From Pseudorhodoferax sp. Leaf267 (GTDB lineage Bacteria; Pseudomonadota; Gammaproteobacteria; Burkholderiales; Burkholderiaceae_C), in NCBI RefSeq assembly GCF_001422405.1, contig NZ_LMMV01000024.1, positions 33,047 to 97,046 of the forward strand: 64,000 bases of DNA, read 5' to 3'. The notes below the pieces were generated by a model that saw only the letters and a program-made list of their open reading frames with translations, was not told the origin of the DNA and did not search any database. Both the position numbers and the translations under genes were made by a program. Positions 1 through 64,000 of the stretch are shown here, piece after piece (within the stretch, counting starts at the first letter, position 1; each line of letters begins with the position of its first letter).

Positions 1-40
1 TAGTGCGGGTTCCCGTGTGAAAGTAGGTCATCGTCAGGCT
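1..40 (+). rRNA. rrf: 5S ribosomal RNA, 3' end only
   Basis: The first 40 bases match the conserved 3' part of beta-proteobacterial 5S rRNA: the loop E/helix IV region, the GTGTGAAAGTAGGTCATCG segment, and a closing GTCAGGC that would pair with the 5' GCCTGAC. The rest of the gene, and presumably a 16S-23S operon, lies left of the window. A rho-independent terminator follows within 15 bases, as expected at the end of an rrn operon. The assignment comes from recognising the conserved sequence. The exact 3' end could shift by one or two bases. Confidence 0.9.
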
Positions 41-51
41 CCTACAGCCCT

Positions 52-86
52 AAAACGCCCAGACCTCCTAAAGGTCTGGGCGTTTT
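52..86 (+). terminator. rrn operon rho-independent terminator
   Basis: A perfect 15-bp inverted repeat runs from AAAACGCCCAGACCT to AGGTCTGGGCGTTTT with a five-base loop. The GC-rich core is followed by a T run. It sits directly after the 5S gene. Because both arms carry A/T tracts it could also work in the reverse direction. Confidence 0.93.
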
Positions 87-251
87 ACTTTGCGCGGAAA
101 AACGCAGGTTGGCCACCAGTTTCATTGCCTCAAGCATTGGCTAGGCAAGCGTGGTAGTCCGCCCTGCAAAGCCTCTGCAACCCGCGTGAACGCTGGGTTT
201 TGCGCCAGTTCCGCTGGGTGTTGGATCCCCCGAGAATCTTCACATCCGATT

Positions 252-285
252 CTGAGGTTGCCCCGAACCCTGGAGTGCATAGCCC
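252..285 (+). repeat. IS3-family left inverted repeat
   Basis: Inverted partner of 1542-1577. The outer 13 bases are identical, followed by a short indel region and then GGAGTGC(A/G)TAGCCC. The ten bases outside it match the right tip poorly, suggesting erosion of the extreme left end. Confidence 0.75.
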
Positions 286-296
286 CAGCCCGGAAA

Positions 297-653
297 ATGC
301 CGGGACGGGAGCATGAATTGAACGAGAAGCAAACGAGAGCGAAGTACACGCTGGAGTTCAAGCAGGAGGCTGTGCGGCAGGTCAAGGCCGGACGTGCCGC
401 ATCGGCCGTAGCCGCGACGCTGGGCATGCCCAAGGCGAGCCTGACGAACTGGGTGCGGGCCGATGCGAAGGGCCAGTTGGCGGTGACGCTCGAAAGCAAG
501 GCCGCAACGCCGACGGTCACGCCCGAGCAGGCGGAGATTGCGCGGTTGAAGGCGCAGGTGGCCCGGTTGACGATGGAGCGCGACATCGCAAAAAAAGCCG
601 CGGCGTACTTTGCGCAGGACGTGTTGCAAGGTACGCCTGGATTTTCTCGATGA
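297..653 (+). CDS. IS3-family transposase OrfA (helix-turn-helix)
   Basis: OrfA is the DNA-binding part of an IS3-family transposase. With the ATG at 297 the product is 118 residues, a normal OrfA length. An N-terminal helix-turn-helix (about residues 12-55: YTLEFKQEAVRQV, then the recognition-helix segment around MPKASLTNWV) is followed by a leucine-zipper-like helix near the C-terminus (EIARLKAQVARLTMERDIAK). The open frame extends upstream to position 90, but that part has no OrfA similarity and crosses the left inverted repeat, so the 297 start is preferred; a TTG at 319 is an alternative. The stop overlaps the orfB ATG as ATGA. An A7G run at 590-597 permits a -1 frameshift into orfB. Confidence 0.85.
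   Translation: MPGREHELNEKQTRAKYTLEFKQEAVRQVKAGRAASAVAATLGMPKASLTNWVRADAKGQLAVTLESKAATPTVTPEQAEIARLKAQVARLTMERDIAKKAAAYFAQDVLQGTPGFSR
590..597 (+). other. Programmed -1 frameshift site (A7G)
   Basis: The heptameric A run followed by G lies 53 bases upstream of the orfB ATG, near the end of orfA. A -1 slip here moves the ribosome into the orfB frame. I read that frame from 596 to 650 and it contains no stop codon, so an OrfAB fusion transposase can be made. A6G/A7G slippage is the known IS3-family mechanism for producing OrfAB. Confidence 0.8.
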
Positions 654-1537
654 AGGGGCGCTGGCCGATCACGCTGATGTGCCAGGTGCTGCAAGTCAGC
701 GCCAGCGGGTATTTCCGCTGGGATGCCTGCACGCGCGGCACCAAGCACGGTGGGCGCAGGCGACACAGCGACGACGCCTTGCTGGTCCACATCCGCGCCA
801 TCCACGAGCAGTTGCGCGGCGAGTACGGCTGGCCGCGCATGCACCGTGAGCTGCTGGCCCGCGGCCTGCGCGTGGGCAAGGAGCGGGTTCGCCGCTTGAT
901 GCAGCGCCACGGCATCCGGGCCAAGGGCAAGCGCAAGTTCGTCGTGATCACCGACAGCGCGCACCGCTTGCCAGTGGCCCCGGACCTTGTGCAGCGCCGC
1001 TTTACGCCGGCAGCGCCCAACGTACTGTGGAGCGGTGACATCACGTACATCGCCACCGACGAGGGTTGGCTGTACCTGGCCGCCGTGCTGGACCTGCACA
1101 GCCGCCAGGTGGTGGGCTGGAGCCTGCAGGCGCACATGCAGACCTCGCTGGTCAAGGACGCGCTGCTGATGGCCTGCTTTCGACGCAGACCGGCCGCGGG
1201 CCTGATCTTTCACAGCGACAGGGGCAGCCAGTATTGCAGCCAGGACTTCCAGGACACTTTGACAGCCTGGGGCGTACGCAGCTCGATGTCCCGCAACGGC
1301 AACTGCTGGGACAACGCCCCCACCGAGAGCCTGTGGGGGCGACTGAAGACGGCCTGCGTTCACGGCCGGCGGTTTGCCTCGCGCGAGCAGGCCAGGCAGG
1401 TGGTCATGGACTGGATCGCCTTCTACAACCACTCGCGGCTACATTCGGCGCTGGGCTACCTCAGCCCGATGCAGTTCGAACAACGCTGGTTGGCGGCGCA
1501 GCGCTGGTTGGCGGCGCAGCACAAATCTGCCGCTTGA
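650..1537 (+). CDS. IS3-family transposase OrfB (DDE integrase core)
   Basis: OrfB carries the catalytic domain of the IS3-family transposase; 295 residues, normal for the family. The region around HIRAIHEQLRGEYGWPRMH is the HTH_21-type segment and the rve integrase core follows. The DDE triad is visible as D in WSGDITYI, D in FHSDRGSQY and E in NAPTESLWGRLK. The ATG overlaps the orfA stop, so it can be translated by coupling or as the OrfAB fusion through the A7G site. Near the end the segment RWLAAQ is tandemly repeated. The catalytic core looks complete. Confidence 0.92.
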   Translation: MKGRWPITLMCQVLQVSASGYFRWDACTRGTKHGGRRRHSDDALLVHIRAIHEQLRGEYGWPRMHRELLARGLRVGKERVRRLMQRHGIRAKGKRKFVVITDSAHRLPVAPDLVQRRFTPAAPNVLWSGDITYIATDEGWLYLAAVLDLHSRQVVGWSLQAHMQTSLVKDALLMACFRRRPAAGLIFHSDRGSQYCSQDFQDTLTAWGVRSSMSRNGNCWDNAPTESLWGRLKTACVHGRRFASREQARQVVMDWIAFYNHSRLHSALGYLSPMQFEQRWLAAQRWLAAQHKSAA

Positions 1538-1541
1538 AGTC

Positions 1542-1587
1542 GGGCTACGCACTCCGGTTGTCCAGGGGCAACCTCAGGGGCAGGTCA
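1542..1587 (-). repeat. IS3-family right inverted repeat
   Basis: The reverse complement begins TGACCTGCCCC and continues CTGAGGTTGCCCC, giving the terminal repeat of the element. It starts four bases after the orfB stop codon and abuts the IS5-family transposase fragment. Confidence 0.75.
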
Positions 1588-1588
1588 C

Positions 1589-1900
1589 TTGAGCCTGACG
1601 GATCAGCAGCGGCGATGGCTTAGGCGGCGCCAGGCGGTGGAGCCGGCCATCGGGCACCTGAAGCACGACAGCGCCATGGACTGGTGCTGGCTGCACGGCG
1701 CCAGCGGCGATGCGCTGCACGCAAGGCTGTGCGCGGCGAGGTACAACATCCGCTGGCTGCTCCGGGCCATCGTGCGCCTGGGACTGAAGGGCCTTTTTGC
1801 GCCCCTACTCGCGCTGCTCACAACGTTGGCCACAGCGCTCGCCGCTGCTCTGGGAATGGGAAACGCCGGCGCGCATCGGACGGCTTGGTCGGCTGGGTGA
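1589..1900 (+). pseudogene. IS5-family transposase, C-terminal fragment
   Basis: About 100 codons remain of an IS5-family transposase. The recognisable part begins RRRQAVEPAIGHLKHD, which holds the terminal glutamate of the DDE triad, and continues through the conserved LHGASGDALHARLCAARYNIRWLLRAI segment. The N-terminal and central catalytic regions with both aspartates are absent, replaced by the IS3-family element that ends two bases upstream. It cannot encode an active transposase. The right inverted repeat of the parent element follows at 1902-1919. Confidence 0.8.
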
Positions 1901-1919
1901 ATTTTGCAGGGCCGACTAC

Positions 1920-2232
1920 TTACGGTCGTCAACCAGGCATGCCGAGCATGCCGAGATCCACAGCCTGGCCAATCGGCTAGCAGAACCCGGCCACGCGCTG
2001 GACGAGGCCTCAGAGCTGGCTGATGCCGTGGCTACCATTGGCCCGCTGGCAGAGGCCACGAGCAAACGCATCGGGACCGCGTCCATGGACTGGAGTCTGG
2101 GCAAAACGTCCGAGCACGGCCGCCCGATTGCAGCGCCGGTCTGTATGTTGGCCGATGCCGGCGAGGCTCCGCTGCCCCTCGCGGAAAGCGCGCGCCGGAT
2201 TGGACAGCGCGGCCCCAGCCGCGCGCTTCAAC
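1920..2232. other. Spacer between IS remnant and nikR, no gene recognised
   Basis: A plus-strand reading frame stays open across this stretch to 2249 and runs out of the IS remnant, but its product (with segments such as LAEPGHALDEASEL and MDWSLGKTSEHGRP) resembles nothing I recognise. It has no start of its own with a ribosome binding site. It could be a decayed fragment of the gene that once lay beside nikR. Confidence 0.35.
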
Positions 2233-2658
2233 TCAGCGGCTTGAAATGACGGTGCGCTTCGTGCGCATGCGGTTGCGTGTGGCTATGCACATCGGCAGCG
2301 AGCGGCACGATGGCAGCACAGCGGTCTCCAGGCAGTCGCGGTGGTCCGGGTGGGTGTGCAGGCTGGTCTGCGCAAGATCAAGGTGGTCCTGCTGCAGGTC
2401 GAGCACACGGCGCGTGACGGTCTGGTCGTGGTGGTCGTAGACATAAGTCACGCTGGCCACGCAGAAGTTGCCGGGCCGGCGTACCCGGGTGGGGGCGTGC
2501 GAGATCTCGTGCACGTCCTTGGACAGCGTGGCGTCGCCCAGACGCGAGCGGATCAGATCGCGCACGGCCTCGGAACGGTTCTCGTAGCCCTTGGCCGCGA
2601 TCAGCGCATCGAACTGCTGGGCCAGCGCGTCGTCCAGCGAAATGGTGAAGCGTTGCAT
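2233..2658 (-). CDS. nikR: NikR-type nickel-responsive regulator with aberrant C-terminus
   Basis: NikR proteins are ribbon-helix-helix repressors that bind nickel through a C-terminal ACT-like domain and control nickel uptake. Residues 1-45 (MQRFTISLDDALAQQFDALI, ENRSEAVRDLIRSRL) are a clear ribbon-helix-helix domain. The nickel-site residues are present in order: His in VYDHHD, His in QQDHLDL, the LHTHPDH stretch and Cys in RDCLE. After CLETAVL, the expected 30 residues (KG...VRHGHL-type ending) are replaced by an unrelated arginine-rich tail, in the part nearest the IS remnants. Length (141 aa) is close to normal. A frameshift or junction has probably changed the C-terminus, so metal response may be impaired. 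Start chosen at MQRF; an ATG six codons upstream exists. No nickel transporter is adjacent. Confidence 0.75.
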   Translation of the reverse strand: MQRFTISLDDALAQQFDALIAAKGYENRSEAVRDLIRSRLGDATLSKDVHEISHAPTRVRRPGNFCVASVTYVYDHHDQTVTRRVLDLQQDHLDLAQTSLHTHPDHRDCLETAVLPSCRSLPMCIATRNRMRTKRTVISSR

Positions 2659-2682
2659 GGGCCGAGTGTGCAGCAAGGTTGC

Positions 2683-3512
<830 letters not shown>

Positions 3513-3516
<4 letters not shown>

Positions 3517-4385
3517 TTGTAGTGCACCTTCCTGTCCAGCACGAAGAACTGCAGCAGTGCAATCGTGGCCAGTGCGCCGAGCAGCACGACGGTGATGGCC
3601 GCCGCGTAGCCCGTGTCCCAGAACTTGAAGCCGACCTCGTACAGGTGGTACAGCAGCAGCGTGGACGCGTTGTCCGGCCCGCCACGCGTGAGCACGAACA
3701 CATGGTCGACCAAGCGGAACGCGTTGATGACGGCGTTGACCAGCACGAACAGCGTCGTCGGCATCAGCAGCGGCCATTGCACGCGGCGGAAGAAATACCA
3801 GCGCGATGCGCCCTCGATGGCCGCGGCCTCGCGCAGGCTGGGGTTCAGCCCCTGCAGCGCAGCCAGGTAGAAGATCATGAAGAAGCCAGCCTCTTTCCAG
3901 ACCGCGACGACGGTGATCGCGCCCAGCGCCGTGCGCGGATCGCCCAGCCAGTTGTGCGGCGGCAGGCCCAGCGCGCCCGTGATTTGCTCCAGCAGCCCGT
4001 AACCCGGCGTGTAGAAGAACAGCCAGATGTTGGCGACGGCCACCATGGGCAGCACGGTCGGCGTGAAGTAGGCCATGCGCAGGAAGGCGCGGCCGAACAG
4101 GCGCTCGTTGACCCACAGCGCCATGGCCAGCGCCAGCGCGATCGACAGCGGGATCGTGCCCAGCGCGAACCACAGGTTGTTGCGCAGCGCCTGCCAGAAG
4201 ATCGGGTCGTCCAGCATCACTTGGTAGTTCTCGAGCCCGACCCACACGCCGGGCCGGCTGCCCTTGGGCGTGGAGAAGAAGCTGTCGACCAGCGTGGCGA
4301 TGGCCGGGTAGTGCGTGAACGTGGCCAGCAGCACGAGCGCCGGCAGCAGCATCAGCCAAGCTTGCGCGGCCCGGGAGGAGCCCAT
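3513..4385 (-). CDS. ugpA: ABC transporter permease, UgpA-type
   Basis: Partner permease (290 aa) of the same CUT1 importer, MalF-like half without the long periplasmic loop. Six predicted membrane helices begin at WLMLLPALVLLATF. The EAA loop reads LREAAAIEGASRWYFFRRVQWPLL near residues 195-217. The segment LTRGGPDNASTLLLYHLYEVGF is typical of UgpA. The gene follows ugpB after nine bases and overlaps ugpE by four. Confidence 0.88.
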
Positions 4386-4394
4386 GCGGCCGGG

Positions 4395-5693
4395 CTACTT
4401 GTAGCTGCGCAGCAGCCGGTCGGCTTCGCGCTGTGCATCGGCCATCGCCTGCGCCGGCGTCTTGCTGCCCGTCAGCGCGGCCTGCAGGCCGTCGTTCAGC
4501 GCCTTGGTCACGCGCTGGTTGTCGTGCGTGGAGAACTCGGCCAGCGAGAACGGCAACTGGTCGCGCGCCACCAGCGCGGGCGGGAAGTCACGGCCGTACT
4601 TGCGCAGGGTGTCGGTCGCGTAGGCGGCCTCGGACGTGGCCACGTAGCCGGTCTCCACGCTCCACCGCGCGGCCTGCTCGGGCTGCGTGATCCACTGGAT
4701 GAACTTGAACGCGGCCTCCTGCTGCGCGGGGCTGGACTTCTTGAAGATGTAGAAATTGCCTCCGCCCGTCGGCGAGCCCTTCTGCAGCTTGGCCGGCAGC
4801 ATGGCCACGCCGAAATCGAACTTGGCGTTGTTCTTTACGTTGGTCAGGTTGCCCGTCGTGGTCCACATCATCGCGACCTTCTTCTCGAAGAAGTCCTTGG
4901 GCGTCGTGCCCCATTCGACGACGCCGGGCGGATGCACACCCTGCCTGGTCAGGTCGACCCAGTACTCGAGCGCCTCGATGACCTTGGGGTCGTTGAACCT
5001 GACGGCATTGCCGCTGTCGTTGGCCAGCACCACGCCGTTCTGGATCGCCAGGGCCTGGAACAGCCAGTACGGAAAGCCGCTCGACGGAATCTGCACGCCA
5101 TAGGTCGTGACCTTGCCGGCCGCGTCCTTCTTGGTGAGCTTCTTCGCTGCGTCCGCCATCTCGGCCCAGCTCGCGGGCGGCTTGTTCGGGTCCAGCCCGG
5201 CCTCCTTGAACATCTCCTTGTTGTAGTACATGACGATGGTCGAGCGCTGGAACGGCACGCCCCAGGTCTTGCCACCGGTCTGGCTGTTCAGCATGAACGC
5301 CTTGTAGAAGCTGTCCAGCCAGGCCTTGTCGTCCGCGGTCTTGACGAAGCCGTCGAATGGCACGATCGCGTCTTCGTCGATCAGCGTGAACATGTCGGTC
5401 GAGAGCAGCACCGAGGTGACGGGCGGCTGGCCCGACTTGAGTGCCGTCAAGGCCTTCACGATGGTGTCCTGGTAGCTGCCGGCGTAGATCGGCGTGACCT
5501 TGATGGCCGGGTTGTGCTTGCTGAACGCCGCTGCCGTGTCGTCGATATATTTGGCGATGGGCCCGCCGACCGCGACCGGGAAGAAGAACGAGATCTCGGT
5601 CGTTGCCTGCGCGCGCACCAGGCAGGGCACGCACCCCAGCGCGATGGTGGCGCCGGCGGCGATCAGGGCGTGGTGGAACGGTCTGCGTTGCAT
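4395..5693 (-). CDS. ugpB: Extracellular solute-binding protein, UgpB-type
   Basis: Periplasmic substrate-binding protein (432 aa) of the importer. It starts with a signal peptide (MQRRPFHHALIAAGATIALG ending near VRAQA). The mature part is a type 1 (family 1) solute-binding fold. Recognisable UgpB-type segments are FFFPVAVGGPIAKYIDD, the MYYNKEMFKEAGLDP loop and GGGNFYIFKKSSPAQQEAA. It lies between ugpC (44 bases upstream) and ugpA. UgpB proteins bind sn-glycerol-3-phosphate or glycerophosphodiesters; specificity here is inferred. Confidence 0.87.
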   Translation of the reverse strand: MQRRPFHHALIAAGATIALGCVPCLVRAQATTEISFFFPVAVGGPIAKYIDDTAAAFSKHNPAIKVTPIYAGSYQDTIVKALTALKSGQPPVTSVLLSTDMFTLIDEDAIVPFDGFVKTADDKAWLDSFYKAFMLNSQTGGKTWGVPFQRSTIVMYYNKEMFKEAGLDPNKPPASWAEMADAAKKLTKKDAAGKVTTYGVQIPSSGFPYWLFQALAIQNGVVLANDSGNAVRFNDPKVIEALEYWVDLTRQGVHPPGVVEWGTTPKDFFEKKVAMMWTTTGNLTNVKNNAKFDFGVAMLPAKLQKGSPTGGGNFYIFKKSSPAQQEAAFKFIQWITQPEQAARWSVETGYVATSEAAYATDTLRKYGRDFPPALVARDQLPFSLAEFSTHDNQRVTKALNDGLQAALTGSKTPAQAMADAQREADRLLRSYK

Positions 5694-5736
5694 GCGGTGG
5701 ACTCCAGAAAAGAAGGTGGGCCGATGTGGTGCACGG

Positions 5737-6750
5737 TCAGGCGATGCGGCGGCCGTTCGTATCGAAGTGGTGCGCCGACTCCGGCGGCCAGTGCAGCATG
5801 ACCTGCTCGCCGCGGGCCACGCCCAACTCGCCCTCGGCGCGCACCGTGATCGTCTCGCTGCCGATCGCGCAGCGCAGCACCAGGTCGGCGCCCAGGTACT
5901 CCAGGCTCTGCACCGTGGCGGGGATGCCGCGCCCGAGCGTGACCGTCTCGGGCCGCATGCCCAGCTGCGCGCCGGGGCCGGCCACGGCGATGTCGCTGCC
6001 GGCGATGCGACCGTCCTGCAGTCGCACGAGATTCATGGCCGGCGTGCCGATGAAGCGCGCGGCAAAGGTCGTGGCCGGCCGTGCGTACAGCTCGCGCGGT
6101 GGCGCGGCCTGCTCGATGCGGCCCTGGTGCAGCAGCACGACCTGGTCGGCCATGCTCATCGCCTCGGCCTGGTCGTGCGTCACATAGACCACCGTGAGGG
6201 CCAGGCGCTGTTGCAGCTCACGCAGTTCGCGGCGCATGTCCTGGCGCAGTTGCGCATCGAGGTTCGACAGCGGCTCGTCCATCAGGCAGACCTTCGCCTG
6301 TGCGACCAGCGCGCGCCCCAGCGCCACGCGTTGCTGTTGGCCACCGGAGAGCTCGCCCGGCCTGCGCGCCAGCAGTGCGGTGAGGCCCAGCAGCTCGGCC
6401 GTCTCCTGCAGCCGGGCCCTGGTTTGCGCAGCACCGACCTTGCGCACCGACAGGCCGAAGGTGATGTTGTCGGCGACGTTCAAGTGCGGGAACAGCGCGT
6501 AGTTCTGGAACACCATCGCGATGCCGCGCTGCGCGGGCGGCAGATCGGTCACGTCCCGCCCATCGACGAACACCTGGCCGCTGCTCGCCGTCTCCAGCCC
6601 AGCGATGATGCGCAGCGTGGTCGACTTGCCGCAGCCCGAGGGGCCTAGCAGCACGCAGAAGCTGCCCTGTGCGATGTCCAGGTGGATGTCCGTCAGTGCT
6701 GCGGCGCTGCCCCAGTGCTTGGAGATGCCTTGCAGTCGTATCGCGGACAT
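5737..6750 (-). CDS. ugpC: ABC transporter ATP-binding protein, UgpC-type
   Basis: ATPase subunit (337 aa) that powers the importer. The nucleotide-binding domain has Walker A GPSGCGKST (about residues 36-44), Q-loop FQNYALF, signature LSGGQQQR, Walker B CLMDEPLSNLD and switch histidine THDQAEA. A C-terminal TOBE-like regulatory domain follows from about residue 230 (RFIGTPAMNLV). It is the first gene of the operon, whereas ugpC is last in E. coli. Start chosen at MSAIRL; a longer start eight codons upstream is possible. A TATACT hexamer ends seven bases before the chosen ATG, so a leaderless transcript is conceivable. Confidence 0.9.
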   Translation of the reverse strand: MSAIRLQGISKHWGSAAALTDIHLDIAQGSFCVLLGPSGCGKSTTLRIIAGLETASSGQVFVDGRDVTDLPPAQRGIAMVFQNYALFPHLNVADNITFGLSVRKVGAAQTRARLQETAELLGLTALLARRPGELSGGQQQRVALGRALVAQAKVCLMDEPLSNLDAQLRQDMRRELRELQQRLALTVVYVTHDQAEAMSMADQVVLLHQGRIEQAAPPRELYARPATTFAARFIGTPAMNLVRLQDGRIAGSDIAVAGPGAQLGMRPETVTLGRGIPATVQSLEYLGADLVLRCAIGSETITVRAEGELGVARGEQVMLHWPPESAHHFDTNGRRIA

Positions 6751-6890
6751 CGGCCCAGTATAGGCAGCGCCCACGGCGTTGCGATGACTTACAAATGCCG
6801 GCGAGCTTCAGTGTTTTCCTAGGGGGGTGCCCCCTCCTTCTTGGGTACAGTTCTTGTTAGGCATCAGTACCTATCACGGAGTATTCAGAC

Positions 6891-7628
6891 ATGACACAAA
6901 AAATCGCTTACGTCACCGGCGGCATGGGCGGCATCGGGACGGCCATCTGCCGTCGGCTGCACAAGGAAGGCTTCAAGGTCATCGCTGGCTGCGGCCCCAC
7001 GCGTGACCATGCGAAGTGGATCGCCGAGCAGGCGGCCGAGGGCTACACCTTCTACGCATCGGCCGGCAACGTGGGCGCCTGGGATTCCACCGTCGAAGCC
7101 TTCACCAAGGCCAAGGCCGAACACGGCACCATCGATGTGCTGGTCAACAACGCCGGCATCACCAAGGACCGCATGTTCCTGAAGATGACGCGCGAAGACT
7201 GGGACGCCGTCATCGAGACCAACCTGAACAGCATGTTCAATGTCACCAAGCAAGTGGTGGGTGACATGGTCGAGAAGGGCTGGGGCCGCATCATCAACAT
7301 CTCGTCGGTCAACGGCGAGAAGGGCCAGGCCGGCCAGACCAACTACTCGGCTGCCAAGGCCGGCATGCACGGCTTCACGATGGCGTTGGCGCAGGAGCTC
7401 GCCAACAAGGGCGTGACCGTCAACACCGTGAGCCCGGGCTACATCGGCACCGACATGGTCAAGGCCATCCGCCAGGACGTGCTCGACAAGATCGTTGCCA
7501 CCATCCCGGTTAAGCGCCTGGGCCAGCCCGAGGAAATCGCCTCCATCATCGCGTGGCTCGCGTCCGAAGAAGGCGGCTATTCCACCGGCGCCGACTTCTC
7601 GGTCAACGGCGGTCTGCACATGGGCTGA
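6891..7628 (+). CDS. phaB: Acetoacetyl-CoA reductase (NADPH)
   Basis: Short-chain dehydrogenase (245 aa) that reduces acetoacetyl-CoA to (R)-3-hydroxybutyryl-CoA for polyhydroxybutyrate synthesis. The cofactor loop TGGMGGIG is at residues 9-16, NNAG near 86, and the catalytic Ser in ISSVNGEKGQ with YSAAK near 152-156. GQTNYSAAKAGMHGFT and SPGYIGTDMV are characteristic of PhaB/PhbB. A CGGAG ribosome binding site precedes the ATG. It stands alone: neither phaC nor phaA is adjacent, and it diverges from the ugp operon. A strong terminator follows. Confidence 0.95.
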   Translation: MTQKIAYVTGGMGGIGTAICRRLHKEGFKVIAGCGPTRDHAKWIAEQAAEGYTFYASAGNVGAWDSTVEAFTKAKAEHGTIDVLVNNAGITKDRMFLKMTREDWDAVIETNLNSMFNVTKQVVGDMVEKGWGRIINISSVNGEKGQAGQTNYSAAKAGMHGFTMALAQELANKGVTVNTVSPGYIGTDMVKAIRQDVLDKIVATIPVKRLGQPEEIASIIAWLASEEGGYSTGADFSVNGGLHMG

Positions 7629-7653
7629 GCCTGCTGCCTGCACGCGCAAGGGC

Positions 7654-7677
7654 AACCCGCTTCGGCGGGTTTTTTTT
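7654..7677 (+). terminator. Rho-independent terminator after phaB
   Basis: The hairpin AACCCGC-TTCG-GCGGGTT with a UUCG-type tetraloop is followed by a run of T residues. It lies 25 bases after the phaB stop codon and separates it from the antiporter gene. Confidence 0.95.
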
Positions 7678-7758
7678 CGCCTGCCAAACGCCCGTGCGCA
7701 GTGCTCAGGTAAATTGCATCGACCACTCCCATCAGAAAACCCAGAAAGGCCCAGCCCC

Positions 7759-9459
7759 ATGCCGCACAGCGTTTCCCTGATCAGCACGGTGGCCGCCGGT
7801 CTGGGACTGGCGTTGGTGTTCGGCTTCCTGGCGTCGTGCATCCGCCTGCCGGCACTGGTGGGCTACCTGCTGGCCGGCGTCGTGATCGGGCCGTTCACGC
7901 CGGGCTTCGTGGCCGATGCGGAGATCGCCGCGCAACTGGCCGAGATCGGCGTCATGCTGCTCATGTTCGGCGTGGGCCTGCACTTCTCGCTCGACGACCT
8001 CCTGGCCGTGCGCAAGATCGCGCTGCCCGGCGCCATCGTGCAGATGGCGGTGGCCACGGCCCTGGGCATGGGCCTGGCGTGGCTGTGGGGCTGGAACCTC
8101 GGCGGCGCGCTGGTGTTCGGCCTGTCGCTGTCGGTGGCCAGCACCGTGGTGCTGCTGCGCGCACTGGAAAGCCGCGGCGTGCTCGACTCGTTCAACGGCC
8201 GCATCGCGGTGGGCTGGCTGGTTGTCGAAGACCTGGCGATGGTGCTGGTGCTGGTGCTGTTGCCGCCGCTGGGCGGCTGGCTGGCCGGCAGCCAGGTGGC
8301 CGATGCGAACGTGCTGTGGAAAACGCTGGGGCTCACGCTGCTGCAGGTCGGCGGCTTCGTGGCGCTGATGCTGATCGTCGGGCGCAGGCTGTTCCCCTGG
8401 CTGCTGTGGCAAGTGCAGCGCACGGGCTCGCGCGAGCTGTTCACGTTGTGCGTGGTGGCGGCTGCGGTCAGCATCGCGGTGGGCTCCACGGCGCTGTTTG
8501 GCGTGTCCTTCGCGCTTGGAGCTTTCTTCGCCGGCATGGTCATGCGCGAGTCCGAATTCAGCCACCGCGCGGCCGAGGAATCGCTGCCGCTGCGCGATGC
8601 CTTCGCCGTGCTGTTCTTCGTCTCCGTCGGCATGCTGTTCGACCCCTGGGTGCTGCTCGAGCGCCCGCTGCAGGTGCTGGCCGTGGTCGGCATCATCGTG
8701 GTCGGCAAGTCCATGGCCGCGGCCGCGCTGGTGCTGGCCTTCCGCTACCCGCTGAACACCGCGCTGACCGTGTCGGCCAGCCTGGCGCAGATCGGCGAGT
8801 TCTCGTTCATCCTGGTGGGCATGGGCTCGTCGCTGGGCCTGCTGCCGCGCGAAGGCCAGAGCCTGGTGCTGGCCGGTGCGCTGATCTCCATCGCGCTGAA
8901 CCCGGCGGCGTTTTACTTCGCCGAGCCCATGCAGCGCTGGATCCTCGCGCGCTCTGCCCTCGCGCGGCGCATGGAGGCGCGCGACGACCCCATGGCCGAG
9001 CTGCCCACGCACACCGAGCCGAAGTACCTGGCCCAGCAGGTCGTGCTGGTCGGCTATGGCCGCGTGGGCCGTCGCATCGCCGCGGCCATGCAGGCGCACC
9101 ACATCCCCTTCGTCGTGGCCGAGCAGAACCGCGAGACCGTGGAGCGCCTGCGCGCCGAGGGCATGGCCGCCGTATTCGGCGACGCGTCCGAGCCGGCCAC
9201 CTTGATCCAGGCCCACATCGCCCGCGCGCGCATGCTGGTGATTGCCACGCCAGACTCGCTCAACGTACGCCAGATGATCAGCGTGGCGCGTGCCCTGAAC
9301 CCCACCATCGAGACCGCCGTGCGCACGCACAGCGAGGCCGAAGCGCGCCTGCTCAACGAGGAGCAGGCCGGCCGCGTGTTCCTGGGCGAGCAGGAGCTGG
9401 CCCAGTCCATGGCGCGCCACGTGGTCGAGCGCACCAGCGCTGCCGCGGCCGCGCACTGA
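7759..9459 (+). CDS. ybaL: CPA2-family cation/proton antiporter with RCK domain (YbaL/Kef-type)
   Basis: Inner-membrane monovalent cation:proton antiporter (566 aa). Residues 1 to about 390 form an Na+/H+-exchanger domain with roughly twelve helices, including LPALVGYLLAGVVIGPFTPG, GVGLHFSLDDL and the VGWLVVEDLAMVLVLVLLP segment. From about residue 428 an RCK N-terminal domain follows, with Rossmann loop VVLVGYGRVGRRIA and acidic FGDASEP, typical of nucleotide-regulated K+ efflux. This architecture and length match YbaL/KefB-like proteins. The ATG at 7759 is chosen because membrane domain similarity starts there; the open frame upstream overlaps phaB. It may protect against electrophiles or acid pH, but the ion is not shown by sequence. 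Confidence 0.85.
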   Translation: MPHSVSLISTVAAGLGLALVFGFLASCIRLPALVGYLLAGVVIGPFTPGFVADAEIAAQLAEIGVMLLMFGVGLHFSLDDLLAVRKIALPGAIVQMAVATALGMGLAWLWGWNLGGALVFGLSLSVASTVVLLRALESRGVLDSFNGRIAVGWLVVEDLAMVLVLVLLPPLGGWLAGSQVADANVLWKTLGLTLLQVGGFVALMLIVGRRLFPWLLWQVQRTGSRELFTLCVVAAAVSIAVGSTALFGVSFALGAFFAGMVMRESEFSHRAAEESLPLRDAFAVLFFVSVGMLFDPWVLLERPLQVLAVVGIIVVGKSMAAAALVLAFRYPLNTALTVSASLAQIGEFSFILVGMGSSLGLLPREGQSLVLAGALISIALNPAAFYFAEPMQRWILARSALARRMEARDDPMAELPTHTEPKYLAQQVVLVGYGRVGRRIAAAMQAHHIPFVVAEQNRETVERLRAEGMAAVFGDASEPATLIQAHIARARMLVIATPDSLNVRQMISVARALNPTIETAVRTHSEAEARLLNEEQAGRVFLGEQELAQSMARHVVERTSAAAAAH

Positions 9460-9462
9460 CGC

Positions 9463-10758
9463 TCAGCGCTGCATCGTCGAGCGCAGCCGCGTCACATCCA
9501 GTTCACTGACCGCCGGCGCGCTGTTGCCCCAGGCGCCGCGCACATGGGTCAGCACGGCCGCGATGTCGCTGTCCGACAGCGCCAGCACGTAGGGCGGCAT
9601 GCCGTAGGGCCTGGGGTTGCCCGCCGTGGCCGGCGCGAAGCCGCCATGCAACACCACCTGCACCAGGTTGGCCGTGGACGCCATGGTCACCCCGCGGTTG
9701 CCGGCCAGTGGCGGGTAGACGCCGCCCGCGCCGCGGCCGTCGTCGCCGTGGCACTGCGCGCAGTTCTGCTCGTACAGCTTGGCGCCCAGTGTGGCCACGG
9801 CGGCCGTGGGTGCGACGCGTGCGGGCGTGGGCCGGGCCGGTGTCTGCGGCAGGCTCCGCAGGTAGCCGGCCATGGCCGACAGATCGGCCTGGCTCAGATG
9901 CTGCGTGCTGCGCAGCACGACCTCGGCCATCGGCCCGGTGACCCAGCCGCGCGGCGACACACCGGTGTGCAGCAACGCGACCACGTCTTCCTGCGGCCAG
10001 TCGGCCACGCCGGCCTCGCTGGCCGAGGTGAGCGCGGGCGCGTACCAGTTCTGCATCGGGATCAGGCCGCCGGCCAGCGCCTGGCTGTCGTCGGGCGCAC
10101 CCCAGGTGTTGCGCGCCGTGTGGCAGGCGGCGCAATGGCCCAGGCCGCGCACCAGGTAGGCGCCGCGGTTCCACGCGGCCGTCTGCGAGGGATCGCGGCG
10201 GAATTCGCCCGCGCGGAAGAACAGCGCGCGCCAGACCGCCAGCGCGGCCTGCTGGTCGTAGGGCCAGCGCAGGGCATGCGCGCGGTTGGGCTGCGGGCTG
10301 GCCGGCAGGCTTTGCAGATAGGCGAACAGCGCGTCCGCGTCCTCGCGCGTGACCTGCGTGAAGCTCGTGTACGGAAACGCCGGGTACAGCAGCCGGCCAT
10401 CGCGCGAGCGGCCGTGGTGCAGGGCGCGCCAGAACTCGGTGGGCGACCAGGCGCCAATGCCGTGTTCGCGGTCGGGCGTCAGGTTGCTGCCGTAGAGCAG
10501 GCCGAACGGCGTGGGGATGGCCGCACCGCCCGCGTAGGGCGTGCCGCCGCGGCTCGTGTGGCAGCCCATGCAGTTGCCGGCCTGTGCCAGGTAGGCACCG
10601 CGCTGGACCTGCCCGGCACTGGCAGGCGCAGCCGGCGCCGCGGCCGACAGGTCGGGCTCGCCCCGCACATTGAGCCACCAGACCAGGGCGCTGGCCGCCA
10701 CGAGCAGGACGCACAGCAGCGCCAGCGCCTGCAGCGCGCGTTGGCTCGACCGGCTCAT
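9463..10758 (-). CDS. Membrane-anchored triheme cytochrome c
   Basis: Exported cytochrome (431 aa) with one N-terminal membrane anchor (ALALLCVLLVAASALVWWL) and three c-type heme motifs: CMGCH (63-67), CAACH (209-213) and CAQCH (333-337). The arrangement matches the cytochrome c subunits of periplasmic alcohol/gluconate dehydrogenases (AdhB-like), which pass electrons from a flavin or PQQ enzyme to the quinone pool or oxidase. No dehydrogenase subunit is adjacent; a PQQ-type sugar dehydrogenase lies about 11 kb away. Its ATG overlaps the stop of the upstream diheme cytochrome (ATGA), so the two are made together. Confidence 0.85.
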   Translation of the reverse strand: MSRSSQRALQALALLCVLLVAASALVWWLNVRGEPDLSAAAPAAPASAGQVQRGAYLAQAGNCMGCHTSRGGTPYAGGAAIPTPFGLLYGSNLTPDREHGIGAWSPTEFWRALHHGRSRDGRLLYPAFPYTSFTQVTREDADALFAYLQSLPASPQPNRAHALRWPYDQQAALAVWRALFFRAGEFRRDPSQTAAWNRGAYLVRGLGHCAACHTARNTWGAPDDSQALAGGLIPMQNWYAPALTSASEAGVADWPQEDVVALLHTGVSPRGWVTGPMAEVVLRSTQHLSQADLSAMAGYLRSLPQTPARPTPARVAPTAAVATLGAKLYEQNCAQCHGDDGRGAGGVYPPLAGNRGVTMASTANLVQVVLHGGFAPATAGNPRPYGMPPYVLALSDSDIAAVLTHVRGAWGNSAPAVSELDVTRLRSTMQR

Positions 10759-11549
10759 CGGGCCGCCCCCAGTTCAGGCGCGCTGCCGCACGGCATCGCC
10801 GGCGCTGCCGCGGGCCAGGCCGGCGCAGCGGCGACAGCCTTGGCCTGCACCGGCAGCGGCTGGGCCGCGAGCCAGCCGGACACGGCAGCCACGTCTTCGT
10901 CCGGCAGGCGCCTGGCGATGTCGGCCATGCAGTCGGGCGTGTGGGCGCGGCGCTGGCCGGTCTTCCATGCACCCAGTTGCCCGTTCAGGTAGTCGCGCGG
11001 CAGGCCCAGCAGGCCCGGCACGTTGGGCGCCACGCCGGTCATGGCCGCGCCGTGGCATTGCACGCAGGCTGGCAGGCCGCGTGCGGCATCGCCTTGCTGT
11101 ACGAGCTGCTGGCCACGCTGCAGCGTCTGCGCCGTGGTGGTGACCGGCGCGGGCGGCGGGTAGGGCAGGTCCAGCGCTGCGAAGTAGCCGGCGATCTCGC
11201 GCAGGTAGTCGTCGCTGAGCAGATCGACCATCTGCGTCATCAGGCCGTAGTGGCGCCTGCCGTCGCGGAAGTTCAGCAGCTGGTGGTAGAGGTAGCCGGC
11301 CGGCTTGCCGGCCAGGCGCGGGTAGTAGCCGTCGGGCGCGGCGCGGCCCGCCTTGCCATGGCAGACGGTGCAGGCCACCATGCGCTGGCCCATGCTGTCT
11401 TCGATCGTAGGTGGGGCCGCGGCTGCCGGTCTGGCCAGCAGGGCAAGGGGCAGGGCGGCGGCGAGGAGAGCGGTGCGCAGTGCGCGCGGTGGGGGGAAGG
11501 CATTCACGGCACGGCGATCATGCACCAAGGCCCGGCGGCCAGACAGCAT
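10755..11549 (-). CDS. Diheme cytochrome c, cytochrome c4/c553-like
   Basis: Periplasmic cytochrome with two heme motifs, CTVCH (60-64) and CVQCH (162-166), in a duplicated class I cytochrome c layout like cytochrome c4. The hydrophobic segment RTALLAAALPLALLARPAAA is the signal peptide. With the ATG at 11549 the n-region is unusually long; a GTG at 11507 (VNAFPPPRALRT) gives a more standard signal peptide and 250 residues, so the start is uncertain. The downstream triheme cytochrome overlaps by four bases. Function as an electron carrier is clear from the motifs; the donor is unknown. Confidence 0.82.
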   Translation of the reverse strand: MLSGRRALVHDRRAVNAFPPPRALRTALLAAALPLALLARPAAAAPPTIEDSMGQRMVACTVCHGKAGRAAPDGYYPRLAGKPAGYLYHQLLNFRDGRRHYGLMTQMVDLLSDDYLREIAGYFAALDLPYPPPAPVTTTAQTLQRGQQLVQQGDAARGLPACVQCHGAAMTGVAPNVPGLLGLPRDYLNGQLGAWKTGQRRAHTPDCMADIARRLPDEDVAAVSGWLAAQPLPVQAKAVAAAPAWPAAAPAMPCGSAPELGAAR

Positions 11550-11620
11550 CAGATCGGCTGCGCTGGACCGGATCAGCGGCCCTACCGTGCGATGCCGTGG
11601 CCCCGCAAGCCCGGGTCGGT

Positions 11621-12427
11621 CTAGGCTGCGATGCCCTTCACCGCCCACGCTAGCGCTGCATAGGAGCGTGGGCCGTCGGCTTCGCCGTCCAGATAGGCCG
11701 CACTGACCGCTGCTTCGAGCTGGGCACGCTGTGCCGCGCCCAGGCCGCCCACGTATTCGGCCGCCGGCCCCTCTTGACCGGTGTAGGGCGCCCAGTAATC
11801 GGCGAAGGTGGCGAATTCCATGCGGATCTGCAGCGAGGTTTCCTCCACGTCGACGAAGCCCGCAGCGCGCCACGCAGCGACGAGCTCACCCGGGCGCGTC
11901 ATCGGCCGCGTGTAGTTCCTGGCGCGCCGCTCGGCGGCCTTGGGGTCCAGCGCGGCAGCGGTGTCGAAGAACATCCGGTTGGCGACGAAGCCGCCGCGCG
12001 CATCCCACACCGCAGCGGCCACCACGGCCCCCGGCCGCGCCACGCGGCCCATGTGCGCCAATGCGGCGCGCGTGTCGGGCACGAAGTGCAGCACCAGCAG
12101 CGACAGCACCGCGTCGAAGCTGTGGTCCGGGTGCGGCAGGGCACACGCGTCGCCGACCTCGAATTGCACGCCCGAGCCGGCGTAACACGCCCTGGCCGCC
12201 TCGACATAAGCCGGCGACAGGTCGACCGCCTGCACCTGCGCGCCAGGGCAGCGCGCCGCCACCGCGCCGGCAAGGTGGCCGGTGCCGCATCCCACGTCCA
12301 GCACGCGGCGCGCACCACCGAGGTCGGCGAAGTCCAGGAACGGCTGCGCCAGGCGCCGGCTCCATCGGCCCATGGTGCGCTCGTAGCCGTCGCCATCGGT
12401 CGCGAGGAAGGTGGACGAGGGGTTCAT
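11621..12427 (-). CDS. Class I SAM-dependent methyltransferase
   Basis: Cytoplasmic methyltransferase (268 aa) of the UbiE/Methyltransf_11 type. Motif I LDVGCGTGH is at residues 43-51, the acidic SAM-ribose residue is in VQAVDLSPAYV, and motif post-I is GDACALPHPDHSFDAV, followed by LLVLHFVPD. The substrate cannot be read from sequence. It ends close to a cytochrome pair and starts 23 bases after the hydrolase gene on the same strand, so it may be transcribed with the hydrolase and benzoate-CoA ligase. Confidence 0.82.
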   Translation of the reverse strand: MNPSSTFLATDGDGYERTMGRWSRRLAQPFLDFADLGGARRVLDVGCGTGHLAGAVAARCPGAQVQAVDLSPAYVEAARACYAGSGVQFEVGDACALPHPDHSFDAVLSLLVLHFVPDTRAALAHMGRVARPGAVVAAAVWDARGGFVANRMFFDTAAALDPKAAERRARNYTRPMTRPGELVAAWRAAGFVDVEETSLQIRMEFATFADYWAPYTGQEGPAAEYVGGLGAAQRAQLEAAVSAAYLDGEADGPRSYAALAWAVKGIAA

Positions 12428-12450
12428 GGCGGGCTCCTCCATCCGGGCGC

Positions 12451-13242
12451 TCAACCGCGGTCGTGGCGGTGGATGAATGCGCTGGTGGCCGCGATGACCT
12501 GCTCGGCCTGGTCCCGGTGCGGCGAATGCCCGCACTGCGGCAGCTCCAGCAGCACGCTGCTGGGCACCACCCACTGGACGCTGCGGATCTGGGCCAGCGT
12601 GCCGTAGGCATCGTCCACGCCCTGGATCGCCAGCAGCGGGCTGCGGATGTGCTGGAGTTCGCCCTCGATGTTCCAGCTGCGAAAGGCCGGGTCCAGCCAG
12701 ATGCGGTTCCAGCCCCAGAAGGCCGAGTCCGGGTCGTCGTGGTAGCGCGCCAGGCCGGCGCGCAGATCGCCCGTCTCGTAGGCCTCGCGCGTCTTGCCGA
12801 TGTTGGCCACCGTCACGTCTTCCACGAACACATGCGGCGCCAGCACCACGAGGCCTGCCACGCGCTCGGGGAAGCGCGCCGCATACAGCAGGGCGATTGA
12901 GCCGCCGTCGCTGTGGCCGAAGAGCCAGGCCGGCGCGTCCACGCCCAGCTGCGCGAACAGCGCCGGCAGCACCTCGTAGGCCTGGCGGTGCATGAAGTCC
13001 GGCGCCCACACCTCGTCGCCCGCGCGCGGCGTGGAACGCCCATAGCCCGGCCGCGAGAACACCAGCCCACGCATGCCCGCCGCGCGGCACAGCTGCGCAG
13101 GGAAATCCTTCCACATCGCGAGCGAGCCCAGGCCCTCGTGCAGGAAGACCAGCAGCGGCGCGTCGGCCTGCTCCGCGCCTAGCCACGCGTACTCGATGCG
13201 CACCGGGCGGCCACACCAGTCGATGTCGGCGAAGGCCGTCAT
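12451..13242 (-). CDS. Alpha/beta hydrolase next to benzoate-CoA ligase
   Basis: Alpha/beta-hydrolase-fold enzyme (263 aa). The oxyanion region is FLHEGLGSLAMWK, the nucleophile elbow GHSDGGS puts Ser at 111, the acid is likely in GVDDAYG and the histidine in QCGHSPHRD. The gene overlaps the benzoate-CoA ligase stop by four bases (ATGA), so it is translationally coupled to bclA. That position suggests a role in benzoate metabolism, such as ester or thioester hydrolysis, but no specific substrate is supported. Confidence 0.82.
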   Translation of the reverse strand: MTAFADIDWCGRPVRIEYAWLGAEQADAPLLVFLHEGLGSLAMWKDFPAQLCRAAGMRGLVFSRPGYGRSTPRAGDEVWAPDFMHRQAYEVLPALFAQLGVDAPAWLFGHSDGGSIALLYAARFPERVAGLVVLAPHVFVEDVTVANIGKTREAYETGDLRAGLARYHDDPDSAFWGWNRIWLDPAFRSWNIEGELQHIRSPLLAIQGVDDAYGTLAQIRSVQWVVPSSVLLELPQCGHSPHRDQAEQVIAATSAFIHRHDRG

Positions 13243-14789
13243 GCCTGCTCCCGCTCGCGCAGCCGAAAGCGCTGGATCTTGCCCGTGGCCGTCTTCGGCA
13301 GCTCGGCCAGGAACTCGATCAACCGCGGGTACTTGTACGGTGCCAGCCGCTCCTTCACGAAGCTCTTGAGCTCGTCCTCGCTGGCGCTGGCGCCCTCCTT
13401 GAGCACCACGAAGGCCTTGGTCTTGGTCAGGCCCTCGGCGTCGGGCGTGCCGATCACCGCAGCCTCCAGCACGGCCGGGTGCTGCATCAGCGTGGCCTCG
13501 ACCTCGAAAGGCGAGACGTAGATGCCGCTGACCTTGAGCATGTCGTCGCTGCGCCCGGCGTAGGTGTAGTAGCCGTCGGCGTCGCGCACGTACTTGTCGC
13601 CGCTCTTGGTCCAGCCGCCCTGGAAGGTGTCGCGCGTCTTCTCGCGGTTGCCCCAGTACATCAGCGCGGCGCTCGGCCCGCGGATGTACAGGTCGCCGAC
13701 CTCGCCGTCGGCCACCGGGCCGCCGTCCTCGCCGCGCAGCGCGATCTCGTAGCCGTCCACCGGCTTGCCCGTGCTGCCGTAGCGCACGTCGCCGGGCCGG
13801 TTGGAGATGAACACGTGCAGCATCTCGGTCGAGCCGATACCGTCGATGATCTCGCAGCCGAAATGGGCCTTGAAGCGCTGCGCGATCTCGCCGGGCAGCG
13901 CCTCGCCAGCCGACGAGCACATGCGCAGCGCCACATCGGCGCGCGCCGGCAGCCGCGGCGAGGCCAGCATGCCGGCAAAGCCCGTGGGCGCGCCGAAGAA
14001 CACCGTGGGCTTGGGGCCGGCCCGTGTCCAGCGCTGGAACACGGCGTCCGGCGTGGGCCGCTCGGCCATCAGCAGCACCGTGGCGCCCACGCTCAGCGGG
14101 AAGGTCAGCGCATTGCCCAGCCCATACGCGAAGTACAGCTTGGCGGCCGAGAAACACACGTCGCGCTCGGTCAGCCCCAGCACGGCCTTGCCGTAGAGCT
14201 CGGCCGTCCACCACAGGTTGCCGTGCGTGTGCACCGTGCCCTTGGGCCTGCCGGTGGAGCCGGAGGAGTACAGCCAGAAGCCCGGGTCGTCCGGCGTCGT
14301 CGGCGCCGGTGCGGCCAGCGGCTCTGCCGCGGCCAGCGCCTGCTCGAAGTCGGTGGCGCCGGCCGGCAGCGCGCCCTGCGGCTGCGAGACGATCAGCGTG
14401 CCGACCTCGTGCCCCTGCGTGGCCATCGCGGCCTGCAGCATCGGCATCAGCGCACCCGACACCAGCGCGGCCTGGGCGCGGCTATGCGCCAGCATGTAGG
14501 CGTAGTCGTCGCGCGTCAGCAGCGTGTTCACGGCCACCGGCACCAGCCCCGCGTACAGGCAGCCCAGGAAGCTCACGGGCCAGTCCTGCGTGTCGTGCAT
14601 GAGCAGCAGCACGCGCTCCTCGCGGCGCAGGCCGGCCGCACGCAAGGCACCGGCCAGCTGGCGCGCGCGCTGCGCCAGTTCGCCGTAAGCCAGGGGGCCA
14701 CGGTCGTCGATGTAGGCCGTGCGGTCGGCGCGGGCGCGGTTCAGCTCGAACAGATGCGCCGCGAAGTTGAAGGTGGCGGGCAGGCTCAT
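13239..14789 (-). CDS. bclA: Benzoate-CoA ligase
   Basis: Benzoate:CoA ligase (516 aa) activates benzoate to benzoyl-CoA with ATP, the entry step of the box pathway. It belongs to the AMP-forming acyl-CoA synthetases: the AMP-binding motif YSSGSTGRPKGTVHTH is near residues 173-188, the GIGSTEMLHVFISNRPG segment is typical of benzoate-CoA ligases, and the C-terminal catalytic lysine lies in LPKTATGKIQRFRLR. The promoter-facing side is shared with boxR, and a TTGACA/TATGGT promoter lies upstream. It is transcribed divergently from boxR and boxCBA. Confidence 0.93.
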   Translation of the reverse strand: MSLPATFNFAAHLFELNRARADRTAYIDDRGPLAYGELAQRARQLAGALRAAGLRREERVLLLMHDTQDWPVSFLGCLYAGLVPVAVNTLLTRDDYAYMLAHSRAQAALVSGALMPMLQAAMATQGHEVGTLIVSQPQGALPAGATDFEQALAAAEPLAAPAPTTPDDPGFWLYSSGSTGRPKGTVHTHGNLWWTAELYGKAVLGLTERDVCFSAAKLYFAYGLGNALTFPLSVGATVLLMAERPTPDAVFQRWTRAGPKPTVFFGAPTGFAGMLASPRLPARADVALRMCSSAGEALPGEIAQRFKAHFGCEIIDGIGSTEMLHVFISNRPGDVRYGSTGKPVDGYEIALRGEDGGPVADGEVGDLYIRGPSAALMYWGNREKTRDTFQGGWTKSGDKYVRDADGYYTYAGRSDDMLKVSGIYVSPFEVEATLMQHPAVLEAAVIGTPDAEGLTKTKAFVVLKEGASASEDELKSFVKERLAPYKYPRLIEFLAELPKTATGKIQRFRLREREQA

Positions 14790-14842
14790 CGTGGGTCTCC
14801 TGGCGTCTCGTCGGCTGCGGTGCCGCGCTTGCGATGCGTGGG

Positions 14843-14860
14843 TGCATGCAGTATCGTGCG
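14843..14860. promoter_or_regulatory. Candidate BoxR operator in the bclA leader
   Basis: The sequence TGCATGCA followed by TGCA-N6-TGCG is close to the TGCA-N6-TGCA arrangement known for BzdR-type operators. It lies just downstream of the predicted bclA start of transcription, where a bound repressor would block elongation. Confidence 0.55.
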
Positions 14861-14869
14861 TGTGCCCAG

Positions 14870-14898
14870 ACCATAGTGGGCACTCCAGTCCATGTCAA
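14870..14898 (-). promoter_or_regulatory. Probable sigma-70 promoter of bclA
   Basis: On the minus strand TTGACA (14898-14893) and TATGGT (14875-14870) are separated by exactly 17 bases. The predicted transcription start is near 14863, about 75 bases before the bclA ATG. TGCA elements lie upstream (14908-14911) and downstream (14843-14850), as expected for a BoxR-controlled promoter. Confidence 0.7.
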
Positions 14899-14939
14899 GC
14901 AATATAGTGCATGTACGGTGTTAACCCTGAGAATGCGGC

Positions 14940-15890
14940 ATGGGGAACAGAAATCGAATGAACGAGGGCCTCGCGGTGGCGGCGGACGAGCCGGCCGTCG
15001 CCCATCCGGCGCCGGAGTCGGCCGAGCCGCGCGACGCCTTGTTGATGGCGCTGGGCGAGCGGGTGCGCAGCCTGCGTGCACGCCGCGGCCTCACCCGCCG
15101 GGCCGTGGCCGTGGCGGCCGGCGTGTCCGAGCGCCACCTGGCGAACCTGGAATACGGCATCGGCAACGCGTCCATCCTGGTGCTGCAGCAGGTGGCCGGC
15201 GCGCTGCACTGCTCGCTGGCCGAGCTGGTCGGCGACGTGACCACGAGCTCGCCCGAGTGGCTGCTGATCCGCGAGCTGCTGGAGAAGCGGTCCGAGGCCG
15301 ACCTGCGCAGCGTGCGCCTGGCGCTGGGCGAGCTGCTCGGCACGGCCGCTGCCGACCCGGGCCGCGCGCGCCGCATCGCGCTGGTGGGGCTGCGCGGCGC
15401 CGGCAAGTCCACGCTGGGCCAGATGCTCGCGGACGACCTGGAGCTGCCCTTCATCGAACTCAGCCGCGAGGTTGAGAAGCTGGCCGGCTGCAGCGTGCGC
15501 GAGATCCACGACCTGTACGGCACCAATGCCTACCGCCGTTACGAGCGCCGGGCCCTGGAGGAGGCGGTGCAGATCTACAGCGAGGCCGTCATCGCCACGC
15601 CGGGGGGCATCGTGTCCGACCCGGCCACGTTCAACGAGCTGCTGGCCCATTGCACGACCGTCTGGCTGCAGGCCGCCCCCGAGGAGCACATGGGCCGCGT
15701 GGCGGCGCAGGGCGACACGCGGCCGATGGCGGCCAGCCGCGAGGCCATGGAGGATCTGCGGCGCATCCTGGACGGCCGGGCCGCCTTCTACTCCAAGGCC
15801 GACCTGCGCGTGGACACCAGTGGCAAGAGTCTGCAGCAGGCCTTCGAGCTGCTGCGCGGCGTGGTGCGCACGTCCATCGCCAGCCACTAG
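14940..15890 (+). CDS. boxR: BoxR transcriptional regulator (HTH plus shikimate-kinase-like domain)
   Basis: Regulator of the box genes. Residues about 36-90 are an XRE-type helix-turn-helix (LGERVRSLRARRGLTRRAVA, ERHLANLEYGIGNASI). From about residue 145 to the end there is a shikimate-kinase-like domain with intact P-loop LVGLRGAGKSTLG, which in BzdR/BoxR senses benzoyl-CoA rather than acting as a kinase. Length 316 fits the family. It diverges from bclA and precedes boxC, and TGCA repeats flank both sides. The ATG at 14958 (MNEGLA) is an alternative start. By homology it represses in the absence of benzoyl-CoA. Confidence 0.93.
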   Translation: MGNRNRMNEGLAVAADEPAVAHPAPESAEPRDALLMALGERVRSLRARRGLTRRAVAVAAGVSERHLANLEYGIGNASILVLQQVAGALHCSLAELVGDVTTSSPEWLLIRELLEKRSEADLRSVRLALGELLGTAAADPGRARRIALVGLRGAGKSTLGQMLADDLELPFIELSREVEKLAGCSVREIHDLYGTNAYRRYERRALEEAVQIYSEAVIATPGGIVSDPATFNELLAHCTTVWLQAAPEEHMGRVAAQGDTRPMAASREAMEDLRRILDGRAAFYSKADLRVDTSGKSLQQAFELLRGVVRTSIASH

Positions 15891-15920
15891 CCCGGGTTGC
15901 ACAAAAAAACACCCCGGGCA

Positions 15921-15972
15921 TTGACGCGTGCGCGAACATGCACGATGATGCATGTCAGTTTGGTGGCGTGCA
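15921..15972 (+). promoter_or_regulatory. Probable boxC promoter with overlapping BoxR operator
   Basis: TTGACG (15921-15926) and GATGAT (15944-15949) with a 17-base spacer form a plausible sigma-70 promoter. A TGCA-N6-TGCA motif (15939-15952) covers the -10 element, and a third TGCA lies at 15969-15972. The three TGCA starts are spaced 10 and 20 bases apart, i.e. on one face of the helix. This matches the known BzdR/BoxR operator layout. Confidence 0.7.
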
Positions 15973-16008
15973 TTATTTTGCTTGTCGCCGTGCCCCAAGG
16001 AGACCACG

Positions 16009-17676
16009 ATGACCGATGCCGCCGCCAGCCCCCGTGTCGACTACCGCACCGAGCCTGCGGCCTACCGGCACTGGACCCTCAGCACCGACGGCGCCGTGGC
16101 GCGCCTGTCGCTGGACATCGCCGAGGACGGCGGTATCCGCCCCGGCTACAAGCTAAAGCTCAACAGCTACGACCTGGGCGTGGACATCGAACTGCATGAC
16201 GCGCTGAACCGCCTGCGTTTCGAGCATCCGCAGGTCAAGTCCGTCATCGTCACCAGCGCCAAGGACCGCATCTTCTGCTCGGGCGCCAACATCTTCATGC
16301 TGGGCCTATCCAGCCATGCCTGGAAGGTGAATTTCTGCAAGTTCACGAACGAGACGCGCAACGGCATCGAGGACTCGTCCAAGCACGAGGGGCTGAAGTT
16401 CCTGGCCGCCGTGAACGGGGCGTGTGCGGGTGGCGGCTACGAGCTGGCGCTGGCCTGCGACGAGATCGTGCTCGTGGATGACCGTTCCTCGTCCGTCTCG
16501 CTGCCCGAGGTGCCGCTGCTCGGCGTGCTGCCCGGCACGGGCGGCCTGACCCGCGTCACGGACAAGCGCAAGGTGCGGCACGACCTGGCCGACATCTTCT
16601 GCACCAGCGTGGAAGGCGTGCGCGGCCAGCGCGCCGTGGACTGGCGGCTCGTGGACGCCGTCGCCAAGCCCGCGCAGTTCGGCGCGGCCGTGCAGGAGCG
16701 TGCGGCGAAGCTGGGCGAGGCCGGTGGCCGCGCGACCGCCGCCCAGGGCATCGCCCTGCCGCGAATCGAGCGCGAAGACGCGGCGGACGGCATCGCCTAC
16801 GAACACGTGACGGTTGCCATCGACCGCACACGCCGCACGGCCACGCTGACCGTCAAGGCGCCGCGTGGCGCGCAGCCCACCGATGCCGCCGGCATCGAGG
16901 CGCAGGGCGCCGCGTGGTGGCCGCTGGCCATGGGCCGCCAACTCGACGACGCCATCCTGAACCTGCGCACCAACGAGCTGGACATCGGCACCTGGCTGCT
17001 CAAGACCGAGGGCGATGCCGCTGCCGTGCTGGCCGCCGACGCGCTCATCGCCGCGAACCAGGACCACTGGCTCGTGGTGCAGACCCTGGGCCTGCTGCGC
17101 CGCACCTTCGCGCGGCTCGACGTGTCCTCGCGCACCCTGTTCGCGCTGGTCGAGGCCGGCTCCTGCTTTGCCGGCATGCTGGCCGAGCTGGCTTTCGCGG
17201 CCGACCGTACCTACATGCTGGCCCTGCCCGACGATGCCGACCAGGCTCCGAAGATCGTGCTGGACGAATTCAACTTCGGCCTGCTGCCGATGGTGACGGA
17301 CCAGAGCCGCCTGCAGCGCCGCTTCTACGAGGAAGCCGGCCCGCTGGAGGCCGCCCGTGCCGCCGCCGGCCAGCCGCTGGATGCGGACCAGGCCCTGCAG
17401 CTCGGCCTGGTCACCGCCGCGCCCGACGACATCGACTGGGCCGACGAGATCCGCATCGCGCTCGAAGAACGCGCCGCCATGTCGCCCGACGCGCTGACCG
17501 GCCTGGAGGCCAACCTGCGCTTTTGCAGCAAGGAAAACATGGTCACCCGTGTGTTCGGCCGGCTGTCGGCCTGGCAGAACTGGATCTTCCAGCGGCCCAA
17601 CGCCGTGGGCGAGAAGGGCGCGCTCAAGCTTTACGGCAAGGGCGAGAAGGTCGGCTTCGATTTCAACCGCGTCTAG
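16009..17676 (+). CDS. boxC: 2,3-epoxybenzoyl-CoA dihydrolase
   Basis: BoxC hydrolyses and cleaves the 2,3-epoxide of benzoyl-CoA to 3,4-didehydroadipyl-CoA semialdehyde and formate. It is a large crotonase-superfamily protein (555 aa). The oxyanion-hole regions are visible as FCSGANIFMLG and NGACAGGGYELALACDEIVL, with the catalytic acidic region in the ETRNGIEDSSKHEGLKF insert typical of BoxC. RBS AAGGAG lies 7 bases before ATG 16009; the frame extends upstream but crosses the operator. It is the first gene of boxC-boxB-boxA, with boxB 27 bases downstream. Confidence 0.95.
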   Translation: MTDAAASPRVDYRTEPAAYRHWTLSTDGAVARLSLDIAEDGGIRPGYKLKLNSYDLGVDIELHDALNRLRFEHPQVKSVIVTSAKDRIFCSGANIFMLGLSSHAWKVNFCKFTNETRNGIEDSSKHEGLKFLAAVNGACAGGGYELALACDEIVLVDDRSSSVSLPEVPLLGVLPGTGGLTRVTDKRKVRHDLADIFCTSVEGVRGQRAVDWRLVDAVAKPAQFGAAVQERAAKLGEAGGRATAAQGIALPRIEREDAADGIAYEHVTVAIDRTRRTATLTVKAPRGAQPTDAAGIEAQGAAWWPLAMGRQLDDAILNLRTNELDIGTWLLKTEGDAAAVLAADALIAANQDHWLVVQTLGLLRRTFARLDVSSRTLFALVEAGSCFAGMLAELAFAADRTYMLALPDDADQAPKIVLDEFNFGLLPMVTDQSRLQRRFYEEAGPLEAARAAAGQPLDADQALQLGLVTAAPDDIDWADEIRIALEERAAMSPDALTGLEANLRFCSKENMVTRVFGRLSAWQNWIFQRPNAVGEKGALKLYGKGEKVGFDFNRV

Positions 17677-17703
17677 ACCTTTGCAGGTCCAAGGAGACAC
17701 CCC

Positions 17704-19131
17704 ATGAGCACGATCAACTACAGCGAGAAGATTCCCAACAACGTCAACCTCGGCGAAGACCGCACGCTGCAGCGCGCGCTCGAGGGCTGGCAACCCAATT
17801 TCATCAACTGGTGGGACGACGTGGGCCCCGAGGGCTCGACCAACCACGACGTCTACCTGCGCACCGCCGTGAGCGTGGACCCGCAAGGCTGGGCCCAGTT
17901 CGGCCACGTGAAGATGCGCGACTACCGCTGGGGCATCTTCCTGAACCCGGGCGATGCGGAGCGCAAGATCCACTTCGGTGACAGCCTGGGCGAGAGGGCC
18001 TGGCAGGACGTGCCCGGCGAGCACCGCGCCAACCTGCGCCGCATCATCGTCACGCAGGGCGACACCGAGCCCGCCAGCGTCGAGCAGCAGCGCCACCTGG
18101 GCCTGACGGCACCCAGCATGTACGACCTGCGCAACCTGTTCCAGATCAACGTGGAAGAGGGCCGCCACCTGTGGGCCATGGTCTACCTGCTGCACAAGCA
18201 CTTCGGCCGCGACGGCCGCGAAGAGGCCGAGGCCCTGCTGCAGCGTCAGAGCGGCGACGTGGACAACCCACGCATCCTGGGTGCCTTCAACGAGAAGACG
18301 CCGGACTGGCTGGCCTTCTTCATGTTCACCTACTTCACCGACCGCGACGGCAAGTTCCAGCTCTCCGCGCTGGCCGAAAGCGCGTTCGATCCGCTGGCGC
18401 GCACCACCAAGTTCATGCTGACGGAAGAGGCCCACCACATGTTCGTGGGCGAGAGCGGCGTCTCGCGCGTGCTGTCGCGCACGGCTGCCGTGATGAACGA
18501 GCTCAAGACCGACGATGCAGCCCAGGTGCGCGCGGCCGGCGCCATCGACCTCGCCACCATCCAGCGCTACCTGAACTTCCACTACAGCGTGACCATCGAC
18601 CTGTTCGGTGCGGACCAGTCGAGCAACGCGGCGATCTTCTACAGCTCGGGCCTGAAGGGCCGGTACGAAGAAGGCAAACGCACCGACGACCACCAGCTCA
18701 AGGGCCAGACCTACAAGGTGCTGGAGGTCGTCAACGGCCAGCTGCAGGAGAAGGAAGTGCCGATGCTCAATGCGCTCAACGAAGTGCTGCGCGACGACTT
18801 CATCAAGGACTCGGTGGCCGGCGTGAACCGCTGGAACAAGGTGCTGGAAAAGGCCGGCATCCCGACCCGCCTCACGGTGCCGCACAAGGCCTTCAACCGC
18901 CAGATCGGTGCGCTGGCCGGGATCAAGATGTCGCCCGACGGCCGCGTGGTGAGCGAGGCCGAGTGGAACGCGAAGAAGGCCGAGTGGCTGCCCACGCCGG
19001 AAGACTTCGCCTTCGTCGCCTCGCTCATGGGCCGCGTGGTCGAGCCCGGCAAGTTCGCAGGCTGGATCGCGCCGCCGGTCATGGGCATCAACCGCCAGCC
19101 GGTGGATTTCGAGTATGTACGCTTTGGCTAA
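17704..19131 (+). CDS. boxB: Benzoyl-CoA 2,3-epoxidase, oxygenase subunit
   Basis: Di-iron monooxygenase component (475 aa) that, with BoxA, epoxidises benzoyl-CoA at carbons 2 and 3 using O2 and NADPH. The carboxylate/histidine iron ligands appear in two helices: [11 protein letters not shown] (about residue 150) and [12 protein letters not shown] (about 240), as in the crystallised BoxB family. Length and start (RBS AAGGAG, ATG at 17704) fit. It lies between boxC and boxA; the gap to boxA is unusually long (143 bases) and holds a palindromic repeat. Confidence 0.96.
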
Positions 19132-19132
19132 C

Positions 19133-19225
19133 CCCCAGTCTCCGCGCACTTCGTGTCGCTCCGCCAACCCCCTTGCAGGGGGCGCACCCAGCGGCCTGGC
19201 AAAGCCAGTTCCGCGGGTGCCCTGG
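19133..19225. repeat. Intergenic palindromic repeat, copy 1 (between boxB and boxA)
   Basis: Contains CCCCC-TTGCA-GGGGG (19168-19182) and a long imperfect stem-loop at 19182-19220 (GCACCC...GGCCTGGC, AA loop, AGCCAG...GGGTGC). The 39-base stem-loop is repeated at 41400-41438 with one mismatch, and the flanking CACTTCGTGT is also shared. It is a dispersed element rather than a gene. Confidence 0.85.
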
Positions 19226-19233
19226 CACGGAGC

Positions 19234-19250
19234 AGCCCCGTTGGGGCTTT
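19234..19250 (+). terminator. Small hairpin with T tail before boxA, possible attenuator
   Basis: AGCCCC-GTT-GGGGCT followed by TT forms a short stable hairpin 25 bases before the boxA start codon. The T run is short, so it would be a weak terminator or an mRNA processing/attenuation element within the box operon. Confidence 0.4.
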
Positions 19251-19274
19251 AGGATCAAAGGAAGGAGACCCACG

Positions 19275-20543
19275 ATGGACAGGGCCGTAGACGCAGCCGT
19301 CATCCAGCAGCACCTGATCGACCCCGAGATCTGCATCCGCTGCAACACCTGCGAGGCCACATGCCCCGTCGGCGCGATCACGCACGACGACCGCAACTAC
19401 GTCGTGAAGGCCGATGTCTGCAACGGCTGCATGGCCTGCATCTCGCCGTGCCCCACTGGCTCCATTGACAACTGGCGCAGCATGCCGCGCGCGCGGGCGT
19501 ATTCCATCGAGGAGCAGCTGACCTGGGACGAGCTGCCGGGCGAGCTGCCACCTGAGCAGCTGGCCATTGAAGGCGATGCGGCCATCGAGGTGGATGCCGC
19601 CCCCGCGCCGGCGCAGGCCGAGCCCGAGCCCGGCACCGTCCCGTTCAATTCCGCGCAGTACGGCGCCAGCGTGCCGCCCTGGTCCGCAGCGCACGCCTAC
19701 ACCAACCTCTACAGCGCGAAGAAGCCGACCACGGCTACCGTGGTCGGCAACATCAACTGCACGGAAGCCGGCTTCGACAGCGAGACGCACCATGTGGTGC
19801 TGGACTTCGGCGCCATGCCGTTCCCGGTGCTGGAGGGCCAGTCCATCGGCATCATCCCGCCTGGGACCGACGCACTGGGCCGCGCGCACCAGCCGCGCCA
19901 GTACTCGGTGGCCAGCCCGCGCAACGGCGAGCGGCCCGGCTACAACAACGTCTCGCTGACGGTCAAGCGCGTGACCGAGGACCACCAGGGCCAGCCGGTG
20001 CGCGGCATCGCGTCGAACTACGTCTGCGACCTCAAGGTCGGCGACACCGTGCAGGTCGTCGGCCCGTTCGGCACCAGCTTCCTGATGCCCAACCACCCCA
20101 AATCGCATCTCGTGATGATCTGCACCGGCACCGGCAGCGCGCCCATGCGCGCCATGACCGAGTGGCGGCGACGCCTGCGCAACAGCGGCAAGTTCGAAGG
20201 TGGCAAGTTGCTGCTGTTCTTCGGCGCACGCACGCAGCAGGAGCTGCCGTACTTCGGCCCGCTGCAGTCTCTGCCCAAGGATTTCATCGACATCAACTTC
20301 GCGTTCTCACGCACGCCCGGCCAGCCGCGCCACTATGTGCAGGACCGCATGCGCGAGCGCGCGGCCGACCTCGCCGCGCTGCTCAAGGACAGCCATGCGC
20401 ACTTTTACGTGTGCGGCTTGAAGAGCATGGAAGAGGGCGTGGTGCTGGCGCTGCGCGATGTCGCGACGCAGGCGGGGCTGGACTGGGAGACGGTGGCCGC
20501 CGGGCTCAAGCGCGAGGGGCGGCTGCACCTAGAGACGTACTGA
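19275..20543 (+). CDS. boxA: Benzoyl-CoA 2,3-epoxidase, reductase subunit
   Basis: BoxA (422 aa) is the NADPH-dependent flavin/iron-sulfur reductase that feeds electrons to BoxB. Two 4Fe-4S clusters are in the N-terminal 60 residues: [12 protein letters not shown] and [13 protein letters not shown] linker rich in Pro/Ala/Glu follows, then a ferredoxin-NADP reductase module with FAD-binding [11 protein letters not shown] and NADP-binding [13 protein letters not shown], ending in the typical aromatic LETY. ATG 19275 has GGAAGGAG upstream. It is last in the box operon. Confidence 0.95.
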
Positions 20544-20578
20544 GCAGGCGGGCAAGGCCAGTGCCGCCAACGCGTACG

Positions 20579-20812
20579 TCAGGCGTCGAACTCCGCCAGT
20601 GAGCGGACGGAAATCAGATCACTGTCGCCCAGCGACCGCACATCGTCGGCCGTGAGCGTGACCAAGGCCTGCGTGCGTCCCGACGCCGCCACGAACTCGA
20701 CTTCGTACGCGCCCTGAGCCGGCATATCGACGATCGCGCCGACGTCGCCTTTGCGCAATCCTGTCTCAGGGTGATCCCTGGTGAGTGCAACCGTGTCCAG
20801 TAGCTTGTGCAT
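20579..20812 (-). CDS. DUF4926-family small protein
   Basis: A 77-residue acidic protein matching the DUF4926 pattern: LLDTVALTRDHPETGLRKGD, GAIVDMP, AYEVEFV and ALVTLTADDVRSL. The fold is expected to be a small SH3-like beta barrel. Three bases separate it from the DUF6883 gene upstream on the same strand, and these two families are commonly found side by side. Function is unknown; a partner or immunity-like role for the DUF6883 protein is a guess from gene pairing. Confidence 0.75.
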   Translation of the reverse strand: MHKLLDTVALTRDHPETGLRKGDVGAIVDMPAQGAYEVEFVAASGRTQALVTLTADDVRSLGDSDLISVRSLAEFDA

Positions 20813-20815
20813 GAT

Positions 20816-21148
20816 TTACCCCGGGAACGCAGTGATGAATCGAGGAGCTTCTCCGCCGATGGGCACGAGCCATACGCAGATGAACTTCGCCACTCGAACA
20901 TTCGGCCCGTGCAGACTACCACTGACTTCGTACTTCTGCCCAAAGGCACTGGCTTGTCCAGGCACGGCTTCGGTTTCGCATGCCAGGGCGAGCAGGTCGT
21001 CACGAAGTCTTTCCCATTCTTCAGCCCGGTATCCGAGAGCCAGAAATACGGTGGCCTTGAAGCGCCCAACTGGATGGACGTGCGAGAGCAGATAGTCCCG
21101 AATCTTGGCCGGATCAATGTGAGCCTGTTCCGCGGCTGGCAGCAGCAT
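20816..21148 (-). CDS. DUF6883-family protein
   Basis: A 110-residue protein with the DUF6883 signature: IDPAKIRDYLLSHVHPVGRFKATVFLALG, then YEVSGSLHG and KFICVWLVPIGGEAPRFITAFPG. The conserved basic HPVGRFKA segment resembles that of small nuclease-like toxins and of domains at the ends of polymorphic toxins, but activity is not established. It forms a two-gene unit with the DUF4926 gene downstream. No signal peptide or membrane segment is visible. Confidence 0.72.
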   Translation of the reverse strand: MLLPAAEQAHIDPAKIRDYLLSHVHPVGRFKATVFLALGYRAEEWERLRDDLLALACETEAVPGQASAFGQKYEVSGSLHGPNVRVAKFICVWLVPIGGEAPRFITAFPG

Positions 21149-21396
21149 GCGGCCAGTCTACGCCTCTCGCCCCCAGCACTTGGAACCGACACACGGCATG
21201 TTTCCCCGGCACCGTGGACCGTGCGAGCGGCGCATGCCGCGTTCGCTGTTGGAGTGTGCCGTCGAACCAGACGGCGTCGAGCGCGATCTTGGACGCTGTG
21301 AGCATGTGGGCCCGGGATCAGCGAATGTGTGGGGCGCGGGAGTGACACTCGACAGCGGGATACGCCAGCGTCCGGGCCGCGCGCGCAGGGCACGCA

Positions 21397-22572
21397 TCAC
21401 CGCGCCAGCCGCATCAGCTTGCCGCTGTCCGTCAACAGCAGCAACGCCCCGTCCGGCGCCTGCCGCACGTCGCGAAAGCGCTCGCCCAGGGTGTCGAACA
21501 TGGCCTCGCGCGCGGCCACGGTGTTGCCGTCGAGCGTGAGGCGCCACAGCGTCTGGCCGGCCAGCGATCCGCTGAACAGCTGGCCGCGCCACTCGGGGAA
21601 CAGCGTCCCGGTGTAGAACACCAGGCCGGACGGCGCGGTCGAAGGCGGCCCCCAGGTCGTGAGCGGTTCCACGAAGTCCGGCGCGTGCACGCCGCCGCCG
21701 TAGCGACAGGCTGCGCTCGGCGTCACGCCATAGGGGCAGCCGTAGCTGCGCAGCGGCCAGCCGTGGTTGGCGCCGGCGCGCGCGATGTTCAGCTCGTCGC
21801 CGCCCTGCGGGCCATGCTCGCTGACCCACAGCTCGCCCGTGTCGGGGTGCAATGCCGCACCCTGCGGATTGCGGTGGCCGATGCTCCACAGGCCCGGCCG
21901 GGCGCCAGCGCCGAAGCCGGGGTTGTCGGCCGGCGCATTGCCGTCGCGGGCGATGCGCACCACCTTTCCCAGTGTCTGCGTGACGTCCTGCGCGGGGTCG
22001 AACAGAAAGCGCTCGCCCAGCGTCACGAACAGCGTCTTGTCGCGCGCGACCACCAACCGCGAGCCGAAGTGGTTGCCGCCTGCCACCTTGGGGGCCTGGC
22101 GGAAGATGACGCTCGCATCCACCAGCGCGTCGCCTTGCAACCGCGCGCGCAGCACCGCCGTGCCGGCCAGCCCGGCTTCGCTGCCTGTACCGGGCTCGGC
22201 GTAGCTCAGGTAGATCCAGCCGGCGGCGGGCGTGTAGTCGGGGTCGACCACCACGTCCAGCAGGCCGCCTTGCCCGGCCGCGGCCACGGCCGGCACGCCG
22301 GCGATGGTCGCCAGCGTCGTGCGCCCGTCGGCCGACAGGCGCAGCAGGCTGCCGGCCTTTTGCGTGACCAGCATCTGTCCGTCGGGCAGCAGCGCCAGGC
22401 CCCAGGGGCTCTGCAGCCCGGTGTGCACGGCCGTGAGCTGCGGCGCGGCCGGCGGCGGTTCGGGCATGGGTGCTGGCGCGGTGTCGCCGCCCCCGCCGCC
22501 GCCGCAGGAAGCAGCCAGCAGGGCGCATGCAGCAAGAGCCATCGTGCGCAGTGCGCGGGACGCGGTTGCCAT
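21397..22572 (-). CDS. PQQ-dependent sugar dehydrogenase-type lipoprotein
   Basis: Exported beta-propeller protein (391 aa) of the soluble glucose/aldose sugar dehydrogenase family (YliI-like). The N-terminus is a lipoprotein signal with lipobox LLAASC followed by a glycine run, so it is membrane-anchored in the periplasm. Six propeller blades are expected; LQSPWGLALLPDGQMLVTQKAG is the first, and GGNHFGSRLVVARDKTLFVTLGER carries the catalytic histidine and PQQ contacts. GHRNPQGAALHPDTGELWVSEHG is the family signature. RBS CAGGAGACC supports the ATG at 22572. PQQ synthesis genes are not in the window. Confidence 0.87.
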   Translation of the reverse strand: MATASRALRTMALAACALLAASCGGGGGGDTAPAPMPEPPPAAPQLTAVHTGLQSPWGLALLPDGQMLVTQKAGSLLRLSADGRTTLATIAGVPAVAAAGQGGLLDVVVDPDYTPAAGWIYLSYAEPGTGSEAGLAGTAVLRARLQGDALVDASVIFRQAPKVAGGNHFGSRLVVARDKTLFVTLGERFLFDPAQDVTQTLGKVVRIARDGNAPADNPGFGAGARPGLWSIGHRNPQGAALHPDTGELWVSEHGPQGGDELNIARAGANHGWPLRSYGCPYGVTPSAACRYGGGVHAPDFVEPLTTWGPPSTAPSGLVFYTGTLFPEWRGQLFSGSLAGQTLWRLTLDGNTVAAREAMFDTLGERFRDVRQAPDGALLLLTDSGKLMRLAR

Positions 22573-22757
22573 GGCAGGTCTCCTGAAGGTGGGCAGGTTC
22601 CAAGACACGGCCATGCTATGCGCGCCAGCGCAGGTGCACCGTCGGACTGTGCCGCGTCGTGGCCGTGCCGGGCCGCGCTGCACCTGGGCACGGGGAGCGA
22701 GACAATGCCGCGGCGCTCGCCGTTTCCTGGCCTGCGTCTGCCGATCCCATCTGCCGC

Positions 22758-23984
22758 ATGCCGCCCCCTTCCGCTGACCCCACCCCTTCGGCGCCCGATG
22801 CGTTCTCGTTTCGGCGCATCGCGCTGCCGGCCTTCGGCCCGTCCCTGCTGTTCGGGCTGGGCGAGGGCGCCATCCTGCCCATCATCCCGCTGATGGCGCG
22901 CGAGCTCGGCGCCTCCGTGCCCATGGCCGCGTTGGTCGTGGGCCTCATCAGCCTGGGCTCGTTGCTCAACAACATCCCGGCCTCGCTGATCACCATGCGC
23001 TGGGGCGAGCGCGGCGCCATCGTTGCCGCCGGCCTGTGGAGCGCGCTGGGCATGGCGCTGTGCGTGTGGACCTCGCACCTGGGCCTGTTCGCGCTGGGCT
23101 GCCTGATGGTGGGCATGTCACAGGCCGTCTACAACCTGGCGCGCCAGAGCTACATGACCGAGGCCGTGCCGGTCGCCTTTCGGGCGCGCGCGCTGTCCAC
23201 GCTGGGCGGGGTCATGCGCATCGGCATGTTCATCGGGCCTTTTCTCGGTGCGGCGGCCGTGCATGCCTTCGGCCTGGCGGCGGCCTTCGGCGTCGGCATC
23301 GCCGGGGTGCTGGGCGCCGCGGCCCTGGGCGCCCGCGTGCCCGACCTGCCGGCACCGCCGCTGCCGCCCGGCCAGGCGCCACCGGCTGCCACGACCATCG
23401 TGTCGACGCTGCGCGACCACCGCCACGTGTTCCGCACGCTGGGCCTGGGCGTGCTGCTGGTCAGCGCCGTGCGCGCGTCGCGCCAGGTCGTTATCCCGCT
23501 GTGGGCCGAACAACTCGGCATGGCGCCGGCCGTGGCGTCGCTGGTGTATGGCCTGGCCGGCGGCATCGACATGCTGGTCTTCTACCCGGCCGGCAAGGTG
23601 ATGGACCACAAGGGCCGGCGCTGGGTCGCCGTGCCGTCCATGCTCATCATGGGCACGGGCCTGCTGCTGATGCCGTTCACATCGGGCTTGCACAGCCTGC
23701 TGCTGGCGTCGCTGGCCATCGGCTTCGGCAACGGCATCGGCTCGGGGATGATCATGACGCTGGGCGCCGACCATTCGCCGCGGCACGGCCGCGCGCACTT
23801 CCTGGGCGTGTGGCGGCTGCTGTCCGACATCGGCGCATCGGGCGGGCCGGCGCTGCTGTCCTTCCTGGCGGGCGGCCTGTCGCTGGCGGCGGGCATCGCC
23901 GTCACCGGGCTCATCGCCTACGCCGCGGCCGGTGCGCTGGCGTACTGGATTCCGCGCGCGCAGGCCGCCCGCCCCGAGCGGTGA
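22758..23984 (+). CDS. Major facilitator superfamily transporter
   Basis: Inner-membrane transporter (408 aa) with about twelve hydrophobic segments, beginning FGPSLLFGLGEGAILPIIPLMAREL. The cytoplasmic loop 2-3 is abbreviated (TMRWGERG), and the central loop is Pro/Ala-rich (PDLPAPPLPPGQAPPAA). KVMDHKGRRW is the equivalent loop in the second half. Substrate not recognisable; drug or metabolite efflux is likely from the overall type. It converges on the desuccinylase-like gene, whose stop is seven bases away. Confidence 0.82.
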   Translation: MPPPSADPTPSAPDAFSFRRIALPAFGPSLLFGLGEGAILPIIPLMARELGASVPMAALVVGLISLGSLLNNIPASLITMRWGERGAIVAAGLWSALGMALCVWTSHLGLFALGCLMVGMSQAVYNLARQSYMTEAVPVAFRARALSTLGGVMRIGMFIGPFLGAAAVHAFGLAAAFGVGIAGVLGAAALGARVPDLPAPPLPPGQAPPAATTIVSTLRDHRHVFRTLGLGVLLVSAVRASRQVVIPLWAEQLGMAPAVASLVYGLAGGIDMLVFYPAGKVMDHKGRRWVAVPSMLIMGTGLLLMPFTSGLHSLLLASLAIGFGNGIGSGMIMTLGADHSPRHGRAHFLGVWRLLSDIGASGGPALLSFLAGGLSLAAGIAVTGLIAYAAAGALAYWIPRAQAARPER

Positions 23985-23991
23985 GGCCCGA

Positions 23992-24924
23992 TCAGATCGC
24001 CCGCGTCAAATACACGGCTTCGCGCCCGACGATGGGCTCGCGCGTGGGCATGAACACGGTGCAGCCGTCGCAGGGCGAGACGATGCGGTGCGGGCCGTCC
24101 TCGGCGATCAGCTCGTCCTGCGCGAAGGTCTCCAGCCCCACGAGCGGGCGCGTGAAGCGAAAGTCGGTGGTCTGCACCAGGTGCGTCTCCAGCAGCTCGA
24201 AGCGCTTCTGCGGCTGCGTTGGCGCGCTGGGTGCGACCGGGTCGATCAGGCCGAAATGCGCCAGGAAGTCCAGCGTCACGGCCGTGGCCAGGTCGGCGGA
24301 GGCCTGGTGGAAGTGCTGGCCGCATTCCACGACCAGCGCCACACCCGCCCCGGGGCCGTCGTTGCCATGGCCGCCGTACTGGATCAGCGGCGTGCCCGAG
24401 CCCAGGCCCTTGGGCATCAGCAAGTGCAGCGCCGGCCGGCCGATGGCCTGCGCCACCGCGCCGTTGCGCGCGTAGGCCGGGTAGACCCAGAAGGAGGGCA
24501 CGTCCTGGCTCGTGGAATGGATGTCGAGGATGTGGTCCGCCGCGTCCACCACGCCGCGCAGCGCACGGGCCCGGGCCAGCTCGGGGCTGTCTTCGGCGCC
24601 GTCCAGCCAGGCCGTGGACCAGATGCGGTTCATGTTGTGCACGAGCTGGCGGCTGTCGAAGGGCTTCTCGATGTCGAAGCTCTCGTAGGCCGCCACGTTG
24701 GCGAAGCTCACCGTCAACGTGCCGGTCCTGGGCCGCACGCCCGTGTCCAGCAGGTGCGTGGCGGCCACCATGCCGCAGATCTCGTTGCCGTGCGTGAGCG
24801 CGTTGATCAGCACATGCGGGCCGGGCTGGCCGGAATCGAAGCGGTGCACGTAGTCGACACCGGTGTTGCCGCGGCGGTAGGCCGACAGGTCGCGGGGCAG
24901 GACTTCGAGTTGGGGTGTGGTCAT
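23992..24924 (-). CDS. Succinylglutamate desuccinylase/aspartoacylase-family metallohydrolase
   Basis: Zinc carboxypeptidase-like amidohydrolase (310 aa). The metal ligands are H45 and E48 in THGNEICG and a later His in LDIHSTSQD; the general-base glutamate is probably in VVECGQHFH. The family removes acyl groups from N-acyl amino acids. The substrate is unknown. It is the last gene of a minus-strand CoA-ester operon (34 bases after the broken hydratase gene), so it may act on an acyl-amino-acid-like compound degraded by that operon. Confidence 0.82.
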   Translation of the reverse strand: MTTPQLEVLPRDLSAYRRGNTGVDYVHRFDSGQPGPHVLINALTHGNEICGMVAATHLLDTGVRPRTGTLTVSFANVAAYESFDIEKPFDSRQLVHNMNRIWSTAWLDGAEDSPELARARALRGVVDAADHILDIHSTSQDVPSFWVYPAYARNGAVAQAIGRPALHLLMPKGLGSGTPLIQYGGHGNDGPGAGVALVVECGQHFHQASADLATAVTLDFLAHFGLIDPVAPSAPTQPQKRFELLETHLVQTTDFRFTRPLVGLETFAQDELIAEDGPHRIVSPCDGCTVFMPTREPIVGREAVYLTRAI

Positions 24925-24958
24925 CCGCGAGATGTTACGGGGATGGCGGACGCGCTGC

Positions 24959-25711
24959 TCAGCGCCCCTCGAACCGCGGCAGACGACGCTCGGCCATGGC
25001 GCGCACGCCTTCCTGGAAGTCGGCCGTGGCGGTGTGGACCTGCTGCATCTCGCGCTCGTGGCGGTTCACGCGCTCGATCTCGTCGGCCAGCCCGCGCCGC
25101 AGCGTGGCCCGCGTGCTGGTGACGGCCAACGGTGCCGACAGCGCGATCTCGGCCGCCAGCGCCAGGGCCGTCTCGCGGACTTCGTCCTGCGCCACCAGCA
25201 CGTCGGCCAGCCCGCTGCGCTAGGCTTGGACGCCGTCGATGCGCCGGCCCGTGAACAGCAGCACGCTGGCCTGCTGGGGGCCCACCAGCCGCGGCAGCGT
25301 GACGCTGAGGCCGAAGCCCGGGTGGAACCCCAAGCGGTTGAAGTTGGCCGAGAAGCGTGCCTCGGCACAGGTCACGCGGAAGTCGGCCGCCAGGGCCAGC
25401 CCCAGGCCGGCGCCCACGGCCGCGCCGTGCACGGCAGCCACCACAGGCTTGGCCGTGCGGAACAGCCGCATGGCCTGCACGTAGAACGGGGCGGGGTCCT
25501 GCGCGCCGCCGCTGAAGTCGGCGCCGGCACAGAACACGCGGCCCTCGGCGGCCAGCACGGTGCAGCGAATGCCGGGGTCGGCATCGATGCGGGCCAGCGT
25601 GTCGGCCAGTTCGCCCAGCATCTCCACGCTGGCGTGGTTGTGCGGGGGGCGACGGATTTCCAGCAGGGCGACGTGGGCGTGGCCTGCGTCGAGGCGGTGG
25701 ATGTCGCTCAT
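24959..25711 (-). pseudogene. Enoyl-CoA hydratase/isomerase interrupted by an in-frame TAG
   Basis: The gene would encode a crotonase-family enoyl-CoA hydratase of about 250 residues. Codons 1-163 run from MSDIHRLDAGH through the oxyanion motifs FCAGADFSGG and HGAAVGAGLGLALAADFRV to GRRIDGVQA. Codon 164 is TAG (25222-25220). The same frame then continues without a gap as RSGLADVLVAQDEVRETALA to a normal C-terminus (RLPRFEGR). The break is a single stop, consistent with CAG to TAG. A truncated product would lose the C-terminal trimerisation helices. Its ATG overlaps the stop of the upstream Bug gene. Confidence 0.85.
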
Positions 25712-26667
25712 TGGATTTCGATCCCGGCGATCTGCACGTACTGCTTCCACTTCGCGCGCTCCTCGCGCTCGAAGGCGGCCAGCTCGGGCAGCCCCACGCT
25801 GGCGGGGGAGAACGCAAAGCCCTCCAGCCGCGACTTGATCGGGTCGGTGGTCACCGCCTCGTTGATCCACCCGTTCAATTGCTGCTGTGTGGCCATGGGC
25901 GTGGCGGCCGGCACCGCGATGCCGAGGAAGCCGCCGCGGATGGTGAAGTTGGGAATGGACTCGGCGATGAGCGGCAGGTCCGGGTAGCGTTTGAGCCGGG
26001 CATCGCTGTGCACGGCCAGCGCGCGCAGCTGGCCGGACGAGACGAAGGAGTCGCCCTGCACCGTGTCGGTGAACACCACCTGGATCTGGCCGGCGATCAG
26101 CTCGGACATCGCCTGGCCCACCTGCTTGTACGGGATTGGCGTGAGCTGCACGCCCGCCTCGTGCGCGAACAGCGCGGCCGTCACCTTCGAGGTGGCATTG
26201 AAGTGGCCGTAGTTGATGGCGCCCGGTGCGGCCCTGGCGGCGCGCACGAACTCCTGCAGCGTCTTGTACGGCGCGTCCGGCCGCACCAGCATGTAGGTGG
26301 ATCCGGGGCCGAACGAGCCGACCAGCCGGAAGTCGCGGCCCGGGTCGTAGGGAAGCCTGGTGAACAGCGCCGGGTTGGCCAGGTGCGTGGACGTGGTGGC
26401 CAGCAGCAGCACCGAGCCATCGGCCGGCGCCCCGCGCACGGCCTCCACGCCGATGATGCCGTTGCCGCCCGGCCGGTTGTCCACCACCACCGCGCGGCCG
26501 GTCTTCTTCGTGAGGAACTCGGACAGCATGCGCGCCGAGATGTCGCCCGAGCCACCGGGCCCGAACGGCACGATGATCTGGATCGGCTTGTGCTCCTGCG
26601 CCCGGGCCGGCACGCCGGCCGCCAGCGCCAGCGCTGCGAGGCCCTGGATGCACTGTCTTCTGTCCAT
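25708..26667 (-). CDS. Bug-family periplasmic solute-binding protein
   Basis: Tripartite tricarboxylate transporter-type receptor (319 aa; Bug family, abundant in Burkholderiales). A Tat/Sec-like signal (MDRRQCIQGLAALALAAG, cleavage near ARAQE) is followed by the signature PIQIIVPFGPGGSGDISARML and VVVDNRPGGNGIIGVEAV. Members bind carboxylates for uptake or sensing. No TctA/TctB membrane subunits are in this operon, so it is an orphan that may use the tct system 23 kb away or act as a sensor. RBS CAAGGAGACA precedes the ATG at 26667. Confidence 0.9.
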   Translation of the reverse strand: MDRRQCIQGLAALALAAGVPARAQEHKPIQIIVPFGPGGSGDISARMLSEFLTKKTGRAVVVDNRPGGNGIIGVEAVRGAPADGSVLLLATTSTHLANPALFTRLPYDPGRDFRLVGSFGPGSTYMLVRPDAPYKTLQEFVRAARAAPGAINYGHFNATSKVTAALFAHEAGVQLTPIPYKQVGQAMSELIAGQIQVVFTDTVQGDSFVSSGQLRALAVHSDARLKRYPDLPLIAESIPNFTIRGGFLGIAVPAATPMATQQQLNGWINEAVTTDPIKSRLEGFAFSPASVGLPELAAFEREERAKWKQYVQIAGIEIQ

Positions 26668-26693
26668 GTCTGTCTCCTTGCGTTGTGGATCGG

Positions 26694-27845
26694 TCAGCGC
26701 AGCCCGCCGCAGATGTCTTGCGTGTGCTCGCCCAGTTCGGGTGCCCGGCCGCGCATGGGAGGGCGCTCGCCGTCGAACGACAGCGGCAGGCCCACCACTT
26801 TCAGGTCGACCTCGGGGATGCTCTGGAAGATGCCGATGGCCTCGGTCTGCGGCTGCGCCATGACCTGCGCGAAGTCCTGGATCGGGCCGCAGGGGATGCC
26901 GGCGGCCTCCAGCGCGAGGATCCAGTCCTCGGTGGTGCGCTGGCGGAACAGCGTCTCCAGCGCCGGCACCAGCTCGGCCTTGTGCTGCACGCGCAAGGCA
27001 TTGCTGGCATAGCGCGGGTCGGCCGCCCATTCGGGGTGCCCGACCAGCCGCGCCAGCTTGGCGAACAGCCGGTCGTTGGCGGCGGCGACGACCAGCTCGC
27101 CATCGGCGGTGGGCAGGGCCTGGAACACCACCACGTTGGGGTTGCCGCTGCGGTGGCGCGCGGGCTGCTGGCCGGTGGCCTGGAAGCCCGCCATCATCAC
27201 CTGCAGCCAGCCCAGCGCGGTTTCGAACAGCGAGGTGTCGACCACGCAGCCCTTGCCCGTGCTGGCACGCTGGAACAGCGCGGCGATGCAGCCCAGCGCG
27301 GCCCAGATGCCGCTGCCCAGGTCCAGCACCTGCATCCCCACACGCGATGGCGGCCCGGTCTCTGCACCGTTGATGCTGAACAGGCCGGCATAGGCCTGCA
27401 CCATGGGCTCATAGCCGGGCGCCAGCTGCTTGGGGCCCTTGTGGCCGAACGCCGTCAGCGAGCAGTAGACGAGGCGCGGGTTTGCCGCGCACAGCACCTC
27501 GGGGCCCAGGTCCAGCTCGGCCAGCGAGCCCGGCCGCATGTTCTGCACGAACACATCGGCCTGGGCCACGTAGTCGCGCAGCCACTGCAGCTGGGCCGGG
27601 TCCTTCAGGTCCAGCGCGATGCTCTTCTTGCCGTGGTTCATCGCCTGGAAGGTGGTGGCCGTGCCGCGCCAGAACGGCGGGCCCCAGCCGCGCGCATCGT
27701 CGCCGGTGCCGGGCCGTTCGACCTTGACCACATCGGCGCCCAGGGCCGACAGGATCTCGCCGGTGTAGGGGCCGGCGATGTTCTGCGCGACCTCGACCAC
27801 GCGGATGCCCTGGAGCGGTTGTGCTGCGAACGGTTGCATGTTCAT
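26694..27845 (-). CDS. CaiB/BaiF (class III) CoA-transferase
   Basis: Family III CoA-transferase (383 aa) that moves CoA between carboxylic acids. The N-terminal LQGIRVVEVAQNIAGPYTGEILSALGADVVKVERPGTGDDAR block is diagnostic, and the catalytic aspartate is likely in QVLDLGSGIWAALG (the YxxxD-like position). The ATG at 27845 overlaps the stop of the upstream hydratase (ATGA). It sits between an enoyl-CoA hydratase and a Bug receptor, suggesting activation of an imported acid. Confidence 0.9.
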   Translation of the reverse strand: MNMQPFAAQPLQGIRVVEVAQNIAGPYTGEILSALGADVVKVERPGTGDDARGWGPPFWRGTATTFQAMNHGKKSIALDLKDPAQLQWLRDYVAQADVFVQNMRPGSLAELDLGPEVLCAANPRLVYCSLTAFGHKGPKQLAPGYEPMVQAYAGLFSINGAETGPPSRVGMQVLDLGSGIWAALGCIAALFQRASTGKGCVVDTSLFETALGWLQVMMAGFQATGQQPARHRSGNPNVVVFQALPTADGELVVAAANDRLFAKLARLVGHPEWAADPRYASNALRVQHKAELVPALETLFRQRTTEDWILALEAAGIPCGPIQDFAQVMAQPQTEAIGIFQSIPEVDLKVVGLPLSFDGERPPMRGRAPELGEHTQDICGGLR

Positions 27846-28615
27846 GTCCCTGTGAAATGGGGGGCGCGCTTGTCCAGAAAGTGCTGCACGCCCTCGCGGA
27901 AGTCGTCGGTGCCGCGGCAAGCCGCGATCTCGCGGTCGGCCAGGCGCGTGGCTTCGCCGAGGGTCTGCGTGCGGGCCTCGCGCAGCTGTCGCTTCATCAC
28001 GCGCACCGAGCGTGGGGAGGTGGCATTGGCCAGCTCGCGTGCGCGCTCGAGCACTGCGTCGAGAAAGCCCTCGGCCGGCAACTGGCGGGCCAGGCCCATG
28101 CGGTCGGCCTCGTCGGCCAGCAGGGTGCGGCCGCTCAGCAGCAGGTCGGCCGCGTGCATGGGGCCGACCAGGCGCGGCAGCAGCCAGGCGATGCCGTGCT
28201 CGGCCGCCAGGCCGCGCCGCGCGTACGGCGCGGTCAGCTTGGCGCCGGCGGCCACGAAGCGCAGGTCGCAGTACAGCGCCAGGCACAGGCCCACGCCCGC
28301 GGCAGCGCCGTTGATCGCCGCCACCAGCGGTTTGTCGATCAGGTCCAGGTAGGCGTAGCGCTCGCCCTCGGCCAGTGGCCCGCCGGGGCGCTCGCCAGCG
28401 CCGCGCAACACCTCCATGTCCATGCCGGCGCAGAACGCGCGGCCGGCGCCGGTGAGCACGATGCAGCGCACGGCGTCGTCGCGTTCGGCCTGCGCCAGGG
28501 CCTGACGCAATTCGGTTTCCAGGGTGGGCGTCCACGCGTTCATGCGCTCGGGCCGCTCGAAGCGCAGCACGGCGACGCGGTCGGCCACGCTGTAGCCCAG
28601 CTCGGTGAAATGCAT
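27842..28615 (-). CDS. Enoyl-CoA hydratase/isomerase family protein
   Basis: Crotonase-fold enzyme (257 aa). Oxyanion-hole segments are AFCAGMDMEVLRG and NGAAAGVGLCLALYCDLRF. The usual first glutamate is in RRGLAAEHGIAWLLPRLVG. The C-terminal FREGVQHFLDKRAPHF is typical. It is the promoter-proximal gene of the five-gene minus-strand operon, transcribed away from the IclR regulator. Start at MHFTELG (28615) chosen because the upstream frame has no similarity. Confidence 0.9.
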   Translation of the reverse strand: MHFTELGYSVADRVAVLRFERPERMNAWTPTLETELRQALAQAERDDAVRCIVLTGAGRAFCAGMDMEVLRGAGERPGGPLAEGERYAYLDLIDKPLVAAINGAAAGVGLCLALYCDLRFVAAGAKLTAPYARRGLAAEHGIAWLLPRLVGPMHAADLLLSGRTLLADEADRMGLARQLPAEGFLDAVLERARELANATSPRSVRVMKRQLREARTQTLGEATRLADREIAACRGTDDFREGVQHFLDKRAPHFTGT

Positions 28616-28705
28616 GCCTGTCTCCCTTGGTGGTGGCGCGTGGCACGGGTGCATGCGCTCGGCGGCAGTATTGCGTCGGGGGGGTGGGTGCGAACAAGGC
28701 TGGAG

Positions 28706-28720
28706 TTTCGGATTCCGAAA
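28706..28720. promoter_or_regulatory. Candidate IclR operator
   Basis: TTTCGGATTCCGAAA is a perfect 7-1-7 palindrome (TTTCGGA, T, TCCGAAA) in the space between the divergent iclR-type gene and the CoA-ester operon. IclR-family proteins bind short palindromes of this kind in divergent promoters. Confidence 0.6.
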
Positions 28721-28737
28721 TTGCGAGAATCGGCGCC

Positions 28738-29556
28738 ATGCCCGCCACACCCTCCACGCGCAGCCGCACGCGCGCCACCGGCAGCTTTGTGCGTAGCACG
28801 CCCGGCAGCCATTCGCTGGAGCGCGGCCTGCAGCTGCTGCGCGCGTTCCGCCTCGGCGGCCGCACGCTCGGCAATGCAGAGCTGGCCGAGCGCACGGGCC
28901 TGCCGCGCCCCACCGTGAGCCGGCTCACGCGTTCGCTCGTGGATGCGGGCTTCCTGGCCTATGACCATGCGCAGCAGGGCTACCGGCTCGGCGCGGTGTG
29001 CCTCACGCTGGCGTTGGTCTACCGTGCGTCCGAGCGCGCGCTGGAGGTGGCCCTTCCGCTCATGCGTTCGCTGGCCGAAGGCAGGCATGTCAACGTGGGG
29101 CTTGCCATGGCCGACCAGCTGGAGATGGTCTATCTGGATTCGGTGCGCCTGAGCCGGCGCGGCATGTTCCGGCGCATCGTGCCGGGCTCGCGCATCCCGA
29201 TCGCCAGCACCGCGCTGGGCTGCGCCTTCCTCGCAGGGATGGCGGCGGCGGACCGCCGGGCGCTGCTGGCACGCCTGCGCCAGGCACATGGAGCCGGCTG
29301 GCCGACGCTGCAGCGCCAGATCGCGGCGGCACTGGCCAGCGTGCGCACGCGAGGCTTTTGCCGGGCGCAGTGGCAGGCCGGCATGGTGTCCGTGGCCGCG
29401 CCGCTGCGCACGCCGGGCGGCGATTTGTATGCGCTGAACGTCAGCTTTCCGGTGCCGGCCGCCTCCACGCAGGAGGACGACGAAGACCACGTGGGCCTGC
29501 TGCGCAGGCTGGCCGCCGACATCCAGGCGGCCTGGGGCCGGCAGGCAGATCTGTAG
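28738..29556 (+). CDS. IclR-family transcriptional regulator
   Basis: Regulator (272 aa) with an N-terminal winged helix (HSLERGLQLLRAFRLGGRTL, NAELAERTGLPRPTVSRLTRSLVDAGFL) and a C-terminal effector domain (from about residue 90: RHVNVGLAMADQLEMVYLD, IPIASTALGCAFLA). It diverges from the enoyl-CoA hydratase/CoA-transferase/Bug operon and is its likely regulator, with the effector probably the acid or CoA-ester handled by that operon. The ATG at 28738 is preferred; the frame extends further upstream through the operator. Confidence 0.87.
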   Translation: MPATPSTRSRTRATGSFVRSTPGSHSLERGLQLLRAFRLGGRTLGNAELAERTGLPRPTVSRLTRSLVDAGFLAYDHAQQGYRLGAVCLTLALVYRASERALEVALPLMRSLAEGRHVNVGLAMADQLEMVYLDSVRLSRRGMFRRIVPGSRIPIASTALGCAFLAGMAAADRRALLARLRQAHGAGWPTLQRQIAAALASVRTRGFCRAQWQAGMVSVAAPLRTPGGDLYALNVSFPVPAASTQEDDEDHVGLLRRLAADIQAAWGRQADL

Positions 29557-29680
29557 ACCGCCCCGGCCGCAAGCCAGGCGCTTGCCCAGCCCTGGCCGGT
29601 GCAGCGCAACGGCGCGTGGCCCTGGGGGCCGTGGCGCCATGCGGGCGACCACAATAGGCTTGCACAATTCGATCCAGCCG

Positions 29681-32600
29681 ATGACAGACACCACCCTCGC
29701 GCCCGGCTTCATGGCCGTGCACAGCAACCACCCGGAAGCCTTGCGCGACCTGATGCTGGCCTGGATGGCGCGCCACCCGCTGGCGCCGCTGGAAGACGAA
29801 TGGGTGCTGGTGCAGAGCAACGGCGTGGCCCAGTGGCTGCGGCTGGCGCTGGCGCAGCCGCCGTCGCACGGCGGCGTGGGCATCGCCGCGGCGCTGCGCA
29901 CCGAGTTGCCCTCGCGCTTCCAGTGGCAGGCCTACCGCGCCGTGCTGGGCGCGCAGGCGGTGCCCGCTGTCTCCCCGTTCGACAAGCCGCTGCTGGTCTG
30001 GCGGCTGATGCGATTGCTGCCGGGCCTGCTGCACGAGGACGTGTTCGCGCCGCTGCGCCGCTTCCTGCTGGACGACAGCGACCTGCGCAAGCGCCACCAG
30101 CTGGCCGAGCGACTGGCCGACCTGTTCGACCAGTACCAGGTCTACCGCGCCGACTGGCTGGCCGACTGGGGCGCGGGGCACGACGAGGTCGTGACCAGCC
30201 GCGGCGGCCGCCAGAGCGTGGCCGATGACCTGCTGTGGCAACCGCGGCTGTGGCGCGCGCTGCTGGCCGACGTGGGGCCCGAGGGCGCCGCTGGCAGCCG
30301 CGCCGCCGTGCACCAGCGCTTCATGGCTGCCGTGCAGGGCTGGCGCGGCGAGCGCCCGGCCGGCCTGCCGCGCCGGCTCGTGGTGTTCGGCATCTCCTCG
30401 CTGCCGCAGCAGTCGCTGGAGGTGCTGGCCGCGCTCGCGCGCTGGACGCAGGTGCTGATGTGCGTGCACAACCCCTGCGCGCACGACTGGTCGCACATCG
30501 TGGCCGACAAGGACCTGCTGCGCGCCGAGCGCAGCCGCCAGCGCCGACGCACGGGCAGCGAAGGCGCCATCGACGACGACAGCCTGCACCAGCATGCCCA
30601 GCCGCTGCTGGCCGCCTGGGGCAAGCAGGGCCGCGACTTCATCCGCCTCTTGGACATGCACGACGAGCACGAGGCCTATGCCGAGCGCATCACCGCGATC
30701 GGCGAGCGCATCGACGTGTTCGACGCGAACGCGGGCGACACCGTGCTGCACCAGCTGCAGGACGACATCCGCGACCTGCGGCCGCTGGCCGAGACGCGTG
30801 CGCACTGGCCGGCGGTGCAGGGCGACGACTCGATCCGCTTTCACGTCACGCACGGCCCGCAGCGCGAGGTCGAGGTGCTGCACGACCAGCTGCTGGCCGC
30901 GTTCGCCGCCGACCCCAGCCTGCGCCCGCGCGACGTGATCGTGATGGTGCCCGAGGTCGGCAGCTATGCGCCGCACGTGCAGGCCGTGTTCGGCCTGCGC
31001 ACGCCCGACGACGCACGCCACATCCCCTACAGCCTGGCCGACCAGGCGCAGCGCCAGCACGACCCGCTGCTCGGCGCGCTGGAGCGCCTGCTGGCCCTGC
31101 CGCAATCGCGCGTGGCCACCAGCGATGTGCTGGACTGGCTGGAGGTGCCCGCGCTGCGCGCGCGCTTCGGCATCGCTGCCGCGCAGCTGCCGTTGCTGCA
31201 GCGCTGGGTGGCGGCGGCCAACGTGCGCTGGGGCCTGCATGCGGAGCAGCGCCGCGCGCTCGACCTGCCGCAGGCCGGCGGCGCCAACAGCTGGGACTTC
31301 GGCCTGCAGCGCATGCTGCTGGGCTATGCCGTCGGCGGCGGCGACCACTGGGCCGGCATCGAGCCGCTGGACGAGGTCGGCGGGCTGGACGCCGCGCTGC
31401 TCGGCCCGCTCGCGCAGCTGCTGGAGACGCTGCAGTCGCACTGGCGTGCGCTGGCCGCGCCGGCCACGCCCGTGCAATGGGGCGAGCGCCTGCGTGCGCT
31501 GCTGGCCGACTGCTTCGCGCCCGAGGCGGACGCCGATGTGTTCACGCTGCGCCGGCTCGACACCGCGCTGCAGGCCTGGCTCGATGCCTGTGCCGCGGCT
31601 GCCATGGGGGAGGAACTGCCGCTGTCCGTCGTGCGCGAGCACTGGCTGGCGCAACTGGACGCGCCCGCGCTGAGCCAGCCCTTCTTCGCCGGCGCCGTCA
31701 CGTTCGCCACGCTGATGCCCATGCGCGCGATCCCGTTCCGCGTCGTCGCGCTGCTGGGCATGAACGACGGCGACTACCCGCGCAGCCGGATCCCCATGGA
31801 CTTCGATTTGATGGCGCAGGACTGGCGGCCCGGCGACCGCTCGCGCCGTGAGGACGACCGCTACATGTTCCTCGAAGCCCTGCTGTCCGCGCGCGACCGG
31901 CTGCACGTCAGCTGGGTCGGCCGCAGCATCCACGACCAGAGCGAGCGCGCGCCCTCGGTGCTGGTGGCGCAGCTGCGCGAGCACCTGGCTGCCGGCTGGC
32001 GCCTGGCCGGCGACGAGGCGCTGCCGCAGGAAGAAGCCGGCACTCGGCTGCTGCACGCGCTGACCGTGGAGCACCGGCTGCAGCCCTTCCACCCGGCGTA
32101 CTTCACGCGGGGCGGCGATGCGCGCCTGTTCAGCCACGCGCGCGAGTGGCGCGCGGGCCTGCTGCCGGCGGCCCCCGTCGCGCAGCGCGACGCGCCGCTG
32201 GCCCCCTTCAAGTTCGACGGCCCGCTCACGCTGCGCCTGCTGTCCAGCTTCCTGAAAGAGCCCGCGCGCGCGTTCCTGCAGCTGCGCCTGGGCGTGCATT
32301 TCGACGCCGACGATGCCGTGGTGCAGGACCAGGAGCCGTTCGCGCTGGACGGCTTGCAGAACTGGCAGCTGCAGGACGAGCTGATCCAGGCGCAAAAGGC
32401 CGCGCTCGATGCCGACCTGCCGCGCGACGCAGCCCTGGCCGCGCAACTGGCGCGCATGGGCCGGCGTGGCGTGCTGCCGGCCGGCCACTTCGGCGCACTC
32501 GTGCAGGCCGAGCTGGCCGAGCCCATGGACAGGATGTTCGCTGCCTACCAGCAGGTGATCGCCGCCTGGCCGCATGCGCTGCCCGACGCGCTGCTGGACT

Positions 32601-33187
32601 ACCTGCCCGCAGGCCAGGACGAGCCCCTGCGCCTCGTGGACTGGCTGGGCGGCCTGCGCGCGGACGATGCGGGTGCACGCTGCCGCGTGCTGCTGGAGAG
32701 CACCGGCCTGGTCAAGGACAAGCGCTACCGGCGCGACAAGCTCGTGCCGTTCTGGGTCGCGCATGTGGCGGGGCACCTGGGCGGTGAGGCGTTGACGACG
32801 GTGGTGGTCAGCAAGGCCGGCACGGTCACGCTGGCGCCGATGGTGGTCGAGGAGGCGCGTCGGTACTGGAGTGTGTTGCTGCAGGCCTGGCAGCGGGGGC
32901 TGTGCCAGCCCTTGCCACTGGCGCTGCGCACGGGCTTCGCGTGGCTGGAGGCCCAAGGCACGGAGGGCGATACGCCGCAGTCGCCGGCGTGGCAGAAGGC
33001 GCGCGTTTGCTACGAGGGCGACGACGCTGCGCGCGGCGTGGCCGAAGGCGGGCAGAGCGCCTACCTGGCGCGGGCGTTCCCGAGCTTCGAAGCCCTGTGG
33101 GCGCAGGGCGCGTTCGCGCAATGGGCCCGGACCCTGTTGGCGCCCCTGGACCAAGCCGTGCAGAAGATGCCAAAGGCCGCCGCATGA
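29681..33187 (+). CDS. recC: Exodeoxyribonuclease V subunit gamma (RecC)
   Basis: RecC subunit (1168 aa) of the RecBCD helicase-nuclease, which processes double-strand breaks and recognises Chi. It begins FMAVHSNHPEALRDLMLAWM, typical of RecC, and contains QSNGVAQWLRLAL (helicase-like domain 1, without an ATP site), the VVFGISSLPQQSLEVLAAL segment, and MPMRAIPFRVVALLGMNDGDYPR before the inactive-nuclease C-terminal domain. The ATG at 29681 matches the family start. recB is in the same orientation but 436 bases away, with palindromic repeats between. Confidence 0.95.
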   Translation: MTDTTLAPGFMAVHSNHPEALRDLMLAWMARHPLAPLEDEWVLVQSNGVAQWLRLALAQPPSHGGVGIAAALRTELPSRFQWQAYRAVLGAQAVPAVSPFDKPLLVWRLMRLLPGLLHEDVFAPLRRFLLDDSDLRKRHQLAERLADLFDQYQVYRADWLADWGAGHDEVVTSRGGRQSVADDLLWQPRLWRALLADVGPEGAAGSRAAVHQRFMAAVQGWRGERPAGLPRRLVVFGISSLPQQSLEVLAALARWTQVLMCVHNPCAHDWSHIVADKDLLRAERSRQRRRTGSEGAIDDDSLHQHAQPLLAAWGKQGRDFIRLLDMHDEHEAYAERITAIGERIDVFDANAGDTVLHQLQDDIRDLRPLAETRAHWPAVQGDDSIRFHVTHGPQREVEVLHDQLLAAFAADPSLRPRDVIVMVPEVGSYAPHVQAVFGLRTPDDARHIPYSLADQAQRQHDPLLGALERLLALPQSRVATSDVLDWLEVPALRARFGIAAAQLPLLQRWVAAANVRWGLHAEQRRALDLPQAGGANSWDFGLQRMLLGYAVGGGDHWAGIEPLDEVGGLDAALLGPLAQLLETLQSHWRALAAPATPVQWGERLRALLADCFAPEADADVFTLRRLDTALQAWLDACAAAAMGEELPLSVVREHWLAQLDAPALSQPFFAGAVTFATLMPMRAIPFRVVALLGMNDGDYPRSRIPMDFDLMAQDWRPGDRSRREDDRYMFLEALLSARDRLHVSWVGRSIHDQSERAPSVLVAQLREHLAAGWRLAGDEALPQEEAGTRLLHALTVEHRLQPFHPAYFTRGGDARLFSHAREWRAGLLPAAPVAQRDAPLAPFKFDGPLTLRLLSSFLKEPARAFLQLRLGVHFDADDAVVQDQEPFALDGLQNWQLQDELIQAQKAALDADLPRDAALAAQLARMGRRGVLPAGHFGALVQAELAEPMDRMFAAYQQVIAAWPHALPDALLDYLPAGQDEPLRLVDWLGGLRADDAGARCRVLLESTGLVKDKRYRRDKLVPFWVAHVAGHLGGEALTTVVVSKAGTVTLAPMVVEEARRYWSVLLQAWQRGLCQPLPLALRTGFAWLEAQGTEGDTPQSPAWQKARVCYEGDDAARGVAEGGQSAYLARAFPSFEALWAQGAFAQWARTLLAPLDQAVQKMPKAAA

Positions 33188-33623
33188 GCATGAAAAATAG
33201 GGCCGAGCGCAGCGATGGCCCGAGCGTCTGCCGCTGTTCCCCCTGTACACGTGCCGAGGAGCGCAGAGGACTGGGCGGCGCAAGAGCATCTTGCGCTTCG
33301 TTGACTGACTCATTGCACCTGTTCGAGGTGAACGAACGCAGTGAGTGGTGCGAGTTGTGCAATGCGCCCAGTCCGCGAGCACCGCAGGTTGCCCGGAGCG
33401 CAGCGGAGGGACACGTGTACCGGGGGCCGCCTTCTTTTGCTTACTTTTCTTGGGCGGTAGCCAAGAAAAGTAAGTCCGGATGTGGGGTGGACAGCCCCAC
33501 CTCTGCCCTCTGCAAGAGAGCTGCTCTCGATAGCTCGACGCGGTGGCTCGCGGCCGGCGAGGGCCTAAGGGTGGGAGCGGGGAGCGGGCCTTCGCTGCGC
33601 TCTGCCTGGAGGGCTTCGGCCGC
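33188..33623. repeat. Palindrome-rich spacer between recC and recB
   Basis: No gene recognised. The region is built of nested inverted repeats. GTACACGTG (33245-33253) pairs with CACGTGTAC (33412-33420). GGACTGGGCG (33268-33277) pairs with CGCCCAGTCC (33365-33374). A perfect 14-bp hairpin CTTACTTTTCTTGG/CCAAGAAAAGTAAG lies at 33440-33474. This resembles a large intergenic repeat found in Comamonadaceae genomes (recalled, not searched). It could cap recC mRNA or be a mobile remnant. recB may need its own promoter in the 33480-33620 part. Confidence 0.75.
33440..33474 (+). terminator. 14-bp hairpin after recC, terminator-like
   Basis: A perfect stem CTTACTTTTCTTGG / CCAAGAAAAGTAAG with a seven-base loop GCGGTAG. 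The arms are A/T rich at the base and there is no long T run after it, so it may stabilise or terminate the recC message only partly. Confidence 0.45.
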
Positions 33624-36600
33624 ATGACATCCTTGCCCGAACTTCTCCAGCCTTTGCGCCTGCCCCTGCGCGGCAGCCGCCTGATCGAAGCCAGCGCCGG
33701 CACCGGCAAGACCTTCACCATCGCGGCCCTCTACCTGCGTCTGGTGCTGGGCCACGGCGGCGACGCGGCCTTCGCACGGCCGCTCACGCCGCCCGAGATC
33801 CTGGTCGTGACCTTCACCGAAGCCGCGACGCAGGAATTGCGCGACCGCATCCGCGCGCGCCTGGCCGAAGCCGCCGACGCTTTCCTGGCCGACCCCGCCG
33901 ACATGGCGCAAGCCGGCAACCTGCTGCACGACCTGCGCGCCGACTACCCCCCCGCCCAGTGGCCCGCCTGCGCCCGCACATTGCGCCTGGCCGCCGAGTG
34001 GATGGACGAGGCCGCCGTCTCCACCATCCACGGCTGGTGCAACCGCATGCTGCGCGAGCACGCCTTCGACAGCGGCAGCCCGTTCACGCAGACGCTGCAG
34101 ACCGACCAGAGCGAACTGCAGGCCGAGGTCGTGCGCGACTACTGGCGCAGCTTCTGCACGCCGCTGGCGCCCGACGATGCAGCCCAGGTGCGCGCCTGGT
34201 GGGCCACGCCCGAGCAGCTGCAGGCCGATGTCGGCAAGCTGCTGGAGCAGACCGACGCCCTGGGCGCAGGGGAGGCGCCGGCGACTGCATTGAAGACCGC
34301 GCGCGATGTGGCCGCGCGCGAGCTTGCGGCGTTGAAAGGCCCGTGGGCGGGCGAGACCGGCTGGGCCGCCGAGCTCCTGCGCCGGCTGGAAGGCGCCGTG
34401 GCGGCCAAGCACTGCAAGCTGCCCAAGCGCAAGGACTGGATGCAGGCGCTGCGCGATTGGGCTGAGGGTGATGCGCCCGAGCCGGGCCTGACCAAGACAG
34501 CCTGGGAGCGACTGTGTATCGACGGGCTTGCAGACGGCTGGGCTGGCGACAGCACCGAGCTCGCGGCGTTGTTCGACCATGCGGCCTGGCCTGCGCTGGC
34601 CAGCTTGCGTGCCAGGCTGAAGGCGCTGCCCGACGGCCGGCACGCCCTGCTGCGCCACGCCGCCCGCTGGTGCGCGCAGCGCCAGGCGCAGGAGCAGGCC
34701 CGCCGCGCGGAGATGGGCTTCAACGAGTTGCTCACGCGGCTGGACGCAGCCCTGCAAGGCCCGAACGGCGCGCGCCTGGCCGCCCTGATCCGGCGCCAAT
34801 TCCCCGCCGCGCTGATCGATGAGTTCCAGGACACCGACCCGCTGCAGTACCGCATCTTCGACACCATCTACCGCGTGGCCGCGAACGCGCCCGAGACCGT
34901 GCTGCTGCTGATCGGCGACCCCAAGCAGGCGATCTACGCGTTCCGCGGCGCCGACATCCACACCTACCTGGCCGCGCGCCATGCCACCGCCGGCCGCCAT
35001 GCCACGCTGGGCACGAACTACCGCTCCACCGCGCCCATGGTCCAGGCCGTGAACGCCGTGTTCGACCAGGCCGAGCTGCGGCTGGACGGGCAGGGCGCCT
35101 TCGGCTTCCGCACGGCCGACGGCAACCCCTTGCCCTTCGTGCCGGTGCAGGCCCAGGGCCGCGCGCAGCGCTGGTGGCACGCCGGCCGCGAGCCTGCCGC
35201 GCTGACCGCCTGGGTGCAGGACGCCGGCCCCGACGCCACGGGCCGCATGGCCGCGGCCTGCGCCAGCGAGATCGTGCGGCTCCTGAATGCAGGCCAGGCC
35301 GGCGAGGCGGGCTTTCGCGACCCCGACGGCACACTGCGCGCGCTGCGCCCCGGCGACATCGCCGTGCTCGTGAACAAGGGCGCCGAAGCGCGCGCCGTGC
35401 GCCAGGCCCTGGGCGCGCGCGGCGTGCGCAGCGTCTACCTGTCCGAGCAGGACTCGGTGTTCGACAGCCCGGTCGCCGCCGAGCTGCAGCTGTGGCTGGC
35501 CGCCTGCGCCACGCCCGAGGACGAACGCCTGCTGCGCGCTGCGCTCGCCAGCGCGCTGCTGGGCCTGGACTGGCAGGCGCTCGACGACCTGGGCCACGAC
35601 GCCCTGCAATGGGAAGCCCGCGTGCTGCAGTTCGGCAACTACCAGCGCATCTGGCAACGCCAGGGCGTGCTGCCCATGCTGCGGCACCTGCTGCACGACT
35701 TCGGCGTGCCGCAGCGGCTGCTGGCCGCGGGCGACGAGCGCATGCTGACCGACGCGCTGCACCTGGCCGAGCTGCTGCAGCAGGCCAGCAGCCTGCTCGA
35801 CGGCGAGCACGCGCTGATCCGCTGGCTGGCCGAGCAGCGCGCGGGCGGCGCCGGTGGCGATGCCGATGCGCGCCGGCTGCGGCTGCAGAGCGATGCCGAC
35901 CTGCTCAAGGTCGTCACCGTGCACAAGTCCAAGGGCCTCGAGTACCCGCTGGTGTTCCTGCCCTTCGCCACCGCCCTGCGCGCGGCCAAAGCCGACGACC
36001 TGCCGCTCAAGTGGCACGACGACGACGGCCGCCTGGTCGTCGCGCTGCAGGCCGATGCCGAGGATCTCGCGCGCGTGGACGCCGAGCGCCTGGGCGAAGA
36101 CCTGCGCAAGCTCTATGTGGCGCTGACGCGTGCGCGTTACGCGACCTGGGTCGGCGTCACCGCCACCAAGGACGTGGAGCGCAGCGCGCTCGGCTATCTG
36201 CTGGGGGGCGGCGCGGCGCTGCCGCCCGATGTGCTGCGCGCCGCATGGCAGTCGCTGGCCGGTGACGCCATCGCCGTGCAGGACGCGCCCGCGCCGGACG
36301 CCGAGCGCTACCACGACCCCGCGCGCACGCCCGTGCTGGCGCCCGAGCCGCCGCTGCCCGCCGGGCCGCTGGAGCGCTGGTGGATTGCCAGCTACTCCGC
36401 GCTGCGCCGCGCCGAGGCCGGGCCGGAAGCGCCCGCACCGCTGCCCGAGAGCGCAGCCGAAGACATCTATGCCGACAGCCGCGTGGACGATGCCGACGAC
36501 CTGGCGGAAGACGCCATTGCGCTGCCCGCAGCCGATGCGGGGAGCTTGCACGCCTTCCCGCGCGGCGCGGCCCCCGGCACCTTGCTGCACGGCCTGCTGG

Positions 36601-37292
36601 AGTGGATGGGCCAGCAGGGCTTTGCACGCGTGCAGGCCGACGCGGCCGTGCAGGCCGAACTGGCCGAGCGCGTCGCGCGCGCCTGTGCCCTGCCGGGCTA
36701 CGCGGGATGGGCGCCGGTACTGCAGGACTGGCTGCTGCGCTGGGTCGCCATGCCGCTGCAGATCGGCCTGCACGGTGCCGCGCCCGTGGCGCCTGCCGCG
36801 CTGGGCACCGTGCAGATCGAGATGGAGTTCTGGCTGGCCGCGCAGCAGGTCGACACACGGGTTCTGGACGACCTGGTGCGCGGCCACACGCTGGACGCCG
36901 CGCCGCGCCCGGCCCTGGCGCCGCAGCAGGTCCACGGCATGCTCAAGGGATACATCGACCTGGTGTTCGTGCACGAGGGCCGCTACTACGTGGCCGACTA
37001 CAAGTCCAACTGGCTGGGGCCGCTGGATGCCGACTACCACCCCGCCACCATGCGCGCGGCCGTGCTGGCGCACCGCTATGAGCTGCAGTACGTGCTGTAC
37101 GTGTTCGCGCTGCACCGGCTGCTGCGCGCCCGGCTGCCCGGCTACGACTATGCGCAGCACATGGGCGGCTCGGCCACGCTGTTCCTGCGCGGCCATGCGG
37201 CGCCGGGGCAGGGCCTGCATGCGGAGTGCCCGCCGTGGGCATTGATCGAGGCGCTGGATGCGCTGTTCCAGGGGCAGGCGGAGGTCGCATGA
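33624..37292 (+). CDS. recB: Exodeoxyribonuclease V subunit beta (RecB)
   Basis: RecB helicase-nuclease (1222 aa). The UvrD-type helicase has Walker A IEASAGTGKTFTIAALYLRL (21-40), motif Ia TFTEAATQELRDRI, motif II DEFQDTDPLQYRIFD, and motif V/VI TVHKSKGLEYPLVFLPF and LYVALTRARY. The C-terminal nuclease domain carries GYIDLVFVHEGRYYVADYKSNWLG, with the catalytic D...DYK set. It ends ATGA into recD. The start at 33624 (MTSLPELLQPLRLPL) fits the family; the frame extends upstream into repeat sequence. Confidence 0.95.
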   Translation: MTSLPELLQPLRLPLRGSRLIEASAGTGKTFTIAALYLRLVLGHGGDAAFARPLTPPEILVVTFTEAATQELRDRIRARLAEAADAFLADPADMAQAGNLLHDLRADYPPAQWPACARTLRLAAEWMDEAAVSTIHGWCNRMLREHAFDSGSPFTQTLQTDQSELQAEVVRDYWRSFCTPLAPDDAAQVRAWWATPEQLQADVGKLLEQTDALGAGEAPATALKTARDVAARELAALKGPWAGETGWAAELLRRLEGAVAAKHCKLPKRKDWMQALRDWAEGDAPEPGLTKTAWERLCIDGLADGWAGDSTELAALFDHAAWPALASLRARLKALPDGRHALLRHAARWCAQRQAQEQARRAEMGFNELLTRLDAALQGPNGARLAALIRRQFPAALIDEFQDTDPLQYRIFDTIYRVAANAPETVLLLIGDPKQAIYAFRGADIHTYLAARHATAGRHATLGTNYRSTAPMVQAVNAVFDQAELRLDGQGAFGFRTADGNPLPFVPVQAQGRAQRWWHAGREPAALTAWVQDAGPDATGRMAAACASEIVRLLNAGQAGEAGFRDPDGTLRALRPGDIAVLVNKGAEARAVRQALGARGVRSVYLSEQDSVFDSPVAAELQLWLAACATPEDERLLRAALASALLGLDWQALDDLGHDALQWEARVLQFGNYQRIWQRQGVLPMLRHLLHDFGVPQRLLAAGDERMLTDALHLAELLQQASSLLDGEHALIRWLAEQRAGGAGGDADARRLRLQSDADLLKVVTVHKSKGLEYPLVFLPFATALRAAKADDLPLKWHDDDGRLVVALQADAEDLARVDAERLGEDLRKLYVALTRARYATWVGVTATKDVERSALGYLLGGGAALPPDVLRAAWQSLAGDAIAVQDAPAPDAERYHDPARTPVLAPEPPLPAGPLERWWIASYSALRRAEAGPEAPAPLPESAAEDIYADSRVDDADDLAEDAIALPAADAGSLHAFPRGAAPGTLLHGLLEWMGQQGFARVQADAAVQAELAERVARACALPGYAGWAPVLQDWLLRWVAMPLQIGLHGAAPVAPAALGTVQIEMEFWLAAQQVDTRVLDDLVRGHTLDAAPRPALAPQQVHGMLKGYIDLVFVHEGRYYVADYKSNWLGPLDADYHPATMRAAVLAHRYELQYVLYVFALHRLLRARLPGYDYAQHMGGSATLFLRGHAAPGQGLHAECPPWALIEALDALFQGQAEVA

Positions 37293-39385
37293 ACGTCGAA
37301 GCTGTCGTCCTCGCCCCCGTCCCGCCGTGCCACGCGCCCGTGCTGGCCGCGCTGCAGCGCTGGGTCACGCAAGGCTGGCTGCGCGCGCTGGACCATGCCT
37401 TCGCCGCCTTCCTCGCGCGCCAGGCGCCCGAGGCCGACCCGCTGCTGGTGCTGGCTGCCGCGCTGGCCAGCCACCAGCTGGGCCGCGGCCATGCCTGCCT
37501 GGACCTGGCTGCCGCGCTGGCCGATGCCGGCCAGGCCTTGTCGCTGCCGCCCGAAGGCGGGCGGCCCGTGGTCGACGAGGACGCGCCGCCGGAGCACCCT
37601 GCGACCCTGCTGGCCGGCGTGCGCCTGGCGCGCTGGACGCAGGCGCTGCACGTGCCCGCGCTGGTCGGCGACGGCCCGGGCGCCCAGCCGCTGGTGCTGG
37701 TCGGCACGCGGCTGTACCTGCGCCGCTACTGGCAGTACGAGCAGTCCGTGCGCGCCGCCATCGCGCAGCGCCTGGCACTGCCGCAGGCCGCAGCCGGGCC
37801 CGCGGCCTTGCCCGGCCTGCGCGCCGCGCTCGACGCGCTGTTCCCCCCGCGCCCCGGCGCCGCGCTCGACTGGCAGAAGATCGCCTGCGCGCTGGCCGCG
37901 CGCCAGGGCTTCGCCATCGTCACCGGCGGCCCCGGCACCGGCAAGACGACCACCGTCGTGCGCCTGCTCGCGCTGCTGCAGTCGCTCGCGCTGGCCGGTG
38001 GCGCCGGCCCGCTGCGCATCCGCCTGGCCGCGCCCACGGGCAAGGCGGCTGCGCGGCTGAACGAGTCCATCGCCGGCGCCGTCGCCGGCCTGGCATTGCA
38101 GGGCCTGCCCGGCGGCGAGGCCGTGCGCGCCGCGATCCCGACCGAGGTCACCACGCTGCACCGCCTGCTGGGCAGCCGGCCCGACACGCGGCACTTCCGC
38201 CACCACGCGCGCAACCCGCTGGCGCTGGACCTGCTGGTCGTCGACGAAGCCTCGATGCTGGACCTGGAGATGATGGCCAGCGTCTGCGCCGCGCTGCCGC
38301 CCGGCGCGCGCCTGATCCTGCTGGGCGACAAGGACCAGCTCGCCTCGGTCGAGGCCGGCGCCGTGCTGGGCGACCTGTGCCAGCGCGCCGATGCCGGCCA
38401 CTACCGGCCCGACACGGCCGCCTGGCTGCTGGCGGCCAGCGGCCAGTCGGTCGACGCATCGCTGGTCGACCCCTCGGGCCAGCCGCTGGACCAGGCCGTC
38501 GCCAAGCTGCGCGTGAGCCACCGCTTCAGCGCCGCCAGCGGCATCGGCCGGCTGGCCCATGCGGTCAACGAAGGTGACTTTCGCGCCGTGCAGAAAGTGT
38601 TCACGAGCGGGTTCGCCGACCTCGCCCAGCAGCGCGCGGGCGACGACGCCGCGCTGCGCCGCCTCGTGGTGGACGGCGCGCCGCAGGCCTTCGCCGTCAG
38701 CGGCCAGGGCAGCCTGGCGTTCGACGACGGGCCGCCGCCGCCCGTGGGCTACCGGCACTACCTGGAGCTGCTGCGCGCGCGGCAGCCCGACGTGCACGCG
38801 CCGCAGGCCGCGTTCGATGCGTGGGCGCGCGACGTGCTGGCCGCCTACAGCCGCTTCCAGCTGCTGTGCGCGCTGCGCAGCGGGCCGCAGGGCGTGCAGG
38901 GCCTGAACCAGCGCGTGGCCGAGCTGTTGCGCGCGCAGGGCCTGCTCGACGCCGGCCAGGGCGGCTGGTATGTCGGCCGCCCGGTGCTGGTCACGCACAA
39001 CGACTATGGCCTGGGCCTCATGAACGGCGACGTCGGCGTCACGCTGGCGCTGCCCACGCCCGTGCCCGGCGAGCAGCAGCCGCGCTGGACGCTGCGCGTG
39101 GCCTTTGCGAGCGGCGACGGCGAGGGCGGCATCCGCTGGGTGCTGCCCAGCCGCCTGCGCGCGGTCGAGACCGTGTTCGCCATGACGGTGCACAAGTCGC
39201 AGGGCTCCGAGTTCAGCCACGCCGCGCTGCTGCTGCCGGCCAATATGAGCCCGGTACTGACGCGCGAGCTGGTCTACACCGGCATCACGCGCGCGCGGCA
39301 CTGGCTCACGCTGGTGGCCGATGCGGGCGTGCTGCGTGGCGCGATCGGGCGGCGCGTGGAGCGGGTGGGTGGGTTGGTGGGCTGA
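37289..39385 (+). CDS. recD: Exodeoxyribonuclease V subunit alpha (RecD)
   Basis: RecD 5'-3' helicase (698 aa), superfamily 1B. Walker A is VTGGPGTGKTTTVVRL (about 210-225), motif II LLVVDEASMLDLEMM, motif III LGDKDQLASVEAGAVLGDL, and near the C-terminus AMTVHKSQGSEFSHAALLLP and ELVYTGITRARHWL. The ATG overlaps the recB stop by four bases. With recC and recB upstream, all three subunits are present. Confidence 0.95.
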   Translation: MNVEAVVLAPVPPCHAPVLAALQRWVTQGWLRALDHAFAAFLARQAPEADPLLVLAAALASHQLGRGHACLDLAAALADAGQALSLPPEGGRPVVDEDAPPEHPATLLAGVRLARWTQALHVPALVGDGPGAQPLVLVGTRLYLRRYWQYEQSVRAAIAQRLALPQAAAGPAALPGLRAALDALFPPRPGAALDWQKIACALAARQGFAIVTGGPGTGKTTTVVRLLALLQSLALAGGAGPLRIRLAAPTGKAAARLNESIAGAVAGLALQGLPGGEAVRAAIPTEVTTLHRLLGSRPDTRHFRHHARNPLALDLLVVDEASMLDLEMMASVCAALPPGARLILLGDKDQLASVEAGAVLGDLCQRADAGHYRPDTAAWLLAASGQSVDASLVDPSGQPLDQAVAKLRVSHRFSAASGIGRLAHAVNEGDFRAVQKVFTSGFADLAQQRAGDDAALRRLVVDGAPQAFAVSGQGSLAFDDGPPPPVGYRHYLELLRARQPDVHAPQAAFDAWARDVLAAYSRFQLLCALRSGPQGVQGLNQRVAELLRAQGLLDAGQGGWYVGRPVLVTHNDYGLGLMNGDVGVTLALPTPVPGEQQPRWTLRVAFASGDGEGGIRWVLPSRLRAVETVFAMTVHKSQGSEFSHAALLLPANMSPVLTRELVYTGITRARHWLTLVADAGVLRGAIGRRVERVGGLVG

Positions 39386-39407
39386 TTGGCTGCGGGGTGA
39401 CGAACCC

Positions 39408-39722
39408 TCAGATGCCGCTGATCACCGCGTCCATGGCCGCCACGATGTCGTCGGCACGGTTTTTGGCATTCGCGATGCTCTTCTTCAGGAACCGCTTGTC
39501 CAGCGGAGCAGCTTCAAAAGGCACCAACGTCAGCTTCCTGCCGTTGATGGGGATCACAGGGCACAGTCTGGACGGCAGTTGGCTTGCTGCCAATGAAGTG
39601 GCGGCAAGTGGGGCGACCATGCGAGTGGGAAGGCTGCGCAGCAGGTCGCTCTGGATGTCCAGCACATAGGGATACGTGTCGCGCGTGCGCGGGCTGGGGT
39701 TGTCGAAGACGTCGTACTGCAT
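39408..39722 (-). CDS. ccdB: CcdB-family toxin
   Basis: CcdB toxins (about 100 residues) poison DNA gyrase. This 104-residue protein has the family pattern: MQYDVFDNPSP at the start, YPYVLDIQSDLL, RMVAPLAATSLAASQLPSRLCPVIPINGRKLTLVPFEAAPLDKR. It lies 20 bases downstream of the antitoxin gene on the same strand. The three C-terminal residues of E. coli CcdB (WGI) needed for gyrase poisoning correspond here to a different ending (VISGI), though GI is retained. It is a chromosomal copy convergent with recD. Confidence 0.88.
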   Translation of the reverse strand: MQYDVFDNPSPRTRDTYPYVLDIQSDLLRSLPTRMVAPLAATSLAASQLPSRLCPVIPINGRKLTLVPFEAAPLDKRFLKKSIANAKNRADDIVAAMDAVISGI

Positions 39723-39742
39723 GGATGCTCGTAACGGGCGAC

Positions 39743-40012
39743 TCACCACACACGGAAATCGTCGCACCACAGGCCGTACTTGTCGAACCTGGCCTTCTGC
39801 TCGTCGATCCACGCCTTGTAAGTCTCTTCGAATTGCCGCTGCCGCTGTGCCAGAGTCCTCGGCTGGCTGGCGGACTTCATGGCTTCGAACTGTTGAATGG
39901 AGACGATCACCGTATCGACGCGACCGTCTTTTTCGATGAACACGGGTTCAACCTTGGCTTGAGCACACAGGGCTCCGAAGCGGTTCTTGGCTTGCGTGGC
40001 GGTGACTTGCAT
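39743..40012 (-). CDS. Antitoxin with Phd/YefM-like N-terminus and CcdA-like C-terminus
   Basis: The 89-residue product begins with a Phd/YefM-type DNA-binding domain (MQVTATQAKNRFGALCAQA, PVFIEKDGRVDTVIVSIQQFEAM). It ends with a segment that resembles the toxin-binding tail of CcdA (ARFDKYGLWCDDFRVW versus the F plasmid ARF...NGSFADENRDW pattern). F-plasmid CcdA has a ribbon-helix-helix instead, so this looks like an exchanged DNA-binding module on a CcdB-neutralising tail. It precedes ccdB by 20 bases and has RBS GAGGAG. A short inverted repeat lies upstream. Confidence 0.85.
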   Translation of the reverse strand: MQVTATQAKNRFGALCAQAKVEPVFIEKDGRVDTVIVSIQQFEAMKSASQPRTLAQRQRQFEETYKAWIDEQKARFDKYGLWCDDFRVW

Positions 40013-40033
40013 GTCGGCATCTCCTCTGTGGCG

Positions 40034-40048
40034 TTGGCCATTTTAGCC
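40034..40048. promoter_or_regulatory. Candidate toxin-antitoxin operator
   Basis: TGGC-CATTTTA-GCCA is an inverted repeat 22-36 bases upstream of the antitoxin ATG. Phd/YefM antitoxins autoregulate from such palindromes near the -10 region. Confidence 0.4.
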
Positions 40049-40068
40049 ATCGGTGATGTGCCGGGCAA

Positions 40069-40088
40069 CACTTCGTCTGTTCCGACGA
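40069..40088. promoter_or_regulatory. 20-bp dyad motif shared with 52404-52423, copy 1
   Basis: ACTTCGTCTGTTCCGACGAT contains the dyad TCGTC-N6-GACGA. The same 20 bases with one change occur upstream of the CoA-transferase operon at 52404. It lies 60 bases before the acyl-CoA dehydrogenase start. A shared regulator site is inferred. Confidence 0.55.
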
Positions 40089-40147
40089 TTCGCCTGCACG
40101 CGCTCGCGTGCACAGTCACGCCGTCCTATTCGAAGACTGGAGACCCC

Positions 40148-41341
40148 GTGCCCCTGGCCCTCACCCCATCCGAAACCCGGTTCCGCGACGAAGTCCGCGA
40201 CTTCCTGGCGCGCGAGTTGACGCCCGAACTGCGCCAGGCCGGCCGGCGCTGCAGCGGCATCTTCACCGAGTACGAACACGGCAACCGCTGGCACCGCATC
40301 CTGGCCAGGCAAGGCTGGAGCGTGCCGCACTGGCCCGTCGAACACGGCGGCACGGGATGGACGACGATGCAGCACCACATCTTCGCCAGCGAACTGGCCG
40401 CCGCCCATGCGCCGCCGCGCGCGCCCATGGGGCCGGGCATGGTGGCGCCGGTCATCCTCGCGTTCGGCACGCCCGCGCAGCAGGCGCGCTGGCTGCCCGG
40501 CATCCGCTCGGGCGAGGACTACTGGTGCCAGGGCTATTCGGAGCCGCAGGCCGGCTCGGACCTGGCCTCGCTGCAGTGCAAGGCGCGGCGCGATGGCGAG
40601 CATTACGTGATCGACGGCACCAAGATCTGGACCACGCACGCGCAGTACGCCAACCGCATGTTCTGCCTGGTGCGCACGGCCTCGGGCGGCAAGCCGCAGC
40701 AGGGCATCAGCTTCCTGTGCTTCGACATGGACACGCCCGGCATCACGGTGCGGCCCATCATCAGCATCTCGGGCGACCACGAGCTCAACCAGGTGTTCTT
40801 CGACGGCGTGCGCGTGCCGGCGTCCAGCTTGGTCGGCGAAGAGAACCAGGGCTGGACGGTCGCCAAGTACCTGCTGCAGCACGAGCGTGGCGGCAGCGCG
40901 GCGCCCGCGCTGCGCGCGCGGCTGGCCCGGCTGCATGCCGCGGCCGACCGGGCTTTTGCCGCCGGGCATGACGCGCAGGAGGCCGACGCCATCGCGCTGC
41001 GCCTGGCCGAACTCGAATGTGCCATCGACGCTGTCGAAGCCGTGGAGATGCAGTCCCTGCGCGCCACCATGCGCGGCGAGCCGCCCGGCATCCGCCCGTC
41101 CATCGGCAAGACGCAGGCGACCGAACTGCGCCAGCGCATGACCGAGGTGGGCGTGGAAATCGCCGCGCACTATGGCGCCGTGCAGCTGCCGCTGGACGAC
41201 CACCTCGCCGACGACCTGCCGATCCCCGAAGACCCCGTGTTCGCCATGTCGGCCTACCTGAACGACCGCGCGGCCTCCATCTACGCCGGCTCCAGCGAAG
41301 TCCAGCGCAACATCATTGCGGCCCACCTGCTCGCGAATTGA
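40148..41341 (+). CDS. Acyl-CoA dehydrogenase
   Basis: FAD-dependent acyl-CoA dehydrogenase (397 aa). It has the N-terminal helical domain, the substrate/FAD motif CQGYSEPQAGSDLASLQ, the IDGTKIWTTHAQYANRMFCLV beta-domain segment, and C-terminal FAD contacts SIYAGSSEVQRNIIA. The start is a GTG at 40148, preceded by a CTGGAGA ribosome binding site; there is no ATG at the family start. Central sequence (GDHELNQVFFDGVRVPASSLVGEENQGW) fits dehydrogenases acting on bulky or cyclic acyl-CoAs. It is probably co-transcribed with the second dehydrogenase and the thiolase. Confidence 0.9.
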   Translation: MPLALTPSETRFRDEVRDFLARELTPELRQAGRRCSGIFTEYEHGNRWHRILARQGWSVPHWPVEHGGTGWTTMQHHIFASELAAAHAPPRAPMGPGMVAPVILAFGTPAQQARWLPGIRSGEDYWCQGYSEPQAGSDLASLQCKARRDGEHYVIDGTKIWTTHAQYANRMFCLVRTASGGKPQQGISFLCFDMDTPGITVRPIISISGDHELNQVFFDGVRVPASSLVGEENQGWTVAKYLLQHERGGSAAPALRARLARLHAAADRAFAAGHDAQEADAIALRLAELECAIDAVEAVEMQSLRATMRGEPPGIRPSIGKTQATELRQRMTEVGVEIAAHYGAVQLPLDDHLADDLPIPEDPVFAMSAYLNDRAASIYAGSSEVQRNIIAAHLLAN

Positions 41342-41356
41342 ATGAAACCACCCCGT

Positions 41357-41440
41357 TTGGATGTCTCACTTCGTGTAGACATCCCATCCCCCTCGAGGGG
41401 CGCACCCAGCGGCCTGGCAGAGCCAGTTCCGCGGGTGCAC
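41357..41440. repeat. Intergenic palindromic repeat, copy 2
   Basis: Contains the perfect palindrome GGATGTCT...AGACATCC around CACTTCGTGT, then CCCCTCGAGGGG, then the 39-base stem-loop at 41400-41438 that matches 19182-19220 with one mismatch. It separates the two acyl-CoA dehydrogenase genes. Confidence 0.85.
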
Positions 41441-41529
41441 CGGCATGGCCTGCACCGCGGCCATCGGCATTGCGCAAGCACCTCTTGGTGCCTGGGCTGA
41501 GACTGGCGCGTCGCGCAATGGAGACCTAC

Positions 41530-42753
41530 ATGCAAGACCACGACACGCTCGCCATGCTGCAGGGCAGCCTGGCCCGCTACCTGGACGACCACCACGCGTT
41601 CGACCAGCGCCTTGCCGCGTTGAAGGCCGCCGACCACGCGCCGCCGCCGTTCTGGCAAGGCCTGGTGCGCGAGCTCGACCTGCTGGGCGCGGCCCTGCCC
41701 GAGGCGCAGGGCGGCCTGGGGCTGGGCCTGCCCGCGCACCTGGCGCTGATGGAAACGCTGGGCGGCGCGCTCGCGGCCCAGCCCTACCTGTCGACCATGG
41801 TGATCGCCGCCGGCCTTCTGCAGCGCCACCCTGGGGCGCAGGCCGATGCACTGCTCGCGCGCATCCTGGCCGGCCAGGCCGTCGTCGCTTTCGCCCACAC
41901 CGAGCCGCACAGCCGCCACACGCGCGCCGACGTGCAGCTGCAGATGCGGCGCGAGGGCAGCGGCTTCGCGCTCGACGGCCGCAAGGCCGTGGTGCAGGCC
42001 GCGCCCTGGGCCAGCCATTTCATCGTGAGTGCGCGCAGCAGCGGCCAGGCCTGCGACGCCGAAGGCATCTCGCTGCTGCTGGTGCCGCGCGATGCGCCGG
42101 GCCTGCGCCTGCGTGCCTATGCTCTGCGCGATGGCGACCGGGCGGCCGAGCTCGATTTCGACAAGGTGCGCGTGCCGGCCGAAGCGGTGCTGGGCGCCGA
42201 GGGCCAGGCCCTGCTGCAGATCGAGCAGGCGCTGGACGAGGCCACGTTGGCCATCTGCGCCGAGGCCGTCGGCGTGCTGCGCCGCCTGATGCGCGACACG
42301 CTGGACTACGTGCGCCAGCGCAAGCAGTTCGGCGTGGCGATTGCCAGCTTCCAGGTGCTGCAGCACCGGCTCGCCGACATGCACATCGCGCTGGAGCAGG
42401 CCGCTGCGCTGACCGCCAGCGTGGGCGAGGCCGTGGGTGAGATGACGGCCGCGCAGCGCGCACGCGCCGTGTCCTCGGCCAAGGTCGCCACGGCCAAGGC
42501 TTGCAAGGCCGTGGGGCAGGGGGCCGTGCAACTGCATGGCGGCATGGGCATGACTGAGGAGCTGGGCGTGGGCCACTACATGCGCCGCGCCACGCTGATC
42601 GAGGGCCTGTTCGGCACCGCCGCCTGGCACGTGCGCCGCGTGGCGCAGTTGCGCGCGGAGACAGTGGCGCCAGTGAGCGCAGCGCCGGGCCGCCCCGAGC
42701 AAGCTCGCTCCCGCCTGGCGGGACAGGCCGCAGGCCCAAGGGTGCGCCAGTGA
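41530..42753 (+). CDS. Acyl-CoA dehydrogenase, second of pair
   Basis: Second FAD-dependent acyl-CoA dehydrogenase (407 aa), divergent from the first. LDLLGAALPEAQGGLGLGL and the C-terminal RKQFGVAIASFQVLQHRLADMHI and AVQLHGGMGMTEELGVGHYMRR are conserved. The FAD-domain motif is weak (FAHTEPHSRHT), as in the small non-catalytic-looking subunits of heteromeric dehydrogenases of steroid or cyclic-acid degradation. The last 30 residues are Ala/Pro/Arg rich and come from a dispersed repeat (42682 onward) read as coding. ATG at 41530 with GGAGACC; METY at 41518 is an alternative. It overlaps the thiolase start by four bases. Confidence 0.87.
   Translation: MQDHDTLAMLQGSLARYLDDHHAFDQRLAALKAADHAPPPFWQGLVRELDLLGAALPEAQGGLGLGLPAHLALMETLGGALAAQPYLSTMVIAAGLLQRHPGAQADALLARILAGQAVVAFAHTEPHSRHTRADVQLQMRREGSGFALDGRKAVVQAAPWASHFIVSARSSGQACDAEGISLLLVPRDAPGLRLRAYALRDGDRAAELDFDKVRVPAEAVLGAEGQALLQIEQALDEATLAICAEAVGVLRRLMRDTLDYVRQRKQFGVAIASFQVLQHRLADMHIALEQAAALTASVGEAVGEMTAAQRARAVSSAKVATAKACKAVGQGAVQLHGGMGMTEELGVGHYMRRATLIEGLFGTAAWHVRRVAQLRAETVAPVSAAPGRPEQARSRLAGQAAGPRVRQ
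42682..42728. repeat. Dispersed repeat (GCGCCGGGCCGCCCC type), copy inside a gene end
   Basis: GCGCCGGGCCGCCCCGAGCA here matches GCGCCGGGCCGCCCCAGGCA at 54751 in 18 of 20 bases. In this copy the repeat is translated as the C-terminal tail of the acyl-CoA dehydrogenase; at 54751 it is intergenic. Confidence 0.65.
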
Positions 42754-44258
42754 ACACCGTGGACGACCGCACCCCCGTCATCGTCGGCATCGGCGAGATC
42801 ACGCACCGCAGCAAGGCCGCCGAGGATGGCCTGGAGCCCATCGAACTCATGGCCCGCGCGCTGCGCGAGGCCGAGCGCGACAGCGGTGCCGCGCTGATCG
42901 CAGAACTGGACTCTCTCGACGTGGTCTGCGAGTACTCGTGGCCCTACACCGATGCGCCCACGCTGCTCGGCGAGCGCCTGGGCCATTCGCCGACGCGCCG
43001 CGTCTACGGCGAGACGGGCGGCGAGTCGCCCGTGCGCTTCATCCACGAGGCCGCGCTGCGCATCGTGCGTGGTGAAAGCCGCGTGGCCGCCATCACCGGC
43101 GCCGAGGCGCAATACACCGTGCAGGCCGCCGCCAGGGCCGGCGTCGCGCTGCCATGGACGCCGCGCGACGACAGCGTGAAGCTCACGCGCGGCACCGACC
43201 TGTGCCACCCCGTGGCCGTGGCGCTGGGCGCCTCCATGCCGATCACGATCTACCCGTTCTATGAGAACGCGACGGCCGCGCGATGGGGCCAGACGCCGCG
43301 CGAGGCGCAGCAGGAATCGGCGCGCCTGTGGGCGGGCTATTCGGAGGTGGCGGCGGCCAACCCGCATGCCTGGCGGCCGCGCCGATTCACCCCGGCCGAG
43401 GTGCTCGATGCCAGCGGCGACAACCGTCTGATCGCCTGGCCCTACACCCGCGCCATGGTCGCCAACCCACTCGTCAACATGGGCGCGGCCGTGCTGATGA
43501 CCAGCGCGGGCCATGCGCGCGCACTGGGCATCGCGCCCGAACGCTGGGTCTACGTGTGGGACGGTGCCGCCGCGCGCGAGCCGCGCGACTACCTGCAACG
43601 CGACCAGTACCACCGCTCGCATGCGCAGGACCTGGTCATGGAAACCGTGCTCGCGCAGGCCGGCGGCGACGCGGCGGCCTTCGCCCAGCTGGAGCTGTAC
43701 AGCTGCTTTCCCGTCGTGCCCAAGATGGCGCGCCGCACGCTGGGCCTGGCGGCCGATGCGCAGATGACATCCACCGGCGGGCTGAGCTTTTTCGGCGCGC
43801 CGCTCAACAACTACATGACGCATGCCGCCTGCGGCCTGGTGCGTGCGCTGCGCGGCGCGCCGGGCAAGGCCGCGCTGCTCTACGGCCAGGGCGAGTACGT
43901 CACCAAGCACCATGCGCTGGTATTGGGCGCGGGCCCGTCGCCGCAAGGCCTGCCGCGCGCCGGTTACAGCGTGCAGGCCGCGGCCGATGCGCGCCGCGGC
44001 CCGGTACCCGCCTTCGTCACCGAGCATGCCGGCCCGGCCACGTTGGAGACCTTCACGATCGTCTACGACCGCGACGGCCAGCCCACGCACGGCATTGTGA
44101 TCGGCCTGACGCCCGCCGGCGCGCGGCTGATGGCACGCGTGCAGGCGCAGGACACGGTCACGCTGCGGGTTCTGGCCGACCTGGACCGCAGCCCCATCGG
44201 CAGCCGTGGCATGGTCGGCGCAGGCGACGACGGCCTGCTGCGTTGGACGGCCTGCTGA
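42750..44258 (+). CDS. Thiolase-like acetyl-CoA acetyltransferase family protein
   Basis: Thiolase-superfamily protein (502 aa) of the SCP-x/lipid-transfer type: VIVGIGEITHRSKAAEDGLEPIELMARALREAE at the N-terminus, AAITGAEAQYTVQAAARAG around the usual catalytic-cysteine position (no obvious Cys in the motif), and the later TGGLSFFGAPLNNYMTHAACGLVRALR and LLYGQGEYVTKHHALVL segments. A C-terminal extension resembles an OB/TRAM-like domain (about 410-502). It overlaps the preceding dehydrogenase by four bases and probably handles the same CoA-ester pathway. The atypical active site means thiolytic activity should not be assumed. Confidence 0.8.
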   Translation: MNTVDDRTPVIVGIGEITHRSKAAEDGLEPIELMARALREAERDSGAALIAELDSLDVVCEYSWPYTDAPTLLGERLGHSPTRRVYGETGGESPVRFIHEAALRIVRGESRVAAITGAEAQYTVQAAARAGVALPWTPRDDSVKLTRGTDLCHPVAVALGASMPITIYPFYENATAARWGQTPREAQQESARLWAGYSEVAAANPHAWRPRRFTPAEVLDASGDNRLIAWPYTRAMVANPLVNMGAAVLMTSAGHARALGIAPERWVYVWDGAAAREPRDYLQRDQYHRSHAQDLVMETVLAQAGGDAAAFAQLELYSCFPVVPKMARRTLGLAADAQMTSTGGLSFFGAPLNNYMTHAACGLVRALRGAPGKAALLYGQGEYVTKHHALVLGAGPSPQGLPRAGYSVQAAADARRGPVPAFVTEHAGPATLETFTIVYDRDGQPTHGIVIGLTPAGARLMARVQAQDTVTLRVLADLDRSPIGSRGMVGAGDDGLLRWTAC

Positions 44259-44390
44259 CGGCGCGCCGCGCAGGCCAGGCCCTACACGGCGGCGGCGCAG
44301 CGGCCGATGGTTGCGATCACGCGCTCCGTCTTCAATGGCGGCATGCTGCCGCGTCACGTCGATGCGGCCATCGACGAAAGGAAGACAAGC

Positions 44391-44915
44391 ATGACCAGCA
44401 GCACCGACCCACGTGACCAGCGCGAGCACCTGTGGAGCATGATCAAGGACCTCAAGTTCGCGATGTTCACGACGCGCCATCCCAACGGCCACCTGCATGC
44501 ACGCCCGATGACCACGCAGAACAAGAAGCTGGACGAGGACGACCGCCTGTGGTTCTTCATGTCGCGCCGCGGCGACTCGGTGGAGGACCTGGCCAAGGAG
44601 CCGAACGTCAACATCAGCTATGCCGATCCGGGCAAGGACAGCTATGTCTCCGTGGCCGGCACCGCCCGCGTCAGCGACGACAAGGCCAAGGCCCGCGAGC
44701 TGTGGAACAAGATGACCGAGGCCTGGTTCCCCGGTGGCGTGGACGATCCCGATGTGGCGCTCGTGGAGGTGACCATCACGCATGCCCACTACTGGGACGT
44801 CAAGGAAAACAAGCTGACCCAGCTGTTCAAGATGGCCAAGGCGGCCGTGACGGGAAAGCCGCCGAGCGGCATGGGCGAGACCGGCGAAGTGCGCATGCAC
44901 GCCGACAGCCGCTGA
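44391..44915 (+). CDS. Pyridoxamine 5'-phosphate oxidase-fold (general stress protein 26) family
   Basis: Small split-barrel flavin- or F420-type protein (174 aa). FAMFTTRHPNGHLHARPMTTQ and LWFFMSRRGDSVEDLAKEPNVNISYADPGKDSYVSVAGTARV are typical of the general stress protein 26 subgroup. The enzymatic role is unknown; such proteins bind FMN/FAD and respond to stress. Start at 44391 has RBS GAAAGGAAG; an upstream in-frame ATG at 44307 has no similarity. Confidence 0.83.
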   Translation: MTSSTDPRDQREHLWSMIKDLKFAMFTTRHPNGHLHARPMTTQNKKLDEDDRLWFFMSRRGDSVEDLAKEPNVNISYADPGKDSYVSVAGTARVSDDKAKARELWNKMTEAWFPGGVDDPDVALVEVTITHAHYWDVKENKLTQLFKMAKAAVTGKPPSGMGETGEVRMHADSR

Positions 44916-44989
44916 GCACCGGTAAGAAAATGTAGAACCCAGGGTCGCCGGGGATGACGGCGGCAGGCGCCTTGGCTAGGCTCCTGCGC

Positions 44990-46642
44990 ATGCCGACATC
45001 TCCAAGAACCCTGATCCGTGCGGCCGCCCTGTGGGCGGCCGTTGCCGTTGTGGCCGGCTGCGCCACGCCCAGCAAGCCCGTGGTGCCACCGCCGCGTCTG
45101 GTGGTCTTCATCGCCATCGACGGACTGCCGCAGCGCCAGGTCACCGCCTACCGCGACCAGCTTGCGCCCGACGGCTTTGCGCGCTTCCTCGAGCGCGGCA
45201 GCTGGTTCAGCGACGCGCACTACGGCCACGGCTTCACCGTCACCGCGGCCGGCCACGCCACCATGCTGACGGGCGCCTACCCGCACGGCACCGGCATCAT
45301 CGGCAACGACTGGCGCGTGCGCGAGACCGGCGAGCTCATGTACTGCACGGGCGATACGCGCCACCAGTACATCGGCAACACCACCAAGCAGCTGGACGGC
45401 ACCAGCCCGGCCAACCTGAAGGCCGAGACCGTGGGCGACATGCTGCGCCGCGCCGACCCGCGCTCCAAGGTCATCGCCATCTCCGGCAAGGACCGCGGTG
45501 CCATCCTGCCCGGCGGCCAACGCGGCACGGCCTACATGTACATGGGGCAGAGCGGGCAGTTCGCCTCCAGCACCTACTACATGCCGGCGCACCCGGCCTG
45601 GGTGGACACCTTCAACGCCGAGAAGCGCGCGGACTACTACTTCCGCAAGCCCTGGGCGCCGCTGCACCTCGACGCGGCCTATGCGCGCTCGCTGGCCGAC
45701 AACCAGCCCTGGTACGCCAAGGGCGGGGCCTTGCCGGCCATGATGGGCGTGGACCAGCCCAAGCCCGACGGCGCCTACTACGGCAGCCTGCTGCGCAGCC
45801 CCTTCGTCGATGTGCTGTCGCTGGAGTTCGCGCGTGCTGCCATCGCGGGCGAGCAGCTGGGCCAGGACGAGGTGCCCGACATCCTGTCCATCAGCCTGTC
45901 GGGGCATGACTATGTGAACCATGCCTTCAGCGCCGAGTCGCGCCTGTCGCACGACCACATGCTGCACCTGGACCTGATGCTGCAGTCCTTCTTCCAGCAC
46001 CTGGATGCCACCGTGGGCCGCGACCGCTATGTGGTCGTGCTCACCGCCGACCACGGCTTCATGCCCGCGCCCGAGCACAGCAAGTCGCAAGGCCATGCGT
46101 CTGGCCGCGTCAGCGGCAGCCAGATGCTGGCGCGCATCAACACCGGGCTCGAGCAGAAGTTCGGCCAGCCCAAGCTGGCGCAGGCCCTGTCTGCCTCGGC
46201 CGTCATGCTGGACCGCAAGCTGATCGCCGAGCGCAGGCTGGACCTGCCCGCGGTGGAGTTGGAGACGCAGCGCCTGCTGCAGGCCGAAGAGGCGATCGCC
46301 GTGGCCTACACGCGCACCGAGCTGGTGGCCAACAACAGCACGAGTGCGCCGCACTTCCAGGCCATGCGCCGGGCCTTCTTCGAGGAGCGCTCGGGCGACG
46401 TGCAGTACGCGCTCAAGCCGTACTGGATGCACACCAGCACCAGCGCCGTCACCACGCACGGCTCGGTGCATCCGTACGACACCAACGTGCCCATCCTGGT
46501 CTGGGGGCCGGCCTGGGCCGGCGCGGGCGAGGTGCGCCAGCGCGTGGAGGTGGTGGACATCGCGCCCACGCTGGCGCAGTGGCTGGGCGTGCCACGGCCG
46601 CCCATGGCCGAAGGCAGCTTGCTGCCGGTGGCTGCGCGCTGA
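44990..46642 (+). CDS. Alkaline phosphatase/phosphodiesterase-family lipoprotein
   Basis: Exported metal hydrolase (550 aa) of the type I phosphodiesterase/nucleotide pyrophosphatase superfamily. The lipoprotein signal is MPTSPRTLIRAAALWAAVA with lipobox VAGC. Two-zinc residues are visible: D in FIAIDGLPQ, the nucleophile Thr in AAGHATMLTG, D and H in LSGHDYVNH, D and H in LTADHGFMP, and H in VTTHGSVHP. Start chosen at 44990; an ATG at 44954 extends it by twelve residues. It is convergent with hipA. Substrate (phosphomonoester or diester) not determined. Confidence 0.87.
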   Translation: MPTSPRTLIRAAALWAAVAVVAGCATPSKPVVPPPRLVVFIAIDGLPQRQVTAYRDQLAPDGFARFLERGSWFSDAHYGHGFTVTAAGHATMLTGAYPHGTGIIGNDWRVRETGELMYCTGDTRHQYIGNTTKQLDGTSPANLKAETVGDMLRRADPRSKVIAISGKDRGAILPGGQRGTAYMYMGQSGQFASSTYYMPAHPAWVDTFNAEKRADYYFRKPWAPLHLDAAYARSLADNQPWYAKGGALPAMMGVDQPKPDGAYYGSLLRSPFVDVLSLEFARAAIAGEQLGQDEVPDILSISLSGHDYVNHAFSAESRLSHDHMLHLDLMLQSFFQHLDATVGRDRYVVVLTADHGFMPAPEHSKSQGHASGRVSGSQMLARINTGLEQKFGQPKLAQALSASAVMLDRKLIAERRLDLPAVELETQRLLQAEEAIAVAYTRTELVANNSTSAPHFQAMRRAFFEERSGDVQYALKPYWMHTSTSAVTTHGSVHPYDTNVPILVWGPAWAGAGEVRQRVEVVDIAPTLAQWLGVPRPPMAEGSLLPVAAR

Positions 46643-46648
46643 GCCGTT

Positions 46649-47965
46649 TCAGCCGAGGCCAGCTTCGAAGCGCTGGCAATGCGTGCGCACGCCGTTGCGC
46701 ACGGCTTCCCAGATGCGTGGCGGGAAGTCCGGCGGCAGCGTGCTTTCCAGCACGTCGAGCGCGGGCAATGCCTGCGCCACCAGCGCCACCATCTGCTCGA
46801 ACGCGTGCGCCACGCCGGTCTGCGTCGCCAGCAGCTGCCAATGCCGCGTCTGCACCTCCGCCAGGTGGTAGTGCGCGTTCTTCGCGCGCAGCGCCATCGC
46901 CAGCCGCGCTCGCGGATACGCGATGTGGTTCGGCCCGCGCCCGATGATGGGCCAGGCCGACAGCACGTCGTACAGCGGGGCCATCGTGTAGCGGTCGCCG
47001 CCCTCCAGGAACAGCGAAAAGTTCTTCGCATGCCCGTCGGTCGCGGCCAGCAGCCAGAAGGCCAGTTGCGTGAGCGCGAAGCGCAGGCTGTCGGCCTGCG
47101 CGGTTTCGCTGGCCGACAGCAGGGCCAGGCTCTGGCGCAGGCCGGGGCCGCCATCGCTCTCGTACTTGCGCTCGGCCGGCGTGCCGGTGGCCTGGCAGAA
47201 GTCTTCCTGCGGCAGCCGCGCGATCCAGCGGCGGCCCGGCATCCAGCGGCGGTCGAAGCGTTCGACCACCAGCGCTTTCTGGTCCTCGAAGCGGCCGATC
47301 TCGCAGCGCGCCGCGGGCAGACCCCAGGCGTTGAGGATCTGCGCGCACAGCCACTCGTTCTCGACCGAGTCGTGCATGTCGGCCCGCAGGTTGCCGATCA
47401 GGCCCAGCGGCAGCTTGAAGATGTGCGTGGTCGGCGTGGCGCCGAGCGGCCTGCGCCACTGGCCGCGCGCGTACAGCAGCGCCGTCTTCTCCTGCGCGCC
47501 GGCGATGGAGATGCGCAGGTCCGCATCGCTGTCGGGCGTGGGGTTGTCGACGGTGACCTGGCGCAGCGCCGCGGCCACCTGCGCCTCGCGCAGCGGCTGT
47601 GATTCGATCCGGTCGAACGGCGGCGGCGCCTCGCCGGCCGGCATCAGCTGCAGCGCGCCGACGCAGTCGCGGCCGATGGCGGCCAGCAGTTCGGCCGCGC
47701 TGCTGCCGGTGACGCGAAAGCGCCGGCGCAGGCGCTCGCGGATGTGCCGGGCGTCAGGCAACAGGTTGTCGAAGTAGTGCTCGACGGCCGGGCCGCGCAC
47801 CTCTTTCTCGCCGGCCGGGATGGGCAGCGACAGCGACAGCGGCCGCACCTGCGGCGAGCGCAGCCAGCTCTCGTCGTAGCGCAGCACGGGCACGCCGCCG
47901 CGCGTCCAGTACCACGCACCGACGTACTCGCCGTTCATCCACAGGTCCAGATCAGGCAGGGCCAT
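46649..47965 (-). CDS. hipA: HipA-family serine/threonine kinase toxin
   Basis: HipA (438 aa, same length as E. coli HipA) phosphorylates glutamyl-tRNA synthetase and causes growth arrest and persistence. The N-terminal HipA_N domain (LWMNGEYVGAWYW, FDNLLPDARHIRERLRRRF) is followed by the kinase domain: P-loop-like ISIAGAQEKTALLY (about 150-163), EDFCQATG, and catalytic ATDGHAKNFSLFL (about 305). All key residues (D and N of DGHAKN) are present. hipB precedes it by three bases. Confidence 0.93.
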   Translation of the reverse strand: MALPDLDLWMNGEYVGAWYWTRGGVPVLRYDESWLRSPQVRPLSLSLPIPAGEKEVRGPAVEHYFDNLLPDARHIRERLRRRFRVTGSSAAELLAAIGRDCVGALQLMPAGEAPPPFDRIESQPLREAQVAAALRQVTVDNPTPDSDADLRISIAGAQEKTALLYARGQWRRPLGATPTTHIFKLPLGLIGNLRADMHDSVENEWLCAQILNAWGLPAARCEIGRFEDQKALVVERFDRRWMPGRRWIARLPQEDFCQATGTPAERKYESDGGPGLRQSLALLSASETAQADSLRFALTQLAFWLLAATDGHAKNFSLFLEGGDRYTMAPLYDVLSAWPIIGRGPNHIAYPRARLAMALRAKNAHYHLAEVQTRHWQLLATQTGVAHAFEQMVALVAQALPALDVLESTLPPDFPPRIWEAVRNGVRTHCQRFEAGLG

Positions 47966-47968
47966 GGC

Positions 47969-48217
47969 TTACCAATCGGCCGTCTTGGTGGCTTTGGGTG
48001 CGGCCGCGGGTGCCAGCAGCAAGCGGGTCTCCAGCGCGTGCAGCAGCTGCAGCAACTGGTCCACGCTGATGGCGCCGGGGTTCTTCTCGATGTCGGCGAT
48101 GCGCGCCTGCTTCACACCGATGCGCGCGCCCAGTTGCGCCTGCGTCAGCCCGTGGGCCTGGCGCAGGGACTTGAGATGGGTCGACAGTTGGGCGGCATTG
48201 AGCAGGGCAGGGTGCAT
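47969..48217 (-). CDS. hipB: HipB-family antitoxin
   Basis: XRE-type antitoxin (82 aa). The helix-turn-helix is LSTHLKSLRQAHGLTQAQLG, ARIGVKQARIADIEKNPGAISVDQLLQLLHAL (about 11-65). The C-terminal tail is Ala/Lys rich, like the flexible tail that binds HipA. It is placed before hipA with a three-base gap and behind a repeat-rich operator that it should bind. Confidence 0.9.
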   Translation of the reverse strand: MHPALLNAAQLSTHLKSLRQAHGLTQAQLGARIGVKQARIADIEKNPGAISVDQLLQLLHALETRLLLAPAAAPKATKTADW

Positions 48218-48218
48218 G

Positions 48219-48274
48219 GCGATATCGTCTTGGGGCGATATCGTCAAAATATCGCCAAAAGGCGATATTGTCAA
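48219..48274 (-). promoter_or_regulatory. hipBA promoter embedded in its operator
   Basis: On the minus strand TTGACA (48274-48269) and TATTTT (48251-48246) have a 17-base spacer that contains a perfect palindrome AATATCGCC-AAAA-GGCGATATT (48248-48269). On the plus strand GCGATATYGTC occurs three times (48219-48229, 48235-48245, 48262-48272), two of them between the start of transcription and the hipB ATG. HipB operators in E. coli are TATCC-N8-GGATA; this TATCGCC...GGCGATA variant is of the same type. Confidence 0.8.
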
Positions 48275-48294
48275 TCTATCGCTGATGAGCAATA

Positions 48295-49365
48295 TCAGCT
48301 TGTGCGCAGCGCATCGGCCAGCCGCACCCCATGCCGCGCCTGCGCCGGCTCCAGCGCCTTGGCGATCGAGGGATGCAGCCGCACGCCGTCCCGCTGCCCG
48401 CGCTCGCGCCGCTGCAGCCCATGCTCGCCGGGCAGCCGCACCGGCCGCGCTGCGTCGGCCGGCGCGTTGCCGCGGCACTGCGCGGCGATGTGGTCCATCT
48501 GCCGCAAAAAGTCGTCCTTGCCGCCGAAGGCCGCCAGGTCGTGCAGCGTCAGGTACACGGTGGCGCCCCAGCCCTCGCGCGCATCGGCGCGGCCGTGGCC
48601 CGCCAGGCCGCCCGTCAGCGCCTCGACCAGCAGCGCCATGCCATAGCCCTTGTGGCCGTGCGTGGTGCCGCCCACCGGCAGCAGCGTGCCGGGCGGCTTG
48701 GCGAACAGGACGCCGGGGTCGTCGGTGGGCTGGCCTTGCGCGTCGATCAGCACCGGGTGCGCAAAGCGCTCGCCGGCCGCGTGCTTGCGGTTGCTCATGC
48801 CGTTGGTGGTAATGGAGGCCGAGATGTCCACCATCACGCCGCCGCCGGTGAGCGGAAAGCCCAGCGCCAGCGGGTTGGGCGTGAACACGGCCTCGGTGCC
48901 GCCGTAGGGCGCCACGCTGGCGGTGTTCGGGTCCGAGCAGGCCAGCAGCATCAGCATGCCTTCGTCCAGCGCGCGCAGCATGTAGACCGCCAGGCAGGCG
49001 ATGTGGTGGCTGCGGCGGATGGCCAGCGTGGCCGTGCCGAGCGCGCGCGCACGCGGCAGCAGCAGGTCCAGCCCCTGGTGCACCAGCCAGGGGCCGGGCA
49101 GGCGCTGGCCGTCCCACAGCACGGCGGCGGGGCGGTCGGACAGCACCGCGGGCGCGCCGCTCGCGGCCATGGTGCCGTTCTCGATTTCCTTCACGTAGCC
49201 GGCCAGCAGCGCCAGGCCGTGCGTGTCGTGGCCCAGCAGGTCGCCGTCGACCAGTGTCTGCGCCACGCAGGCGGCCATGGCGGCGTCCAGTCCGGCGCGC
49301 TGCAGCAGGCCGGTGGCAAATGCGACCAGCGCGGTCGCGTCGTAGAGAGGGGTGTCAGGTTGCAT
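48295..49365 (-). CDS. Ldh-family NAD(P)-dependent oxidoreductase (malate/L-sulfolactate type)
   Basis: Malate/L-lactate dehydrogenase type 2 family (356 aa; the YlbC/ComC/AllD fold unrelated to classical LDH). Conserved GDLLGHDTHGLALLAGYVKEIENG, SHHIACLAVYMLRALDEG, CSDPNTASVAPYGGTEAVFTPNPLALGFP and THGHKGYGMALLVEALTGGL mark the family. It overlaps tctA by 11 bases and ends the tct operon, so it probably oxidises the 2-hydroxy acid taken up by that transporter. The exact substrate is not evident. Confidence 0.87.
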   Translation of the reverse strand: MQPDTPLYDATALVAFATGLLQRAGLDAAMAACVAQTLVDGDLLGHDTHGLALLAGYVKEIENGTMAASGAPAVLSDRPAAVLWDGQRLPGPWLVHQGLDLLLPRARALGTATLAIRRSHHIACLAVYMLRALDEGMLMLLACSDPNTASVAPYGGTEAVFTPNPLALGFPLTGGGVMVDISASITTNGMSNRKHAAGERFAHPVLIDAQGQPTDDPGVLFAKPPGTLLPVGGTTHGHKGYGMALLVEALTGGLAGHGRADAREGWGATVYLTLHDLAAFGGKDDFLRQMDHIAAQCRGNAPADAARPVRLPGEHGLQRRERGQRDGVRLHPSIAKALEPAQARHGVRLADALRTS

Positions 49366-50851
49366 GCAGGGTCCGTGGTTGGCGGCGGCGCCAGGCCAGC
49401 CAGCCCGAGCCTGCCCACAGCAGCACGGTGAACAAGGCCAGGCTGCCGGCGATGGGCCGCTCCACGAAGGCCAGCCAACTGCCGTCGGACTTGATCATGG
49501 AGGTGATGAAGTTCTCCTCCAGCATCTTGCCCAGCAGCATGCCCAGGATGGCCGGCGCCACCGGGAAGCCGTTCTCCTCCAGCAGCCAGGCCGCCACGCC
49601 GAAGGCCAGCAGGATCCACAGGTCGAACAGCGCGTTGTTGATCGCAAACGAACCCACCAGGCAGAACAGCAGGATGATGGGCATGAGGATGTTGCGGGGC
49701 ATGCGCAGCAGCTTGGCCGAGGTCTTGATGCAGGCCCAGCCCAGCGGCAGCATCAGCAGGTTCGCGGCGATGAACACCAGGAACACCGCGTACACGCTGG
49801 CCGCGTTGTTGATGAAGATCATCGGCCCGGGGTTCATGTCCTTCATGTACAGCACGCCGATCACGATGGCGGTGATGGAGTCGCCCGGGATGCCGAACAC
49901 CAGCGCCGGCACCCAGGCGCCGGCCAGCGCGCTGTTGTTGGCAGCGCCCGCTTCCACCAGGCCCTCGGGGTGGCCGGTGCCGAACTTCTCGGGCTCCTTG
50001 CTGAGCTTCTTGCTCATCGCGAACGACATCCAGGCCGCGATGTCGGCGCCCGCGCCGGGCAGTATGCCCACCGCCGTGCCCAGCACGCTGCCGCGCAGCG
50101 TCTGCACGGGGTACTTGCGCATCAGGCCGCCCATGCCCTTGAAGACCGAGCCGATCTGGTGGTTGAAGCTGCCGATCTGCTCGGTGGTCAGCGTGAAGCG
50201 CAGGATCTCGGAGATCGCGAACATGCCGATCATGGCCGGGATCAGGCTCACGCCGCCCAGCAGGTCGGCGCTGCCGAAGGTGAAGCGCGGATGTGCAGCC
50301 GGGTTCTCCAGCCCCACGCAGCCGATCAACAGGCCGATGAACAGCGTGATCACGCCCTTGAGCGGCGCGTCGCTGGTGATGAACACCGCACACGTGAGGC
50401 CCAGTGCCACCAGCCAGAAGTATTCGAACGAACTGAACTTGATGGCGAACTCGGCGAGCGCCGGCGCGGCCAGGATCAGCACCGCCGTGCCGAACAGCCC
50501 GCCGATGCAGGAGAACACCAGGCCGATGCCCAACGCGACCTCGCCCTGGCCCTTGCGCGTCATGGCGTAGGACTCGTCGGTGTAGGCCGCGGAAGCCGGC
50601 GTGCCCGGGATGCGCAGCAGCGCGCCCGGGATGTCGCCCGCGAAGATGGCCATCGCCGTGGCCGTGACGATGGCGGCCACGGCCGGCACCGGCGGCAGGA
50701 AGAAGGTGATGGGCACCAGCAGCGCCGTGGCCATGGTGGCCGTGAGCCCCGGCACCGCGCCAACGAACATGCCGAACATGCCCGACAGCAGCATGACCAG
50801 CATCACCTGCGGCGTGGCCACCAGCTGGAAGGCCTGCAGAACGACGTCCAT
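49355..50851 (-). CDS. tctA: Tripartite tricarboxylate transporter, large membrane subunit
   Basis: TctA (498 aa) with about eleven or twelve membrane segments. The duplicated signatures are VGAVPGLTATMATALLVPITF with IPGTPASAAYTDES in the first half, and GILPGAGADIAAWMSFAMSKK with VFGIPGDSITAIVIGVLYMKDMNPGP in the second. It transports carboxylates delivered by the TctC receptor. It is followed by the dehydrogenase (11-base overlap) and preceded by tctB (11 bases). Confidence 0.94.
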   Translation of the reverse strand: MDVVLQAFQLVATPQVMLVMLLSGMFGMFVGAVPGLTATMATALLVPITFFLPPVPAVAAIVTATAMAIFAGDIPGALLRIPGTPASAAYTDESYAMTRKGQGEVALGIGLVFSCIGGLFGTAVLILAAPALAEFAIKFSSFEYFWLVALGLTCAVFITSDAPLKGVITLFIGLLIGCVGLENPAAHPRFTFGSADLLGGVSLIPAMIGMFAISEILRFTLTTEQIGSFNHQIGSVFKGMGGLMRKYPVQTLRGSVLGTAVGILPGAGADIAAWMSFAMSKKLSKEPEKFGTGHPEGLVEAGAANNSALAGAWVPALVFGIPGDSITAIVIGVLYMKDMNPGPMIFINNAASVYAVFLVFIAANLLMLPLGWACIKTSAKLLRMPRNILMPIILLFCLVGSFAINNALFDLWILLAFGVAAWLLEENGFPVAPAILGMLLGKMLEENFITSMIKSDGSWLAFVERPIAGSLALFTVLLWAGSGWLAWRRRQPRTLHAT

Positions 50852-50862
50852 TCAGGGGTTCC

Positions 50863-51330
50863 TCACCAGGCGATGGGTTGCAGCCAGCCCCAGGGCAGGG
50901 GCACGCGCAGGAGTTTGTAGAAGCAGGCGTGGATCACCAGCGTGGCCAGCAGCGCCACGCCCACGGCCATGGGCAGGCGCACGCCCAGCGCCAGCTGCAT
51001 CGCCACCAGGATGACCACGCTGCACAGGATGAAGCCCAGCGTGTCGGCCGCCAGGATGTAGAACACCATGGCCGCCAGCGTGACGACCAGGGCCGCCATG
51101 TGGCGCGGCGAGCGCAGGCCCTCGCTCAGCGCGACCAGCGGGCCGCCCGCGCGCCAGCCGTGCCAGACCAGCGCGGCCGACGCGATGGCCATGCCGCCCG
51201 CGATCAGGCCGGGGAAGAGCGCCGGTCCGAACTGCTGGCCCGCCGCGGGCGGAAAGCCCTGGATGTGCCAGAGCACGGCCAGGGACAGGAGCAGCAGCAC
51301 CGCCCCCGTCAGGCTGTCGTGGACGCGCAT
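50863..51330 (-). CDS. tctB: Tripartite tricarboxylate transporter, small membrane subunit
   Basis: TctB-type protein (155 aa) with four hydrophobic segments: VLLLLSLAVLWHIQGF, LFPGLIAGGMAIASAALVWHGW, MAALVVTLAAMVFYILAADTLGFILCSVVILV and VGVALLATLVIHACFYKLL. It starts immediately after the tctC stop codon, so translation is coupled. Confidence 0.88.
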   Translation of the reverse strand: MRVHDSLTGAVLLLLSLAVLWHIQGFPPAAGQQFGPALFPGLIAGGMAIASAALVWHGWRAGGPLVALSEGLRSPRHMAALVVTLAAMVFYILAADTLGFILCSVVILVAMQLALGVRLPMAVGVALLATLVIHACFYKLLRVPLPWGWLQPIAW

Positions 51331-52302
51331 CTACTTGGCGATGCCGACGGCCTTCATGACCGTGGCGGACTCGGCGTCCTTCTCGGCCATGAACTTGCCG
51401 AACTCCGGCGCGCCCGCGTACAGCGCGCCGAAGCCGCGCGACTTCAGGAAGTCCTGGTAGGCCGCGCCGTCGAAGATCTTCTTGAGCGAGGCCGACAGCC
51501 GGTCGCTGACCTCCTTGGGCAGGCCCTTGGGGCCGGCGATGCCGCGCCAGGCGCCCGCGTTCCACTGCTGGCCGCTGGCGTCGGTGTACAGCGGCACCTG
51601 CGGAAAGATGCCGTCGGGCTTGGTGCCCATCAGCACCAGCGGGCGCACCTTGTTGCCCTCGATCAGTGCGCGCGCCTCGGGCAGCGAGCACGAGACCACG
51701 TCCACACCGCCGGCCAGCAGGTCCTGCAGGCCCGGCGCCGCGCCATTGCTGGGCACCCAGCCGATGGCGTTGCCCGGCAGCTTGTTGTCCACCAGCCAGC
51801 GCGCCAGGCCCAGGTGCCAGATACCGCCCTGGCCCGTGCCGCTGGCCTTGAGCTTGCCGGGGTTGGCCTTGGCCGCGGCCAGCAGGTCGGCCGCGGTCTT
51901 GATCGGCGAATCGGCCCGCACCAGCACCGCATTGGGGTCGAAGTTCATGAGCGCCAGTGGCGTGTAATCGGCACCGGAGAGCTGCGTCAGCCCCACGTGG
52001 CGCATCATGCCGATCTCCACCGTGAGGATGCCAATGGTGTAGCCGTCGGGCCCGGCCGAGGCGATGGCCTGGTGGCCCACCACGCCGCTGCCGCCGGTGC
52101 GGTTCACCACGTTCACCGGCTGCTTGAGGTCCTTCTCCAGCTCGATGCCGATGATGCGCGCCACGGCATCGGTGCCGCCGCCAGCACCCCAGGGCACGAT
52201 CAGCGTGATCGGCCGCTCCGGCCAGGCGGCCCGGGCTGGCAGGCCGAGCGAGAGGGCTGCGAGGGCACCGCCCATGCGGGCGAGGTAATGGCGTCGTTGC
52301 AT
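51331..52302 (-). CDS. tctC: Tripartite tricarboxylate transporter receptor (TctC/Bug)
   Basis: Periplasmic binding protein (323 aa) of the tct system. Signal peptide MQRRHYLARMGGALAALSLG with cleavage near ARAAW, then WPERPITLIVPWGAGGGTDAVARII and VNVVNRTGGSGVVGHQAIA, the Bug-family ligand loops. First gene of tctC-tctB-tctA-ldh. CGGAGACA precedes the ATG at 52302. The adjacent dehydrogenase suggests a hydroxy-acid ligand. Confidence 0.92.
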   Translation of the reverse strand: MQRRHYLARMGGALAALSLGLPARAAWPERPITLIVPWGAGGGTDAVARIIGIELEKDLKQPVNVVNRTGGSGVVGHQAIASAGPDGYTIGILTVEIGMMRHVGLTQLSGADYTPLALMNFDPNAVLVRADSPIKTAADLLAAAKANPGKLKASGTGQGGIWHLGLARWLVDNKLPGNAIGWVPSNGAAPGLQDLLAGGVDVVSCSLPEARALIEGNKVRPLVLMGTKPDGIFPQVPLYTDASGQQWNAGAWRGIAGPKGLPKEVSDRLSASLKKIFDGAAYQDFLKSRGFGALYAGAPEFGKFMAEKDAESATVMKAVGIAK

Positions 52303-52352
52303 GCGTTGTCTCCGGGCAGGTTGCACGATGGGCGCGATTGCAACATTGGTCG

Positions 52353-52367
52353 AGTGGCCTGACCACT
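52353..52367. promoter_or_regulatory. Inverted repeat in the tctC/CoA-transferase divergent region
   Basis: AGTGG-CCTGA-CCACT is a perfect 5-5-5 inverted repeat of the GntR-like kind, 51 bases from the tctC start. No regulator gene is nearby, so the binding protein is unknown. Confidence 0.4.
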
Positions 52368-52403
52368 GCGGATGACCCTAACCCGTGGCGGGGCCACGCA
52401 GCA

Positions 52404-52423
52404 ACTTCGTCCGTTCCGACGAT
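52404..52423. promoter_or_regulatory. 20-bp dyad motif shared with 40069-40088, copy 2
   Basis: ACTTCGTCCGTTCCGACGAT differs at one base from the copy upstream of the 40148 dehydrogenase. It lies 73 bases before the CoA-transferase gene, in the divergent region shared with tctC. Confidence 0.55.
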
Positions 52424-52495
52424 GCAGCCCCGCCGGGCCGGCGGGAAGATGCCCGCATCGACAAGGCCGCCACCGGCGGGCCAAGGAGGCAGACG

Positions 52496-53581
52496 ATGGC
52501 AGGACCGCTGCAGGGACTCAAGGTGATCGAGATGGCTGGCATCGGCCCCGGGCCGTTCTGCGCCATGCTGCTGGCCGACATGGGCGCCGAGGTGGTGCGC
52601 ATCGAGCGCCCCGGCACGCGCGCCAATCCGCACGACATCCTGGCGCGCGGGCGCAGCGTGCTGCAGCTGGACCTGCGCGCCGACGGCGCGGCAGCCGGCG
52701 TGCTCGACGCCATCGCCAGCGCCGACGTGCTGATCGAGGGCTTTCGCCCCGGCGTGATGGAGCGCCTGGGCCTGGGGCCTGCCGCATGCCATGCGCGCAA
52801 CCCGCGCCTGGTCTATGGCCGCATGACGGGCTGGGGCCAGCACGGGCCGCTGGCCAAGGCCGCGGGGCACGACATCAACTACATCGCCATCAGCGGTGCG
52901 CTGCATGCCATCGGCCGGTCCGGCGAGGCCCCGGTGCCGCCGCTCAACTACGTTGGCGACTTCGGCGGCGGCGCCATGCTGCTGGCCTTCGGCCTGCTGG
53001 CTGCGCTGCACGAGACGCAGCGCAGCGGCCAGGGCCAGGTGGTGGATGCGGCCATGACCGATGGCGCGGCGCTGCTGTCGGCCATGATGCTGGGCATGAA
53101 GGCCGCGGGGCAGTGGAGCAACCAGCGCGGCGAGAACATGCTGGACGGCGGCGCGCACTTCTACGACACCTATGCCTGCGCCGACGGCAAGTACGTGGCC
53201 ATCGGCGCCATCGAGCCGCAGTTCTACGCGCTGCTGCGCGAGCGTTGCGGCATCGCCGACGACCCGGCCTTCGACGCGCAGCTCGACACCGACCGCTGGC
53301 CGCTGCTCAAGCTGCGCATGGCCGACCTGTTCCGCACCCGCACGCGCGATGCCTGGTGCGCGCTGCTGGAAGGCACGGACGCCTGCTTCGCCCCCGTGCT
53401 GGACTGGGACGAAGCCCCCGCGCATGCGCACAACGTGGCACGCCAGACCTTCGTCGAAGTGGGCGGCCTGGTGCAGCCCGCGCCCGCGCCGCGCTTCAGC
53501 CGCACGGCCGCGCAGGTGCCGCCAGCGGTCGCGCCCGACAGCGCCGAGGCGGTGCTGCGCCGCTGGCGGCAACCGGATTGA
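52496..53581 (+). CDS. CaiB/BaiF family CoA-transferase or alpha-methylacyl-CoA racemase-like
   Basis: Class III CoA-transferase fold (361 aa). [36 protein letters not shown] is characteristic and close to alpha-methylacyl-CoA racemases, as is [18 protein letters not shown] containing the racemase His/Asp region (GHDINY). I favour a racemase-like role because of this motif, supporting beta-oxidation of branched acyl-CoAs by the downstream genes. RBS AAGGAGG precedes ATG 52496; the longer frame from 52385 covers the operator. Confidence 0.87.
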
Positions 53582-53595
53582 GAACTGGAGACCCC

Positions 53596-54744
53596 ATGAC
53601 CATCGACTTGCGCCGCTCCTGGATGGACGAAGACCTGGAGCTGTTCCGCGACAACGCGGTGCGTTTCATCGAGACCGAGATGCTGCCGCACGACGAAGCA
53701 GCGCGCGAGGCCGGCAACGTGGGCCACGCCATCTGGCGCAAGGCCGGCGAACTGGGCCTGCTCTGCGTGGACATCCCCGAGGAATACGGCGGCGGTGGCG
53801 GCGACTTCCGCCACGAGGCCATCCTGCACGAGGAAATGGCACGCCGCGCGCTGTCGGGTATGAGCATCGGCGTGCATTCCATCGTGGCGCACTACTTCCT
53901 GAACCACGGAACGGACGCGCAGAAGGCGCACTACCTGCCACGCCTGGCGCGCGGCGAGATCGTGGGCGCCATCGCCATGACCGAGCCGGGCGCGGGCTCG
54001 GACCTGCAGGGCGTGCGCACACGCGCCGACAGGGTCGAGGGCGTCTACCGCATCAACGGCTCCAAGACCTTCATCTCCAACGGCTACCTCGCTGGCGTGG
54101 TGCTGGTGGTGGCCAAGACCGACCCGAGCCAGGGCGCCAAGGGCACCTCCATCCTGCTCGTGGACACGGCCGACTGCCCGGGCTTTCGCGTGGGCCGTGT
54201 GCTCGACAAGATGGGGCTGAAGGCGCAGGACACCTCCGAGCTGTTCTTCGACGACGTGACCGTGCGCAGCGATGCGGTGCTGGGCGGCAAGGAAGGGCAG
54301 GGCTTCTTCCAGCTCATGGGCGACCTGCCCTACGAGCGGCTCATCATCGGCGTGGCCTCGCTGGCCGCGATGGAGGGCGCCTTCCTCGCCACGCTGGACT
54401 ACGTGCGCGAGCGCAAGGCCTTCGGCAAGCCGATCGCCGAATTCCAGAACACCAAGTTCAAGCTGGCCGAGATCGCCACGCAGATCAAGGTGGGCCGGGC
54501 CTTCATCGACCGCTGTGTCGAGGACCTGGTGGCCGGCAGGCTCGACACCGCCACCGCGTCCATGGCCAAGCTTTGGGGCTCGGAAGCGCAAGGCCGCGTG
54601 GTCGACGAATGCGTGCAGCTGTTCGGCGGCTACGGCTACATGAACGAGTACCTGGTCACGCGCATGTACACGGACGCGCGCATCCAGCGCATCTTCGGCG
54701 GCACGAACGAGATCATGAAAGAAGTGATCTCGCGCGCGTTATGA
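53596..54744 (+). CDS. Acyl-CoA dehydrogenase (medium/long-chain type)
   Basis: FAD-dependent acyl-CoA dehydrogenase (382 aa). Motifs: IAMTEPGAGSDLQGVRTRA (FAD/substrate), INGSKTFISNGYLAGVVLVVAKT, RKAFGKPIAEFQNTKFKLAEI, VQLFGGYGYMNEYLVTRMYTDARIQRIFGGTNEIMKEVI. The catalytic glutamate is not at the MCAD position (TNEIMKE) but may be in the YE-R loop (PYERL), as in isovaleryl- and long-chain types. It follows the CoA-transferase by 14 bases. Confidence 0.93.
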   Translation: MTIDLRRSWMDEDLELFRDNAVRFIETEMLPHDEAAREAGNVGHAIWRKAGELGLLCVDIPEEYGGGGGDFRHEAILHEEMARRALSGMSIGVHSIVAHYFLNHGTDAQKAHYLPRLARGEIVGAIAMTEPGAGSDLQGVRTRADRVEGVYRINGSKTFISNGYLAGVVLVVAKTDPSQGAKGTSILLVDTADCPGFRVGRVLDKMGLKAQDTSELFFDDVTVRSDAVLGGKEGQGFFQLMGDLPYERLIIGVASLAAMEGAFLATLDYVRERKAFGKPIAEFQNTKFKLAEIATQIKVGRAFIDRCVEDLVAGRLDTATASMAKLWGSEAQGRVVDECVQLFGGYGYMNEYLVTRMYTDARIQRIFGGTNEIMKEVISRAL

Positions 54745-54747
54745 GCG

Positions 54748-54797
54748 ACGCGCCGGGCCGCCCCAGGCAAGCTTGCACCGCAGTGCGCAAGCACGGA
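54748..54797. repeat. Dispersed repeat (GCGCCGGGCCGCCCC type), intergenic copy
   Basis: Shares GCGCCGGGCCGCCCC and the CAAGCT end with 42682-42705. It also holds the inverted repeat GCTTGC...GCAAGC (54771-54792). It fills the gap between the dehydrogenase and hydratase genes. Confidence 0.6.
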
Positions 54798-54805
54798 GTT
54801 TCAAC

Positions 54806-55597
54806 ATGAGCGTCCTCGACATTGAAGAGCGCAGCGGTGTCGCCTGGCTCACCATGAACCGGCCCGAGCGGCTGAACGCACTCAACCCCGAACTCACGAC
54901 GGCCCTGCGCGAATACTTCGAGCGCCTCACGGCCCGCAGCGCCACGCGCGTGGTCGTGCTGCAGGGCGCGGGCCGCGCCTTCTGCGCCGGCCTGGACATC
55001 AAGGACACGGTGGTCGGCGGCCCGCGCGGCGTCGAGCAGATGCTGGAGAAGCAAAAAGGCATCCGCGACATCATGCTGGCGATGCGGCGGTGCCCGCAGC
55101 CCGTCATCAGCGTGGTGCAGGGCGCGGCCAGCGGCGGAGGGTTCGCGCTCGCGCTCGCGTCCGACGTGCGCCTGGTCACGCCCGATGCACGCATGAACGC
55201 GGCCTTCATCCGCATCGGCCTGTCTGCCTGCGACGTGGGCGTGAGCTACTTCCTGCCGCGCATGGTCGGCAGCTCGGTCGCAGCCGAATACATGCTGACC
55301 GGCCGCTTCATGGACGCGCAGCGGGCCTACGCGCTCGGCCTGGTCAGCCGCGTCGCGCCACTGGCCGAGCTGCAGGCGCAGGCGCAGGCCATGGCCGCCG
55401 ACATGCTCAACGCCACGCCCGTCGCGCTGCGCCTGACCAAGGAGGCGCTGGGTTTCGCGGTGGACGCCGGCAGCATGGAAGCCGTGATCGCCATGGAAGA
55501 CCGCAACCAGGTGCTGTGCACCCAGACCGCCGATTTCCACGAAGGCATGCAGGCCTTCCTCGACAAGCGCACGCCAATCTACGGAAGCCCCACATGA
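54806..55597 (+). CDS. Enoyl-CoA hydratase/isomerase family protein
   Basis: Crotonase-fold protein (263 aa). AFCAGLDIKDTVVGGPRG and QGAASGGGFALALASDVRLVTPDARMNAAFIRIGLSACDVG give the oxyanion hole and active-site region; the acidic residue at the second position is Asp in ACDVG rather than Glu, as in isomerase/dienoyl isomerase relatives. FHEGMQAFLDKRTPIY ends the fold. The stop overlaps the SDR start by four bases. Confidence 0.9.
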   Translation: MSVLDIEERSGVAWLTMNRPERLNALNPELTTALREYFERLTARSATRVVVLQGAGRAFCAGLDIKDTVVGGPRGVEQMLEKQKGIRDIMLAMRRCPQPVISVVQGAASGGGFALALASDVRLVTPDARMNAAFIRIGLSACDVGVSYFLPRMVGSSVAAEYMLTGRFMDAQRAYALGLVSRVAPLAELQAQAQAMAADMLNATPVALRLTKEALGFAVDAGSMEAVIAMEDRNQVLCTQTADFHEGMQAFLDKRTPIYGSPT

Positions 55598-56484
55598 CCC
55601 TCGACGACCTGATCTACAAACCCGGCCTGCTGGCCGGCCGGCGCTACCTGGTGACGGGCGGCGGCAGCGGCCTGGGCCGCGTGATGGGCGAGGCGTTGCT
55701 GATGCTGGGCGCCACCGTCTACATCTGCGGCCGGCGCGCGCCGGTGGTCGAGCAGACCGCGCAGGAGCTCATGGCCGCGCATGGCGGCAAGGTGGTGGGC
55801 CTGCCGTGCGACATCCGCAAGGACGAGCAGATCACCGCCATGCTGGACGCCATCTGGGCCGACGGCGGCGCGCTGGACGGCCTGGTCAACAACGCCGCCG
55901 GCAACTTCGTGAGCCGCACGGAGGACCTCTCACCGCGCGCCTTCGACGCCATTGCCAACATCGTGTTCCGCGGCAGCTTCATGATGACGCTGGACTGCGG
56001 CAAGCGCTGGCTGGCCGAAGGCAAGGCAGCCTCCGTGGTCTCCATCCTCACCACCTGGGTGTGGAACGGCTCGCCGTTCACGGTGCCGTCTGCCATGTCC
56101 AAGGCCGGCCTGCACGCGATGACGCAGTCGCTGGCCGTGGAGTGGGCCGGCCGCGGGGTGCGCTTCAACGCCATCGCGCCGGGCCTGTTCCCCACCGAAG
56201 GCATGAGCGCGCGGCTCAACCCCGGCGGTGGCGAGCACAAGACCGAGGGCAACCCCATGCAGCGCAACGGCCGCATGCCCGAGCTGGCCAACCTCGCGGT
56301 GTTCCTGCTCGGCCCGGGCTCGGAATACGTGAACGGCCAGACCATTGCGATCGACGGTGCGCAGTACCAGGCCACGGGCGGCAACTTCGCGCGCATGTCG
56401 GCCTGGGGCGACGAGGACTGGCGCCGCGCGCGTGACAACATCGCCGGCCAGGACGCCAAAGACAGGAGACAACGCCTTGAGTAA
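55594..56484 (+). CDS. SDR oxidoreductase, 2,4-dienoyl-CoA reductase-like
   Basis: Short-chain dehydrogenase fold (296 aa) with TGGGSGLGRVMGEALL (residues 21-36) and NNAAGNF for cofactor binding. The usual YxxxK is replaced by SAMSK (FTVPSAMSKAGLHAMTQSLAVEWAGRG), i.e. Ser in place of Tyr, as in eukaryotic-type 2,4-dienoyl-CoA reductases that use Lys with a different Tyr. IAPGLFPTEGMSARLNPG also matches that group. Gene context (hydratases and dehydrogenase) supports an unsaturated acyl-CoA reductase. Confidence 0.87.
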   Translation: MTLDDLIYKPGLLAGRRYLVTGGGSGLGRVMGEALLMLGATVYICGRRAPVVEQTAQELMAAHGGKVVGLPCDIRKDEQITAMLDAIWADGGALDGLVNNAAGNFVSRTEDLSPRAFDAIANIVFRGSFMMTLDCGKRWLAEGKAASVVSILTTWVWNGSPFTVPSAMSKAGLHAMTQSLAVEWAGRGVRFNAIAPGLFPTEGMSARLNPGGGEHKTEGNPMQRNGRMPELANLAVFLLGPGSEYVNGQTIAIDGAQYQATGGNFARMSAWGDEDWRRARDNIAGQDAKDRRQRLE

Positions 56485-57322
56485 CGCAGAACAGGACGAA
56501 CAGACATTCCACGACCGCGTCGCGCTGCAGATCGACACTGATGGCGTGGCCCAGGTCCGCCTGGCGCGGCCCGACAAGATGAACGCGCTGGACACGGCCA
56601 TGTTCGACGGCATCCTCGCCGCCGGCGCCGCGCTGCAGCAGGCCCGGGGCCTGCGCGCCGTGGTGCTGCATGGCGAAGGCAGGGCGTTTTGCGCCGGGCT
56701 GGACATGGCCAGCTTCGTCAACATGGCCGAGGGCGGCGCGAGCGGCATGCCCGGCCTGGCCGAGCTGCAGCAGCGCACGCACGGCCTGGCCAACCGCTTC
56801 CAGCAGGTCGCCTGGCAATGGCGCGAGCTGGCCGTGCCCGTCATCGCCGCCATCCAGGGCGTGGCCTACGGCGGCGGCCTGCAGATCGCGCTGGGGGCCG
56901 ACCTGCGCCTGCTGGCGGCCGATGCACGCATGTCCGTCATGGAAATGCAGTGGGGCCTGGTGCCCGACATGGCCGGCATCCCCTTGCTGCGCGAACTGCT
57001 GCGCGCCGACATCGCGCGCGACCTGGTGTTCAGCGCGCGCATCGTGCCGGCCGACGAGGCCTGCGCCATCGGCCTGGCCACCCGCATCTGCCCCGACCCC
57101 CTGGCCGAAGCGCTGGCCATGGCGCGCAACATCGCAGGTCGCAACCCCGATGCCGTGCGCGCCGCCAAGCGGCTGCTGAACCAGATGAGCGACGGCGATG
57201 CCGCCAGCCTGCTGATGGCCGAGTCGGTCGAGCAGCAGCGCCTGGTCGGCAGCCCGAACCAGCGCGAAGCGGTGCGCGCCGCCATGGGCAAGCGGCCCGG
57301 CCGCTTCACCGAGCCCGATTGA
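56477..57322 (+). CDS. Enoyl-CoA hydratase/isomerase family protein, TTG start
   Basis: Crotonase-fold protein (281 aa). It appears to start at TTG 56477, preceded by CAGGAGACAACGCC; the frame has no suitable ATG. The gene overlaps the SDR stop by eight bases. Motifs are AFCAGLDMASFVNMAEGG and QGVAYGGGLQIALGADLRLL, and MQWGLVPDMAG carries the active-site acidic residue as Asp. Last gene of the five-gene operon starting at 52496. Confidence 0.88.
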   Translation: MSNAEQDEQTFHDRVALQIDTDGVAQVRLARPDKMNALDTAMFDGILAAGAALQQARGLRAVVLHGEGRAFCAGLDMASFVNMAEGGASGMPGLAELQQRTHGLANRFQQVAWQWRELAVPVIAAIQGVAYGGGLQIALGADLRLLAADARMSVMEMQWGLVPDMAGIPLLRELLRADIARDLVFSARIVPADEACAIGLATRICPDPLAEALAMARNIAGRNPDAVRAAKRLLNQMSDGDAASLLMAESVEQQRLVGSPNQREAVRAAMGKRPGRFTEPD

Positions 57323-57754
57323 TCTTCTTCACTTGGCGGCGGCGGGCATCGCGAGGTGCGTGCCGCTTTGCCATGGGCGCCTTACGCGCTTGGCTACACG
57401 AAACCAGCGGCAAGACATGTACAACTGGATACAAAACACCCGTCCAATGCATACATAAACTTACGAGTTTGTACCGTGTTTTGTTGGCAGCTTGGCGGCA
57501 AATTGTGTTTCACGCAACCAACTCGCAACAAATTTAGCCAAATCGATCTTTAAATTGGTTCTGCGTTCATACAATAACGCCGGAAATTTAGTTACCGATT
57601 GCATGCAGATGCAACGGAGGTAACGGTGGCGCCCGCAGAGGCGCGAAGTCGGATCAGGGCGCGGAGGCAGGGCGCGTGCGGTCATCGGTCCAGCCGTGGG
57701 ATTGGCGCGCGCGCCAGTGCTCTCTCCAAAACAACGTTCGCTGGGCGTCACAAC
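57323..57754. promoter_or_regulatory. AT-rich leader of the polysaccharide operon
   Basis: No gene seen. Bases 57415-57600 are markedly A/T rich against the surrounding high-GC DNA. A TACAAT -10-like hexamer is at 57570-57575 with a weak -35. Downstream, the inverted repeat TTGCAT-GCAG-ATGCAA (57599-57614) lies in the putative long 5' leader (about 170 bases to the ATG at 57755). The promoter assignment is tentative. Confidence 0.5.
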
Positions 57755-59170
57755 ATGTCTTTCCGCTTGCTCACCGCCGCGGGTGCTGCCTTGGCACCGG
57801 CCGCGCCGGCCTGGTCCGCTGCCCCGGCGATCGTCGCGCTGCAGGTCAGCAGCCCGCTGGGGCCCGTCTGGGCGTGGACGCTGGGCATCCTGATGGGCCT
57901 GGTGATGGTGCTGCTCACGGTCTACACGGCGCGCCACTACGTCTTCTCGCTGAACCGGCTGTTCGGCCGCCAGCGCAACCCCTATGCCAGCCTGGTCACC
58001 GCCGACTGGCCGCGCGTGACGATCTTCGTGGCCGCGCACAACGAGGAAGACGTGATCCGGGACTGCCTCGAAAACCTGATGCTGGTCGACTACCCGGCCG
58101 ACCGCATGCAGGTGGTGCCGGTCAACGACCGCTCCACCGACCGCACGCGCGAGATCGTCGACGAGGTGGTCGCGCGCTACCCGGGCCGCATCACGCCGTT
58201 CCACCGCACCAGCGGCAAGCCGGGCAAGGCCGCGGCGCTGAAGGACGCCACCGAGACCATCGACACCGACTTCATCATCGTCTTCGATGCCGACTACATG
58301 CCCTCGCGCGGGCTGATCCGCCGGCTCATGGCGCCGTTCTTCGACCCCGAGGTCGGCGCCGTGATGGGCCGCGTCGTGCCGCACAACGTGGGCGCCAACC
58401 TGCTCACGCGGCTGCTGGACCTGGAGCGCGCCGGCGGCTACCAGGTCGACCAGCAGGCCCGCATGAACCTGGGCCTGGTGCCGCAGTACGGCGGCACGGT
58501 GGGCGGCATCCGCGTGAGCGCGCTGAAAGCCGTGGGCGGCTGGCATGACGACGTGCTGGCCGAGGACACGGACCTCACCTACCGCCTGCTGCTGGGCGGC
58601 TGGCGCACTGTCTACCACAACCGCGCCGAGTGCTACGAAGAGGTGCCGCAGAGCTGGGCCGTGCGCATGCGCCAGATCAAGCGCTGGTCCAAGGGCCACA
58701 ACCAGGCCATGGTGCGCCACTGTGGCGGCCTGCTGCGCAACCGCACGCTGCGCTGGACGGAGCGGCTGGACGGCTTCCTGCTGCTGGGCGTGTACATGAT
58801 GTCGCCCGTGCTGCTGCTGGGCTGGGTGCTCAGCGTGCTGATGTACTTCACGGTCAGCATGCAGTGGCTGGCGCCCGCGCTGCTGCTGATGGCCTTCATG
58901 GTGCACAGCGCGCTGGGCAACTTCGCGGCCTTCTTCGAGATCGCCACGGCCGTGCACCTGGACCGCTCCAACCGCCGCATCCGGCTGCTGGCGTTCTCGT
59001 TCCTGGGCTTCATCGTGAGCGCCGTGGCCATCGCGCGTTCGGTGATCGACCAGCTGCTGCTGGACCGCCTGGGCGGCGGCAAGTTCCACTGGGACAAGAC
59101 CGTGCGCTACCGCCGCGCCAGCCCTTCGCTGGGCCTGCCGGCCGCACCTTCGGCCAAGGTCGGCCCGTGA
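57755..59170 (+). CDS. Processive family 2 glycosyltransferase (BcsA/NfrB-like catalytic core)
   Basis: Inner-membrane glycosyltransferase (471 aa) likely to polymerise and extrude a polysaccharide. An N-terminal helix (WTLGILMGLVMVLLTVYTA) precedes the GT-A domain: RVTIFVAAHNEEDVI, VVPVNDRSTDRT, FDADYMPSR (DxD, about residue 178), LAEDTDLTYRLLLGG and QIKRWSKG, the Q-x-x-R-W motif of processive enzymes (about 307). Three or more C-terminal helices follow (FLLLGVYMMSPVLLLGWVLS onward). No PilZ domain is seen. Start at MSFRLL; the frame extends upstream without similarity. It heads a five-gene coupled operon. Confidence 0.9.
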   Translation: MSFRLLTAAGAALAPAAPAWSAAPAIVALQVSSPLGPVWAWTLGILMGLVMVLLTVYTARHYVFSLNRLFGRQRNPYASLVTADWPRVTIFVAAHNEEDVIRDCLENLMLVDYPADRMQVVPVNDRSTDRTREIVDEVVARYPGRITPFHRTSGKPGKAAALKDATETIDTDFIIVFDADYMPSRGLIRRLMAPFFDPEVGAVMGRVVPHNVGANLLTRLLDLERAGGYQVDQQARMNLGLVPQYGGTVGGIRVSALKAVGGWHDDVLAEDTDLTYRLLLGGWRTVYHNRAECYEEVPQSWAVRMRQIKRWSKGHNQAMVRHCGGLLRNRTLRWTERLDGFLLLGVYMMSPVLLLGWVLSVLMYFTVSMQWLAPALLLMAFMVHSALGNFAAFFEIATAVHLDRSNRRIRLLAFSFLGFIVSAVAIARSVIDQLLLDRLGGGKFHWDKTVRYRRASPSLGLPAAPSAKVGP

Positions 59171-60276
59171 CGCTGGCGCTGTTGGTGTTGCTCACGCTGT
59201 GCGCCATGGCGGTGCCCATGCTGCCGGCGTTCCTGGAATGGCGCCGGCCCAGCGACGTGCAGCCGTTGCCCATCGACGAGACCGATGCGCTGGACCCTCC
59301 GTTCCTGGCCCGCAGCTTCGCGGCGCGCCTGGCCGCCGCGGTGCAGGCCGGCCAGACGGAGCTGGGCCGCACCGAGATCGTGGCCGGCCCGCCCGCGGGC
59401 CAGCCCCTGGCGCTGACCGAGGCCGAGCGCACTGCCGGCGCCACCCACCGCCTGTGGCACGCCGCGGGCGACCTGCGGCTGCCCGACGGCATGGCCTTTT
59501 ATGCCGAGGTGGCGGCCAAGGGCGCGCTGCGCGCAGGCGAGCGCAGTGTGTGCAAGGCCTTGTGGGCCGGCGGCGCGCTGCGGCTGGGCCAGCAGTCGTC
59601 GGTGCTGCGCTGGGCGCATGGCGATGAGGTCTTCGTGGGCCAGGCCTGCGAGCTGGCCGGCCGCGTGACGGCCGAGCGGCTGCTGGTGCTGGCGCCGGGT
59701 GTGGGCTTCACGCTGCTGCATGCGCCGCGCCTGCAGTTTCTGCCGTATGTGGCGCCGGGAGCCGCCGTGCCGGCGACCACCGACGGCGCGGCGCTGACCG
59801 GCGTGCAGTGGGACGCCTCGGGCCGGCGTGCCATCGGCCAGGGCCCGCTCGCCGTGCCCGCGGGCACGGCCTGGCAGGGCGACCTGATCTGCCACGGCGA
59901 CCTGACGCTGGCGCCGCGCTGCGCCGTGCGCGGCAGCCTCAAGGTGCGCGGCCGGCTCACGGTCGGCGCGGGCTGCGTGATCCGCGGTGGCGTGTTCGCC
60001 GAAGACGCGATCGTGCTCGACGAAGCCTGCAGCGTGCAGGGCGTGCTGATGTCCGAGCGCAGCATCGCGCTGGGGGCGGGCTGCACGGTCGGCACGCTGG
60101 CCGTGCCGGCCAACGTGGCGGCGCCGCAGATCGACATCGGCGCCGGCGTGGTCGTGCACGGCACGGTCTGGGCCGGCGAGCAGGGCCGCTGCGTGGCGCC
60201 GCTGCCCGCGGCCGTGCCGGCCGGCGCCGGCGCCTGGCCATCGCAACCCGGTTCTCCACCGGCGGGCGCGCAGTGA
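59167..60276 (+). CDS. Membrane-anchored bactofilin-like beta-solenoid protein
   Basis: A 369-residue protein starting at GTG 59167, whose GTGA overlaps the glycosyltransferase stop. A hydrophobic anchor (LALLVLLTLCAMAVPMLPAFL) is followed by a poorly conserved middle region and, from about residue 225, by short repeats of the bactofilin/polymer-forming type (GDLICHGDLTLAPRCAVRGS, LKVRGRLTVGAGCVIRGGVF, SVQGVLMSERSIALGAGCTV). Such right-handed beta-helices polymerise or act as scaffolds. A scaffold organising the glycosyltransferase is my inference from position. Confidence 0.72.
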   Translation: MTLALLVLLTLCAMAVPMLPAFLEWRRPSDVQPLPIDETDALDPPFLARSFAARLAAAVQAGQTELGRTEIVAGPPAGQPLALTEAERTAGATHRLWHAAGDLRLPDGMAFYAEVAAKGALRAGERSVCKALWAGGALRLGQQSSVLRWAHGDEVFVGQACELAGRVTAERLLVLAPGVGFTLLHAPRLQFLPYVAPGAAVPATTDGAALTGVQWDASGRRAIGQGPLAVPAGTAWQGDLICHGDLTLAPRCAVRGSLKVRGRLTVGAGCVIRGGVFAEDAIVLDEACSVQGVLMSERSIALGAGCTVGTLAVPANVAAPQIDIGAGVVVHGTVWAGEQGRCVAPLPAAVPAGAGAWPSQPGSPPAGAQ

Positions 60277-62195
60277 GCGCCAAGCCCGTCACGACCCGGG
60301 TCTGGCTGATCCGGGGCGGCCTCCTGGTGCTGGCCGTCGTCGCGCTCGTCCTGCTGGGCGTCTTCGGCGGCGCGCGTGGTGGCGCCGCGGCGCCGACGCA
60401 CCTGGCGCTGTTGATCCCCGACGACCTGCCCGGCGACGACCTGCACGTGGTCGCTTGGCAGGACGCCGCGGCCGAGCTCGGCTTCAAGCTGACGGTGCTG
60501 CGCGCCTCCGAACTGCTGCGCGCCGGCACCCCGGCGCGCGATGCCGCGCTGATCCTGCCCGACCAGGTGCACCGCCGCATGAACGACGCGCTCATCGCCG
60601 TGCTGGAGCAGCGCGTGCGCGCCGGTGCCCGCCTGATGCTCGTGCACGACGCCGGCCTGGAGGCGCTGGACGGCGGCTACCACCCGGCGCAGTCGCGCCT
60701 GTCGGGCCTGGCCGGCGTGCGCTATGCGCTGTATGGCGAGCTGGGCGGGCGCATGTCGGGCGACCACGTGGCCTGGGTCGAGGGCGCGGCCGTGCCCATC
60801 CTGCGCCTGCCGCCCGGCAAGCTGATCCGCGATGGCGAGGACGAGCCCCTGTCGAGCAACCAGCCGCCGCCGCTGGACGAGGAGCCGCTGGCCGTCGTGG
60901 GCTACCACTACGGCCGGCTGCACTACCCCGTGTACAGCACGCGCGGCGTGTTTCCCGGCCGGCGCCTCATGCATGCCGAAGAGGGCAGCCTGCTCGCTGG
61001 CCTGCACAGCGTGGGCCTGGGGCAGGTGCTGTTCGTGAACCTGCCGCTGACCTACCTCAAGCTGCGCACCGATGGCCTGTTCCTGCACAGCTTCCTGCGC
61101 TATTTCGCGCAGGACGTGTCGGGGCTGCCGCAGCTCTCGCAGGTGCCCGATGCGCAGGGCGCGCTGATCATGAACTGGCATGTGGACGCGGCTGCCGCGG
61201 TGCCCGCCATCGAGACGCTGGACGCGCTGGGCGCGTTCGAGCAGGGGCCGTACTCCATCCACCTGACCGCCGGCCCGGATGTGGACAACCCCGGCGACGG
61301 CCAGGGCATGGACCTGGCGCGCAACGAACGCATGCAGCACTGGGTGCGCCGCTTCGTCGAGCGCGGTGACGAGGTCGGCAGCCACGGCGGATGGATCCAC
61401 AACGCCTTCGGCCGCGACGTCGACAAGCAGGCGCCGCAGCGCTCCATCGGGCTGATCGAGCGCAACTTCGCGGCCGTGCGCGCCGCCAGCGGCCAGCCGG
61501 TGCGCGAGTACTCGGCGCCCATGGGAAACCACCCGGCCTGGACCACGCCCTGGCTGCGCGCGCAGGGCATCCAGGCCTACTACTTCACCGGCGACATCGG
61601 CATGGCGCCCACGCGCAGCTACCAGGGCGGCAAGCGCGGCCCCTCGGGCATGTGGGCCTTCCCGGTGCTGAGCTACGGCGCACACGCCAGCTTCGAGGAA
61701 ACCTCGATGGCCGGCATCGCCGACCGCGACATCGGCGCCTGGCTCAAGGACGTGGCCGACTTCTGCGCCCAGTACCACACGGTGCGGCTGGTGTACTTCC
61801 ACCCGCCCGGCGTGGCGCTGTTTCCCGACGCGTTCCGCGACTGGATCCGCCACACCGCCAAGCTGGTCGAGGAGCGCTCGCTGCGCTGGATCACCATGGC
61901 CCAGTACGCGGCCTTCGCCAACGAGCGCCTGGCCGTCGAATGGGACACCCGCGTCGAAGACGCCGCGACCGAACTGCTGCAGGCCAGCCACCCGCGTTCG
62001 CTGGCGCACTTCGCCTGGCTGCTGCCGCTGGCGCGCTACGACATGCCGCGCGTGCTCGAGGGCCAGGCCCAGGTCGTGCGCGACGGCGATGCCTGGCGTG
62101 TCGTCGCCGGGGCCTCCACCCGGTTGCGCCTGCAACTGCCGCTGCGCGCCAATGTGCCGGCGCCCGAATCCTTCACTCCCACCGCCGCGCCATGA
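60273..62195 (+). CDS. Polysaccharide deacetylase-like membrane-anchored protein
   Basis: A 640-residue protein from GTG 60273, which overlaps the preceding stop (GTGA). One N-terminal anchor (LIRGGLLVLAVVALVLLGVFG), then a region with a glutamine-amidotransferase/ThuA-like look (LLIPDDLPGDDLHVVAWQDAA), then from about residue 305 a polysaccharide-deacetylase-like (NodB fold) domain: NWHVDAAAAV, DEVGSHGGWIHNAFG (His pair spaced by four rather than three), EYSAPMGNHPAWTTPWLRAQG and VYFHPPGV. The usual TFDDG is replaced by NWHVD, so activity is uncertain. Export and position beside WecB suggest N-deacetylation of an aminosugar polymer. Confidence 0.72.
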   Translation: MSAKPVTTRVWLIRGGLLVLAVVALVLLGVFGGARGGAAAPTHLALLIPDDLPGDDLHVVAWQDAAAELGFKLTVLRASELLRAGTPARDAALILPDQVHRRMNDALIAVLEQRVRAGARLMLVHDAGLEALDGGYHPAQSRLSGLAGVRYALYGELGGRMSGDHVAWVEGAAVPILRLPPGKLIRDGEDEPLSSNQPPPLDEEPLAVVGYHYGRLHYPVYSTRGVFPGRRLMHAEEGSLLAGLHSVGLGQVLFVNLPLTYLKLRTDGLFLHSFLRYFAQDVSGLPQLSQVPDAQGALIMNWHVDAAAAVPAIETLDALGAFEQGPYSIHLTAGPDVDNPGDGQGMDLARNERMQHWVRRFVERGDEVGSHGGWIHNAFGRDVDKQAPQRSIGLIERNFAAVRAASGQPVREYSAPMGNHPAWTTPWLRAQGIQAYYFTGDIGMAPTRSYQGGKRGPSGMWAFPVLSYGAHASFEETSMAGIADRDIGAWLKDVADFCAQYHTVRLVYFHPPGVALFPDAFRDWIRHTAKLVEERSLRWITMAQYAAFANERLAVEWDTRVEDAATELLQASHPRSLAHFAWLLPLARYDMPRVLEGQAQVVRDGDAWRVVAGASTRLRLQLPLRANVPAPESFTPTAAP

Positions 62196-63364
62196 CGCAA
62201 CCCAACTCTCCGTCGGCCAGGCCGATCCTGATCTCCGTCGGCACCCGCCCCGAAATCATCAAGATGGCGCCCGTCTACGCCGAGCTGCGCCGCCGCGGCA
62301 TGCCCGTGGCCTGGGTGCACAGCGGCCAGCACCGCGAGATGGCCGAGTCGCTGTACGACTTCTTCGACATCCGGCCGCAGTACGAGCTGCAGCTCGACCG
62401 CCGCAACGCCAGCCTGGCCCACCTGAACGCCTTGCTGCTCGAACGCCTGTCCGAGGTCTACGAACAGGCCCGGCCCGCGGCCGTGCTGGTGCACGGCGAC
62501 ACCACGAGCACGCTGGCCTCGGCGCAGGCCGCGTTCTACCTGGACTTGCCCGTCGGCCATGTCGAGGCCGGGCTGCGCACCTTCATCCCACGCGAGCCCT
62601 TCCCCGAGGAGAAGAACCGCGAGATCACGGCGCGGCTGGCGCGCTGGCATTTCGCGCCCACGCCCGGCGCCGCGGCCAACCTGGCGCGCGAAGGCATCGC
62701 GGCCAGCGGCGTGCACATGGTGGGCAACACCGCCGTCGACGCCGCGCTGGCCGGCGCCAGCCGGCTGGTGACCCTGCTGGCCAGCGGCGCGCTGCAGCTG
62801 CCCGAGCCGCTGCGGCGGCTGCAGCCCCACCTGGCGCAGGGCCGGCTGATCACCGTCACCGCGCACCGGCGCGAGAACTGGGGGCCGGGCATCCGCGACA
62901 TCGCGCGTGCCGTGGCGCGCCTGCTGCAGGCCGACCCGCGCCTGGCCGTGGCCTGGCCCGTGCATGGCAACCCGGCCGTGGCCGACATCGTGCACGCCGA
63001 GCTCGGCGAATTGGCCCAGCGGCTGGAAGGCCGGCTGTGCCTGTGCCCGCCGCTGGACTACCCGGCGCTGCTGTGGTGCCTGCAGCACAGCGCGCTGGCG
63101 CTGACCGACTCGGGCGGCATCCAGGAGGAGGGCGCCGCGCTGTCGCGCCCGGTCCTGGTGCTGCGCGACACCACCGAGCGGCCCGAACTCATCGAGGCCG
63201 GCGCCGGCCTGATCGTGGGCACCGACATGCAGCGCATCGTGGGCGTCGTCACGCGCCTGCTCAACGAAGGCGACGAGCTGGCGCGCATGCGCGCCGCCGT
63301 GAACCCGTTCGGCGATGGCAAGACCTCGCAGCGCATCGCCGACGTGCTGGGCAAGGCGCTGTGA
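62192..63364 (+). CDS. wecB: UDP-N-acetylglucosamine 2-epimerase (non-hydrolysing)
   Basis: Converts UDP-GlcNAc to UDP-ManNAc (390 aa, normal length). VGTRPEIIKMAPVYAEL is the N-terminal Rossmann motif; catalytic residues are D in HGDTTSTLASAQ, E in GHVEAGLRT, E in FPEEKNREI and H in TAHRREN. The C-terminal TDSGGIQEEGAAL binds UDP. The ATG overlaps the previous stop (ATGA). Supplying UDP-ManNAc is the clearest clue to the sugar made by this operon. Confidence 0.95.
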   Translation: MTQPNSPSARPILISVGTRPEIIKMAPVYAELRRRGMPVAWVHSGQHREMAESLYDFFDIRPQYELQLDRRNASLAHLNALLLERLSEVYEQARPAAVLVHGDTTSTLASAQAAFYLDLPVGHVEAGLRTFIPREPFPEEKNREITARLARWHFAPTPGAAANLAREGIAASGVHMVGNTAVDAALAGASRLVTLLASGALQLPEPLRRLQPHLAQGRLITVTAHRRENWGPGIRDIARAVARLLQADPRLAVAWPVHGNPAVADIVHAELGELAQRLEGRLCLCPPLDYPALLWCLQHSALALTDSGGIQEEGAALSRPVLVLRDTTERPELIEAGAGLIVGTDMQRIVGVVTRLLNEGDELARMRAAVNPFGDGKTSQRIADVLGKAL

Positions 63365-64000
63365 ACCAGCGCACCCTGGCCCTGCTGCTGGCCTGCGCGC
63401 TGCCGGCCGCGGGCGCACTGGCGCAAGCCGTCGATGCGTTGCCGCAGGCGGTCGAGGCCCTGCCGCTGCCGGCCGCGCCGCCACCGGCGGCCGCCGAGGC
63501 GCCGCCGCGCACCACCTGGGATCTGCAGACCTCGCGCAGCGCACTGACGGCCGGCCTGCCCGATGGCGAGGCGCAGAACCTGCGCGGCGCCATCACCATG
63601 GCGCCAGGCCATGTGCTGCAGATCGACGCGCTGAACGAGCGCAAGTTCGGCGCGCGCGGCGGCGTGCTGGCCGTGGCCTACACGGGCACGCTGTCGGAGC
63701 GGTGGTACCTGACCCACACGCTGGCGGCCGGCACCGGCGGGCCGAACTGGGCCAACGCGCGCACCGACCTGCAGGTCTCGCGCAAGTGGCTGTCGCAGGG
63801 CCAGCTGGTGACCTCGCTGGCGGTCTACAAGGCCTGGTTCGACAACGACCGCAGCGACCTCGGCTCGCGCCTGTCGCTGGCCTGGTACCTGCCCGGCAAT
63901 GTGGTGCTGGAGCACGGCATGGTGTTCAACGTCAGCCAGCCCGGCGACGTGGCCTCGCACATGCCGTATGCCGCCATCACGGTGGGCCGCGAGGGCTGGC
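63361..64000 (+). CDS. YaiO-like outer-membrane beta-barrel protein, 5' part (runs off the window)
   Basis: The frame opens at GTG 63361, overlapping the wecB stop (GTGA), and is still open at the window end (213 codons). A signal peptide (RTLALLLACALPAAGALAQA) is followed by a Pro/Ala-rich segment and alternating beta-strand-like sequence (WDLQTSRSALTAGLPDGEAQ, VLAVAYTGTLSERWYLTHTL, NARTDLQVSRKWLSQGQLVT, SRLSLAWYLPGNVVLEHGMV). This matches the YaiO-type outer-membrane barrel pattern, fit to be the secretion pore of the polysaccharide. Because it is truncated here, the family call is moderate. Confidence 0.65.
   Translation, partial: MNQRTLALLLACALPAAGALAQAVDALPQAVEALPLPAAPPPAAAEAPPRTTWDLQTSRSALTAGLPDGEAQNLRGAITMAPGHVLQIDALNERKFGARGGVLAVAYTGTLSERWYLTHTLAAGTGGPNWANARTDLQVSRKWLSQGQLVTSLAVYKAWFDNDRSDLGSRLSLAWYLPGNVVLEHGMVFNVSQPGDVASHMPYAAITVGREGW

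Follow-up and report, generated by a model that had tools for sequence, protein, structure and literature searches.

Gene content of the operon

The window, meaning the whole 64,000-nucleotide stretch of Pseudorhodoferax sp. Leaf267 DNA that was analysed, ends within an operon whose first five genes (57755-64212) run in the same direction, consecutive ones overlapping by four bases. Our ORF calls agree with the preliminary description on these overlaps and on the junctions between the five ORFs (GTGA, GTGA, ATGA and GTGA), and family matches in the window proteins and their relatives bear out its bactofilin-like, deacetylase-like, WecB and YaiO-like assignments. Its portrayal of a five-gene system has to be revised: extending the contig past position 64000, as it had proposed, revealed three more genes of the operon, F, G and H, which follow co-directionally, and the apparent size of five genes arose because the window edge cuts the operon. 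Coordinates of F, G and H are window-equivalent and were taken from L009, a 20-kb stretch reaching beyond the window.

A: 57755-59170, + strand, processive GT2 synthase (471 aa, ATG start)
B: 59167-60276, + strand, bactofilin / solenoid protein (369 aa, GTG start)
C: 60273-62195, + strand, membrane-anchored PelA-like carbohydrate deacetylase (640 aa, GTG start)
D: 62192-63364, + strand, WecB, non-hydrolysing UDP-GlcNAc 2-epimerase (390 aa, ATG start)
E: 63361-64212 (window ends at 64000), + strand, YaiO-family outer-membrane beta-barrel (283 aa, GTG start)
F: 64214-65032, same strand as A-E, past the window, membrane protein
G: 65022-66203, same strand as A-E, past the window, secreted-looking protein
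H: 66268-68490 (ATG start), same strand as A-E, second deacetylase-like protein

The last 212 bases of E lie past the window end. E and F are separated by 1 bp, F and G overlap by 11 bp, and the gap between G and H is 64 bp with the ATG start of H or 4 bp with a GTG start. No promoter- or terminator-like site was found in the region before the operon, and an Rfam search of L009 gave no match. Among the nine proteins scanned there was no PilZ, BcsB or BcsC match, in keeping with the earlier remark that these partners are absent. A diguanylate cyclase gene is located downstream of the operon in the window's genome.

The synthase A matches the Pfam family Glyco_tranf_2_3 (3e-33) and presumably has a cytosolic catalytic domain and several hydrophobic helices. 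The motifs of processive GT2 enzymes (D, DxD, ED and QxxRW) are all present, the third reading EDT, not TED, in the window's protein, and D125, D178xD180, E270-D271 and Q307xxR310-W311 are invariant in 72 of 72 aligned rows of the family (duplicates included). Compared with four E. coli synthases, A is closest to PgaC, not NfrB, the family profile scoring PgaC at 300.8 bits, BcsA at 94.0, YaiP at 82.8 and NfrB at 24.8. Against the PgaC_IcaA model TIGR03937, A reaches 127.8 bits, far below the cut-off of 422.3; it is the sole PgaC-like match in the window's genome at E<=1e-20, and no protein of that genome matches the PgaC/IcaA model over its cut-off. Scanning A with Pfam and NCBIfam returned glycosyltransferase families only and no MshEN-type domain. 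At the other end of the proposed export route, E matches TIGR04390 (5e-34; 118.2 bits against a cut-off of 32) and Pfam YaiO (3.5e-14), and no TPR family was found in it. The YaiO model matches K-12 YaiO and not NfrA; the profile of the E family finds neither protein, and since it misses even K-12 YaiO, its failure to find NfrA says nothing.

In the window, C matches Polysacc_deac_1 below the cut-off (8e-4), and 39 of its 49 relatives match this family at E<=0.01. An AlphaFold2 model of C (pLDDT 93.5) gave PelA (9cgy) as the first Foldseek match (E 2e-11, 657 columns, TM 0.44, rmsd 10.5), and PelA was absent from the 50 entries given for C by a second aligner, VIA-align, an absence to which we attach no weight; no PDB chain matched C by sequence. 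The deacetylase domain superposes on 3qbu (Z 21.8, 235 residues aligned, rmsd 2.6), and its predicted fold is CE4-like. H303, H371, H376 and H510 are present in 49 of 49 family members and D305 in 44 of 49; D305, H371 and H376 would be the metal-binding Asp/His/His set. The first two motifs of C read NxHxD and HxxxxH, where PelA has HxDxD and HxxxH in the portion of PMC12022489 consulted. The motif-1 base Asp is thus absent from C, and deacetylase activity is therefore not certain. The alpha/beta domain, CE domain and beta-rich end of C recall multidomain PelA of the Pel system (pelABCDEFG), whereas C is too short for the N-terminal hydrolase domain and differs in its motif-1 and motif-2 residues, and the operon, unlike Pel, combines a PgaC-like synthase with WecB.

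For F, none of 25 family members matched in Pfam, and it has no known relative. A profile search by sequence with the G family produced chance-like matches only; for a relative of G from Cupriavidus, the nearest solved fold is the methylmannose polysaccharide hydrolase MmpH, and G is predicted to be an alpha/alpha-toroid protein. The predicted folds of C and of the G relative belong to what the sequences show, whereas deacetylation itself, like the roles of F and G, is inferred.

Distribution and variants

The preliminary description had proposed searching for conserved co-occurrence of its five families, and these, joined by the membrane protein F, occur together in 66 of 83 distinct loci (A-F: GT2, bactofilin, PelA-like deacetylase, WecB, YaiO barrel, F). 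G is present in 52 of these 66 loci and absent beside 14 full A-F sets. Carriers belong to the Burkholderiales, Gammaproteobacteria and Acidobacteriota and include Ralstonia, Cupriavidus, Collimonas, Comamonas and Sphaerotilus; both Sphaerotilus and Leptothrix have the cluster. Genes A and B are adjacent in 71 of 71 loci having both, though not in the Escherichia versions described below, and F comes after E in 70 of the 71 loci with these two genes. The gene set and its tight spacing recur across dozens of species; the arrangement is therefore not a matter of chance. The view that the genes form a single co-expressed exopolysaccharide set is supported. The set is rare, as two baits other than C showed for 300 genomes of the order: A gave seven positives, all seven with bactofilin and wecB adjoining, and F gave six, all six with A, B, D and E alongside.

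Several carriers depart from this pattern. C is missing from clusters L128 and L129, and a whole-genome look found it nowhere in genomes G250 and G226. L084 and L092 carry A, B, C, E, F and G without wecB in more than 21 kb, and both genomes have wecB elsewhere. In the Escherichia variant an acyltransferase replaces the deacetylase C, the gene order is altered so that A and B lie at opposite ends of the operon, and a wecB of its own is included; three E. coli chromosomes carry the variant, as does a conjugative plasmid of E. fergusonii, and the neighbourhood in E. coli A41 has it in full. Phage records contained no synthase match at E<=1e-50. Of the 87 loci examined (duplicates included), only 11 contain GGDEF genes, and we therefore make no general claim of c-di-GMP control.

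A proposed pathway and its alternatives

This conserved gene set, which distantly related bacteria share and which also occurs plasmid-borne, appears to direct the synthesis and export of an as yet unnamed sugar polymer. We propose, with a probability of roughly 0.55, that it is a synthase-dependent system secreting a ManNAc-containing polymer that is partly de-N-acetylated (or acylated), and that the anchored cytosolic bactofilin organises the synthase. WecB (D) would make UDP-ManNAc, which the inner-membrane GT2 (A) would polymerise alone or with UDP-GlcNAc, pushing the chain into the periplasm, probably together with the membrane protein F. There the anchored C, and also the secreted H, would strip some of the N-acetyl groups, the alpha/alpha-toroid G would trim or clear chains, and the YaiO barrel E would release the polymer. 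B, tethered by one helix to the cytosolic side of the inner membrane, may polymerise beneath it into filaments that gather or position synthase complexes. We infer the substrate and the structure of the polymer; a ManNAc polymer as product is now better grounded than before. Counting against this proposal are the altered motifs of C, the absence of C from some carriers or its replacement by an acyltransferase, the separation of A and B in Escherichia, the two loci without wecB, the rarity of the set, the absence of G beside 14 A-F sets and the lack of relatives of F. An extended form of the proposal is tentative, and we think the odds somewhat against it: the membrane-anchored bactofilin would be a dedicated structural subunit of the synthase and form a cytoskeletal track, the product would be a poly-ManNAc (or mixed GlcNAc/ManNAc) polymer made cationic by partial de-N-acetylation to mannosamine, and the system would be a new synthase-dependent class, transferred from phylum to phylum and also to a conjugative plasmid.

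PgaC, which A resembles, is a GlcNAc polymerase, and this counts against a ManNAc polymer. The operon could be a divergent PNAG-type system, in which the product of A, as of PgaC, is a beta-linked GlcNAc chain, C removes acetyl groups from it in the manner of PgaB, and WecB provides no more than a minor residue or side product. The rank of PgaC among the four synthases, the match to TIGR03937 and the lack of any other PgaC-like protein in the genome at E<=1e-20 speak for this. In pgaABCD, too, a synthase of the nearest family is combined with a deacetylase and an outer-membrane pore within one operon; WecB and the bactofilin are additions with respect to it. We nevertheless regard this reading as rather unlikely, given that A scores far below the PgaC cut-off. 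Beyond the kinship of A and PgaC, the eight family profiles gave no match to PgaA, PgaB or PgaD at E<=10, although these are sequence profiles that distant kinship could escape, the E profile missing even K-12 YaiO. Moreover, 70 of 83 loci have wecB within the stretch, and the gene has been exchanged rather than lost.

As to B, it is by its sequence a bactofilin. The window's protein matches Bactofilin (PF04519) at 4e-6, its 27.4 bits falling just under the Pfam cut-off of 27.9, and this is the commonest family match among 24 relatives (23 at E<=0.01), with weaker matches to other beta-helix families, Ice_binding in six and LbH_EIF2B in four. AlgG of alginate systems is a periplasmic beta-helix that binds or modifies polymer, and B might be a protein of that kind rather than a cytoskeletal scaffold. 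In comparison with solved structures the two kinds score nearly alike, the bactofilin 6ria coming first (E 7.8e-4) and ice-binding beta-helices in a near tie (1e-3), and most other secreted parts of the system would work in the periplasm. The flanks of the membrane anchor speak against a periplasmic location: in all 69 relatives scored, more K/R residues lie on its C-terminal than on its N-terminal side (means 2.45 and 0.10), which by the positive-inside rule places the domain in the cytosol. Together with the near-universal Bactofilin match, and with the recurrence of the anchor motif in E. coli and in E. fergusonii, where it lies upstream of the annotated start of a 165-aa bactofilin in the same open frame, this makes a periplasmic helix distinctly unlikely. 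B is thus predicted to have one N-terminal anchor, N-out/C-in, with a cytosolic bactofilin domain that could form filaments and act as a scaffold. A precedent may be seen in Gluconacetobacter, where a cytoplasmic cortical belt beneath the secretion sites has been proposed to align cellulose synthases; in the part of PMC7811197 consulted, the belt's protein is not identified. In the operon, by contrast, the cytoskeletal gene is inside the cluster and adjoins the synthase gene in most carriers.

D exceeds the cut-off of the wecB model TIGR00236 (367.5 against 210.15 bits) and matches Epimerase_2 at 2e-97. Twelve positions of E. coli WecB, which we take to be catalytic, were checked; ten (R10, K15, D95, E117, E131, R135, H213, S290, G292 and E296 in E. 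coli numbering) show no variation across all 70 rows (duplicates included), and K205 and G212 vary. In the alignments, then, the catalytic residues of A and D are intact. Conceivably, this WecB is merely located here and supplies a different pathway, leading to O-antigen or some other sugar derived from ManNAc, given a second wecB on contig C1 of the window's genome, further copies in 11 of 24 cluster genomes and two clusters without the gene. This we consider very unlikely. The cluster copy is the only wecB found in the remaining 13 of the 24 genomes searched (genome completeness not given), and its position within the cluster shifts while its presence is mostly retained. It also travels with the cluster in E. 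coli, as a version 43% identical to K-12 WecB, even though K-12 has a wecB in its ECA operon. No O-antigen or ECA genes were seen up to the end of L009, and the concern voiced at the outset, that wecB might serve such a neighbour, gives way to the view that it serves its own operon. In a tree with eight other WecBs, read from its starred branches and containing long ones (L085, L114, L077 and L045), the cluster WecBs do not form one group and at least four label changes are forced; the enzyme therefore seems to have been swapped while its function stayed.

The E. coli Nfr system (NfrA-NfrB-YbcH with WecB, producing the N4 glycan receptor NGR) has in common with the operon a GT2 synthase, a proposed WecB-made UDP-ManNAc precursor and an outer-membrane barrel, and in the part of PMC8669469 consulted, wecB genes adjoin nfrB where a genome has no other wecB. 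True membership, with NfrB as synthase and NfrA as porin, is scarcely plausible, and the close kinship that the preliminary analogy might suggest is not supported: NfrB is the lowest-scoring of the four synthases for A, the C-terminal c-di-GMP domain MshEN of NfrB-type synthases was not found, the barrel lacks the TPR region of an NfrA-type porin, NfrA gives no match to the YaiO model, and YbcH gives none to any of the eight family profiles. The operon further differs in its bactofilin, PelA-like deacetylase, alpha/alpha-toroid protein and F. The analogy holds for the logic of precursor supply and does not extend to membership. E. coli K-12 yaiP-yaiX-yaiO likewise pairs a GT2 and a YaiO barrel with an acyltransferase (yaiX, interrupted by IS2), as the Escherichia versions of the cluster do, but no bactofilin or wecB is annotated within the 12 kb viewed, the GT2 is about 25% identical, and tblastn of the other cluster parts against this locus gave no match at E<=0.01.

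Literature context and significance

In the set of open-access papers searched, the gene combination was not found described. Bactofilin, epimerase, YaiO and wecB do not occur in an operon survey (PMC7112194). A twisted-stalk cluster with a cytoskeletal gene was considered and rejected; the portion of PMC8250860 consulted describes Sfz2, which is a T2SS-E/GT2 fusion, and the term 'cytoskeletal' is absent from it. The exopolysaccharide clusters with deacetylase genes of Rubrivivax, Janthinobacterium and Thauera (PMC3684757, PMC5080296 and PMC4784049, each in part) are large and capsule-like by the genes named, and 'bactofilin' is absent from the consulted parts of the first two. Bacterial Agd3/CE18 operons were likewise put aside: they contain GH114 and Pel-type parts, 'bactofilin' is absent from the consulted part of PMC7229062, and C has no sequence match to solved chains. 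The sheath polymer of Sphaerotilus and Leptothrix was set aside as a general function because the other carriers are not known to be sheathed and because the papers seen, PMC11412304 in the part consulted among them, show nothing of the locus.

Synthase-dependent exopolysaccharides such as cellulose, PNAG, Pel and alginate are main polymers of biofilm matrices, and the placement of polysaccharide synthases on the cell is largely an open question. Here a cytoskeletal gene accompanies a synthase gene in more than one phylum, in most cases as its immediate neighbour, and this makes the placement approachable by deletion of a single gene. If the product is indeed a ManNAc-based, deacetylated polymer, it would add to matrix chemistry and might be a type of phage receptor, a chemistry that would concern environmental genera (Ralstonia, Cupriavidus, Collimonas, Comamonas, Sphaerotilus and Acidobacteriota) as well as rare Escherichia carriers.

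Extent of the operon

The window (contig C24:33047-97046 of a 6.5-Mb genome) ends within an operon that the preliminary description had presented as five genes made as a set. The overlaps on which this was based were borne out: at 57755-64212, the genes for a GT2 synthase (A), a bactofilin (B), a PelA-like deacetylase (C), WecB (D) and a YaiO barrel (E) are joined by 4-base overlaps (GTGA, GTGA, ATGA and GTGA). The count of five was too low, as E ends at 64212, past the window end, and three further genes follow on the same strand (L009 is a 20-kb stretch over the operon and the DNA beyond):

Downstream of E, same strand: F, 272-aa membrane protein
Downstream, same strand: G, 393-aa protein whose start is signal-peptide-like (by eye)
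Downstream, same strand: H, second deacetylase-like protein, 740 aa counted from ATG
L009:13714-14961, behind the operon, about 4.7 kb beyond the window end: GGDEF diguanylate cyclase gene
L009:15385-17177, behind the GGDEF gene and followed by unrelated genes: third C-like deacetylase gene, broken, in two frames

No O-antigen or ECA genes were seen downstream to the end of L009. GGDEF genes occur in just 11 of 87 loci, six of them from Sphaerotilus/Leptothrix or near relatives, and intact copies of the third C-like deacetylase are present elsewhere in the family. Among the named genomes in the best 80 of 136 relatives, gene C is closest to those of Variovorax boronicumulans and Pseudorhodoferax aquiterrae (76%).

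Conservation and rarity of the gene set

GTDB genomes were scanned with the C alignment, which retrieved 136 relatives; the 80 best of these were kept and represent 79 loci. Loci from the family search were added and four duplicates dropped, leaving 83 distinct loci. The families proved to co-occur, A to F standing together in 66 of the 83, with G as well in 52 of these; the remainder comprise eight loci with C alone and nine partial ones, several on short contigs. By record title, 18 of the 66 are from Acidobacteriota and four from Gammaproteobacteria, while the other 44 are assigned to Burkholderiales genera, Betaproteobacteria, 'Proteobacteria' or genomes of the window's order. One Bradyrhizobium locus carries A to D. 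In these loci, found by C as bait and by family search, A adjoins B wherever both occur (71/71) and E precedes F in 70 of 71; the position of D varies: it may precede A, lie between C and E or between G and E, or be encoded on the opposite strand. In Lysobacter terrigena, two extra, lower-scoring GT2 genes precede E-F-A-B-C and wecB is on the other strand, and four Cupriavidus loci (L087, L096, L098, L101) have, close to wecB and the gene for the deacetylase, a conserved gene for a small protein that looks secreted.

Because C had served as bait, 300 genomes of the order were also searched with F and with A. F was found in six, with A, B, D and E adjoining in all six, and A (E<=1e-100) in seven, with B and D adjoining in all seven. 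The whole set is thus rare, at about 2% of the 300 genomes drawn from the order. The C profile gave five strong and three weak matches in the same genomes; C is absent from the cluster in loci L128 and L129, and none was found anywhere in genomes G250 and G226, the locus of the latter sitting on a 5.4-kb contig. Together with the bait results, these absences make C the least constant of the core parts. Eight stretches, some of them short (L044, L062, L068, L106, L107, L115, L119, L121), hold C/H-type deacetylases without the other families, one Polaromonas genome, for example, having two such cases.

A search of 72,556 plasmid records for the synthase (E<=1e-60) found relatives in two. One, a Cupriavidus megaplasmid, carries the full set; the other is an E. 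fergusonii conjugative plasmid of the IncI type, where profiles recognised GT2, wecB, YaiO, bactofilin, F-type and G-type genes alongside an acyltransferase, and the C and H profiles found no match in the cluster; its bactofilin is annotated as 165 aa, with the anchor motif upstream in the same frame. The same gene order occurs in three E. coli chromosomes, AH19B041 and NCTC8623 (by profiles) and A41 (by annotation and Pfam, its bactofilin reaching 20.5 bits, below the cut-off). Judged by the synthase gene, these make up three of 5,426 E. coli genomes. In these clusters the bactofilin gene stands at the head and the synthase gene at the end, so that direct A-B neighbourhood is not universal.

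L165:4338-11206, L167:8669-15580, L168 (same order) and L171:2367-9260: Escherichia clusters, acyltransferase replacing the deacetylase
L171:9726-10567 (E. coli A41), just behind the cluster: gene of a polysaccharide deacetylase family, with a frameshift according to its annotation
L126:2070-5936: E. coli K-12 yaiO-yaiX-yaiP, encoding a barrel, an IS2-broken acyltransferase and a GT2

The K-12 genes are of the kinds found in the Escherichia clusters, although only the GT2s match in sequence. DsbA-like and PAPS-reductase-type genes lie near the Escherichia clusters, and IbrB-like genes near those of E. coli.

Predicted properties of the components

The processive-synthase motifs of A are invariant in 72 of 72 aligned GT2 rows, duplicates counted. 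Pfam Bactofilin matched 23 of 24 B relatives, and bactofilin 6ria was the best solved structure (E 7.8e-4), just ahead of ice-binding beta-helices. B begins with one hydrophobic helix followed by K/R in 69 of 69 scored relatives (means 2.45 after, 0.10 before), and the bactofilin domain should therefore be cytosolic. In Sphaerotilus/Leptothrix relatives (L042, L051-L054, L118), B is far longer, about 525 aa, with a second solenoid stretch.

Polysacc_deac_1 matched 39 of 49 C relatives. Foldseek placed PelA first for the predicted model of C (pLDDT 93.5; E 2e-11, 657 columns, TM 0.44, rmsd 10.5), and the deacetylase domain resembles CE4-fold enzymes (3qbu, Z 21.8, 235 residues, rmsd 2.6; ArnD 8t0j and 3rxz within 1 of that score). 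C is no more than likely to be active, as its motif residues differ from those of PelA. Around its anchor, K/R are more numerous before the helix in 45 of 78 relatives and after it in 14, a less clear topology than that of B.

The fold of G was predicted on the Cupriavidus relative at L098, just 23% identical to the operon's G. This model (pLDDT 94.4) is an alpha/alpha toroid, with MmpH 7qsj nearest (Foldseek E 1.3e-5 and TM 0.58; Z 21.8, rmsd 3.6 over 277), dextran dextrinase 9ju0 tied (Z 21.2), and many other hydrolases and BcsZ lower; such matches show fold, not substrate. G-type matches in two Methylococcaceae (L057, L061) are of about 610 aa, and CBM_25, fn3 and RGI_lyase models each matched one of 40 G members scanned. 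E belongs to the YaiO-family barrels, and for F, 25 members were compared with Pfam and none matched a family.

Ten of 12 WecB positions checked in D are invariant across all 70 rows, the exceptions being K205 and G212. Of the 83 loci, 70 include wecB in the stretch. L084 and L092 have every other part but lack wecB across >21 kb, and their genomes carry it on a different contig. Among 24 other cluster genomes, completeness not stated, 13 have just one wecB, whose position is that of the cluster copy, and 11 have additional copies. The wecB of the E. coli clusters is 43% identical to that of K-12, which lies in the ECA operon. In an ML tree of 73 WecBs, eight of them outside copies including E. 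coli WecB, the cluster copies do not form one group, and the starred branches require at least four changes between cluster and outside. WecB was thus repeatedly recruited or replaced in a set that otherwise stayed, which argues that the cluster needs the WecB product; the argument leaves the sugar of the polymer aside.

A putative synthase-dependent pathway

PMC8669469 and PMC8669472 describe the E. coli NfrA/NfrB glycan system with WecB, the closest described system in logic. The analogy drawn to it in the preliminary description holds at that level and not for membership: the barrel is of another type, and NfrB scores 24.8 bits with the A-family profile (PgaC 300.8, BcsA 94.0, YaiP 82.8), leaving the synthase outside. 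Pga and Pel are closest for single enzymes. Among the open-access papers searched, none was recognised as describing the gene set, and the RefSeq annotations viewed name parts and no system.

We read the operon as a synthase-dependent pathway, in which each step beyond gene identity is drawn from family knowledge of PgaC, PelA, WecB and bactofilins. WecB would supply UDP-ManNAc and A would polymerise and translocate the chain, which C and H, or the acyltransferase, may modify, and which G may trim before export through E; F would help in the inner membrane. Anchored B could act as a cytosolic scaffold at the synthase. There is a precedent for a cytoskeletal guide of a polysaccharide synthase: the cortical belt beneath cellulose ribbons, proposed to align the synthases (PMC7811197). 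It is this pairing of a synthase with a bactofilin that we consider the surprising part of the system.
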